Virus record (IMG/VR): IMGVR_UViG_3300049203_000083
Span: 1 to 35,317 of that record
Length of the DNA: 35,317 nucleotides
From: a virus
Reading direction: 5' to 3' (one strand)
This document shows, piece by piece, positions 1-35,317 of the stretch. Positions within the stretch are counted from its first letter, which is position 1, and every line of letters starts with the position of its first letter. A model generated the notes under the pieces. It ran no database searches, was not told the origin of the DNA, and saw only the letters and a program-made list of their open reading frames with translations. Position numbers and translations under genes: made by a program.

Positions 1-36
1 GGCAACCGAGAATTCGAGCATCTTGTCGAGGATCAT
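1..36 (-). CDS. Start of a capsid cement protein gene (Bbp16-like), cut by the window edge
   Basis: Only the first 12 codons are visible, reading MILDKMLEFSVA. They begin 25 bases after the major capsid gene stops, on the same strand. A strong ribosome site (GGAG, then AAAAGAA) sits just before the ATG. Many BPP-1-like phages carry a small capsid cement protein (Bbp16 family) directly after the coat gene, starting MILD-x-LL-x-FS, and both position and opening residues fit that. The assignment rests on only 12 residues and on synteny, so it is tentative. The rest of the gene lies left of the window. Confidence 0.6.
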   Translation of the reverse strand, partial: MILDKMLEFSVA

Positions 37-61
37 TTCTTTTCTCCGGTTGCGCTGTCGA

Positions 62-1105
62 TCAGACCACGCGGGTTTCGTTGTTCAAGAGGCGGTCCAC
101 AGTCCGAACCGGCACGCCCAGGAACGTGACCGTGCCGTTGCCGGCCGAGCCGGGCGACACGCTGCCGAACTGCTGCGCGGCCGGTTGGATGGCCAGGCAG
201 TTCTGGCTCTTGTCCATGGCCATGATGGCCAGGTATTCCTTGACGGTGCGGTTGCAGTAGAAGACCGCTTTGCCCATGCCCATGGCCGGGATGCGGAACA
301 TGGCCTTGGCCATCACCTTCATCAGGTTGGTGCCGGCGGTGAGCGCCTGCGTGCCGGTCTGCGCTTGCAGGTCGGCCAGCTTGATGTTGGCGATGCGCAC
401 GACATAGCGCCAGTCCTTGACGTGCAGGCCGCCCTTCCAGCACCACCAGTCGGCGTAGGCCCGATAGCGGTTGTTGCTGGCGTCGAACGCATCGATCAGG
501 CCCAGGTCCTCGTGCTGCAGGCCAGCGGCCGAACCCTTGGGGAAGATGCCGGCCACGGTCTGCTCGCCCCACACCACCAGATACACCGAGGTGTTGTCCG
601 AGGCAGCGCCGCCGGCGTCGATGATGTTGCCGCCGTTGGCTGCCGTGAGGCTGGAATAGCGCGCCGCGAAGCCGGTGAAGCGCTCGGGGTTGACCGCCTG
701 GTTGCCGTAGATCAGTGTTTCGGCGAAGTCCTGGTTCAGGCCTTCGACAAACGCCGTGGCTTCCGACATGCGGAACTCGCTCGTGTTGCCGTTCAGGTCG
801 GCCAGCGCCTTGTCCACTTCGCTGCGGGTTTCCAGCATGCCCACGGTGTCCGTCACCTGCGCGCGCAGGCTCTTGGACGCCGGCACGCCGCCGTACAGCA
901 TGCGCCAGGTGGCGGTGGGCAGGCCCGTGCGGATCGCGGCCTGGTGGCCGGTGGGCAGGTTGCCCTGAATCCACAGCATGTCGGTGAGGATTTCGTTGGA
1001 CTGCGAGAGCAGTTCAGCGACCTTTGCCACGCGACCCTCGGGGTCGATGGACTTGGCGAAGTCCAGCAGCGTTGCCGCGCCGGCTTTGGTGGGAAGAGTT
1101 GCCAT
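62..1105 (-). CDS. Major capsid protein
   Basis: A 347-residue protein that should form the icosahedral shell. It resembles the coat proteins of BPP-1-like podoviruses. Recognisable stretches are the N-terminal MATLPTKAG, the LPTGHQAAIRTGLPTATWR segment (about residues 50-69), DKALADLNGN, the DNTSVYLVVWG strand, and FPKGSAAGLQHEDLG followed by DWRYVVRIANI. It follows the scaffold gene by 12 bases and precedes the putative cement gene, the usual order for a head module. The ATG at 1105 has an AAAGGAAAG ribosome site a few bases upstream. Recognition is by remembered family resemblance, not a search, but length, motifs and position agree. The long frames open on the opposite strand here are by-products of high GC. 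Confidence 0.9.
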   Translation of the reverse strand: MATLPTKAGAATLLDFAKSIDPEGRVAKVAELLSQSNEILTDMLWIQGNLPTGHQAAIRTGLPTATWRMLYGGVPASKSLRAQVTDTVGMLETRSEVDKALADLNGNTSEFRMSEATAFVEGLNQDFAETLIYGNQAVNPERFTGFAARYSSLTAANGGNIIDAGGAASDNTSVYLVVWGEQTVAGIFPKGSAAGLQHEDLGLIDAFDASNNRYRAYADWWCWKGGLHVKDWRYVVRIANIKLADLQAQTGTQALTAGTNLMKVMAKAMFRIPAMGMGKAVFYCNRTVKEYLAIMAMDKSQNCLAIQPAAQQFGSVSPGSAGNGTVTFLGVPVRTVDRLLNNETRVV

Positions 1106-1117
1106 GGTGACTTTCCT

Positions 1118-1855
1118 TTAAGTCTTGTTGCCGTACAGAACATCGGCCGCCGACTTGGGCGCGGCGCCATGCCGTCCCGCGACGAAACCGTCTTGGCTGA
1201 TCGCCTTACCTGCGCGTACCAGCATCCGCACGACTTCCGGGTGGTTGCCCAGCCGGCTTTCGTTGAAGAGTGCTTTCAGCTCAGGCGTGCCGAAGGTGTC
1301 CAGCGCTTGTTTTGCGATGCCCAGGTTTTCCTTGAACTTCGCCCCGCCGATTTCCGCGTCCGCTTGAGCCTGGTTGGCCCACTCGGTTGCAGCGGCATCG
1401 ACGTTGGCTTGAAGCTGCGCCACGTTCCCGGCTTGCATCTTGGCAGCCAGGCTCACGAACTTCTGCGCAGTTTCCTGCGTCATGTTCGCGTCTTTGGCCA
1501 GGCTCTTGAACGCCGACAGGGTGTCGGAGTCCAGGGCCTTCACGCCGTCCTCGGTCACGAACTCGCTGTATTCCTCGGGGGCGCCGGTCTTTTGGGTGTC
1601 GCCGTCGCCGTCGCCCGACTTGTCGTCGGTGTCGGTGGGCTTGTCCTTGGGCTCGTCGTCTCCAAGAAGATTCGGCGGTGCGGCCTTGTCTTGCGTGGCA
1701 GGTGCTGCGGGAGCAGCGGCGGGGGCTGCTGGTGCAGGTGCTGCAGCGGGCGCAGCAGCGGGGGCTGCTGGCGCGCTGGCAGGCGCAGCCGTGGCTTCGA
1801 CGGCCGGAGCCGAGGTTGCCGCGGGGGCGTCACTTGCTGGTGCTGCGTCGCTCAT
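1118..1855 (-). CDS. Capsid assembly scaffolding protein
   Basis: A 245-residue protein with a low-complexity Ala/Pro-rich N-terminal third, an acidic linker (residues about 65-95, rich in D, K and G), and a C-terminal helical, coiled-coil-prone half (NMTQETAQKFVSLAAKMQAGNVAQLQANVDAA type). Its position immediately before the major capsid gene and its charged helical composition are typical of phage scaffolds, which chaperone shell assembly and then leave. The frame is open from a further ATG at 1909, but the ATG at 1855 (MSDAAPAS) is preferred. It has an AAGGAAG ribosome site and leaves only a 26-base overlap with the upstream gene. No protease motif was seen, so a fused maturation protease is unlikely. 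Confidence 0.78.
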   Translation of the reverse strand: MSDAAPASDAPAATSAPAVEATAAPASAPAAPAAAPAAAPAPAAPAAAPAAPATQDKAAPPNLLGDDEPKDKPTDTDDKSGDGDGDTQKTGAPEEYSEFVTEDGVKALDSDTLSAFKSLAKDANMTQETAQKFVSLAAKMQAGNVAQLQANVDAAATEWANQAQADAEIGGAKFKENLGIAKQALDTFGTPELKALFNESRLGNHPEVVRMLVRAGKAISQDGFVAGRHGAAPKSAADVLYGNKT

Positions 1856-2153
1856 TTCGCTTTGCTTCCTTCTGCATTTCGTTGAAGCGTTCGGGGGCGT
1901 GTTCGTCAATGAAGGCCAGCAGCTTCAGCCCCAAACTGCGCCGACCTTCCAAGAAGGCCGTCGTCCCAAGGTCGCCCCCGGGCGTGTAGCTGTTGCTGTA
2001 GATGCCGGACTCCGCAAGACGGCGCCGAATGAACCGGCGCCCCCGTTGGTCGCTCATCAGCCAAAGCAGTTCATCAACCTCGGCTTGGCGTTCGCGTTTG
2101 GCCTCGTCGGCCTTCAGCTCGCGCTGTTCTCGATTGGGTTCCACTCCAGGCAT
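1830..2153 (-). CDS. Bbp19-like head-region protein
   Basis: A 107-residue, strongly charged protein. The central stretch ELLWLMSDQRGRRFIRRRL, then SGIYSNSYT, FLEGRRSLGLKLL and a short acidic/basic tail match my memory of the Bbp19 family of BPP-1-like phages. That family has no established function but always sits beside the scaffold and coat genes. The 3' end overlaps the scaffold start by 26 bases, so the scaffold ribosome site lies inside this gene and the two are probably translationally coupled. The upstream leader has no clear Shine-Dalgarno sequence, leaving some doubt about the exact start. No membrane segment or catalytic motif is visible. Confidence 0.68.
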   Translation of the reverse strand: MPGVEPNREQRELKADEAKRERQAEVDELLWLMSDQRGRRFIRRRLAESGIYSNSYTPGGDLGTTAFLEGRRSLGLKLLAFIDEHAPERFNEMQKEAKRNERRSTSK

Positions 2154-2193
2154 GGCCGCGACTGTAGCGGCGAGAAGGGGTGTAGCCCCTCGT

Positions 2194-2985
2194 TCAGTAC
2201 GCGCCGGTCTTGCTGTTCACCCAGGCCTCGGCTGTGGACAGCTGCGCGCCGGATGGGAAGTTGAGGGCGAAGCGAACGATGCCGCCATAGAAGCGACTGG
2301 AGCTGAAGAAGCCGCCGTTGCGGGTGAACAATTCCAGCGGGCCCGCCAGATAGGCGCCCGTGCCTTGATCTGCGACGCTGCCGCTCAACTGCGTGCCGTT
2401 GCGGCGCACGACGGCTGCGTCGTCCAGAATGCTCGCGGCGCCGGTCAGCACCATCTGTTGAGGTGCAGCGCCGACTGCGCCTACGGTGCTCACAAGAACG
2501 GTCCCGCCTGATGCGAAGTTGGCGTTGGTGGAGGCTGCTGCGTTCGGTGTTTCCAGCCGCCACGCCCCTGGAACTGTCCCCAGGTTGAAGGCCATGACGG
2601 ATTGCTGCGCGGCGTCGCTGAGTTTGCGAACCCCTGCACACACCATGACGGCGCCTTGTACTGGATCGAACGCAGCCGCGGTCATGCGGTCGTCAACACC
2701 GTCTGGCAGAAGGAACCACAAGCCACCCTCTGTCTGCAATACGGGGCGAGCTGCGGCGGTTGCCTGCATCAGGTGATTGCCGCGTCCGCTCTTGTCGAGC
2801 ATCCGCCCGACAGGCTGCCCGGCGGTCGTCACGGGCGTGGTGCCGGCGCTGTCCTGAAACAGTGTGCTGAAGTCGCTCGGGTCGTACCACCCGCCTTGCT
2901 CGCCGTTTGCGAATAGCGCGGCAACCGCTGCGGCCAGGTCCCCCGACGAGCGGCCGAACGGGACGCCGACGCCAATGCCGAGCAT
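2194..2985 (-). CDS. LamG/concanavalin-like structural protein
   Basis: A 263-residue protein with a jelly-roll lectin look. It has WYDPSDFSTLFQDSAGTTPV near residue 33, then DKSGRGNHLMQATAAARP near residue 64, then alternating beta-strand segments ending in FYGGIVRFALNFPSGAQLSTAEAWVNSKTG. In phages this WYDPSD...DKSGRGNH pattern marks LamG-like domains found on spike, appendage or capsid decoration proteins, which can bind glycans. It starts one base after the upstream spike-base gene stops, consistent with a shared appendage role. Carbohydrate binding is inferred from fold resemblance only. No enzyme signature was seen. Confidence 0.65.
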   Translation of the reverse strand: MLGIGVGVPFGRSSGDLAAAVAALFANGEQGGWYDPSDFSTLFQDSAGTTPVTTAGQPVGRMLDKSGRGNHLMQATAAARPVLQTEGGLWFLLPDGVDDRMTAAAFDPVQGAVMVCAGVRKLSDAAQQSVMAFNLGTVPGAWRLETPNAAASTNANFASGGTVLVSTVGAVGAAPQQMVLTGAASILDDAAVVRRNGTQLSGSVADQGTGAYLAGPLELFTRNGGFFSSSRFYGGIVRFALNFPSGAQLSTAEAWVNSKTGAY

Positions 2986-2986
2986 G

Positions 2987-3238
2987 TCAGTAGACGGCCA
3001 GAATGCTGCTGGCCGTGGTGCCGGTGGCGTTCACGCGCACGCCGCCCACCGGCAGCATCGAGCCGGCGGGCACGCCCACGAACGTGGCGCTGGTGCCGTC
3101 GCTGAACGCGATGCTGACGTTCCCGCCGACACCGATCCACAGCGCGCGAAACGCCACCGCCTGGTTGGTGCTGTCGTGCGGGACGACGGCGGCCGCGTTC
3201 TCGGCGGTGTTGGGGCTGGCGGTCTGTTGGACTGGCAT
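2987..3238 (-). CDS. Small spike-base-like structural protein
   Basis: An 83-residue protein starting MPVQQTASPN. The body contains VPHDSTNQA, FRALWIGVGGNVSI, TFVGVPAGSMLPVGGVRVNATGTTAS and ends ILAVY. This is the layout of the small spike base protein family (RCAP_Rcc01079 type): a compact beta fold with RALYVG and PVGxxRVxATGTTA signatures. The ATG at 3238 was chosen because the longer open frame extending to 3991 runs antisense-like through the neighbouring gene with arginine-rich nonsense. It lies between a 161-residue structural gene and the LamG-like gene, one base from the latter, suggesting a common appendage. Family call is from memory. Confidence 0.72.
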   Translation of the reverse strand: MPVQQTASPNTAENAAAVVPHDSTNQAVAFRALWIGVGGNVSIAFSDGTSATFVGVPAGSMLPVGGVRVNATGTTASSILAVY

Positions 3239-3249
3239 AGGGTGCTCGC

Positions 3250-3735
3250 TCAGAGTTGGAAGCCGAAGGCCTCCACGTTGGCGTTCAGGTTGCCCGCGCC
3301 GAAGCTGTTGGCCGTCACCGCAATAGCGGTGTTGATTGCCGATGCGGGGACGGGTGGGTTGAAGTCCAGCACCAGCGGCGTGACGGCGAAGGCAACGCCA
3401 GCGGGCACGCCCAGCACGTAGACGGCGCTGCCGCCCACGATGCCAGACAGGGTTACGCCCGTGACTTGCGCCGCGGTTGCGCCGCCACCCGTCACCACCA
3501 GCTTGCTGATGTAGGTCGTTTTCCCGACAGCGGCCGGCAGTGTGGCGGCGACGATGGCTGCTGCCCCGCTCGCGCTCGCATGCACTGGCGTGGCGCCGGT
3601 GGGGTAGCCGCCGGTGCCGGCAGCGGGCGCAGGCGCCGACGTGCTGACCACCTCGGCCCAGGTGCCGTCGGCCATGTCCCGGAAGCGCCGTACGGCGCCC
3701 CCGTCGTCCAGGCTGGGTACAAGTTTGTCGGCCAT
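3250..3735 (-). CDS. Predicted virion structural protein, unknown role
   Basis: A 161-residue protein. The N-terminal part (MADKLVPSLDDGG...RRFRDMADGTWAEVV) looks like a short tether. The rest is a beta-rich, Ala/Val/Gly-rich domain with a repeated strand pattern (TYISKLVVTGGGATAAQVTGVTL, then LVLDFNPPVPASAINTAIAVTANSFGAGN). Similar proteins sit next to portal genes in several podovirus genomes as head or neck decoration components, but I cannot name a family with confidence. It follows the portal gene by 12 bases and precedes the spike-base gene by 11 bases. No membrane segment or catalytic motif was seen. Confidence 0.62.
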   Translation of the reverse strand: MADKLVPSLDDGGAVRRFRDMADGTWAEVVSTSAPAPAAGTGGYPTGATPVHASASGAAAIVAATLPAAVGKTTYISKLVVTGGGATAAQVTGVTLSGIVGGSAVYVLGVPAGVAFAVTPLVLDFNPPVPASAINTAIAVTANSFGAGNLNANVEAFGFQL

Positions 3736-3747
3736 CTGCGTTTTCTC

Positions 3748-5481
3748 CTACTGGCTGAAGCCGCTCACCACCTGGGTCAGCGCGTTGTCGCCGCCGGTGT
3801 TGGCTTCGGAAAGGGTCTTGGCGGTGTTGGCGGCCTGCTCGGCCTGCGCCGCCTGGGCGATGCGCTGCTCGGCCTGCGCGCGTGCCTCTCGAATCTTGGC
3901 CACGTCGCTCTCGCCGCGGGCAATCTCGGGGTCCACGCCCAGGTAGATGCGTGATTTCTGGATGGCCTTGTCGGTGTCCACGTTGTCCCAAGCGCTCGGG
4001 TCGTTCTTGGCCGCGGCGATGCTGGCGGTGGCGGCGATGAGCCGGTCCACGCCGGCCATGGCAGTGGCACGCTGGGCGCTGGCCAAGACGCTCACGAACT
4101 CGAGTTTCAGCTCCTGGCCTGCGAGCTGCTCGGGCGGTGGCGGCAGGATGCCGGCCTGCATGGCGTAGTCGAACGTGATATCCGCGGCCGGTGCGAGCAG
4201 CTCGGTGTGCGTGCGCTCCACCACCGGCCCCAGCATGAGCATCTTTTCCTGGTGTTCCTCTTCGACCTGGCGCGCGGTGATGGGCGAACCCGTCACGCGC
4301 GACTGCATGGCCATGAACACGTCGGCGAAGAAAGCCCGCTTGATGATTTCGCGCTGGTCCTGGATGTCGAGCAGCAGGTGGTCCAGGCGCAGGTTGACGT
4401 TGAACGCGCTCTCCACCTTGCCGCCGGCGCCCGCTGCGGGGTCCGCATAGGTGATGCCGCCCGGCAGAAAGTCGCTGTCCTGGTTCTTCAGGCTGGCGGG
4501 CACCACCAGTGGTGGGTTGGTTTCGAAGTCGATGGCCTGGCCCTTGCGCAGGTGCTCGAATTGCAGCTGCTTGATGCCGCCGAGCGCGCGCATGCCGGGG
4601 CAGGTGCTGCCGTAGATGTCATTGCCCGTGGTCTGCCAGCGCGGCGCCAGCACCGGGAAGCGCCGAAAGCCGGACTCGTACAGGCAGTCGTCGCCCTCGG
4701 TGCGCCCGTTGCCGCCCTGCTCCACGTAGACCGAGCGCCACGGCATGTTCTTGCGGTCCATCTTGCGTGCGTTGAAGTCCAGGCGCGGCTCGATGAGCTG
4801 ATAGAGGGGAATCCAGGTGTCCTCGTTGTGGGCGTCCCACATGTTCTTGATCAGCGGCGAGCAGCGCGACCAATCCCAAGAGCCCGAGCGTGCGCGCTGC
4901 TGGCCGGTGGGCGCCACGAAGCTCTTGACGATCTGGCCCACGGTCCACTGGAACGAGCGGCTCAGGGTGTCGATTTCGTTTTTGTCGTTGGCCGCCAGGC
5001 AGTATTCGCCGATGGTCAGCGCGTTGAAGTGCGCCACCGTCTCGAAGTCGGGCAGCACGATGGTGGCCGCGGTGCCGAAGGCGCCCATTTCCTCGTACAT
5101 GCCGTGGACCACACGGTAGAAGTTGGAGCGCGCGAAGATGTTCAGCACCGTGCGCGTGGCCTGGTCGAGCCAGCGGCTGACCTCGGCGTCGTTCATCAGG
5201 TCCTCGTCCTGCGTCTCGAATCGCACCCAGGGCTGGCTGGGGTTGGTCATGCCCGACTGCATGCCAGCCCCCAAAATCGTGAGCGCTGCTGTTCCGGTAT
5301 CGTCCAGTACGTCGTTGCGCTCATAGCCTTTATTGACATCGGACACAAAAAAGCGCCCCGAACGCGGCAGCAAATGCTGTTGGATGTCCTTCCAGTGCGA
5401 CCACCACGTCGAGCGTTCAGTCTCCAGCGCACCGACGCGGCGGATCACTTTTTGATAGTCGGGAAGCGGCTGTTGGCTCAT
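3748..5481 (-). CDS. Portal protein (podovirus head-to-tail connector)
   Basis: A 577-residue protein that should form the twelve-subunit portal ring through which DNA enters and leaves the capsid. It matches the podovirus head-to-tail connecting family (Pfam Head-tail_con): WWSHWKDIQQHLLPRSGRF near residue 26, ILGAGMQSGMTNPSQPWVRFE near residue 70, the MYEEMGAFGTAA segment, and a C-terminal helical barrel region with REIIKRAFFADVFMAMQ and ITARQVEEEHQEKMLMLGPVVER. The last 60 residues are Ala/Gln-rich coiled coil. The ATG overlaps the stop of the upstream HNH gene by four bases (ATGA). Length and motif order are normal for the family. Confidence 0.93.
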   Translation of the reverse strand: MSQQPLPDYQKVIRRVGALETERSTWWSHWKDIQQHLLPRSGRFFVSDVNKGYERNDVLDDTGTAALTILGAGMQSGMTNPSQPWVRFETQDEDLMNDAEVSRWLDQATRTVLNIFARSNFYRVVHGMYEEMGAFGTAATIVLPDFETVAHFNALTIGEYCLAANDKNEIDTLSRSFQWTVGQIVKSFVAPTGQQRARSGSWDWSRCSPLIKNMWDAHNEDTWIPLYQLIEPRLDFNARKMDRKNMPWRSVYVEQGGNGRTEGDDCLYESGFRRFPVLAPRWQTTGNDIYGSTCPGMRALGGIKQLQFEHLRKGQAIDFETNPPLVVPASLKNQDSDFLPGGITYADPAAGAGGKVESAFNVNLRLDHLLLDIQDQREIIKRAFFADVFMAMQSRVTGSPITARQVEEEHQEKMLMLGPVVERTHTELLAPAADITFDYAMQAGILPPPPEQLAGQELKLEFVSVLASAQRATAMAGVDRLIAATASIAAAKNDPSAWDNVDTDKAIQKSRIYLGVDPEIARGESDVAKIREARAQAEQRIAQAAQAEQAANTAKTLSEANTGGDNALTQVVSGFSQ

Positions 5482-6116
5482 GGCATGTTCGGCCAGAAGC
5501 GGTTGCTCTTGGCGATGTTGTCAGCACCTGGAAGCACCTGCAGGTTGGCGGGCGTGTGCAACCCGCAAACGAGTTGCGAGTTCAACGGGACGATGTGATC
5601 TACGTGATGCCATTCCCCCGTCCACATCCCGAGGGCATCCGCCGTCACGTAAAAATCCTTGAGCGCTTGGTCGTCGGCCCACAGTGGTGTGGCGCGCAGC
5701 ATGGTTGCCCGCCGGCGCGCTTGCTTGGCTGCCCCGTGGTGTTTGTTGGCGTCGCGCCAGCGTTTGCCCCACTCGGCAATCTTCTCCGGCGGGTATCCCG
5801 CGTAGCGTTCCTGGCGCGCAACCTTGATGTGCTCTTGGGCCTGGTGCGCACGTCGCGTAGCTGAGATGGCTTCTTTGCGCTCGGCGTAATACACCTTCGA
5901 ATACCCGCTGGTGCGAAACGCTTCGCGGCGGGTTGCAACAGCTTCGGGGTTAGCGGCGTTCCAGCGCTGGTTGGCCAGTAGTTTGCATTCAGCGCAATGG
6001 CCGCCGTTCGTGAAACGGTCCGCAAGATGTCCATGCTTGCACGGCTTACCGGTGTTGTAGTAGAGCAAGCCAGCCGCCTGGGCTTCAGCTTTGCTCTTGT
6101 TTTTAGGCATCACCAT
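5478..6116 (-). CDS. HNH endonuclease, free-standing, inserted in the head operon
   Basis: A 212-residue protein with a C-terminal HNH core: EWHHVDHIVPLNSQLVCGLH, then NLQVLPGADNIAKSNRFW. The DH pair, following H and final N supply the metal site. Near the N-terminus, PCKHGH and CAECK form a Cys/His zinc motif, followed by a long basic helical region likely to grip DNA. It begins one base after the upstream stop and overlaps the portal start by four bases, so it is embedded without breaking either neighbour. Free-standing HNH genes between packaging and portal genes are usually homing endonucleases, though some assist terminase cleavage. Its base composition is somewhat lower in GC than the portal gene. 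Confidence 0.85.
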   Translation of the reverse strand: MVMPKNKSKAEAQAAGLLYYNTGKPCKHGHLADRFTNGGHCAECKLLANQRWNAANPEAVATRREAFRTSGYSKVYYAERKEAISATRRAHQAQEHIKVARQERYAGYPPEKIAEWGKRWRDANKHHGAAKQARRRATMLRATPLWADDQALKDFYVTADALGMWTGEWHHVDHIVPLNSQLVCGLHTPANLQVLPGADNIAKSNRFWPNMP

Positions 6117-6117
6117 G

Positions 6118-6468
6118 TTAGCGGCCCAGCAAAGTATTCGTGCCGAGCGAGAGCAAGCTATCGGCTACGCCACCTGCTCCTGTGAGCAAAGTAGACGACG
6201 AGCCTGAGAGCTGCCCGCCGGCCGCGGCCATCTGCGCGTTGCGCTTCTGGATTTCCGACAGGTCCGGGGTCTTGGCCTCTTGGGGCTTTTCCACCGCGGC
6301 GGTCAGGGCCTGTTGCTGCTTGCGCTGGCGCTCGCCTTCGGCACCGGCCTTGCCCTGCTGGCTGGCCGCGTAGACGCCGCCGGCAGCCGTGGCTGCAGCG
6401 CTCACGGCCGAAATGGTGCCGGCGTTGGCGCCGATCCAGGCGCCGGCTGCGGTCAGTCCTGTGGGCAT
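6118..6468 (-). CDS. Small virion protein with STLLTGAGG motif (ejection-type)
   Basis: A 116-residue protein. Its N-terminal half is a hydrophobic, Ala/Gly-rich helix (ANAGTISAVSAAATAAGGVYAAS), followed by a Gln/Lys-rich charged helix and a C-terminal signature SSSTLLTGAGGVADSLLSLGTNTLLGR. The STLLTGxxG...LG..TLLG ending is common in small podovirus proteins coded between portal and ejection genes, which I believe are minor internal or DNA-transfer proteins. The ATG at 6468 is chosen for its GGAG ribosome site 7-10 bases upstream. A longer open frame to 7041 is a shadow of the neighbour. It overlaps the 3' end of the GNAT-like gene by 16 bases. The role is an inference. Confidence 0.68.
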   Translation of the reverse strand: MPTGLTAAGAWIGANAGTISAVSAAATAAGGVYAASQQGKAGAEGERQRKQQQALTAAVEKPQEAKTPDLSEIQKRNAQMAAAGGQLSGSSSTLLTGAGGVADSLLSLGTNTLLGR

Positions 6469-7211
6469 GTCTTTTTCTCCAATACGTAGCTGGTGCCGTC
6501 CACGTGCGCGAGGTGCGTTCCAACGTCGATGACCAAGGGTTCCTGCGAGTGGACGGCAATCGGCTCGAACCCGCAGGTGCGGGCCCAGCGTCCGTAGACG
6601 CGCACGGCCTTGTCGACCTGGCCATTGGCCAGCATCAGCACCGCGGCGCCCACGTAGTGGTCGTGCATGGCGTCGTGCGCGTGGCTGATGTCGTCGCCGA
6701 GCAGCGTGTGGAACTCCTCGCCCGCCCTGGCGCACGCCTTGTTCGCCTGCAGCCAGTCGTCCAGGTCCATCTGCATGTACTGCAGGTCGTAGGTGTGGCC
6801 TTGGGACAGCCAGGCGTTGGCGCGCCGGTAGGTGTCCAGAAACCCCATCTGGTGGGCAAACCACACGGTGGGCAGCGCGTAGGCCGGCGCCATGGTGTAG
6901 AGCGTCTCGGCCGGGGTGGCCAGGAACGCGAACTCGAGCGCGCTGCGGGCCTCGCGCATGGCGTGCGCACCGCGCGCCTCGGGCAGAAAGTTGGTGTGGA
7001 TGACGTAGGCGCCGGCTTCCACGCAGCGTGCCAGGAAACACCCGCCCTCCACGATCAGCGCGAAGCTGGTCGGGTGCTGGGTGTAGGCGGCCGCGTCGAA
7101 GGGCGTGCCGTCATCGGGCGTGTTGCCTGCGCGCAGCGCCGGATGCCCCACGATGGAGTGCAGCAGGGCATTGTCGGCGGGGGAGGCCAGGCGCGCGGTC
7201 ATGGCGCGCAT
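6453..7211 (-). CDS. GNAT-like virion-associated protein
   Basis: A 252-residue protein. The first 130 residues resemble the N-acetyltransferase (GNAT) fold found in podovirus morphogenesis regions: FALIVEGGCFLARCVEAGAYVIHTNFLPEARGAHAMREAR followed by FLATPAETLYTMAPAYALPTVWFAHQMGFLDTY. The segment GARGxxA-like (ARGAHAMREA) corresponds to the acetyl-CoA pyrophosphate loop, but is degenerate, so activity is doubtful. The rest is helical with several His/Asp residues (HAHDAMHDHYVG). Two ATGs are possible, at 7211 (MRAMT) or 7202 (MTARL); neither has a strong ribosome site. It lies between small structural genes in the packaging operon. A structural role with a retained acetyltransferase fold is the likeliest reading. 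Confidence 0.62.
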   Translation of the reverse strand: MRAMTARLASPADNALLHSIVGHPALRAGNTPDDGTPFDAAAYTQHPTSFALIVEGGCFLARCVEAGAYVIHTNFLPEARGAHAMREARSALEFAFLATPAETLYTMAPAYALPTVWFAHQMGFLDTYRRANAWLSQGHTYDLQYMQMDLDDWLQANKACARAGEEFHTLLGDDISHAHDAMHDHYVGAAVLMLANGQVDKAVRVYGRWARTCGFEPIAVHSQEPLVIDVGTHLAHVDGTSYVLEKKTCPQD

Positions 7212-7237
7212 TGTCGGGTGGCTGGTGGGTGTAGCCG

Positions 7238-7459
7238 TCAGCCTTGCACGACTTCGATTTTCACCAGCTTGTCGCCCTCCAGGCGGAAGACGCCATCCTC
7301 GCGGGCGATGATGACCTGCCCTTGGTACGTGGTCATGGCCAGCACCTTCGGGATGGGTGCGACGTAGGTAACGCCGCCCGGACGAAAGTCCTCGGGCCAC
7401 TCGCGTGGGGTGTTGTGCTCGGCGAGCTGGCCAGTGTTGAAGTAGTGTCCGACTTTCAT
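7238..7459 (-). CDS. Small conserved phage protein, unknown function
   Basis: A 73-residue protein with an ATG at 7459 and a good GAGGGG ribosome site. Residues 1-27 contain NTGQLAEHNTPREWPEDF, strikingly like residues 31-45 of TerL (GTGQLAEHSGPRVWQ). The second half has short strands (TYVAPIPKVLAM, GQVIIAREDGVFRLEGDKLVKIEVV) resembling a beta-propeller blade or SH3-like unit. No known family was recognised. It lies 11 bases after the stop of the 72-residue gene and 27 bases before the GNAT-like gene. It is clearly part of the packaging operon, but its role cannot be stated. Confidence 0.7.
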   Translation of the reverse strand: MKVGHYFNTGQLAEHNTPREWPEDFRPGGVTYVAPIPKVLAMTTYQGQVIIAREDGVFRLEGDKLVKIEVVQG

Positions 7460-7470
7460 CGCGTTTCCCC

Positions 7471-7689
7471 TCAGTGCGCCGCGTCCACCGACAGCTCGAG
7501 CTGAAACACGGCCAGGGCGAGCTGCGCGCCGGCGCCGTAGTCGCTGTGCCAGTCGCGCAGCTCTGACAGCGCCATGCGGTATTCCAGCAGGTCGTCGCCC
7601 TGCAGGTCTTGGGCCGCAGCGTGCAGGCGCGACAGCGCCATGCGTGCACGGTCCTCGTTGGTCAGGGGCTTGAGGGTGGGCAGGGTCAT
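7471..7689 (-). CDS. Small helical phage protein, unknown function
   Basis: A 72-residue, mostly helical protein (TLKPLTNEDRARMALSRLHAAAQDL, then EYRMALSELRDWHSDYGAGAQLALAVFQLEL). It starts with an ATG that overlaps the TerL stop codon by four bases (ATGA), indicating translational coupling to packaging. There is no membrane segment, zinc motif or recognisable domain. Position suggests a packaging or head-assembly accessory protein, but no homologue was recognised. Confidence 0.7.
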   Translation of the reverse strand: MTLPTLKPLTNEDRARMALSRLHAAAQDLQGDDLLEYRMALSELRDWHSDYGAGAQLALAVFQLELSVDAAH

Positions 7690-9179
7690 GACGTTCTCGC
7701 GTAGGGGTTGTATTCGCGCCGGCGGGAGGACGCCTCCAGCGCACGGTTGCGCAGGTGCGCGAGCGGGTCCGGCGGCTCCTTGTGCACCACCGGCATGGCG
7801 AAGCTCAGGGCCAGCGCATCGCCGCGGCCAGGGCTGGGCAGGCCCCGCAGCTTCATTTCCTTTTTCGATTCAAGCTGAATCTTGCCGTCCATGCGCGCCA
7901 CCGTCTCGGGGCCGATCAGGTCCTGGTACAGCACATCGTCCTCGGGGTCGATGGCGCCGCCCTCTTTCAGCCATTCCTTGACCTGGCCGTACATGTAGGC
8001 CCGCAGGTTCAGATAGCCCGCATCGGGGCTGGCGCCGCCGAACCACACGAGCGTCCAGGCCCGTTTCATCGTGCGCCCGGCGCTGACGATGCCGGTGCCG
8101 TAGCCGGCGTCCACGAACACGGCGTCCGCCTTGTGCTCGTCCTCAAAGCGTGCGAGCTGGTTGGCCACGTCGATGTCGTTGTCGTTCTTGGCCATGGTCT
8201 TGAGCACATCGAAGCGCAGGCCCTGGCGCTTGCCAAACACCAGCTCGTCGTCGCCTTCGAACGCAGGGTCCAGCGTCAGGATCACCGGCGCGTGGTTGTA
8301 CTGCGCCTCGTGCAGGTGCACCTTCTGCGCCTTGTCCACGTCATCGGTCCCGATGAACTGCTTGGTGCCCATCGAGGGGAACATGCCGCGAACGCGCACC
8401 TTCACGATGTCGCTGTCCTCGCCGTACTGGTCCACCAGCTCCTGCAGATAGGCCTTGTTGGTGCCCTCCACCGTGCGGCTGTCGATCTGCCGGGTGCGCC
8501 ACAGGTGGCGGTACTTGCGGAAGCACTCGCGGAATCGCCCGGTGTTGCGCGTCGGGTTGCCGAACACGATCCAGATGATTTCGGTGTTCTCGTCGGTGAG
8601 CGCGCCCTCGGCCACTTCCCACACCTTGTCGGCGATGGCCGAGCCTTCGTCCATCAGCACGATAATGCGGCTGCCCTGGTTGTGCAGGCCGGCGAACGCT
8701 TCCGTGTTGTTGATGGACCATGGCACGGCGTCCAGGCGCCAGGCCTTCTCGGCCTCGGAGTCGGCGCTGTAGATCGCCGTGGCGGTGGGCTTGAACCACG
8801 CCGCGTTCTCGGCCATGCGCGCCCACTTGATCAGCTCGGGCATCGTCTTGGTGTTGAGCTGGCCTTCGGTGTTGGCTGTGATCACGATGCGCGTGTTCAC
8901 GCAGGTGGACAAGCCCCAGTGCGACACGAAACCCATGAATGCCGACTTGCCGATGCCGTGGCCCGAAGCCACCGCGATGCGCAGGGGCTCGAACCGGGTG
9001 GCGGGGTTGCTCAGGTGCTCGCCGATGGCCGCCAGCTCTTCGCTCTGCCACACGCGCGGTCCGCTGTGCTCGGCGAGCTGGCCGGTGCCCCACGGGAACA
9101 TCGCCCGGGTGAAGCCCAGCGGGTCGGCTGCGTAGCCCATCACCTGGTCGATGACCTCGTCGGTGGCGGCCTCGCTCAC
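7686..9179 (-). CDS. terL: Terminase large subunit
   Basis: A 497-residue packaging motor. The ATPase domain carries Walker A SGHGIGKSA (residues 72-80) and Walker B IIVLMDEGS with D177 and E178. A coupling motif region (IIWIVFGNPTRNTGRF) follows near residue 201. The C-terminal RNase H-like nuclease has acidic residues in LTLDPAFEGDDE (D304), ADAVFVDAGYGTG (D357) and GRGDALALSF near residue 460. It starts with GTG, overlapping the stop of a 38-residue reading frame by four bases (GTGA), and its stop overlaps the next ATG likewise. All catalytic positions are present, so it should be functional. Length is normal. Confidence 0.95.
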   Translation of the reverse strand: MSEAATDEVIDQVMGYAADPLGFTRAMFPWGTGQLAEHSGPRVWQSEELAAIGEHLSNPATRFEPLRIAVASGHGIGKSAFMGFVSHWGLSTCVNTRIVITANTEGQLNTKTMPELIKWARMAENAAWFKPTATAIYSADSEAEKAWRLDAVPWSINNTEAFAGLHNQGSRIIVLMDEGSAIADKVWEVAEGALTDENTEIIWIVFGNPTRNTGRFRECFRKYRHLWRTRQIDSRTVEGTNKAYLQELVDQYGEDSDIVKVRVRGMFPSMGTKQFIGTDDVDKAQKVHLHEAQYNHAPVILTLDPAFEGDDELVFGKRQGLRFDVLKTMAKNDNDIDVANQLARFEDEHKADAVFVDAGYGTGIVSAGRTMKRAWTLVWFGGASPDAGYLNLRAYMYGQVKEWLKEGGAIDPEDDVLYQDLIGPETVARMDGKIQLESKKEMKLRGLPSPGRGDALALSFAMPVVHKEPPDPLAHLRNRALEASSRRREYNPYARTS

Positions 9180-9292
9180 TTGCGCACCGCCATGCGTGCG
9201 CGGCGCGCTTCGATCCTGGCGGCCATGCGGTCGGCGAAGTCGCCCAGGCGCAGCTCCAGGAGGAACAGGAAAATGCGCAGGCGCCGCTTCAT
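9176..9292 (-). CDS. 38-residue basic, hydrophobic micro-protein between the terminase genes
   Basis: A short frame starting ATG at 9292 that encodes 38 residues. The start reads MKRRLRIFLFLLELRLG, a basic cap followed by a hydrophobic stretch; the rest (DFADRMAARIEARRARM) is a very basic helix. Its ATG overlaps the TerS stop (ATGA), and its own stop overlaps the TerL GTG (GTGA). Without it, the 110 bases between TerS and TerL would be an unexplained gap in an operon whose neighbours mostly touch. This spacing is the main evidence. It may serve translational coupling of TerS to TerL or be a small membrane-interacting protein. No homologue was recognised. Confidence 0.6.
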   Translation of the reverse strand: MKRRLRIFLFLLELRLGDFADRMAARIEARRARMAVRK

Positions 9293-9804
9293 GCGAACTC
9301 GCTCGCCGAGGCGTCTGGCGCGGCCTTGGCGGCCCGTTCGCGGATGCGCTGGGCCATCCCCACCACCTGCACCTCGCCGCTGTGCTCCACGCGGTCTACG
9401 AGCAGGCCCAGGTGCTTCATGGCCAGGGTGATGGCTGAGAGCTTGTCGTAGGCCTTGGTTTTGCGGCCGAACTGCTTTTCCTCGATTTCGCTAATGGCGC
9501 GGCGCGTCTCGTCGTCCAGTTGGTGCACGGGCTTGAGCTTGCCCTCGTCGTCGTAGAGCCTGGCCATGTCGAAGCCGATGATGGCCGCCAGGTGCTGCAT
9601 CAGCATGTCGGCATTCACGCCGGCGCGCTCTGCAGCGCCTCGGCGGTGCTCATCGATGGCGGCTTTGACCTTGGGGTCTCGCATCAGCCCGTAGCCGACG
9701 CCAGGGTTGTCGCCGTACCCGGCGGCTCTGGCTGAGGCTCGCGCGTTTCCGTGGAGGACGTAGTGCTCCACAAAGGCAGATTGCTGGGTCGTCAGTTCTT
9801 TCAC
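9289..9804 (-). CDS. terS: Terminase small subunit
   Basis: A 171-residue protein that should recognise phage DNA and load the large subunit. The N-terminal region is the Terminase_2-type HTH layout: LTTQQSAFVEHYVLHGNARASARAAGYGDNP, then GYGLMRDPKVKAAIDEHR. A central helical segment for oligomerisation follows (ERAGVNADMLMQHLAAIIGFDMARLYDDEGKLKPVHQLDDETRRAISEIE), then KTKAYDKLSAITLAMKHLGLLVDRVEHSGE. The last motif is typical of the family and ends with a flexible Ala-rich tail. The start codon is GTG at 9804, overlapping the upstream stop (GTGA). It precedes TerL in transcription order with only a 38-residue frame between them. Confidence 0.92.
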   Translation of the reverse strand: MKELTTQQSAFVEHYVLHGNARASARAAGYGDNPGVGYGLMRDPKVKAAIDEHRRGAAERAGVNADMLMQHLAAIIGFDMARLYDDEGKLKPVHQLDDETRRAISEIEEKQFGRKTKAYDKLSAITLAMKHLGLLVDRVEHSGEVQVVGMAQRIRERAAKAAPDASASEFA

Positions 9805-10046
9805 GCAGTGGCCTCGGGTTTGGCGCGACGCCGGCGCCCTTCGCAGATGGCCCGCACCGCAGCCAGGGAGGCGTTGAACTCGCGGGCCAGGTCCAGGCGC
9901 TTGGCGCCCTGCTGGCGCCGCAATCGCAGCTCATGCACCTGGGCATCGGTGAGGACCGGGAGGCCGCGCTGGTGCTGGGGGGCTGCAGGCGGACGGTGCA
10001 GCAGGCCGGACACGAGCGATGCGAAGGGGTTGGGGCATGGCGTCAT
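9801..10046 (-). CDS. Small HTH DNA-binding protein, first gene of the packaging operon
   Basis: An 81-residue protein. The C-terminal half (LTDAQVHELRLRRQQGAKRLDLAREFNASLAAVRAICEGRRRR) is a homeodomain-like helix-turn-helix: LTDAQV-x3-RLRRQQG, then LAREFNASLAAVRAI as the second and recognition helices. The frame is open to 10151, but the ATG at 10046 (MTPCPNPF) is preferred, since the upstream residues would run through the operator-like site at 10087. No good ribosome site was seen. It overlaps TerS by four bases (GTGA). It could act as a packaging accessory protein that binds the pac site, or as a regulator of the late operon. Confidence 0.62.
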   Translation of the reverse strand: MTPCPNPFASLVSGLLHRPPAAPQHQRGLPVLTDAQVHELRLRRQQGAKRLDLAREFNASLAAVRAICEGRRRRAKPEATA

Positions 10047-10086
10047 GAGCCGTGAATGTAGGCCATGTCCTACGGGCTTGTCGACC

Positions 10087-10104
10087 CCGGGCGTCCGCAC
10101 CCTA
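10087..10104. promoter_or_regulatory. Degenerate operator-like dyad upstream of the packaging operon
   Basis: CCGGG-N8-CCCTA: the right half and the inner GGG of the left half match the TAGGG-N8-CCCTA operators seen at 13712, 13769, 16174 and 21584; two left-half bases differ. It lies about 40 bases before the ATG of the first packaging-operon gene. On the plus strand the CCC runs into TATAGC, as at the other sites. Weak on its own; listed because of the shared spacing. Confidence 0.3.
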
Positions 10105-10231
10105 TAGCCGAGGGGTGGCGAGAGCCAGCTAGCGCCTACTAACTTAAACACGCAATTTTTTGCACGAGGGCTTGTGTTACTCCGTTCCCTGTTACTGCAC
10201 TGGTTTTAAAGCATATAGAGAATTTCATACC

Positions 10232-10249
10232 TGGGGTCTTCACACCCTA
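10232..10249. promoter_or_regulatory. Operator-like dyad, one mismatch
   Basis: TGGGG-TCTTCACA-CCCTA matches the TAGGG-N8-CCCTA operator pattern with a single substitution and the exact eight-base spacing. It lies in the AT-rich region between the helicase terminator and the packaging operon. The sequence on either side does not form a convincing -10/-35 pair, so it may mark a repressed weak promoter or a binding site with another function. Confidence 0.45.
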
Positions 10250-10297
10250 CCTAAGCATACCAATGCATACCATGTTCTCGTATGTATATAAATATCA

Positions 10298-10395
10298 GGT
10301 AACTCAAGTAACTAGGTAACATATAGACCATTCCCCAATGAAAAAAGTCCAACTCGCAAAAACTTGCAGGTTGGACTTGCCAGGTAACGCGTAAC
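10298..10395 (+). repeat. Clustered GTAAC repeats (iteron-like)
   Basis: GGTAAC occurs at 10298-10303, 10315-10320 and 10383-10388, and GTAAC at 10308-10312 and 10391-10395, all in the same orientation. Two inverted copies (GTTAC) lie further left at 10176-10180 and 10191-10195. Five direct copies in 98 bases of a GC-rich genome suggest an initiator-binding array. The words are short, though, and the spacing is irregular, so chance in AT-rich DNA is not excluded. Confidence 0.4.
10341..10378 (-). terminator. Rho-independent terminator after the primase/helicase gene
   Basis: Read on the minus strand, the stem arm AAGTCCAAC (9 bases) pairs perfectly with GTTGGACTT, an inner GCAA/TTGC helix closes a four-base loop, and a run of six T follows at once. 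It lies 41 bases beyond the stop of the helicase gene, so it ends that transcript and insulates the packaging operon from it. Confidence 0.85.
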
Positions 10396-10418
10396 AATCA
10401 ACGCGAAGCAAACAGCCT

Positions 10419-12674
10419 TTAGCAAAATTCCTCGTGCTCGCTACTCGCAAAACTCCACCGTTTGCAAACTTTTCCGTCCACGCGCATCGCTTTGTACTCA
10501 TAGCCAAGGTTACGCAGCGCCACCGCTGCGCGCCGCTGATCTGCCTGTTTGATGCCGTCTGCGCGGAAATTCAGCGCCCCCACCATCACTTCCAAGGTCG
10601 CAAAAGGCTTTGACCCTCTCAGCAATCCGGTCTCTCCGTCCATGTCTTCCCCATGCAAGAGCCACGCTGTGATGGCGTCCTCCCACACGTCGTGAACCCG
10701 AAAATCGCCGTGGATGTCGGTGGCCAAGTGCTGCGCCTCGTACCAATCGACGGTGTGGTTGTTGGAGCAGAACAACGCACGCCCCTCGGCCCACAGCTGA
10801 TCGCGCTCGGCCAGGATTCGGGTGTCGTCCACCCGGCTGACTGTCATGGGCAGCCAGCGCCGGTTGCCCGTCTCATCGATCAGGAGGTCGTTACGGTTGC
10901 CTGTGCCCACCACGATCAACCGCCGCGCGAAGCGTGTCTGCCGGCGCTGGAACACCTCGCGCCACTCTTCCGTCTCGCGCGTGAGCCAGGTCTTGGTGTC
11001 CTCCACCTGGCGGTTGGACATGCCGCGCATTTCGCCCAGCTCGCCCACCAGCTTGCCCCTGATCTTGTAGGCCAGCTCCTTGTCGCTAGTGTCAAAGTCA
11101 AGCTCCACGAACGCCTCGGGCACCGGCGACATGGCGCGCACGCCGCTGGTCTTGCGCAGGCCCTGACCCCCCACCAGAATAGGCGCCATGTCCGCCTTGC
11201 ACCCCGGGCGCATCACACGGCCGGCCAGCGCGCTCCAGGTGTAGCGCCCCACCGCCCGGCTGTACGGCGTGTCGGGCGCACCCCAGCAGCTCACAAAGAA
11301 GGCAGCCACCCGCGGCACGCCGTCCCAGCGCAGGGCTTCCAGCCATTCCTTGGCCGAGTCGCGTCGGTTCTGGGTGGCCACGTAGTCGATGGCGCGCTCC
11401 ACCAGCTTGTCGCTCGGCGCCTTGATCCGCAGTGGCTCGGCCTCCAGCCGCAGACACAGCTCGTAGTTGTCGGCGTTGCTGACCGGGCGCCACGTGTCCT
11501 CATGACCCCAGGCGATCATGGTCTCTGCGCGGAACTCGTCGTAGCAGATGCGCGCGCCGATCAGCTCGGGGCAGTTCAGGGCCTGCCCCACCGTGGTGGA
11601 GCTGGCGGCCACGTAGCCCTGCTTGTCGCGCTTCCATGAGGCGGTGATGTCGCCGAAGGCCTTGCCCTTGGCCACCACAGCAGGCGACTCGGCTGCGACC
11701 CCTTGCGCCGTCGAGGTGATCACCTCGAAGTCGTTCGCGTCCTCCACGGCCTGGTAGCCGATCTTGGCCACGTAGTCGCGGTGCGTGCGCCCTTCGCAAT
11801 GCGCGTGCAGGCATTTGAAACCCCGCTTGGCTGCGCCCACCCCGGCGGGGTAGAAGACCGTGCTGCTGGGCGCACCCGCCTCGCCGTCGGTGTGCTCGTG
11901 CTGCCAAGGGCAAATGACGTGCAGCGTGCCGTCCGGCAGTTCCTCGCGCACCTGGCCGTGATCCCACAGCCAGTCCGACAGCGCACGGTCGGCGCTGTCC
12001 ACGGATCGGCGCTGCTGTCCACTCTCCAGCCGGGCGCGCCCGTCCGTCCAGGTGCCAGGGATGCCGACCGCCTTGTACACGGCGTCGGCCGCCGCGCGCA
12101 GCTCCGCCTCGCTCACCTCGGGCAGCACCTCGGGCAGGCCGCCGCGCCACTCGTAGCGCTGCCCGCTCGGGTGCGTGCCGGCCACGATGAACTGCTGGCT
12201 GTCGCCCAGGATCTCCACCACGCCGCCGGGCACCTCGAACTTGATCTTGGCCAGGAACTCGGGGCATCGCACGGCCAGCAGGCGCTTGCCGCTGTCGACG
12301 CGGTAGCGCTCGGGCAGCAGTCCCACCTCCAGCGCCGCGTCGAACAGGTCATGCATGCGCTGCGCGGCCGCCGCGTCGGGCACGTCGATGTCGATGCCCT
12401 TGACCTGGCGCCCGATCAGGCAGATGCCCAGCCGACTGTCCTTGCCCCAGCGCGCCACTGCGGCCGCGTCGGCCTGGTTCTGCGTCCACTTGGGGAAGCC
12501 GACGGCGTAGCCCTCATGGTTGATGTAGCTGGGCGTCTTGCCCAGGGCCTGCATCTTGGACGCCGGGCTGATCGGGATGGATTGGTCCGACACCACTGGC
12601 AGCAGGTCAGCCGTCAGGCCGAGGTTCTGCCAGGCCGCCCAGTCGGCGGCACTCGCTCCTGCGGCGCCGGTCAT
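10419..12674 (-). CDS. Prim-Pol / VapE-type primase-helicase
   Basis: A 751-residue replication protein. The N-terminal 200 residues form a bifunctional primase-polymerase domain: GIDIDV near residue 92 supplies the metal-binding DxD, and VAGTHPSGQRYEW matches the later conserved strand. A Cys/His cluster follows near residues 255-300 (CPWQHEH, then CLHAHC), likely a zinc finger. The C-terminal half is a virulence-associated-E helicase: LEALRWDGVPR, Walker A GGQGLRKTS near residue 500, ELGEMRGMSNRQVEDTKTWLTRETEEWREVF, the FARRLIVVGTGN sensor and ETGNRRWLPM. It should prime and unwind phage DNA. The ATG overlaps the upstream stop by four bases. A terminator follows 41 bases beyond the stop. 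Confidence 0.9.
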   Translation of the reverse strand: MTGAAGASAADWAAWQNLGLTADLLPVVSDQSIPISPASKMQALGKTPSYINHEGYAVGFPKWTQNQADAAAVARWGKDSRLGICLIGRQVKGIDIDVPDAAAAQRMHDLFDAALEVGLLPERYRVDSGKRLLAVRCPEFLAKIKFEVPGGVVEILGDSQQFIVAGTHPSGQRYEWRGGLPEVLPEVSEAELRAAADAVYKAVGIPGTWTDGRARLESGQQRRSVDSADRALSDWLWDHGQVREELPDGTLHVICPWQHEHTDGEAGAPSSTVFYPAGVGAAKRGFKCLHAHCEGRTHRDYVAKIGYQAVEDANDFEVITSTAQGVAAESPAVVAKGKAFGDITASWKRDKQGYVAASSTTVGQALNCPELIGARICYDEFRAETMIAWGHEDTWRPVSNADNYELCLRLEAEPLRIKAPSDKLVERAIDYVATQNRRDSAKEWLEALRWDGVPRVAAFFVSCWGAPDTPYSRAVGRYTWSALAGRVMRPGCKADMAPILVGGQGLRKTSGVRAMSPVPEAFVELDFDTSDKELAYKIRGKLVGELGEMRGMSNRQVEDTKTWLTRETEEWREVFQRRQTRFARRLIVVGTGNRNDLLIDETGNRRWLPMTVSRVDDTRILAERDQLWAEGRALFCSNNHTVDWYEAQHLATDIHGDFRVHDVWEDAITAWLLHGEDMDGETGLLRGSKPFATLEVMVGALNFRADGIKQADQRRAAVALRNLGYEYKAMRVDGKVCKRWSFASSEHEEFC

Positions 12675-13006
12675 GCCAGCGGCTCGGGAGATTCGAGGGC
12701 TTGGACGACCGCCAAGGCCTTGGCCACGTCATCGCGCTGGCCGAACAGGGGGATGCTGTACATCGCCGCGCTTCCGTACAGGGCGGCAGCACCGTCCAGG
12801 ACGGCCCCTTCGAAGCCTATGGCCAGCGCGCCGGTGGCGTTGCGGTGGCGCAATACGCGGTCGATGTCGGAGGCGGGGAGCAGCGGGACCATCAGGTGGA
12901 CGGCTTCACTGAGCAGCTGCTCGGCGTCCTTGATTTTGAGTGCCGCTTGGCACAGCTGCGAAAGCTGGGTGCCCCTCGATTTGAGGTGCTTGTTCTTGAT
13001 CTTCAC
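12671..13006 (-). CDS. Small protein coupled to the primase/helicase, unknown function
   Basis: A 111-residue protein when started at the GTG at 13006 (VKIKNKHLKSRGTQ). The frame stays open to an ATG at 13180, but that would code through a terminator and leader with Arg-rich, unlikely residues, so the GTG is preferred. Helical segments LSQLCQAALKIKDAEQLLSEAVHLMVPLLPASDIDRVLRHRN and a later Ala/Gly-rich stretch are visible; no family was recognised. Its stop overlaps the helicase ATG (ATGA), implying joint translation. It may be a replication accessory factor. The leader between 13007 and 13141 has no obvious sigma-70 promoter. Confidence 0.6.
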   Translation of the reverse strand: MKIKNKHLKSRGTQLSQLCQAALKIKDAEQLLSEAVHLMVPLLPASDIDRVLRHRNATGALAIGFEGAVLDGAAALYGSAAMYSIPLFGQRDDVAKALAVVQALESPEPLA

Positions 13007-13141
13007 GGGGATGCTCTCACTAGAAGCCACTGCTAAAAAGCGACGCCAGCCAGGCGGGCAGTGAATCCGCTTTTCGCACTTCCTCCCGTCGGAGAACGCA
13101 CTAGGCTGTGTCAGGGACGAGTCTAAAGCATACTCCCGACG

Positions 13142-13163
13142 AAAAAGAAGCGCCAGATGGCGC
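13142..13163 (-). terminator. Probable terminator after the XRE operon
   Basis: On the minus strand GCGCCA and TGGCGC form a six-base stem with a tiny loop, followed by TTCTTTTTC. It lies about 46 bases beyond the stop of the 95-residue gene, so the XRE transcript probably ends here and the helicase operon needs its own promoter. The stem is short, so termination may be partial. Confidence 0.6.
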
Positions 13164-13209
13164 GTCAGTCTGTAGGACAAAAGCTTTATTACTCGGTTTT
13201 ACATGGGGC

Positions 13210-13497
13210 TTACTCACCCTGGCGTTTTTCGAGGTTACCCCAGCAGTCCTTGCACCGATACTCGGCGTGCAGGGCCTGGATCGCCTCGTGCATGGCGTCC
13301 ACACTGAGCCGGGCCCAGTCGGGCAGCTCGCGCTCCATCGGCTCGAAGCGCTCCAGATCGGCGTTCCACAAGAGGGGCGGCATGGGCAACACCGAGTAGA
13401 TGCGCACCAGCTGGTCCAGGTAGGGCTGGATGGCCCGCAGATACTGCTGGTGCAGGTCCGCCTGCTGCGCGAGGGTCAGCGGCCGCGGGGCGATCAT
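13210..13497 (-). CDS. Small protein in operon with the XRE regulator, unknown function
   Basis: A 95-residue protein: MIAPRPLTLAQQADLHQQYLRAIQPYLDQLVRIY, then a Pro-rich turn LPMPPLLWNADLERFEPMERELPDWARLSVDAMHEAIQALHAEY and a C-terminal CKDCWGN. The lone CxxC could bind metal only as a dimer. Its ATG overlaps the XRE stop by four bases, so it is the second gene of the regulator operon. Small proteins in this place in temperate phages are often anti-repressors or replication accessory factors; nothing in the sequence decides between them. Confidence 0.65.
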   Translation of the reverse strand: MIAPRPLTLAQQADLHQQYLRAIQPYLDQLVRIYSVLPMPPLLWNADLERFEPMERELPDWARLSVDAMHEAIQALHAEYRCKDCWGNLEKRQGE

Positions 13498-13700
13498 CGC
13501 AGCCCCGCCGCGCGGCGCGCTTGGCGCTGCTGCACCAGCCCGTGCTCGATGCGCTGGATGGTGTCGAGCATCACATCCTGGGTGTAACCGGACTTGATCC
13601 GGCGCAGCGTGCGCAGGTTCAGGCCCGTGTCGCGGGCCAGTTGCGAGAGGCTGACGTTGGGCTTGGCGAGCATGCCCCGTAGGGTTTCGATGTCTTTCAT
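13494..13700 (-). CDS. Cro-like XRE-family regulator
   Basis: A 68-residue DNA-binding protein consisting of little more than a helix-turn-helix: VSLSQLARDTGLNLRTLRRIKSGYTQDVMLDTIQRIEHGL. LARDTGLNLRTLRRI is the turn and recognition helix. It lacks the C-terminal protease-like domain of CI repressors. A perfect eight-base dyad (13710-13731) ends ten bases before its ATG, so it is very probably autoregulated. The same half-sites recur at three other promoters. It is the best candidate for the protein that binds them. If the TATACT at 13713-13708 is its -10, the message would be almost leaderless. Confidence 0.82.
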   Translation of the reverse strand: MKDIETLRGMLAKPNVSLSQLARDTGLNLRTLRRIKSGYTQDVMLDTIQRIEHGLVQQRQARRAAGLR

Positions 13701-13709
13701 GCCGCACAG

Positions 13710-13731
13710 TATAGGGCATGACGGCCCTATA
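13710..13731 (-). promoter_or_regulatory. Operator O1 over the XRE start (TAGGG-N8-CCCTA)
   Basis: TATAGGGC and GCCCTATA form a perfect eight-base inverted repeat with a six-base centre; its core is TAGGG-N8-CCCTA (13712-13729). On the minus strand the right half runs into TATACT, a good -10 box for the XRE gene, but the matching -35 is poor. The site ends ten bases from the XRE ATG, so occupancy should block that promoter. Confidence 0.8.
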
Positions 13732-13761
13732 CTCTTGTAGGAAATTTTCTCGACTTGGGTG

Positions 13762-13790
13762 TTGACACTAGGGTTTGTGTGCCCTACAGT
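13762..13790 (+). promoter_or_regulatory. Early rightward promoter with embedded operator O2
   Basis: A consensus -35 TTGACA (13762-13767), a 17-base spacer and -10 TACAGT (13785-13790). The spacer holds TAGGG-TTTGTGTG-CCCTA (13769-13786), the same operator as at O1, with its last TA forming the start of the -10. A bound repressor would cover both boxes. It faces away from the XRE gene and should drive the micro-proteins and genes from 13821 onward. Confidence 0.88.
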
Positions 13791-13820
13791 TCGGACATCA
13801 ACAACCCGGAGCCCGAGCGA

Positions 13821-13901
13821 ATGCAACTTGAACTGTTCCCCGAGATCAGCCGCCCGCAGCGTTTGACCCCTCGCCACGTCATCTGGATGAACGGAGCCTG
13901 A
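13821..13901 (+). CDS. 26-residue micro-protein, first gene of the early operon
   Basis: A short frame starting MQLELFPEISRPQRLT and ending IWMNGA. It has a GGAG ribosome site nine bases before the ATG and begins 31 bases after the early promoter's -10 box, the natural place for a first gene. The next frame starts with GTG two bases after its stop. The MQxxLF opening resembles many tiny phage early proteins, but no function is known. Coding status rests on position and ribosome site only. Confidence 0.5.
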   Translation: MQLELFPEISRPQRLTPRHVIWMNGA

Positions 13902-13903
13902 CC

Positions 13904-14056
13904 GTGTTCCAAACCCACAACCCCAGGATCGCCGACGCGATGGAAGCCAACGGCGAAGTGTTCGAACTGGTGCCCGTGCACCAGCCTGCAGTGCGCGAGC
14001 TCGCCATCCCGGTGGGCCGCGTCCAGACCAACGAAGAAGAGACTGCCCAAGCATGA
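13904..14056 (+). CDS. 50-residue micro-protein, unknown function
   Basis: Starts with GTG (MFQTHNPRIADAMEANG) and ends NEEETAQA, a soluble acidic protein with no domain recognised. It begins two bases after the previous stop. Its own stop overlaps the next ATG by four bases (ATGA), which supports translation. The GAACGGAGCC just before the GTG offers a ribosome site. Confidence 0.55.
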   Translation: MFQTHNPRIADAMEANGEVFELVPVHQPAVRELAIPVGRVQTNEEETAQA

Positions 14057-14211
14057 GCCCCCTCGCCTCCGCATTCATTGGCCTCGCCCTGGCCGTCACC
14101 TCGGGCTACGCCCTGTCGTTCTCTTCGGTCGAGTCGCCGGGCTTCAGTGTCTGGTGCCTGCTGGGCGTGGCCATCGGCGCCGGCATCACGCTGCGTCAGG
14201 TTGTCGCATAA
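14053..14211 (+). CDS. 52-residue membrane protein with two TM helices
   Basis: Two hydrophobic segments, LASAFIGLALAVTSGYAL and VWCLLGVAIGAGITL, are joined by a short polar loop (SFSSVESPGFS), giving a hairpin in the inner membrane. The ATG overlaps the previous stop (ATGA) and the next gene follows after nine bases. Small early membrane proteins of this kind often act in superinfection exclusion or host takeover; nothing here proves that. Confidence 0.58.
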   Translation: MSPLASAFIGLALAVTSGYALSFSSVESPGFSVWCLLGVAIGAGITLRQVVA

Positions 14212-14220
14212 AGGATCGCC

Positions 14221-14505
14221 ATGACCGCAAAGCACACCCCGGGTCCGTGGCAAGCCAGCGAGACGACCATCAATGGCACCCACCTGTGGTGGCACGTAGC
14301 CGCACAGGGCGCCACCATCGTGAGCGAAGTGCGCAGCGGAGCGACATTCGGCACAGTGCCGGACGTTGCAGCGGCAAACGCCCGCCTGATCGCTGCCGCG
14401 CCGGACCTGCTGGAGGTGTTGCAAGCCCTCTTGCGCGACGACGCCGTGATGCTCGGCTACCACAAGACCGCTGTTCGCGCCGCCATCACCAAGGCCACCA
14501 GTTAA
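14221..14505 (+). CDS. Conserved small phage protein (HTPGPW / NARLIAAAPDLL type)
   Basis: A 94-residue protein with the very widespread phage signature HTPGPW near the start and ANARLIAAAPDLLEVLQALL in the second half. The family is common in early regions of phages of Proteobacteria, but I know of no established function. An AAGGA ribosome site ends five bases before the ATG. It is followed by two hairpins and then the autotransporter gene. Confidence 0.8.
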   Translation: MTAKHTPGPWQASETTINGTHLWWHVAAQGATIVSEVRSGATFGTVPDVAAANARLIAAAPDLLEVLQALLRDDAVMLGYHKTAVRAAITKATS

Positions 14506-14535
14506 GGGCCCGTCCGCCGCCCTTTCCTGGCGGAC

Positions 14536-14563
14536 AAAAAGAAAGGCCCCGACAAGCGGGGCC
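14536..14563 (-). terminator. Hairpin oriented as a minus-strand terminator
   Basis: GGCCCC (14545-14550) and GGGGCC (14558-14563) form a GC-only stem with a seven-base loop. On the minus strand it is followed by TTTCTTTTT, the layout of an intrinsic terminator. A second stem, GTCCGCC/GGCGGAC (14512-14535), lies directly beside it. On the plus strand, the direction of all nearby genes, no T-run follows. It may block antisense read-through or simply shape the mRNA before the autotransporter gene. Confidence 0.55.
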
Positions 14564-14592
14564 AAAGTTCACAAGCAAGAGGATTTTCAACC

Positions 14593-15219
14593 ATGAAGCG
14601 TTTGATTCACTGTCTCGTTCTCGTTGCAGCTGCAACCACCTGCGTCGCGGCCCTCGCCGGCAACGACAGCCCGGGCAACTGCGGCAACGGCTCGGGCAGC
14701 GGGAATGCCTGCCTGCCGGGTGTGCCAGGGCCTGTCGGCCCGATGGGACCGCAAGGCCCTCAGGGCATCCCGGGCGAGAGCATCAAGGGTGACAAGGGCG
14801 ATCCTGGCGAAGCAGGGCGCGATGGCGTGGACGGCAAAGACGGCGAGAGCATCACGGGCGCGGCCGGCAAGGACGCACCGCAAGACGCCGTGACCGCCCA
14901 GCAGATGGACGGCGCCGTGGGCACCCTGGCCGCGTCGACCAACGCACAGGTGGCCAACCTGCGCCAGCAGCTCAACGACGTGTCCAAGGCGGCCTACGCC
15001 GGCACGGCCGCCGCCCTGGCGCTGCAGATGCCGGCTCTCAACCCGCACAAGCCGGACGCCCTGACCATGCGCCTGGGCGTGGGCTCCTACAAGGGCCAGA
15101 GCGCCGTGGGCATCAGCTTTCGCCGCGGCAACAAGCTAGGCGACTGGTCGGTGTCTGGCGGCGTCTCGGGCTCATCGCAAGGCGCCGGCGTCGCGCTCGG
15201 TGTCGAGCATTCGTTCTAA
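14593..15219 (+). CDS. Trimeric autotransporter with collagen-like stalk and YadA-type anchor
   Basis: A 208-residue predicted outer-membrane adhesin. Residues 1-22 are a signal peptide (basic start, LIHCLVLVAAATT core, Ala-x-Ala end). Residues 43-84 are a collagen-like run of Gly-x-Y triplets (GPVGPMGPQGPQG and on) with one interruption. Residues 100-135 form a coiled coil (LAASTNAQVANLRQQL). Residues 135-208 match the YadA C-terminal beta-barrel anchor: AYAGTAAALALQMP, LGVGSYKGQSAVGISF, WSVSGGVSG, and a final aromatic residue (HSF). Three copies would build one barrel and display a short collagen rod on the host surface. It has an AGAGGA ribosome site. Such a gene in a phage early operon suggests host surface modification or blocking of competing phages; this is inference. 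Confidence 0.85.
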   Translation: MKRLIHCLVLVAAATTCVAALAGNDSPGNCGNGSGSGNACLPGVPGPVGPMGPQGPQGIPGESIKGDKGDPGEAGRDGVDGKDGESITGAAGKDAPQDAVTAQQMDGAVGTLAASTNAQVANLRQQLNDVSKAAYAGTAAALALQMPALNPHKPDALTMRLGVGSYKGQSAVGISFRRGNKLGDWSVSGGVSGSSQGAGVALGVEHSF

Positions 15220-15226
15220 GCCCGTG

Positions 15227-15394
15227 ATGACCCCTCAAGAGATTGAAGCGCGCGTCCAGGTGATCAAGCGCCTGGCACTGGACGCCAAGCCCGACGCGCT
15301 GGTGTGCATCGTGCGCCAGTGCATCGACCTGCAGCTCAAGCTCTTGAGCGAACACAAGACCGCGGCACGGCCGCAGGAAGGAAAGCAAGCATGA
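15227..15394 (+). CDS. 55-residue helical protein, unknown function
   Basis: MTPQEIEARVQVIKRLALDAKPDALVCIVRQCIDLQLKLLSE is almost wholly helical with a basic tail. The ATG at 15227 is preferred over a GTG at 15200 that would overlap the autotransporter gene. The ribosome site is weak. Its stop overlaps the next ATG (ATGA), suggesting coupling. No homologue recognised. Confidence 0.55.
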   Translation: MTPQEIEARVQVIKRLALDAKPDALVCIVRQCIDLQLKLLSEHKTAARPQEGKQA

Positions 15395-16017
15395 CCCAAT
15401 CCCCCCTGCCCAGCTCCGACGAGCGGGCGAACGAGCTCGAAGGCTATCTGACCGACATGGCGATCAACTACGCCAACGGGCATCCGACCGACTTCGCGGA
15501 ATGCGCTCGGAAGGTCGCCGACCATTTTGTTGACGCCAACAAGATGGTCCCCGCCGCGCCCGCTGTTGGCGCTCCAGTGTCATCTATCGAGGAGACGTGC
15601 GCAGTCTTAAAGCGGCATCTGATTGAGCCCGACGAGCGCACGGATTGCACCATCGTGTATCGCGTGACGTTCGATCAACTGCGCAACTTGTACGACAGCG
15701 GCAAAACATTCGCCCACTCACCCGCCGCCAGCCTGCGCGAGCAGGAGGGGACTCAGGACGGCTGGGTTCAGTGCCCGGAGTGCCTTGCTGGCGTCCCTCT
15801 GAAAGACACACAGCCCGTCGCCAACCTTCTCGATCGGGCCAGCATCACGACGATTTTGCAGTGGCGGGTTGACGCAGCGCGCTATCGCGAAGTGCTCAGG
15901 ACAGGCATCCCGTACAGCAAGGACTTCAACCTCACCGACGAGCAGATCGCCGCATCTGTCGATGAGCGGATCGCCCGGCGCCTCGAGCGCGGGAGCGCGG
16001 AGAAAGACAAACCATGA
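15391..16017 (+). CDS. Early-region protein, unknown function
   Basis: A 208-residue soluble protein. Its N-terminal third is helical (ERANELEGYLTDMAINYANGHPTDFAECARKVADHF), and a CPEC motif (DGWVQCPECLAGVPLKDTQP) near residue 129 could be half of a zinc site. The C-terminal part ends in a charged helix (DEQIAASVDERIARRLERG). The ATG has a strong AGGAAGGAAAG ribosome site and overlaps the upstream stop by four bases. A longer open frame to the left is discarded because it is Arg/His-rich and overlaps the neighbour. I recognise no family. Lower GC in the middle than in neighbours hints at separate origin. Confidence 0.65.
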   Translation: MTQSPLPSSDERANELEGYLTDMAINYANGHPTDFAECARKVADHFVDANKMVPAAPAVGAPVSSIEETCAVLKRHLIEPDERTDCTIVYRVTFDQLRNLYDSGKTFAHSPAASLREQEGTQDGWVQCPECLAGVPLKDTQPVANLLDRASITTILQWRVDAARYREVLRTGIPYSKDFNLTDEQIAASVDERIARRLERGSAEKDKP

Positions 16018-16157
16018 CCGACTTCCAGGACGCCCGGTTCGCGCCCCTGCAAGCACGCACCACGGCGCGCAAGCGCCTGGCCGACTGGATCGGCGCGGTG
16101 CTGCTCGCCCTGGCCATCGGCTGCCTGCTGGCGGGCTGGCCTTTCTATCCGCTGTAA
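16014..16157 (+). CDS. 47-residue single-TM protein
   Basis: A basic N-terminal half (FAPLQARTTARKRLADW) followed by one membrane helix (IGAVLLALAIGCLLAGWPF), suggesting a small inner-membrane protein with its N-terminus inside. The ATG overlaps the upstream stop by four bases. It is the last gene before the operator-controlled promoter at 16168. Function unknown. Confidence 0.58.
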   Translation: MTDFQDARFAPLQARTTARKRLADWIGAVLLALAIGCLLAGWPFYPL

Positions 16158-16167
16158 AAAATTTGCC

Positions 16168-16195
16168 TTGCATTAGGGTTTTAAAACCCTATAAT
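16168..16195 (+). promoter_or_regulatory. Promoter with perfect palindromic operator O3
   Basis: The -10 is a perfect TATAAT (16190-16195), and TTGCAT (16168-16173) lies 16 bases upstream as a fair -35. Between them sits TAGGGTTTTAAAACCCTA (16174-16191), an 18-base perfect palindrome of the TAGGG-N8-CCCTA type. It drives the DUF2800/DUF2815 operon. Transcription would start near 16202, leaving a leader of less than 20 bases before the first ATG. Confidence 0.87.
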
Positions 16196-16219
16196 CGAAT
16201 TTCCAACAACCAACCGAGC

Positions 16220-16672
16220 ATGAACATGATCGAAGTGAAGATGAGTTTTTCGTCCCCCGCCGAGGCGGCCGCGTTCTTTGCGCACCACGCCATCGCGCAG
16301 GCCCAGGGCTCCAGCGCCCCCGCCGCCGCCAAGGTGGAGCTCCCAAAGGAACAGGCCAAGGCGAAGCCTGCCGACAAGCCGAGCGCGAGCGCCGACAAGC
16401 CAACCTCGACGCCCTCCACCGAATCTCAGTCGAAAGCTGCGAGCCCGGCTACTTCGAGCGCCGGTGGGGATGAGGCCTCCGCCGGGGTCACGTACCCCGA
16501 GCTGCAGCAGGCCGTCATGAAGGTGGTGGCCCTGGGCGACGCCGGCAAGACCGAGCTCAAGCGGATCCTGGCCGGCTTCAAGCTGGACACGTTCAAGGGC
16601 AGCGCCGAAGCCATCTGGCCCGAGGCCCTGAAGCAGGTCAACGCTGCGCACGCAGCCCTGGCCGCCGCATGA
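16220..16672 (+). CDS. Phage early protein preceding DUF2800, unknown function
   Basis: A 150-residue protein in three parts: an N-terminal strand-helix (MIEVKMSFSSPAEAAAFFAHHAIA), a long low-complexity Lys/Ala/Pro/Ser linker (residues about 38-88), and a folded C-terminal domain (VTYPELQQAVMKVVALGDAGKTELKRILAGFKL...IWPEALKQVNAAHAAL). The C-terminal layout resembles small domains coded just before DUF2800 in other phages, which I cannot name more precisely. The ATG at 16220 was chosen since transcription likely starts near 16202; no strong ribosome site is visible. It could be a recombination or ssDNA-handling partner of the downstream genes. Confidence 0.65.
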   Translation: MNMIEVKMSFSSPAEAAAFFAHHAIAQAQGSSAPAAAKVELPKEQAKAKPADKPSASADKPTSTPSTESQSKAASPATSSAGGDEASAGVTYPELQQAVMKVVALGDAGKTELKRILAGFKLDTFKGSAEAIWPEALKQVNAAHAALAAA

Positions 16673-16845
16673 AGCAAGCCGCCGCCATCAACCTCGCGCT
16701 GATGCGCGGGGCTGGCCGAGGCGAGTGGGGCGACCCGATGCTGGGGCAGAGCCTGGGCACCAAGCCCAAGGCCCAGCCGCCGCGCGTGATCGTCCCGGGC
16801 AAGAGCAACAACCGCGCACAGCGCAGGAGCAAGAAAAATGGCTGA
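16669..16845 (+). CDS. 58-residue basic protein, unknown function
   Basis: Starts MKQAAAINLALMRGAGRGEWGDPMLG and ends with a strongly basic tail (NNRAQRRSKKNG), likely to bind nucleic acid or be disordered. Its ATG overlaps the previous stop by four bases, and its last eight bases overlap the DUF2800 start. Both overlaps support translation. No family recognised. Confidence 0.6.
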   Translation: MKQAAAINLALMRGAGRGEWGDPMLGQSLGTKPKAQPPRVIVPGKSNNRAQRRSKKNG

Positions 16846-18142
16846 CGCACACGCCAAAAGCTACGGCGCGAGCAGCAGCGCCACCTGGATGGCCTGCGCC
16901 GGCTCGGTGGCCCTGTCCGAGGGCAAGCCCGGCTCGTCCAGCAAGTACAGCCGTGAAGGCACCGCGGCCCACGCCCTGGGCGAAATGTGCCTGCGCGACG
17001 GCAGCGACTGCGCCAGCCACATCGGCGAGCGCATCGCCGTGGAGCACGAGACCATCGAGGTGGACGAGGACATGGCGCGCCATGTCCAGGAGTACGTGGA
17101 CCTGGTGCGGGGCCTGCGCGACACGCTGGGCGCCACGCTGCTGGTGGAGCAGAAGCTCAAGTACGGCCCGCTGATCGGCATCGAGGACCCGGACAGCGGA
17201 TGGGGCACCGGCGACGTAGTGTTGCTGGCCGGCACCGAGATCATCGTGATTGACCTCAAGTACGGCCGCGGTGAGCAAGTCGAAGCTGAAGGCAACACCC
17301 AGCTGCAGCTCTATGCGCTGGGCGCATGGGACGAATACAAGGATTACGGCGACTTCGAGTCGGTGCGCGTGATGATTTGCCAGCCGCGCAACGGTGGTAC
17401 GAGCGAGTGGACCACCAGCGTGGACGACCTGCTGGCGTTCGCGGTTGAAGCCAAGATTGCCGTGAGCAAGGCCGAGCAGGCGCGCGACTGCGAGAACCGG
17501 GACACGATGTGGGAGGCCGCTTACCTGAACCCAGGCACCAAGCAGTGCCGGTGGTGCAAGGCGAAGGCCACCTGCCCGGAACTGCGCAACGTGGCGCTGG
17601 GCACGGTGTTCGACAACACGCCGGCGACACCGGACGACTTTGACGCCTACACCGAGAAGGAAGCCAGCTTTGATGCCAGCGCCATCCTGGAAGAACGCAA
17701 GACCGACCCAGACTGGCTCGCCGCCTGCATGGCCAAGGCCGACCTGATCGAGGATTGGCTGAAGGCCATCCGCGCCGAGACGGAGCGGCGCCTGCTGGCC
17801 GGCGAGCCGGTGGACGGGTTCAAGCTCGTGCGCGGCAAGCAGGGCAACCGCGCCTGGTCCAGCGAGGACGAGGCCGAGGCGATGCTGAAGTCCTTCCGCA
17901 TGAAGAAGGACGACATGTACGACCTGAAGCTGATCAGCCCAACGACGGCCGAGAAGCGCCTGGCCAAAGAGTCGCCGCGCCAGTGGAAGAAGGCGCAGGA
18001 CCTCATCACCCGAAGCGAGGGCAAGGTGCATGTGGCACCGGCCAACGACCCGCGCGACGCCTACACACCGCAGGCGAGCGCTGACGAATTCGACACCATC
18101 CCGGCGTCGGACAACCCCGTGGGCTCTGACGAGTTCGCATGA
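16838..18142 (+). CDS. DUF2800 family, RecB-like nuclease
   Basis: A 434-residue protein of the phage DUF2800 family with PD-(D/E)xK nuclease features. GTAAHALGE (residues 41-49) holds the first conserved His. GTGDVVLL supplies D126, IIVIDLKYG supplies D139 and K141, and QLQLYALG (155-162) is the typical RecB-like final motif. Cysteines near residues 224-246 (CRWCKAKATC) suggest an iron-sulfur or zinc site, as in Cas4/AddB-like nucleases. The C-terminal part is helical. In many phages it sits, as here, beside DUF2815 and a family A polymerase, implying DNA-end processing in replication or recombination. All presumed catalytic residues are present. Confidence 0.88.
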   Translation: MADAHAKSYGASSSATWMACAGSVALSEGKPGSSSKYSREGTAAHALGEMCLRDGSDCASHIGERIAVEHETIEVDEDMARHVQEYVDLVRGLRDTLGATLLVEQKLKYGPLIGIEDPDSGWGTGDVVLLAGTEIIVIDLKYGRGEQVEAEGNTQLQLYALGAWDEYKDYGDFESVRVMICQPRNGGTSEWTTSVDDLLAFAVEAKIAVSKAEQARDCENRDTMWEAAYLNPGTKQCRWCKAKATCPELRNVALGTVFDNTPATPDDFDAYTEKEASFDASAILEERKTDPDWLAACMAKADLIEDWLKAIRAETERRLLAGEPVDGFKLVRGKQGNRAWSSEDEAEAMLKSFRMKKDDMYDLKLISPTTAEKRLAKESPRQWKKAQDLITRSEGKVHVAPANDPRDAYTPQASADEFDTIPASDNPVGSDEFA

Positions 18143-18165
18143 CATGAAAAAGAAAGTTTGAAACC

Positions 18166-18759
18166 ATGACTACGACCATTCAACCCCTCGGCAAGATCCG
18201 CCTGAATAACGTTCGCTGCGCGTTCGCGCACGGCCTGTTCGAAGCCACCGTTGTCGGCACCGACGCAACGGCAAAGCCCCGCTTCGGCGCGTCCTTCCTG
18301 CTCGGCCCGGATCACCCGCAGCTGGCCGAGTTGAACGCCCTCATCGAGAAGGTTGCGGCCGACAAGTGGAAGGACAAGGCGCCCGCCATCCTCAACGGCC
18401 TGCGCAAGACCGACAAGGTGTGCCTGCACGACGGTGACACCAAAGCGCTGTATGACGGCTACGCCGGTAACTACTTCATCACCGCCGCCGCACAGGAGGG
18501 CACGCCGCCGACGATCTACAACGCCGACAAGACGCCTTTCGATGCGAAGAAGGGCCACCAGCGCATCTACAGCGGCTGCTACGTGAACGCCATCATCACT
18601 GTCTGGGCAATGGACAACAACTTCGGTAAGCGCATCAACGCCAGCCTGGGCGGCGTGCAGTTCTTCAAGAACGGCGACAGCTTCAGCGCGGCCTCGGCGG
18701 CCAGCTCCGACGACTTCGAGGAAGTCACCGAGGGCGCGGACGCCGACGACTTCACCTGA
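18166..18759 (+). CDS. DUF2815 family, ssDNA-binding protein
   Basis: A 197-residue protein of the DUF2815 family, considered an OB-fold single-strand DNA-binding protein analogous to T7 gp2.5. Recognisable parts are KIRLNNVRCAFAHGLFEA at the start, GASFLLGPDHP, CLHDGDTKALYDGYAGNYFITA, YSGCYVNAIITVWAMDN and GKRINASLGGVQFFKNGDSF. The last 25 residues are acidic (DDFEEVTEGADADD), as in SSBs that recruit partners by their tails. It follows the DUF2800 gene by 23 bases and a terminator comes 57 bases after its stop, ending this operon. Confidence 0.88.
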   Translation: MTTTIQPLGKIRLNNVRCAFAHGLFEATVVGTDATAKPRFGASFLLGPDHPQLAELNALIEKVAADKWKDKAPAILNGLRKTDKVCLHDGDTKALYDGYAGNYFITAAAQEGTPPTIYNADKTPFDAKKGHQRIYSGCYVNAIITVWAMDNNFGKRINASLGGVQFFKNGDSFSAASAASSDDFEEVTEGADADDFT

Positions 18760-18816
18760 TCCCCTCCGCTGGCGCCACTCCCTTCCGACCTCCCTCCTTG
18801 ATCGTGGCGTCAGTTT

Positions 18817-18847
18817 CCCCGGGCCTTAAGTGGCCTGGGGCTTTTTC
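18817..18847 (+). terminator. Rho-independent terminator after the SSB gene
   Basis: CCCCGGGCC and GGCCTGGGG form a nine-base stem with one G-T pair and a six-base loop, followed by CTTTTTC. It ends the 16168 transcript. The T-run directly abuts the tRNA-like element, so the element lies downstream of a strong stop. Confidence 0.9.
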
Positions 18848-18848
18848 T

Positions 18849-18943
18849 TGAGGCGTGGGCCATTGGTTGGCCGACGGAAATCCGAGACGCGAAAGCGGGG
18901 TAGGTACCCATGCCGGAAAGCTGGTTCGATTCCAGCCGCCTCA
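18849..18943 (+). other. tRNA-like element with no normal anticodon arm
   Basis: A 95-base segment with three of the four tRNA arms. The acceptor stem TGAGGCG pairs perfectly with CGCCTCA (8 pairs if the flanking T and A are added). The D-arm is GGCC-ATTGGTT-GGCC, with the GG of a D-loop. The T-arm is GCTGG-TTCGATT-CCAGC, with a standard T-loop. Between the D- and T-arms lie 47 bases instead of about 23. The only helix where the anticodon arm belongs, CGGA-AA-TCCG, has a two-base loop, so no anticodon is presented. Further small hairpins (CGC-GAAA-GCG, GGG-TAGGTA-CCC) fill the rest. It could be a degenerate class II tRNA, a tRNA mimic or a processing signal. No CCA is encoded. Confidence 0.5.
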
Positions 18944-18958
18944 ACAAAAAGCAAGAGC

Positions 18959-19501
18959 ATGAATATGAAAAACGAAAACTGGAAAGACATCCCGGGCTAT
19001 GAGGGCCGCTATCAGGCCAGCGACTTGGGGCGCGTGCGGTCGGTTGATCGCATGGCCACCTACGTAGGCCGATGGGGTGTGACGCAGCGAAAGCATCGCG
19101 GGCGAATCCTCAAAACACAGCCGCTCAACGGCTATCGAACCTGTCACATTTCCGACGAGACGGGGCGCCAGCTAATACTGGTGCATCGCGCCGTGGCATT
19201 AGCTTTTCTTGGGGAGGGCATCGAAGTCAACCACAAAGACAAGAACCGCGCGAACAATTGCGCCAGCAACTTGGAGTGGGTGACTCGCTTGGAAAACATG
19301 CAGCACGCAGTGCAAACCGGCAGCGCGCTGGGCCGCCGCTATGCGGTGGTTGGAACCCCTCTTGCAGGAGGCACTGAAGTACGCTTCGAAAGCCAACAGG
19401 CCGCCGAATATCACTTCAGAGGACGCAACACTTCAGCAGTGCATAACGCGCTCATGGGTAAATGCCAAAGCGCTTACGGCTATGTCTGGAGCCGCGCGTG
19501 A
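18959..19501 (+). CDS. HNH homing endonuclease with NUMOD4 motif
   Basis: A 180-residue protein. The N-terminus is a NUMOD4 motif (WKDIPGYEGRYQASDLGRVRS, residues 7-27), typical of phage homing endonucleases. The HNH_3 core follows: LVHRAVALAFLGEGIEVNHKDKNRANNCASNLEWVT, with NHxD and the later N of the metal site. The C-terminal part would bind the target site. The ATG at 18959 lies 15 bases after the tRNA-like element, with GCAAGAG as ribosome site. The stop overlaps the polymerase GTG by four bases. It lies between the SSB and polymerase genes and has lower GC than the DUF2800 gene, consistent with insertion. Confidence 0.9.
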   Translation: MNMKNENWKDIPGYEGRYQASDLGRVRSVDRMATYVGRWGVTQRKHRGRILKTQPLNGYRTCHISDETGRQLILVHRAVALAFLGEGIEVNHKDKNRANNCASNLEWVTRLENMQHAVQTGSALGRRYAVVGTPLAGGTEVRFESQQAAEYHFRGRNTSAVHNALMGKCQSAYGYVWSRA

Positions 19502-21576
19502 GCCTTCTATTTTTCGACTGCGAAAGTTTCAGCACCACCGACCTGAAGACAGGCGGCACGCACCGCTATTTCGAGGACCCGAACGCCGAAATCATGGTGG
19601 CTCAGTACGCTGTAGATGACGGTCCGGTCACGGTAGAAGATTTGACCGGAGGCCAGCCACCCAGCGCGGCGCTACGCGCGCTGCTGCTTGATCCATCAAT
19701 GATAATCGTGGCGCATTCCAGTCATTTCGACCGCACCGCCGTGCGGCATTGCTGGGGCCTGAGCATTCCTGTTGAGCGTTGGCTCGACACCATGATTGCA
19801 GCCCTTGCGCACGGCATCCCGGGCGCTCTCGGCAAAGTCGGCGAGGTGCTGGGCATTGATAGCGATCAAGCCAAGGACAAGCGCGGGGCACGGCTCATTC
19901 AGCTATTTTGCAAAGAGCAACCCAAAGGGAACAAGCTGCGCCGCGCCACGCGCGATACGCACCCTGCCGAGTGGCAAGAGTTCTTGCACTACTCGCACAT
20001 GGACATCGTGGCTATGCGTGCCATCTACCGCAAGCTGCCCTCCTGGAACTACCGCATCGGCCACCCTGAGCATGCTCTCTGGTGTCTTGACCAAAAAATT
20101 AATGATCGTGGGTTCGCCGTCGACCTGGACCTAGCGCACGCCGCCATCGAGGTGTCGGCCAAGGCCCAGGTGGACCTGGCCCAGGCGGCGCAGGACGCGA
20201 GCAACGGCGAGGTGCAGAAGGCCACCAAGCGCGATCAGCTCCTGAAGCACATCCTGTCGCACTACGGCGTCGAGTTGCCCGACCTGAAGAAGGACACGCT
20301 CAAGCGCCGCATGGAGGACCCGGACCTGCCCGAGGGCGTGCGCACGCTGCTGGCCATCCGGCTGGAAGCCAGCATGACCTCCACCGGCAAGTACAAGGCG
20401 CTGCTCAACGCCGTGTCCGCCGACGGGCGCCTGCGCAACACGCTGCAGTTCGCCGGCGCGGCGCGCACCCGGCGCTGGGCGGGGCGCATCTTCCAGCCGC
20501 AAAACATGATGCGCCCGACGATGAAGAAGTCGGACATCGCCATGGGCATCGACCTCATCAAGGCGCGCTGCCCGGAGATCCTGTTCCCCGACGTCATGAC
20601 CCTGTGCGGCAACGCTGCGCGCGGCTGCATCGTGGCGGCGCCAGGGCGCAAGCTGGTGGTGGCCGACCTGTCCAACATCGAGGGGCGCATGCTGGCCGAG
20701 CTCGCCGGCGAGACGTGGAAGCTGGAGGCCTTCGCCGCCTACGACGCCAAGGAAGGGCCCGACCTCTACAAGATGGCCTATGCCAAGTCCTTCGGCGTAT
20801 TGCCTTCGGACGTGGAGGACGACAGCCCGGAGCGCCAGATTGGCAAGGTGCAGGAGCTCGGCCTGGGCTACGGCGGCGGCGTGGCGGCGTTCCTTACCTT
20901 CGCCATGGTCTACAACATGGACCTGGACGCGCTGGCCGACGCCGTGCACGCGAGCGCGGCGCCCGAGCTGCGCACGGACGCACAGGGCATGTGGAACTGG
21001 GCCAGCAAAAAGAACCGCACGCTGGGCCTGTCGCAGCACGTCTACACGGCCTGCGAGATCCTTAAGCGCGCCTGGCGTGACGCGCACCCCTGCACCGAGG
21101 CGCTGTGGGGCCAGGCCGACACGGCGTTTAAGCAGGCCACCCTGAACCCTGGCGTGGTGTTCGACGCGGGGCCGCTGCGCTTTCGCCGCGACGGCGCATG
21201 GCTGCGCATCCGGCTGCCGAGCGGGAATTACCTGTGCTACCTGCAGCCCAAGGTGGAGGGCAGCAATGCCACGTTCATGGGCCTGAGCCCGTACACGCGC
21301 CAGTGGCGCCGGCAAAAGACCTACGGCGGCAAGATCATCGCCGAGGCGACGCAATCCAGTGCGCGCGACCTGCTGGGCTACAACATGCCTCACGTTGAGG
21401 AATCCGGCTACGCCATCGAGCTGGACATCCATGACGAGCTGATCACCACGGCGGACGCGGACGACGACACGCGCAACGCGGCCGACCTGGCGGCGCGCAT
21501 GTCCCGGCGCCCGCACTACCTGAAGACCATCCCGCTGGCGGCCGCAGGCTTTGAAGCCCCGCGTTACCGCAAATAG
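19498..21576 (+). CDS. Family A DNA polymerase with 3'-5' exonuclease
   Basis: A 692-residue replicative polymerase. The N-terminal DnaQ-like exonuclease has FFDCESFS (D7, E9), AHSSHFDR and YSHMDIVAMR (Yx3D motif). The polymerase domain has motif A ADLSNIEGRMLAEL near residue 390, motif B RQIGKVQELGLGYGGG near 447, and motif C DIHDELITT near 645. No 5'-3' exonuclease domain is present, as in other phage PolA-type enzymes. The start is GTG at 19498, overlapping the HNH stop (GTGA); the frame is open to 19462 but only into the HNH gene. GC content rises sharply near 20095, inside the gene, suggesting a recombination joint. Confidence 0.94.
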   Translation: MSLLFFDCESFSTTDLKTGGTHRYFEDPNAEIMVAQYAVDDGPVTVEDLTGGQPPSAALRALLLDPSMIIVAHSSHFDRTAVRHCWGLSIPVERWLDTMIAALAHGIPGALGKVGEVLGIDSDQAKDKRGARLIQLFCKEQPKGNKLRRATRDTHPAEWQEFLHYSHMDIVAMRAIYRKLPSWNYRIGHPEHALWCLDQKINDRGFAVDLDLAHAAIEVSAKAQVDLAQAAQDASNGEVQKATKRDQLLKHILSHYGVELPDLKKDTLKRRMEDPDLPEGVRTLLAIRLEASMTSTGKYKALLNAVSADGRLRNTLQFAGAARTRRWAGRIFQPQNMMRPTMKKSDIAMGIDLIKARCPEILFPDVMTLCGNAARGCIVAAPGRKLVVADLSNIEGRMLAELAGETWKLEAFAAYDAKEGPDLYKMAYAKSFGVLPSDVEDDSPERQIGKVQELGLGYGGGVAAFLTFAMVYNMDLDALADAVHASAAPELRTDAQGMWNWASKKNRTLGLSQHVYTACEILKRAWRDAHPCTEALWGQADTAFKQATLNPGVVFDAGPLRFRRDGAWLRIRLPSGNYLCYLQPKVEGSNATFMGLSPYTRQWRRQKTYGGKIIAEATQSSARDLLGYNMPHVEESGYAIELDIHDELITTADADDDTRNAADLAARMSRRPHYLKTIPLAAAGFEAPRYRK

Positions 21577-21605
21577 TTGACACTAGGGCTTGCATGCCCT
21601 ACACT
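21577..21605 (+). promoter_or_regulatory. Promoter with embedded operator O4
   Basis: TTGACA (21577-21582), 17-base spacer, TACACT (21600-21605). The spacer carries TAGGG-CTTGCATG-CCCTA (21584-21601), and TTGACAC-TAGGG is identical to the early promoter at 13762. The -35 starts on the base after the polymerase stop codon. It should drive the operon from 21633 to 25455 under the same regulator. Confidence 0.88.
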
Positions 21606-21632
21606 GCCTCCACCAAAACCAAGGAAATGACC

Positions 21633-21860
21633 ATGATCTGGACTCAACAGGACGAAGCGAAATTGCGCGCAGCCAGGGCCACCCTGACCGAGTTGCAAGG
21701 CCGGCGCGCCGAAGCCCTGCGGGCGCTGTCGGACGCACTGCGCTACGCCGGCGTGGGTGACGGCAGCAACGTGAACAAGCTCATCGACCATGCCGACGCG
21801 ATCCGCGACGCGCTGGCGCCGTTCGACAGTGGTGTGCGACTGCCGGGGGATGGGGCATGA
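21633..21860 (+). CDS. 75-residue helical protein, unknown function
   Basis: MIWTQQDEAKLRAARATLTELQGRR, then EALRALSDALRYAG and a short C-terminal helix: a small, likely coiled-coil protein. The ATG at 21633 sits seven bases after AAGGA, a better fit than the ATG at 21627. It is the first gene after promoter O4. Its stop overlaps the next ATG by four bases. No family recognised. Confidence 0.65.
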   Translation: MIWTQQDEAKLRAARATLTELQGRRAEALRALSDALRYAGVGDGSNVNKLIDHADAIRDALAPFDSGVRLPGDGA

Positions 21861-22072
21861 ACTGGCCCAAGTTCCTCCAGCGCCGCCAGCCCAAGGACCG
21901 CGAAAGCGATCTGCTGCACGAGGCGCGCATGAAGCTCATCGAGCACGAAGCGGCTGCCGAGCATTACGACGCGCTGGCCACCATGTACAAGCACCGGGTC
22001 GAACGCCTGGAGCAGTCACTCGGCTACGACGTGCGCATCACAAACGCCGGCGGCTTGGTGGACGTGCGATGA
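21857..22072 (+). CDS. 71-residue coiled-coil protein, unknown function
   Basis: A charged helical protein (NWPKFLQRRQPKDRESDLLHEARMKLIEHEAAAEHYDALATMYKHRVERLEQSL) that probably forms a coiled coil, with a short beta-like end (YDVRITNAGGLVDV). Its ATG overlaps the preceding stop and its stop overlaps the next ATG. Small proteins with this EAA-x-EHYxA pattern are common in early phage operons but uncharacterised to my knowledge. Confidence 0.65.
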   Translation: MNWPKFLQRRQPKDRESDLLHEARMKLIEHEAAAEHYDALATMYKHRVERLEQSLGYDVRITNAGGLVDVR

Positions 22073-22362
22073 CGTATCCAGGAAAACGCAAGCTGCACGC
22101 CGTGAACATCGCCGAGCGTAGCTCCCTCATTCGCGAGCTGCACGAGAACGGCGTGGCGCGCAAGACCATCGCCTGCCAAGTCGGCGTGAGCTACACCACC
22201 GTGCAGAAGGTGATCGGCCTGACCGCAGAGCAGAAGGCCAAGCGCCGGCGGGAAGCCCTCCAGCGCCTGGCCACAGGGGAGTCGGTCGCCGAGGTGGCGT
22301 CCGGCTTCGGTGTCACACAGCGGATGGTTCGACAGTGGAGGCAGGATGCTCATCAAAACTGA
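22069..22362 (+). CDS. Tandem helix-turn-helix DNA-binding protein
   Basis: A 97-residue protein with two homeodomain-like HTH units. The first runs IRELHENGVARKTIACQVGVSYTTVQKVIG (about residues 20-49), the second LQRLATGESVAEVASGFGVTQRMVRQWRQ (about 64-92), joined by a basic helix (AEQKAKRRREA). Such twin-HTH proteins resemble transposase DNA-binding heads, but no catalytic domain follows. It is more likely a transcription factor or replication-site binder in the operator O4 operon. It overlaps upstream and downstream genes (4 and 17 bases). Confidence 0.78.
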   Translation: MTYPGKRKLHAVNIAERSSLIRELHENGVARKTIACQVGVSYTTVQKVIGLTAEQKAKRRREALQRLATGESVAEVASGFGVTQRMVRQWRQDAHQN

Positions 22363-22762
22363 AGACCTCACCGGCGCGGCGCTCGACTGGGCGGTGGCAA
22401 CGGCCCAGGGATGGACTCGCGACACGATTGGTGTAATCAACTGGGGCAAGCATGAAACGCACCCAGCGCCATTCGGATTCTGGAAGGAAATGGAGTGCGA
22501 CTTTTTCTCTCCCTCCACCGACTGGGCACAAGGCGGGCCGATCATCGAGCGCGAAGGCATTGCCGTCTGGCGCACCGCCGATGGCGTCTGGTGCGGCACG
22601 AGCGCCACCACCGGGTACGGCAGCGGCGATTACATCGACGTGTACGACTACGACAGCAGCCGAGGCCCCACTCCCCTCATCGCCGCCATGCGCTGCTACG
22701 TGGTGAGCAAGCTCGGCGCCGAGGTGGACATTCCGCAGGAGCTGGTCGATGCGCGAGCGTGA
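22346..22762 (+). CDS. ninX: NinX-like protein (DUF2591)
   Basis: A 138-residue protein. MLIKTEDLTGAALDWAVATAQGW at the start is the signature of DUF2591, the family of NinX of phage P22 and its relatives. The middle has FSPSTDWAQGGPIIEREGIAVW, also typical, and LIAAMRCYVVSKLGAEVDIPQEL ends the domain. Function is not established; members occur in lambdoid nin regions. The ATG at 22346 has GGAGGCAGG just before it and lies within the end of the tandem-HTH gene. An earlier start at 22310 would add unrelated residues. Confidence 0.83.
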   Translation: MLIKTEDLTGAALDWAVATAQGWTRDTIGVINWGKHETHPAPFGFWKEMECDFFSPSTDWAQGGPIIEREGIAVWRTADGVWCGTSATTGYGSGDYIDVYDYDSSRGPTPLIAAMRCYVVSKLGAEVDIPQELVDARA

Positions 22763-23015
22763 CATTCGCCGCGCCTTGGACCTGCGCGTGAAGGCGCTCG
22801 GCGGCAGCACCCGTGCGCTGTCCTGGCTGGGCCGCGCGCATGCGCCCGACGTGCTGGTGCTGCTGGCCGACGAGCACGCGCTGGTGGAGACGAAGCGCCC
22901 CGGCGAGACAGCGCGCGCTGGCCAGGCCCGGGAGCATGAGCGCCTGCGAGCGGCCGGCTTCAGGGTGCTGCTGGTGAACTGCGTTGAGGACCTTGATCGG
23001 GAATTTCCGCTGTGA
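22749..23015 (+). CDS. VRR-NUC domain nuclease
   Basis: An 88-residue minimal VRR-NUC nuclease. MRERDIRRALDLRVKALGG forms the first helix. APDVLVLLADEHALVETKRPG holds D34 and the ExK pair (E47, K49) of the PD-(D/E)xK fold. QAREHERLRAAGFRVLLVN closes the domain. Phage-borne VRR-NUC proteins resolve branched DNA such as Holliday junctions, and they often sit between polymerase and SNF2 genes, as here. It overlaps the NinX-like gene by 14 bases and the next GTG by four. Confidence 0.9.
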   Translation: MRERDIRRALDLRVKALGGSTRALSWLGRAHAPDVLVLLADEHALVETKRPGETARAGQAREHERLRAAGFRVLLVNCVEDLDREFPL

Positions 23016-23377
23016 GCCAGCTTGCCCTGACCATCGACGGCTACGACCACGGCCCGCTGTTCCAGCACGGGCGTGTCCGCCGCGCCGCCCGCCAGCGCTT
23101 CAGTGGTGGCAAGGAGGTGTGGGCCAAGTACCTGCGCGCTCGCCCTGCCTGGGCCAACCTGCGCGCCATCAGCGCCGCGTGGGCTGCCAGCCGCGAGGCC
23201 ACGAAGGCCACCGGCGTGCAACACAGCGTGGACCATATCGTGCCGTTGCGCCACCCCACGGTGTGCGGCCTGCACGTCGAGAACAACCTGTGCGTGCGCC
23301 CGCTGCTGGACAACCAGCGCAAGGGCAACCGCTGGTGGCCCGACATGTGGGGCGAGCAGCAGGAGCTGGAACTGTGA
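23012..23377 (+). CDS. Small HNH endonuclease-like protein
   Basis: A 121-residue protein whose C-terminal half is an HNH core: HSVDHIVPLRHPTVCGLHVENNLCVRPLLDNQRKGNRWWPDMW. It shares DHIVPL, VCGLH, N-x3-K-x-NR-x-WP with the free-standing HNH at 5478-6116, so they are the same subfamily. The N-terminal half lacks the Cys/His motif of that protein but has a basic helix (RRAARQRF). The start is GTG, overlapping the VRR-NUC stop (GTGA). Given its place among repair genes it may be a structural part of the replication module rather than a homing enzyme. Confidence 0.82.
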   Translation: MSQLALTIDGYDHGPLFQHGRVRRAARQRFSGGKEVWAKYLRARPAWANLRAISAAWAASREATKATGVQHSVDHIVPLRHPTVCGLHVENNLCVRPLLDNQRKGNRWWPDMWGEQQELEL

Positions 23378-23595
23378 ACGCCGCCCGTTGCCCCGGCTGC
23401 CGCACGCGCCGCGCCACCTGGCAGTCCCTGCTCGCCCACGTCGCCAAGACCGGGCACAAGGCCTGCGACTGCGGCATGGGCTACCACCATCCCCACCGGC
23501 CTGGCTCGCGCGGTTGCGCGCAGGAGAAGCTGGACCCGGTGTTCGGCGAGCCGGTGGGGATTCTTTCAACCGCATCTGAGCCGCCGCCATTTTGA
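23374..23595 (+). CDS. Small cysteine/histidine zinc-binding protein
   Basis: A 73-residue protein starting with GTG (MNAARCPGCRTRRATW). CPGC, then H21 and H28, and CDCGMGYHHPHRPGSRGC provide many metal ligands, suggesting one or two zinc sites. It lies between the HNH and SNF2 genes and overlaps both neighbours by four bases, so translation is likely coupled. The role is unknown; a DNA-binding helper for the adjacent helicase is possible. Confidence 0.65.
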   Translation: MNAARCPGCRTRRATWQSLLAHVAKTGHKACDCGMGYHHPHRPGSRGCAQEKLDPVFGEPVGILSTASEPPPF

Positions 23596-24995
23596 AGACC
23601 TTCACCCCTAGACCGTGCCAGGTCCCCGCCATCGAATTCATGGGCGGCAACCGGCGCTGCGCCGTGTGGAGTGGCATGGGTACCGGCAAAACATCCTCTG
23701 TGCTCACCTACCTGGACGCCTGCTATTCGATCATGGGCGAGAGCGCGCCCACCCTGATCATCGGCCCCAAGCGCGTGGCGCGCGACGTGTGGCCCGAAGA
23801 GCAGAAGAAGTGGCGCCACCTGCAGGGCCTGGAGATTGCCGTGGCGGTCGGCGATGCGGACGCGCGCCGCGCCGCCCTGGCGCGGGACGTACCCATCGTC
23901 ACGGTGAACTATGACGTGCTGCCGCAGCTGGTGGACCACTACGCCGAGCGCAAGAAAGCGTGGCCGTTCAAGCGGGTAGTGGCCGACGAGTCGAGCAAGC
24001 TGCGGGGCTTCCGGCTCAAGCAGGGCGGCGTGCAGACGGCCGCGCTCGGCCGCCACGCGCACAAGGACGTGACCGACTTCATTCAGCTCACCGGCACGCC
24101 GGCGCCCAACGGCCTCAAGACCCTGTGGGGCAGTACCTGGTTCCTCGATGCCGGGCAGCGCCTGGGCCGCACCTATTCGAGCTATATGGAACGCTGGTTC
24201 CAGACGCTGCCAGGCCCCCGCGGCTTCAGCCAGGTGCGGGAGCTTCCGCACGCGCAGGACGAGATACAGCACCTGCTGCGCGACATCGTGCTGACCATCG
24301 ACCCGAAAGACTGGTTCGATCTGCGCGAGCCCCTGGTGAACACGGTGGAAGTGACGATGCCGGCGCACGCACGGGCCAAGTACCGCGACATGGAGAAAGA
24401 GGCCTTTGTGGCTTTCGAATCAGGCGAAGAGGTGGAAGCCTTCGCCGCCGGCGCCAAGCGCCAGAAATGCGTGCAGCTCGCGTCGGGCGCCGTGTACCTG
24501 GACCCCGAGCGCTACGGCCCAGGCAAGTGGGTGGAGACGCACCACGAGAAGCTGGAGGCCCTGGAATCCATCGTGGAAGAAGCCGGCGGCATGCCGGTGC
24601 TGGTGGCCATCTGGTTCAAGTCCTCGCGCGAGCGCATCCTGAAGGCGTTCACCGGCGCCGTGGACCTGGCCACCGACGAAGGCATGGCTGCTTTTCGCGC
24701 TGGCACAGCGCCGATTGGCATCGCCCACCCGGCGAGCCTGGGCCACGGCATCGACGGTCTTCAAGACGTGACATGCCACGTCGCATTCTTCGATCAGTTC
24801 GATGACCTGGAGCTGGCCCAGCAGATTGTGGAGCGGGTCGGCCCTATGAGGCAATTTCAAAGCGGGAATGATCGGCTGGTGACGATTCACAACATTGTGG
24901 CCAAGGGCACCCTGGACGAGGACATTGTGGAGCGGCGCAAGACCAAGGCCAGTGTTCAAGACATGCTGCGCGACGCGATGCGGCGGCGCGCCTGA
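23592..24995 (+). CDS. SNF2-type DEAD/DEAH helicase
   Basis: A 467-residue superfamily 2 ATPase. Motif I is GMGTGKT (residues 28-34), motif Ia region TLIIGPKRVARDVW, motif II VADESSK near 133, motif III LTGTPAPN near 165. In the second RecA-like domain, LVAIWFKSSRERI, the AHPASLGHGIDGLQ region and QQIVERVGPMRQ (with the arginine finger) are present, ending in VAKGTLDEDIVERRKTKASVQDML. This is the phage SNF2 family that regularly accompanies VRR-NUC and PolA. It probably remodels replication or recombination intermediates. The start is TTG at 23592, overlapping the upstream stop (TTGA); no other in-frame start fits. Confidence 0.92.
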   Translation: MKTFTPRPCQVPAIEFMGGNRRCAVWSGMGTGKTSSVLTYLDACYSIMGESAPTLIIGPKRVARDVWPEEQKKWRHLQGLEIAVAVGDADARRAALARDVPIVTVNYDVLPQLVDHYAERKKAWPFKRVVADESSKLRGFRLKQGGVQTAALGRHAHKDVTDFIQLTGTPAPNGLKTLWGSTWFLDAGQRLGRTYSSYMERWFQTLPGPRGFSQVRELPHAQDEIQHLLRDIVLTIDPKDWFDLREPLVNTVEVTMPAHARAKYRDMEKEAFVAFESGEEVEAFAAGAKRQKCVQLASGAVYLDPERYGPGKWVETHHEKLEALESIVEEAGGMPVLVAIWFKSSRERILKAFTGAVDLATDEGMAAFRAGTAPIGIAHPASLGHGIDGLQDVTCHVAFFDQFDDLELAQQIVERVGPMRQFQSGNDRLVTIHNIVAKGTLDEDIVERRKTKASVQDMLRDAMRRRA

Positions 24996-25018
24996 AGATT
25001 TCAACCCGAAAGGAAACC

Positions 25019-25243
25019 ATGATCCACGCATCCATCCCTCAACGCACCCGAGTGCGCCTCACCGGCGGCACCGCCGAAGAGCGCGACCTGCACGGCTCCG
25101 CGCTGGCCGAACACTTCGGCTGTGACGTGGGGTTTTACCCCGCCGATTACGCGCACGTGGACATGACCTTCGCCGAGGCCATGGCGCAGATGCACGCCGC
25201 GCACGAGCCGCTGGCGCGCGCTGCGGTGGAGGGGATGCTATGA
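25019..25243 (+). CDS. 74-residue protein, unknown function
   Basis: A soluble acidic protein: RTRVRLTGGTAEERDLHGSALAEHFGCDVGFYPADYAHVDMTFAEAMAQMHAAHEPLARAAVEG. The ATG has a clear AAAGGAAA ribosome site, and its stop overlaps the next ATG by four bases. No family recognised. It lies in the operator O4 operon, after the helicase. Confidence 0.68.
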   Translation: MIHASIPQRTRVRLTGGTAEERDLHGSALAEHFGCDVGFYPADYAHVDMTFAEAMAQMHAAHEPLARAAVEGML

Positions 25244-25455
25244 AGCTGGCGGAACGCTTGACCACCATTGCAACCGTCTGCTACCTAGCCGTCGCAGTCG
25301 CCACCTACGGGCACGTCTTCAGTGACGCGCGCACCGAACTGCTCAAGAGCAGCAAGCACGACGCCAGTGACGCGGCGGCGGGTGCCGCGATGTTCGCTCT
25401 CGTCGGCGCCGGGGCATGGCCGCTCTACTGGTCGGTGAAGGCTGCGCAGCGCTAG
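25240..25455 (+). CDS. 71-residue membrane protein with two TM helices
   Basis: Two membrane helices, TIATVCYLAVAVATYGHVF and AAAGAAMFALVGAGAWPLYWSV, enclose a charged loop (SDARTELLKSSKHDASDA). It is the last gene of the rightward early operon. Its stop TAG shares the bases CTAG (25452-25455) with the stop of the oppositely oriented holin gene, so the two operons collide tail to tail. It could influence membrane state before lysis, but the sequence gives no firm role. Confidence 0.65.
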   Translation: MKLAERLTTIATVCYLAVAVATYGHVFSDARTELLKSSKHDASDAAAGAAMFALVGAGAWPLYWSVKAAQR

Positions 25456-25874
25456 GCCGCCTTCTTCACCTTCTCCACCGTGCGCAGGCCGCCCAGGCCC
25501 AGCATGCCGAGCAGCAGGGGCCACAGTTCCTCGGTGGCGATTTCCGGCAGCGTGACCGGATGCCCGATGACCTGGCCAAGCACGAACAGCAGCGGGCCGC
25601 CGATGTACTTGAAGCCGATGGCGACGCCGCAAATCCAGCCGACGAAGGGGCGCCAGCCGGCGATGAACAGCCGGGTGCTGGCCGCCTCGATCTTGTTCAC
25701 TTCGCTCTGCGCCGTGGCCAGGGTGGTGTCGGCGGCAAGCTGCGCCAGCTCGCCCTGCTGCGCCAGCTCCAGCACCTTGATTTTGGCCGCGTCGGCAGCG
25801 GTCTTGTCCGGCAGCACCTTGTCCAGGATCGCGGTGACGGCCGGCAGAATGGCGAGCAGAGGGAAGGCCATCAT
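25452..25874 (-). CDS. Holin, three-TM family
   Basis: A 140-residue membrane protein of the Holin_3TMs layout. A hydrophobic N-terminal segment (AFPLLAILPAVTAIL) is followed by a long amphipathic, Ala/Gln-rich helix (LELAQQGELAQLAADTTLATAQSEVNKIEAASTR), then two membrane helices (PFVGWICGVAIGFKYIGGPLLFVL and LWPLLLGMLGLGGL) and a basic tail (EKVKKAA). It should let the endolysin reach the wall at a set time. The ATG at 25874 is chosen for the GGGGG ribosome site; the frame is open to 25997 but into the endolysin gene. It is the last gene of the late lysis operon. Confidence 0.83.
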   Translation of the reverse strand: MMAFPLLAILPAVTAILDKVLPDKTAADAAKIKVLELAQQGELAQLAADTTLATAQSEVNKIEAASTRLFIAGWRPFVGWICGVAIGFKYIGGPLLFVLGQVIGHPVTLPEIATEELWPLLLGMLGLGGLRTVEKVKKAA

Positions 25875-25920
25875 CGGCCCCCACGCATCAGCCAGAAAAC
25901 GAGATTCCAGTATTGAGCCA

Positions 25921-26406
25921 TTACGGGTACGCCTTAAGTGCAAAGTCGATGGCATCGGAAGCCTCGCGGCCGATGTATACCGCGCGCTCGGCTTCACGCC
26001 GGCGTTGCAGGCCCTTCATCACGCGCCCGCCGGACTTGTTCCACATCCGAAAGGCGTCGGCCGCGCCCGGCTTGTCGCCCGCGTTGTGCTTGCGCAGGAC
26101 AGTGGAGGCGCCGAAGCTGCCCACGCCGATGTTGTAGGCCAGGCACACCATCGCGTCGAACTCCATCGGGTCGGCATAGCCACGGATGGCGGCCTGCACG
26201 CCCGGTTCGAACTCTTCGGCCAGCCGGCGCGCAAAGCGTTCGTCTGCCTCGGCCTGCGTGATGGTCAAGCCCTCCACCACGTCGGGGCCCGTGTCACCCC
26301 ACCCAATGGTCCATGGCGCGCCGCCGGTGCCTGGGTCCGGGTAGGCCGTGAGCCGGCATTGCTCGTAGTGGTGCATCAGCGCGATGCCGGCAGGGCCCGT
26401 CTTCAT
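25921..26406 (-). CDS. Endolysin, GH24 lysozyme
   Basis: A 161-residue muramidase that cleaves peptidoglycan. The catalytic E15, D24 and T33 lie in the stretch around residues 14-37 (YEQCRLTAYPDPGTGG, then PWTIGWG), the layout seen in GH24 enzymes with a TGG loop. Later parts typical of the family are AEADERFARRLAEEF, MVCLAYNIGVGSF and GLQRRREAERAVY. There is no signal or SAR sequence, so export depends on the holin. The ATG overlaps the upstream stop (ATGA). The frame continues to 26688, but the added residues belong to the shadow of the upstream gene. Confidence 0.93.
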   Translation of the reverse strand: MKTGPAGIALMHHYEQCRLTAYPDPGTGGAPWTIGWGDTGPDVVEGLTITQAEADERFARRLAEEFEPGVQAAIRGYADPMEFDAMVCLAYNIGVGSFGASTVLRKHNAGDKPGAADAFRMWNKSGGRVMKGLQRRREAERAVYIGREASDAIDFALKAYP

Positions 26407-26756
26407 GGCTTCCCTTTCGGCGCCGTGGCGCGCTCCACCTTCTCGGCGGTGGCGTTCGCCTTGGCGGCCGCACCAGCAGCCATGACCGCGGCGTCCTTGG
26501 CCGTCTCGCTGGCCGTGGTGATGCTGATGGTCTGCGAGGCTTGCAGCTGGTCGATCTGGTTTTGCTGTGCCACCCGCAGGTCCAGCAGTTGACGCGCCGC
26601 CAGCCAATCGGCGTGCACATAGCCGGCGCCGTAGGCGCATGCAAGCATCACCAGCAGCACCACGGTGCTCTCGCCCTTGCGCCACCACGCGCGGCGCAGC
26701 AGCCGGCGCTGCTCCACGAGGCTCATCAGGTCGGAGTCGGTGATTTCAGCCGGCAT
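26403..26756 (-). CDS. Membrane-anchored coiled-coil protein, possible inner-membrane spanin
   Basis: A 117-residue protein with a cytoplasmic basic start (EQRRLLRRAWWRKGE), one membrane helix (STVVLLVMLACAYGAGYVHADWL) and a periplasmic helical part (QLLDLRVAQQNQIDQLQASQTISI, then an Ala-rich region). N-in, single TM and a helical tail directly upstream of the endolysin gene fit an Rz-like i-spanin. No lipobox-bearing Rz1 partner was found in any overlapping frame, so the assignment is tentative. A GGGAG ribosome site precedes the ATG at 26756, within the end of the upstream gene. Confidence 0.62.
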   Translation of the reverse strand: MPAEITDSDLMSLVEQRRLLRRAWWRKGESTVVLLVMLACAYGAGYVHADWLAARQLLDLRVAQQNQIDQLQASQTISITTASETAKDAAVMAAGAAAKANATAEKVERATAPKGKP

Positions 26757-27120
26757 CGACTTGCTCCCGGAGGCGCCGCAGTTGCTCGCGCAGCTCGCCC
26801 AGCTCGGTGCTCTGCGCCGCAATGGTTTCCATCATCACGGACAGCTTGCCCTGCATCTGGTTCACCTGGGCCATGGCCGTGTTGTAGTCGGCCAGGAACT
26901 TGTCCGCCCGTGCCATGGCCTCGAGCTTGTCCACGCGCTCGCGGTCGGCCACCTTCATCCAGTTCTCGATGGCCAGCACCACGGCTCGGTCGTTGGCGCG
27001 CGTGACCGCATCCCCGCTGTTGGTCATGCGCCAGGCGCGCCAAGCGGCGCCGATGGCACCGAGGCCGAACAACGCCGAGGCGAGTGGGTTTTGCACGAGC
27101 AGGTCGGTGCTGAAGTCCAT
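26746..27120 (-). CDS. Membrane-anchored coiled-coil protein upstream of the lysis genes
   Basis: A 124-residue protein. The N-terminal part has a weakly hydrophobic helix (NPLASALFGLGAIGAAWRAW), the middle is charged (RANDRAVVLAIENWMKVADRERVDKLEAMARADK) and the C-terminal half is a long coiled coil (MAQVNQMQGKLSVMMETIAAQSTELGELREQLRRLREQ). It begins 11 bases after the tailspike stop and overlaps the next gene by 11 bases. It might be a second spanin component, a tail-fibre chaperone or a small tail protein. The ATG at 27120 avoids the much longer frame that would overlap the tailspike. Function not established. Confidence 0.62.
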   Translation of the reverse strand: MDFSTDLLVQNPLASALFGLGAIGAAWRAWRMTNSGDAVTRANDRAVVLAIENWMKVADRERVDKLEAMARADKFLADYNTAMAQVNQMQGKLSVMMETIAAQSTELGELREQLRRLREQVDAG

Positions 27121-27131
27121 GGGCCCGCGCG

Positions 27132-29087
27132 CTAGTTGTCCTGCACAACCTTGCGGCCACCAACGCCGCCGCCGTCCTGAAAGGTCCCTGTCAGGTTGCC
27201 GCGCATGTCGTTGTCGTAGACCGAGTAATTGATGGTGAGCACGTTGTCCACGTGCACGCCGTACTTCTGGGTGTTGATCTTGGTCACGGCGTCGGTGCCG
27301 TTCTGCGTGGCGCCGATGCGGTTGTCGCCGATCAGGATGCCGTCGGCGCCGCCGAACACCAGAATGCCGCTGTAGGTGTTCGGTGTCAGCTGCCCGTTGC
27401 CGGTGATGACCGAGCCGAACACCGAGCACTCTTCACAACCCACGTCGAACAGGATGCCTTCCAGGCCGTTGTCGATGACCGACCCGTTGCGCCAGGAAAA
27501 CACCTTCGTGTTCTTGGTGTAGAGCCCCCGGCCGCCGGGGTACGCGCCGATCCAGCTGTTGCACCAGTAGATGCGCATCATCGGGTTGTTGGTGCCGTCG
27601 AAATAGACGGCAGGCCCTGCACTCGCCGGGCCGCCGGCGCCGTCAATGATCACCTGATCGAAGAACAGGTTGGCGCAATAGCTGCGGCTGGCCGACGGCT
27701 GGCCGATGACGCCGTTCTGGTAGCCGTGCACCTGCACATGTGAAAGGAAAATGCCGTCGCCCGAGATGAGGCGGAACCCTGCGCCGGTGTTGGTGTTGTA
27801 CGCCTGCGAGCGGATGCGCTCGAAGGTGATGTTGCCGTGCTGCTGCGTCGGCGGAACGGCTGACGACACGTCCACCGTGATCATGTCGTTCTTGAGGCCG
27901 CGCACCAGAATGTCGGCCGCGCCGCACTGGTCGCAGCCGGTGCTGAACAGGGCGAAGTTATAGCCGTTGTAAACGTCCAGGCGGCGCAGGTTCACAAATC
28001 CGTTCGTGAACGCGAAGATGTAGCCGCCCGTCGATGCGTCATGCACCAAGTGGCCCACCTCCAGGTCCGACACATTGATGGACCCGCCGTTCGCGTTGCC
28101 GGTGAACAGGTCGCCCGAGTTGGCCGCCAGCATGAGCTTCGAAGAGGGACCGTCGCCGCGGATGTCCAGGCGCGCATTGGCGCTCAGGCCGGACCACGTC
28201 AGGCCGACAGCCATGTAGGTGCGCCCGCCCGGCAGGTACAGCGCGCCCGAGCCGAGCGCCGCGATGTAGTTCAGGGCCCGCTGGATGGCCAGCGAATCGT
28301 TCGTCACACCGTCGCCGACCGCGCCGAAGTCCAGCACGCTGACCTGCTCCACCAACTTGCTGTAGGTGGAACGGCCTACCGAGTCGGCAGCGTTGAGCTT
28401 GTAGCCGACATAGGACGCACCCTTTGCCGTGTCGGTGGTGCTGGCCAGGCCCGCCACCCGTTCGCCGACTGTGGCGCCCGGGTAGGCCAGCGCCGTGCTG
28501 AAGCCCACCATGCCGGCGCCGCGCGTGCCCAGCGTGCTGTCGGCCAGCAGGCCCTGCAGCACCATCGAGTCGGTGCCCGCCTCGGCGTTCTCCAGGCCCA
28601 GCAGGTCGGTGCGCCAGCGAATGAATTTGCCGGCGCTCGGTGCAGGGAAGATCAGGCTGACCGTCGTACCCACTGCGGCCTGCAGCGTGCGGCCTGCGAT
28701 TTCCGCGAGCTGCTGCACCTGGATGGTCAGCCGGTCGAGCGCGTTCTCAAACACCTGCGGCAAGAACCGGCCGGTGTTGGTGATGTCCGTTGGCTGCGAG
28801 TAGGGCAGGTCGCCAATGGCCGTCAGCGTCGCGCCGACGGGCAGGATGGGCGTGGGGCCGATGAACAGGGGATAGGTGATCGAACCGCCGGGGTTGGCGT
28901 CCTGGTCGGGGTTCAGCAGAACGCTGTAATCCGAATTCAGCACCAGCGTGACGGGCACCCCGTCGGCGCCGGTGTAGACCACCTCCAGGTCGTCCGCCGT
29001 GAACACTTTGAAGTTGAAAGGAAACAGCGTCGTGACGCCGTTGCCCGCGTAGGGTCCCGCTCGTCGTGGGGTCGCGGAAACGGTCAT
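27132..29087 (-). CDS. Tailspike/tail fibre with pectate-lyase-like beta helix
   Basis: A 651-residue receptor-binding protein. Residues 1-100 match the T7-like tail-fibre head-binding region: GPYAGNGVTTLFPFNFKVFTADDLEVV, then NSDYSVLLNPDQDANPGGSITYP. A coiled-coil segment follows (ENALDRLTIQVQQLAEIAGRTLQ). From about residue 250 (VSVLDFGAVGDGVTNDSLAIQRAL) a right-handed parallel beta helix of the pectate-lyase type extends to the C-terminus, with regular N/G turns (NGSVIDNGLEGILFDVG, then ITGNGQLTPNTYSGILVFGG). Such spikes bind and often degrade surface polysaccharide. The ATG overlaps the ejection-protein stop (ATGA). No variable repeat or reverse transcriptase of the BPP-1 type was found. 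Confidence 0.88.
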   Translation of the reverse strand: MTVSATPRRAGPYAGNGVTTLFPFNFKVFTADDLEVVYTGADGVPVTLVLNSDYSVLLNPDQDANPGGSITYPLFIGPTPILPVGATLTAIGDLPYSQPTDITNTGRFLPQVFENALDRLTIQVQQLAEIAGRTLQAAVGTTVSLIFPAPSAGKFIRWRTDLLGLENAEAGTDSMVLQGLLADSTLGTRGAGMVGFSTALAYPGATVGERVAGLASTTDTAKGASYVGYKLNAADSVGRSTYSKLVEQVSVLDFGAVGDGVTNDSLAIQRALNYIAALGSGALYLPGGRTYMAVGLTWSGLSANARLDIRGDGPSSKLMLAANSGDLFTGNANGGSINVSDLEVGHLVHDASTGGYIFAFTNGFVNLRRLDVYNGYNFALFSTGCDQCGAADILVRGLKNDMITVDVSSAVPPTQQHGNITFERIRSQAYNTNTGAGFRLISGDGIFLSHVQVHGYQNGVIGQPSASRSYCANLFFDQVIIDGAGGPASAGPAVYFDGTNNPMMRIYWCNSWIGAYPGGRGLYTKNTKVFSWRNGSVIDNGLEGILFDVGCEECSVFGSVITGNGQLTPNTYSGILVFGGADGILIGDNRIGATQNGTDAVTKINTQKYGVHVDNVLTINYSVYDNDMRGNLTGTFQDGGGVGGRKVVQDN

Positions 29088-32000
29088 CGTTTGCTTTCCG
29101 GGCTTGGTGTTCCTGTGACAAGACCGCGCGCCGCATCCGCAGCGCTGGTCGGCGCGATGCGATTTTCGGACACCCCTAGGGTGTAGCCTAAGGGTCGTGC
29201 GATGGCGGTGGCCGGCAGGCCGACAGTGATCGCCAGCAGCGTGGCCAGGTCGCGCACCGCCTTGCGGGAATCCCCGCCGTTGAAGGCCGCTTCATAGATC
29301 GAGCGCGGCGCTTGCGTGGCGCTCTCCACCATGCTGATGGCGGGGCTGGTGCTGATGCGGTCGTCGTAAGGCTTGTCGTTGGTGGACGCCACCACCGCCG
29401 TGGCGGTCTGACCCACCACCGGCACCATGGCCAGGGCGCCCTTCACGTTGGACAGCAGCAGCGTGGCCCACAGCCAGTCATCGATGGTGTCGCCGTCCTT
29501 GTCCTCGTCGTCGGGCCCGCCCTTGAAGGCTTGGCTGATCGTCTCGGCCACGATGTTGGGCACCAGAAAGCCGAAGGCGAAGATATACAGGCCGCGCCCC
29601 ATGCCCTTGCGCAGGCCCAGGCTGTGCATCATCTTGGCGAATTCGCCCTGCATCAGGTTGGCCTGCATGTTGAAGTAGCCGGCGAACTGCGTGAACAGGC
29701 GCACGAAGCTGTTGCCTGTCTCGATGCGGCTCACGTCCTCGGGCAGCGTGGAGCCCTGCGTTTCCCGAATGGTCGAGTCGGCCAAGCGCACCGCGTCGGC
29801 GTCGCTGTGCCCAGCCTCCAGTGCCTGGTTGTAGGCGCCGGTCCAGATGATGGGACTCATCACGTTGTCCACCGCCGACTGCAGGAAATAGGTGTGCTGG
29901 GCCGTCCAGTTCACCGCCTTGCCGTACACGCTCGGGTTCAGCAGGATTTCATTAATGGCGTTTTCCATCTTGCCCGTCTCGTTGGACAGGCGCTGGTCCA
30001 TGTAGGTGCTGCTGGCAGCCACCGTGCGCGTCATCTGCCGCGGCGCGATGGTGTACTGCGCCATGGCGTCCATCAGGTACTTGGGCCGCACCTTCAGCGC
30101 CGCGAGCGAAAAGCCGGTGAGCTGCTGCACCGTGTTGCTGACGTTAGCGAACATCGCCGCCATGCCGGCGCGCTGGCGCAGCAGGCTGAAACCGCGCATC
30201 AGGTTGTTGTCTCCCGGCACCTTAGCCTCTACCGTCTGCCGTGCAGCGCGATTCAGCCACGGAGTGAGCAGCCCGTCGTAGGCCTGCGGGTCGATCCGGT
30301 GCAGCGGCGTGCTGACACCCGGCGCCGAGAGGATGCGGCGCACGTCGCGCACGGGCTGCTCGAGGTGCGAGAACAGCAGCACCTTGTCCAGGTGCGTGGC
30401 CAGGGTGCGCAGGTCCAGGAGCAGCGGCCGGTTGTACTCCACGCGCGCCTTGGTGAAGCCCTTGGCCGTGGATGGGAAGGCGTAGGCCAGCGTGCTGTTC
30501 TCGTCCTCCTGGAGCTTGCGGGTGGCTGCGTCCTTGACCACCTCGGGATCGGCCATGGCCGGCACGTAGCCGCCGCGGTAGGTACCGAACGGCGTCGTGA
30601 ATTCGTTGGCCGTCACCTCGGCGAAGTAGTGGCCGAAGACATCGCGGTGCGCCTTCTGCGCCAGCGGTTTGGTGCTCTCCAACAGGTCCCACACGCCTTG
30701 GGCAAAGTCGTAGTCCGCCTTCGTGAGCGTACCGGCGTCGATCATGCGCTGGATGAACAGGTCCCAGTTGCGCGTATCCAGCGTGCCGTCTGCGTTCTCG
30801 GTCGCCCACTTGCGCCCCAGCAGCAGCTTGCGTTTGTTGCTCTCGTTGCCGGTGTGCAGGATGGCGTGCAGGATTTCGGCCTTGCCGCTGCCGCCCTTGG
30901 AGAAGCCGAACGTATAGCCCAGCTCGGGCGCCTCGATGCGCTGCTTGCCCAGTTGGAGCGTGTCCAGCAGCGCCTTGTACTGCTTGATCACCTTGGCCTT
31001 GTCAGCGCGGTAGCGGTCGGCGGCCTCCTTGACCGGCTGCCAGATATAGCGCCGGAACGCGCCGATGTCCTCGCCGTCCTTGACGCCCACCCACGTTTCC
31101 ACGCGGCGCAGCGCAGCGCCGAGGGTCTGTGCGCGGCTGCGCCAGCGCTCGGCGTCCGTCACGGCGCGGCCTTCGCCCGGGATGGTGGCGGGAATGCCGA
31201 TTTCCACCATGCGCTCGGTCAGCTCGCCCTGCACCTGCTCGCGGTCCATCAGCTTGCCGTCAATCTCCACCTGGCGCGTGCGCTTGGCCAGGAACCACAG
31301 GCTGTGGATTTCCTCGGCCAGGCCGCGAAACTCTTCCACCGTCAGCTCGCCCGCCGGCTTGGCGCCGGCTACCAGCGCCGCAGTGCGCTCGGCGATGATG
31401 GCGTGCATGTCGGGGTCGTTCTTGGCCAGCGTGTCGATGTAGCTGGTGGCGCTCTCGCCCTTGGTGCCGATGCCGTATTCGGCGAGGACTGCGCGCGCCG
31501 CCTGGACGATGCCAAAGTCGCGCGTCTTGCTCACCTCTTCGGCGTTACCCTTGAGCACGCGCTTGAAGAATTCATTCTCCTTGCGCACCTCGTCCTGCGC
31601 CGCGAAGGCTTCTTTGGCGGCGTAGTTGTTCACGAGCTGGTTGCGCTTGTGCATCGCCGCCTCGGCGGTGTTGCCCAGCGTCTCCACCGCCAGCCGGGCG
31701 CTGCGCGCTTCGGCCGCTGTGTACTGCTTGGGCCGCAGGTTCTTGAGCTGGATGCGCGCGATGACCTGGGTGGCGTAGTCCTTGGCGGCGCGCGCCATCA
31801 CGTCCACCGTGTTGCGGCGCGTGCCGTAGATTTCGTTCGGGCTCTCGCCGCGCACGCGCGTGGCCTTGGTGAGCGCGGCCAGCTCGGCGGCAATCACCCG
31901 GGCGCGCAGCTCGTTGTGCACCGCCTCGTCGGCTGCGCGGTTGAGCGCTGCCGGGCTGGTGATGTCGCCATATTCCTCCAGCATGCGCTGATCGGTCATG

Positions 32001-35000
32001 CCCTCGATCACCACGTCGGGCGCCTGGGCGCGCGCCAGCTCCTGGATCATCGCGTCGCCCGAGGCGTAGCCGAACATTTCGGCCACGATGTCCGGGTGCA
32101 TGCCGCGGTTCTCGCTGGTCATGCCGTGCGCCGAGAGGATGTCATAGGCCGCAGGGTCGGCCTCCTTCACCAGCGACGTGCGCAGCTTGCCCTTGTCCTG
32201 CTCGGTGTCGATGTCCTCCACGGCGGTCAGGCCGGGCGTGACCTGCTCGCCGCCCTGCGGCTTGCCGGTGAGGAAATTCCAGGCGCGGTAAACCGGCTGG
32301 TCCATCACCTCGGCGCGCACCTGCGCCTCGATGGCGTTGCGCTGGGCATCGGCCTGCGCCTGCGCGGCCTTCAGCGCCTTGCTGCGCGCGCCGGACAGCC
32401 ACTTCATATCCTTGAACAGCCGCTCGTCCAGCTGGCCCTGCGCCGACGCCGTGGCGGCTGCGCCCAGGGACTGATAGGCGGTGTATTCCTCCGGCGTCAT
32501 GCCGGCCTGCTCAGGGGTCTGGAACAGTGGCCCCATGCCGCGTGCCGCCTGCGTTGCCGTGATCGCGGCGTCACTGGCCAGCATGCGGTCCATCACGGCG
32601 CGCACGTCGTTGTCCAGCTTGCTGTTCAGGCTGGTGAGCGTCTGGTAGACCGACAGCAGCCAGGAGCGGAAGCGCTGGAACACGCCGGCCAGTTCCTGGC
32701 TGGGGGCTTGACCCTCACCCACGTACTTCTCGAAGGACCGGGCGAACTGCTCGTGATGCTCGCGCCGCTCGTCCGTGCTCATCGCCAGCCAGGTGGTGAG
32801 CGCCGACTGGTCGGGGGTGCCGGTGATGCCAAACCACGTCAGCAGCCGGTTGAAGTCGGCCAGGATTTGCTGTTCGCCTTCGGTGGCCTGGTCACCCTTC
32901 GCAGCGATGCGCGCGGCCATGTCGGCCTGCACCTCCAGGAAGAAGTGCCCCGCCTCGTGAATGAAGGTGCTCAAATCCGCGCCCTCCAGCAGGGCGATGA
33001 CGCTCGGTGCCGCGGTGATGTCGGGGCTGAACGAGAGGGTGCCGCGTGCGCGCTGCTCCAGTGTCTGCTGCTCGCCCAAACTGTCGTTGTCCAGCACCAC
33101 CAACGCGGGGATGCTGGTTTTGCCAAGCTCGTGCAGCGCCGAGAGGCGGTGCCCGCCCTCAAGCACGTAGGCGCCTTCATTGTCGATAACGACAATGAGC
33201 GGGTTTATTTCGCCCGATTCGGCGATGGCCGCAGCCAGGCGCGCTACGCGCTCGCGCTCGCTTGCGGAGTTGAAATTCCCTTTTGTCGAAGGGTCCGCAA
33301 ACGCCGACATCGGCACTTCTCGCACACCTTCCAGCACGGTGTAGTCATCGAGCGACGCAGAGATTGACCCCATGTTCGGCACCTTCTCGCGCACCTCCAG
33401 GCCGTCCACAGCACCCTTTGCCGCCGGGTATGCCTCGGCTTCTTGCGCAGGCCCTTGCTGGTATTCGCTCGTCGGCGTAATCGCCCCTGCACCCACCACG
33501 CCCTGCGACTGCAGCGCGGACACCATGCCGGCGCCCGCCTCGGTCTGCGCGCGCCCGGGGGCGATGCTGTAGCCGGCCTCCTGCGCTGCGCGGTACATCG
33601 CCGAGGCAAGGCCCTTGCGCTGGAACTGCGGGGCCACGCGCGCCAGCTCGGCGCGCAGCGTGCCGTCTTCGTCCACGCTGAAGTCCACCATGCCGCGCCG
33701 GTTGCCGTCGGCAGTGCGCGCCTCCACCAGCACCTGGGGTGTGTCGCGGTTGGCGCCGGTGAACGTGCGCGTGATCGTCAGGTCGTAGGCGGTGCCGTCC
33801 TTGTCGGTGGCCTGGGTCTGGATGAGGCGGTCGGGGAGGCTGCTTTGTTCAAGGGTTTGCTGCGGTGGAAAGTTTGCGTTGAACGTTTCCGCCTCTTCGT
33901 CGGAAATAGCGCGCGGCAGCCCTTCGGGGACTAGGTTGTCTTTCCCATCCAGTTTGTAGCCTGCAAGAATCCAGCCCTCAGGATCGCCGCGCAATAGGCG
34001 CCCCCGGCGGACCACAGACAAGTGAATCGTGGACTTGTTTTTGCCCTTGCCGAGAGCATCCTGGCGTGCCAAAAAACGCTGCGTCACGCCGTTGTGCTCA
34101 ATCACCAGTGGCGTAGGTTTGCCCAGGGATACGTTGGGTGTAGCGCTCCATGCTTCCCTGATTTTTGTTTCAGCAGGGCCTTGGTCCACCGTCTGCGCCC
34201 CGCTGCGCTGCGGCGTCTGCGCGCGCACCTGCAGCGCGTAGCGGTCCATGAAGTCGGACAACGGGACGCCGGCGCGCGCCGCCTGCGTGGCGTAGAAGTT
34301 GCCCAGCAGCGTGGCGTAGGCCTTGTTCACCTCGGGGCGGAACTTGCCGGCCAGGTCCAGCTCGGCTTGGAAGTGGTCGCGCACGGTCTGCACCTCGGCC
34401 ATGAACTGGGTGCGCTGCTCTTGTCCGGTCATCGCGCTGTCTACCGCCTTGCGGATTTCCTCGTCCTGCTGCTTGAGGTAGGTCTTGGCCTCCTGGCGGC
34501 TCATCGCGTCGGGCGCTGCGCGCAGGTGATCAATCAGGGGCTGCGTCACCTCGGTGGGCGCACTGAGCAGCTCCGACACCGGCAGGCGGATGTCGGCGCC
34601 CGGCATGAACGTGGCTTGGTTGAGCTGCTCCGCGACGCTGGGCGCGACGGCCTGCAGCGCCGCCATGCCGACGCCCGACTGGTTGAGCGTCTCCACCAGC
34701 GTCTGCGCGTCGATGTACAGCTCCGACGGGTTGCCGTTCTGCCCCTCGGCGAGCTGATCCACGAAGGCCTGGAACGTGGCCGGGGCGCGCTCGCGCAGCT
34801 TGCTCGCCTCCACCAGCTTGGCCAGTTCCTCCACGCGCACCGCGCTGGCTTCGGCCGCCGTGGCCTCCTGCATGCGCTCGCGCACCTGGCCAGCGGCCAT
34901 GGTCGCCACCTCGGTCGGCGCGCCGAAGAATTCGCCTGCGATTTCCGCGACGATGGCGCCGGGCTGAATCTCCTGGCCCGCTGCGATCTGACCGCCGGCT

Positions 35001-35317
35001 TCGCCCACGCCACCCAGCACGCCCTGCACGGGCGTCTGCACGGCCAGGTTGGCTACCTCGCGCGCCACGGGGCGCCCGGCCAGCGCACGAGCCGGCAGCA
35101 GGAGCTTTCCCGCCGCGCCACCACTGGCCGCGTCCACGGTGCCCACCACGGCAGCGTGCGCCATGGCGCCGGCCGCCACGCGCTGCATCAGCGCCGTGTC
35201 GGCCACAGCGGCCTGCAGCGCGGCCGGGTTGCCCACGTCCACGCCGGCCTGCGTCAGGCCCTCCACGATGCTGGCGCCGTAGTCCGTGGCGAACGAGCCG
35301 GCGCCCAGGGTGGCGGC
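29084..35317 (-). CDS. Giant ejection/internal virion protein with GNAT-, ParB- and HExxH-like domains (5' end missing)
   Basis: At least 2,077 residues; the frame is open to the right edge, so the true start lies outside. It should be ejected with the DNA and carry enzymatic functions. Counting from the GTG at 35266, a helical, Ala-rich region comes first. A low-GC insert follows (about residues 357-475), then a GNAT-like segment ([15 protein letters not shown], near 555), a ParB/sulfiredoxin-like domain (EGGHRLSAL, near 705) and a zinc-protease motif [11 protein letters not shown] (near 768). A long helical C-terminal half ends [13 protein letters not shown], as in other podovirus ejection proteins. 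Polyvalent architecture like this is known in phages, but the enzymatic targets are not. Confidence 0.87.

Follow-up and report, generated by a model that had tools for sequence, protein, structure and literature searches.

What kind of protein does a phage produce when it joins collagen-like repeats to an outer-membrane anchor, and what would such a protein do for the phage? This question is raised by a gene for a 208-aa protein in a 35.3-kb IMG/VR virus contig classed as linear, which was analysed over its whole length (35,317 nucleotides; hereafter the window). The gene and the segments of its product are as follows.

14593..15219, + strand: putative mini trimeric autotransporter gene, 208 aa, ATG start (ORF list, Pfam, PDB profile, monomer models and fold search)
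14593..14658, + strand: predicted signal peptide, residues 1-22, cleavage A-L-A / G (read from the sequence; hydropathy; A-F-A / GN in a jumbo-phage homologue)
14680..14712, + strand: distal tip segment with two cysteines, C30-x9-C40 (weak, loose likeness to the CGVGQxTNGC tip of relatives)
14719..14874, + strand: collagen-like stalk, residues 43-94, 7+7+2 Gly-X-Y triplets with the breaks IK and IT (Pfam and triplet count)
14884..15036, + strand: helical segment, residues 98-148, a putative coiled coil plus a linker into the barrel (predicted in both monomer models; heptad test marginal)
15040..15216, + strand: YadA-type anchor, residues 150-208, C-terminal F (PF03895; predicted strands; AtaA/Hia fold match)

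The N-terminus, MKRLIHCLVLVAAATTCVAALA/GND, reads as a basic n-region, a hydrophobic core (mean hydropathy 2.7) and an A-L-A motif. This tripartite, Sec-like arrangement bears out the signal peptide claimed in a preliminary description of the DNA; it is the export signal expected of a type Vc protein, and the jumbo-phage homologue has a similar site. The mature chain opens with a Gly/Asn/Ser-rich segment containing C30 and C40. As in type Vc proteins, a passenger lies between the signal peptide and the anchor, here a collagen-like and a helical stalk. The tip beyond this short stalk comprises ~20 residues, and neither the sequence, nor Pfam, nor the model revealed a head domain, a YadA head or another known binding domain in the passenger.

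Uninterrupted Gly-X-Y triplets occupy residues 43-63, 66-86 and 89-94 (7 + 7 + 2), separated at two points by two residues each. When the mature protein was shuffled 20,000 times, seven or more consecutive triplets turned up in 18 shuffles; the real protein has two such runs next to each other. The approximately 14 triplets described earlier were thus found again as two seven-triplet runs of a length unlikely by chance, followed by two further triplets. The match to the Pfam Collagen family (E=9.5e-5, 22.5 bits) lies below the curated cut-off of 27.2 bits for these 16 triplets with two breaks. Meanwhile, a helix was predicted at residues 102-149 in the full-length AlphaFold monomer and at residues 99-144 in the anchor-only model. 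The heptad signal of this segment was marginal (shuffle p=0.054), so that the short coiled coil proposed earlier stands as a predicted helix of marginal periodicity. We estimate that the 16 triplets and the helix would span about 14 + 8 nm, a fibre of about 20 nm overall.

The anchor was recognized by PF03895 (YadA_anchor) at 31 bits (E=2.7e-7; residues 150-208, profile positions 2-60 of 60), above the Pfam cut-off of 22.7 bits, and the last residue is F. Of the two families for which an HMM search had been proposed, YadA_anchor therefore exceeded its cut-off and Collagen fell short, and the anchor with a final aromatic residue was confirmed. A two-sequence profile of the last 111 residues, including the linker helix, matched AtaA 9vnj (6.5e-12) as well as Hia 3emo and 2gr7 in the PDB. 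The full-length AlphaFold monomer (pLDDT 37) contained the signal helix, the helix 102-149 and four strands (157-166, 169-178, 184-194 and 197-207). Because of this low pLDDT, it was dropped for the fold search, and an anchor-only monomer of the last 111 residues was modelled instead from an alignment of 11 sequences, ten of them phage relatives. This model showed a long helix and four strands at a mean pLDDT of 67.8. Its sole PDB matches at E<0.001 were four AtaA/Hia transmembrane-domain chains, the best with TM 0.81 (AtaA) and rmsd 1.9. At the same threshold, there were 16 viral structure matches, including the phiEco32 'agglutinating adhesin', YadA-like or adhesin-named proteins and some nameless ones. 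The C-terminus thus has the anchor of type Vc proteins by Pfam, PDB profile and fold, with four strands per chain predicted in the monomer models.

We conclude that the 208-aa protein is very probably a phage-encoded minimal trimeric autotransporter (type Vc secretion). That it is this and also resides on the outer-membrane surface of the host is, taken jointly, highly probable, in agreement with the host-surface placement suggested before; export, trimerisation and surface location would follow from what is known of the family.

The setting of the gene bears on whether the product could instead be a virion component. On the minus strand, the window encodes terminase, head-tail adaptor, major capsid protein, a 2060-aa protein of unknown family, a tail protein and lysis genes, while the plus-strand early block encodes an exonuclease, a Gp2.5-like annealing protein, DNA polymerase and helicase. 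The DNA polymerase shares ~50% identity with its counterparts in Bordetella phage BPP-1 and Burkholderia phage BcepC6B, and the early-block gene order is common to all three. By sequence, the source virus is a BPP-1/BcepC6B-like podovirus with the autotransporter gene in its replication/early block. There the gene sits among small early ORFs, in a series of tightly packed plus-strand genes that reaches the replication genes. The following features surround it.

13494..13697, - strand: small HTH regulator, Cro/repressor-like, 67 aa (phrog_9425 repressor)
13708..13733, no strand assigned: operator candidate, perfect 10-nt palindrome AGTATAGGGC-6-GCCCTATACT, beside the small divergent HTH gene
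13762..13790, + strand: sigma-70-like promoter TTGACA-17-TACAGT, likely early promoter of the operon (1 found vs 0.2 expected)
15227..15394, + strand: next small ORF, starting 7 nt past the autotransporter stop codon (sequence)
16838..18142, + strand: exonuclease gene of the same early block (phrog_69)

The promoter-like site, the palindrome, the divergent HTH gene and the packed genes make the early operon under operator control, as it was first described, plausible but unproven. We infer that the autotransporter gene is expressed early in infection. A strong terminator-like hairpin (14545-14563, minus strand) lies in the gap just 5' of the gene, between genes on the plus strand, and no Rfam match was found near the gene. 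Elsewhere in the window, an ORF at 18953-19501 (+) that resembles an HNH homing endonuclease by eye overlaps the start of the DNA polymerase ORF. The 2060-aa protein (29084-35266, minus strand; phrog_9880) contains a weak ParB-like stretch.

Some databases would name the product a tail fibre, in which collagen repeats are common, and several relatives are annotated 'tail protein'. A virion fibre would be expected to come from the structural block without a secretion signal. The present gene lies in the early block, outside the structural genes as do those of the relatives examined, and its product has a signal-peptide-like N-terminus and an outer-membrane barrel anchor. The same argument from position has been made for two Salmonella phages (PMC3728262). 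Because of the signal peptide, the anchor and the position, we rejected the tail fibre as the identity of the protein, and a role in the virion is extremely improbable. Pfam, the PDB profile and the anchor fold support the original reading, namely a minimal protein of the trimeric-autotransporter type that has a collagen-like stalk and a gene outside the structural block.

The protein had been proposed to act during infection or lysogeny, and in a lysogen it could change the cell surface by expression from the prophage. In both BPP-1 and BcepC6B, the HTH gene has a cI repressor gene next to it and the helicase gene is followed by an integrase gene; integrase was also found in 8 of the 12 structural relatives tested, and the autotransporter genes EibA and EibC occur in prophage records. 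However, no Phage_integrase (tyrosine type) and no Peptidase_S24 (cI) match was detected in the 35.3-kb record, which is probably incomplete yet covers the places where BPP-1 and BcepC6B have these genes. The break that gives the record its ends (1 and 35317) seems to lie between the genes for the capsid and the giant protein, and ~7 kb seem to be missing compared with the 42-kb genomes of those phages. These results suggest a lytic virus, within two limits: part of the genome is probably missing from the record, and the integrase search covered only the tyrosine type. The gene, moreover, is located in an early lytic operon, and virulent phages with a yadA homologue have been published (PMC3728262). 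Since neither a tyrosine integrase nor an S24 repressor was detected, action in lytic infection is likelier than lysogenic conversion, which we consider unlikely; the lysogeny half of the earlier proposal has lost ground accordingly.

The closest homologue of the 208-aa protein is encoded by jumbo-phage-sized contigs of 331 and 234 kb, IMGVR_UViG_3300047445_000186 (L083) and 3300046615_000261 (L082). It has the same layout and is 74% identical over the last 111 residues, but it is 285 aa long, with an extra proline/valine-rich insert and other collagen repeats, in an unrelated phage genome. The insert is a (PPVVV)n tandem array between tip and collagen (L083:9650-9720, plus strand). Its neighbours include genes for tRNA nucleotidyltransferase and for nucleotide metabolism. 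Of the 44 anchor codons that differ between this gene and that of the window, 36 are synonymous (dN 0.088, dS 1.2), while dN of the coil is 0.61. Between these phages of unrelated types, the anchor has thus been under strong purifying selection: it is selected for, while the outer part diverges.

Selection of this kind speaks against a host gene fragment acquired passively and without function in the phage, as do the intact state of the gene, its packing in an operon and its recurrence in many phage groups. Such an origin would fit the patchy distribution of the gene, the anchor homologues on Burkholderiales chromosomes and the GC content of the jumbo-phage gene (63%, against 54% for its locus), but overall we regard it as very unlikely. 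None of the 28 records sharing the capsid protein, i.e. the structural-module relatives, had a YadA anchor, so that the autotransporter gene appears to be accessory. One 43-kb contig (L207; capsid protein 65% identical) has only structural genes in common with the window; its missing autotransporter gene and integrase therefore say little about the early region. Larger autotransporters with homologous anchors were matched in 21 of 399 Burkholderiales genomes, and these chromosomal proteins are a plausible source of the phage anchor. A plasmid search returned one match, a Variovorax protein whose annotation mentions an extended signal peptide. The whole-protein search gave mostly unrelated collagen repeats, and a two-sequence profile found this anchor in none of the fetched loci; the diverse anchors of a 13-row alignment differed too much from one another for it to serve as a query in the collection scan.

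The first phage search reached phiEco32 gp119 through collagen, coil and part of the anchor only. The complete gp119 sequence begins with a signal-peptide-like stretch and the tip CGVGQSTNGC; 22 triplets and a helix follow, and then a YadA anchor, matched at E=4.5e-19. In a tblastn search, gp119 hit 103 phage records, in some cases (e.g. Mycobacterium phages) via collagen alone, and EibA and EibC were among the matches. We assembled 20 proteins, namely the window protein, L083, gp119, L264 and those of 16 diverse tblastn records: Salmonella FSL SP-076 and Munch, Cronobacter GAP32, Erwinia S6, Hena1, Yoloswag, RF1, Aeromonas LAh10, Yersinia phiR1-RT and P778, Pantoea AAM22, LIET2, Phynn, Proteus Privateer, Enterobacter phiT5282EW and SP-9-14. 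All 20 had YadA_anchor and a signal-peptide-like N-terminus (that of LIET2 starting at an internal methionine), eight had Collagen, and the passengers were variable. The neighbours of their genes were mostly dUTPase, ribonucleotide reductase, tRNA clusters and unknown small genes, and none of the phage YadA-anchor genes with annotated neighbours had virion genes on both sides. Phage-encoded trimeric autotransporters thus occur in podoviruses, T4-like myoviruses and jumbo phages under the names 'adhesin', 'tail protein' or 'hypothetical'. In public records (e.g. our H60, H62, H66, H94 and H95), the names 'tail protein' and 'tail fiber protein' are probably wrong.

The combination of collagen with an outer-membrane anchor, taken at first to be unusual in phages, is not: gp119 has the same architecture. 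The related phages in which the gene was to be sought gave a divided answer, absence from the 28 capsid-sharing relatives and presence in many other phage groups. The window protein is one more case of an existing, unstudied kind of phage protein and is not unique. In literature searched mostly without subscription papers, we found no functional study of phage-encoded trimeric autotransporters. Two virulent Salmonella phages were reported in 2013 to have yadA homologues away from tail genes (PMC3728262). In escape mutants of a T4-like Serratia phage, the deleted region contains a YadA-anchor ORF (PMC5449768), an indication that the phage can do without this gene under laboratory conditions.

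How would the protein act? The 208-aa chain would be produced at an early stage of lytic infection and leave the cytoplasm through Sec, and three chains would form one 12-stranded outer-membrane barrel (3 x 4 strands). The short coiled coil and a collagen triple helix would extend ~20 nm from the cell, bearing the two-cysteine N-terminus at the outer end. The protein would coat the surface of the infected cell and might hinder the adsorption of further virions, whether these belong to competitors or are progeny of the same phage that encounter infected cells and debris; it might also alter surface stickiness. Surface shielding in lytic infection is, in our tentative view, the most likely role, and the benefit to the phage is conjecture. 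Trimeric autotransporters usually serve in adhesion and autoagglutination. The fibre could accordingly stick infected cells together or to surfaces, so that hosts are near at burst and local spread is aided. Eib proteins of E. coli, two of which are among the phage records, mediate chain-like adherence and autoaggregation (PMC12511318). The short stalk with its ~20-residue tip, devoid of a YadA head or other known binding domain, fits this less well, and we see adhesion or aggregation as a possibility that ranks close behind shielding; no result here separates the two. If such fibres coat infected cells, lytic phages would have an overlooked means of controlling superinfection or cell aggregation.

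The tip may itself be a module. The CGVGQxTNGC motif just past the signal peptide also occurs in phage proteins with an unrelated C-terminus, for example relatives of Ralstonia phage RSL1 ORF070 and phrog_20531. Phage proteins with N-terminal GGCGVGQxTNGCG are encoded at L256:2863-3942 (+) and in L257-L259, L263, L265 and L267-L269, and in the tip proteins listed from L256-L269 the motif mostly follows directly on a signal-peptide-like stretch. Several of these have another C-terminal domain ('..TWTDxNC..'), RSL1 ORF070-like and assigned to phrog_20531 in the three tested. It is conceivable, although doubtful, that phages share an exported, disulfide-capable tip module on different surface scaffolds and that the window protein has a diverged copy. 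The scaffolds may be YadA-anchored collagen fibres (phiEco32, L083, L264) and the unrelated RSL1 ORF070-like C-terminal family, and the window tip CGNGSGSGNAC is at best a diverged copy of CGVGQxTNGC. If the link holds, the tip is portable and is probably the working part, rather than the anchor, displayed on infected cells. The idea that the motif is absent from bacteria was dropped, because the 399 Burkholderiales genomes (none with the motif) are too little sequence beside 15 viral stretches with it.

Among known systems, gp119 of phiEco32 ('agglutinating adhesin', ABY52920) and its Kuravirus relatives resemble the window protein in the signal-like N-terminus, two-cysteine tip, long Gly-X-Y stalk, helix and YadA anchor, and the gp119 gene likewise has a non-structural neighbourhood. 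They differ in that gp119 has its 22 triplets in one run, an anchor region just 26% identical, the tip CGVGQSTNGC instead of CGNGSGSGNAC, and E. coli as host. To our knowledge, the Eib proteins have no collagen stalk. Those of the E. coli prophages P-EibA and P-EibC are phage-borne trimeric autotransporters too, but they are prophage genes whose products are reported to bind immunoglobulin and to form chains (PMC12511318). The Salmonella phages FSL SP-058 and SP-076 share Collagen and a YadA anchor encoded away from the tail genes and are reported to be virulent (PMC3728262), while their collagen is longer (41 triplets in SP-076) and their tip another one. Finally, AtaA and Hia (9vnj, 3emo, 2gr7) share the fold and sequence of the anchor, but they are bacterial adhesins, and AtaA, with 3,630 residues (PMC4910087), is far longer than the phage protein.
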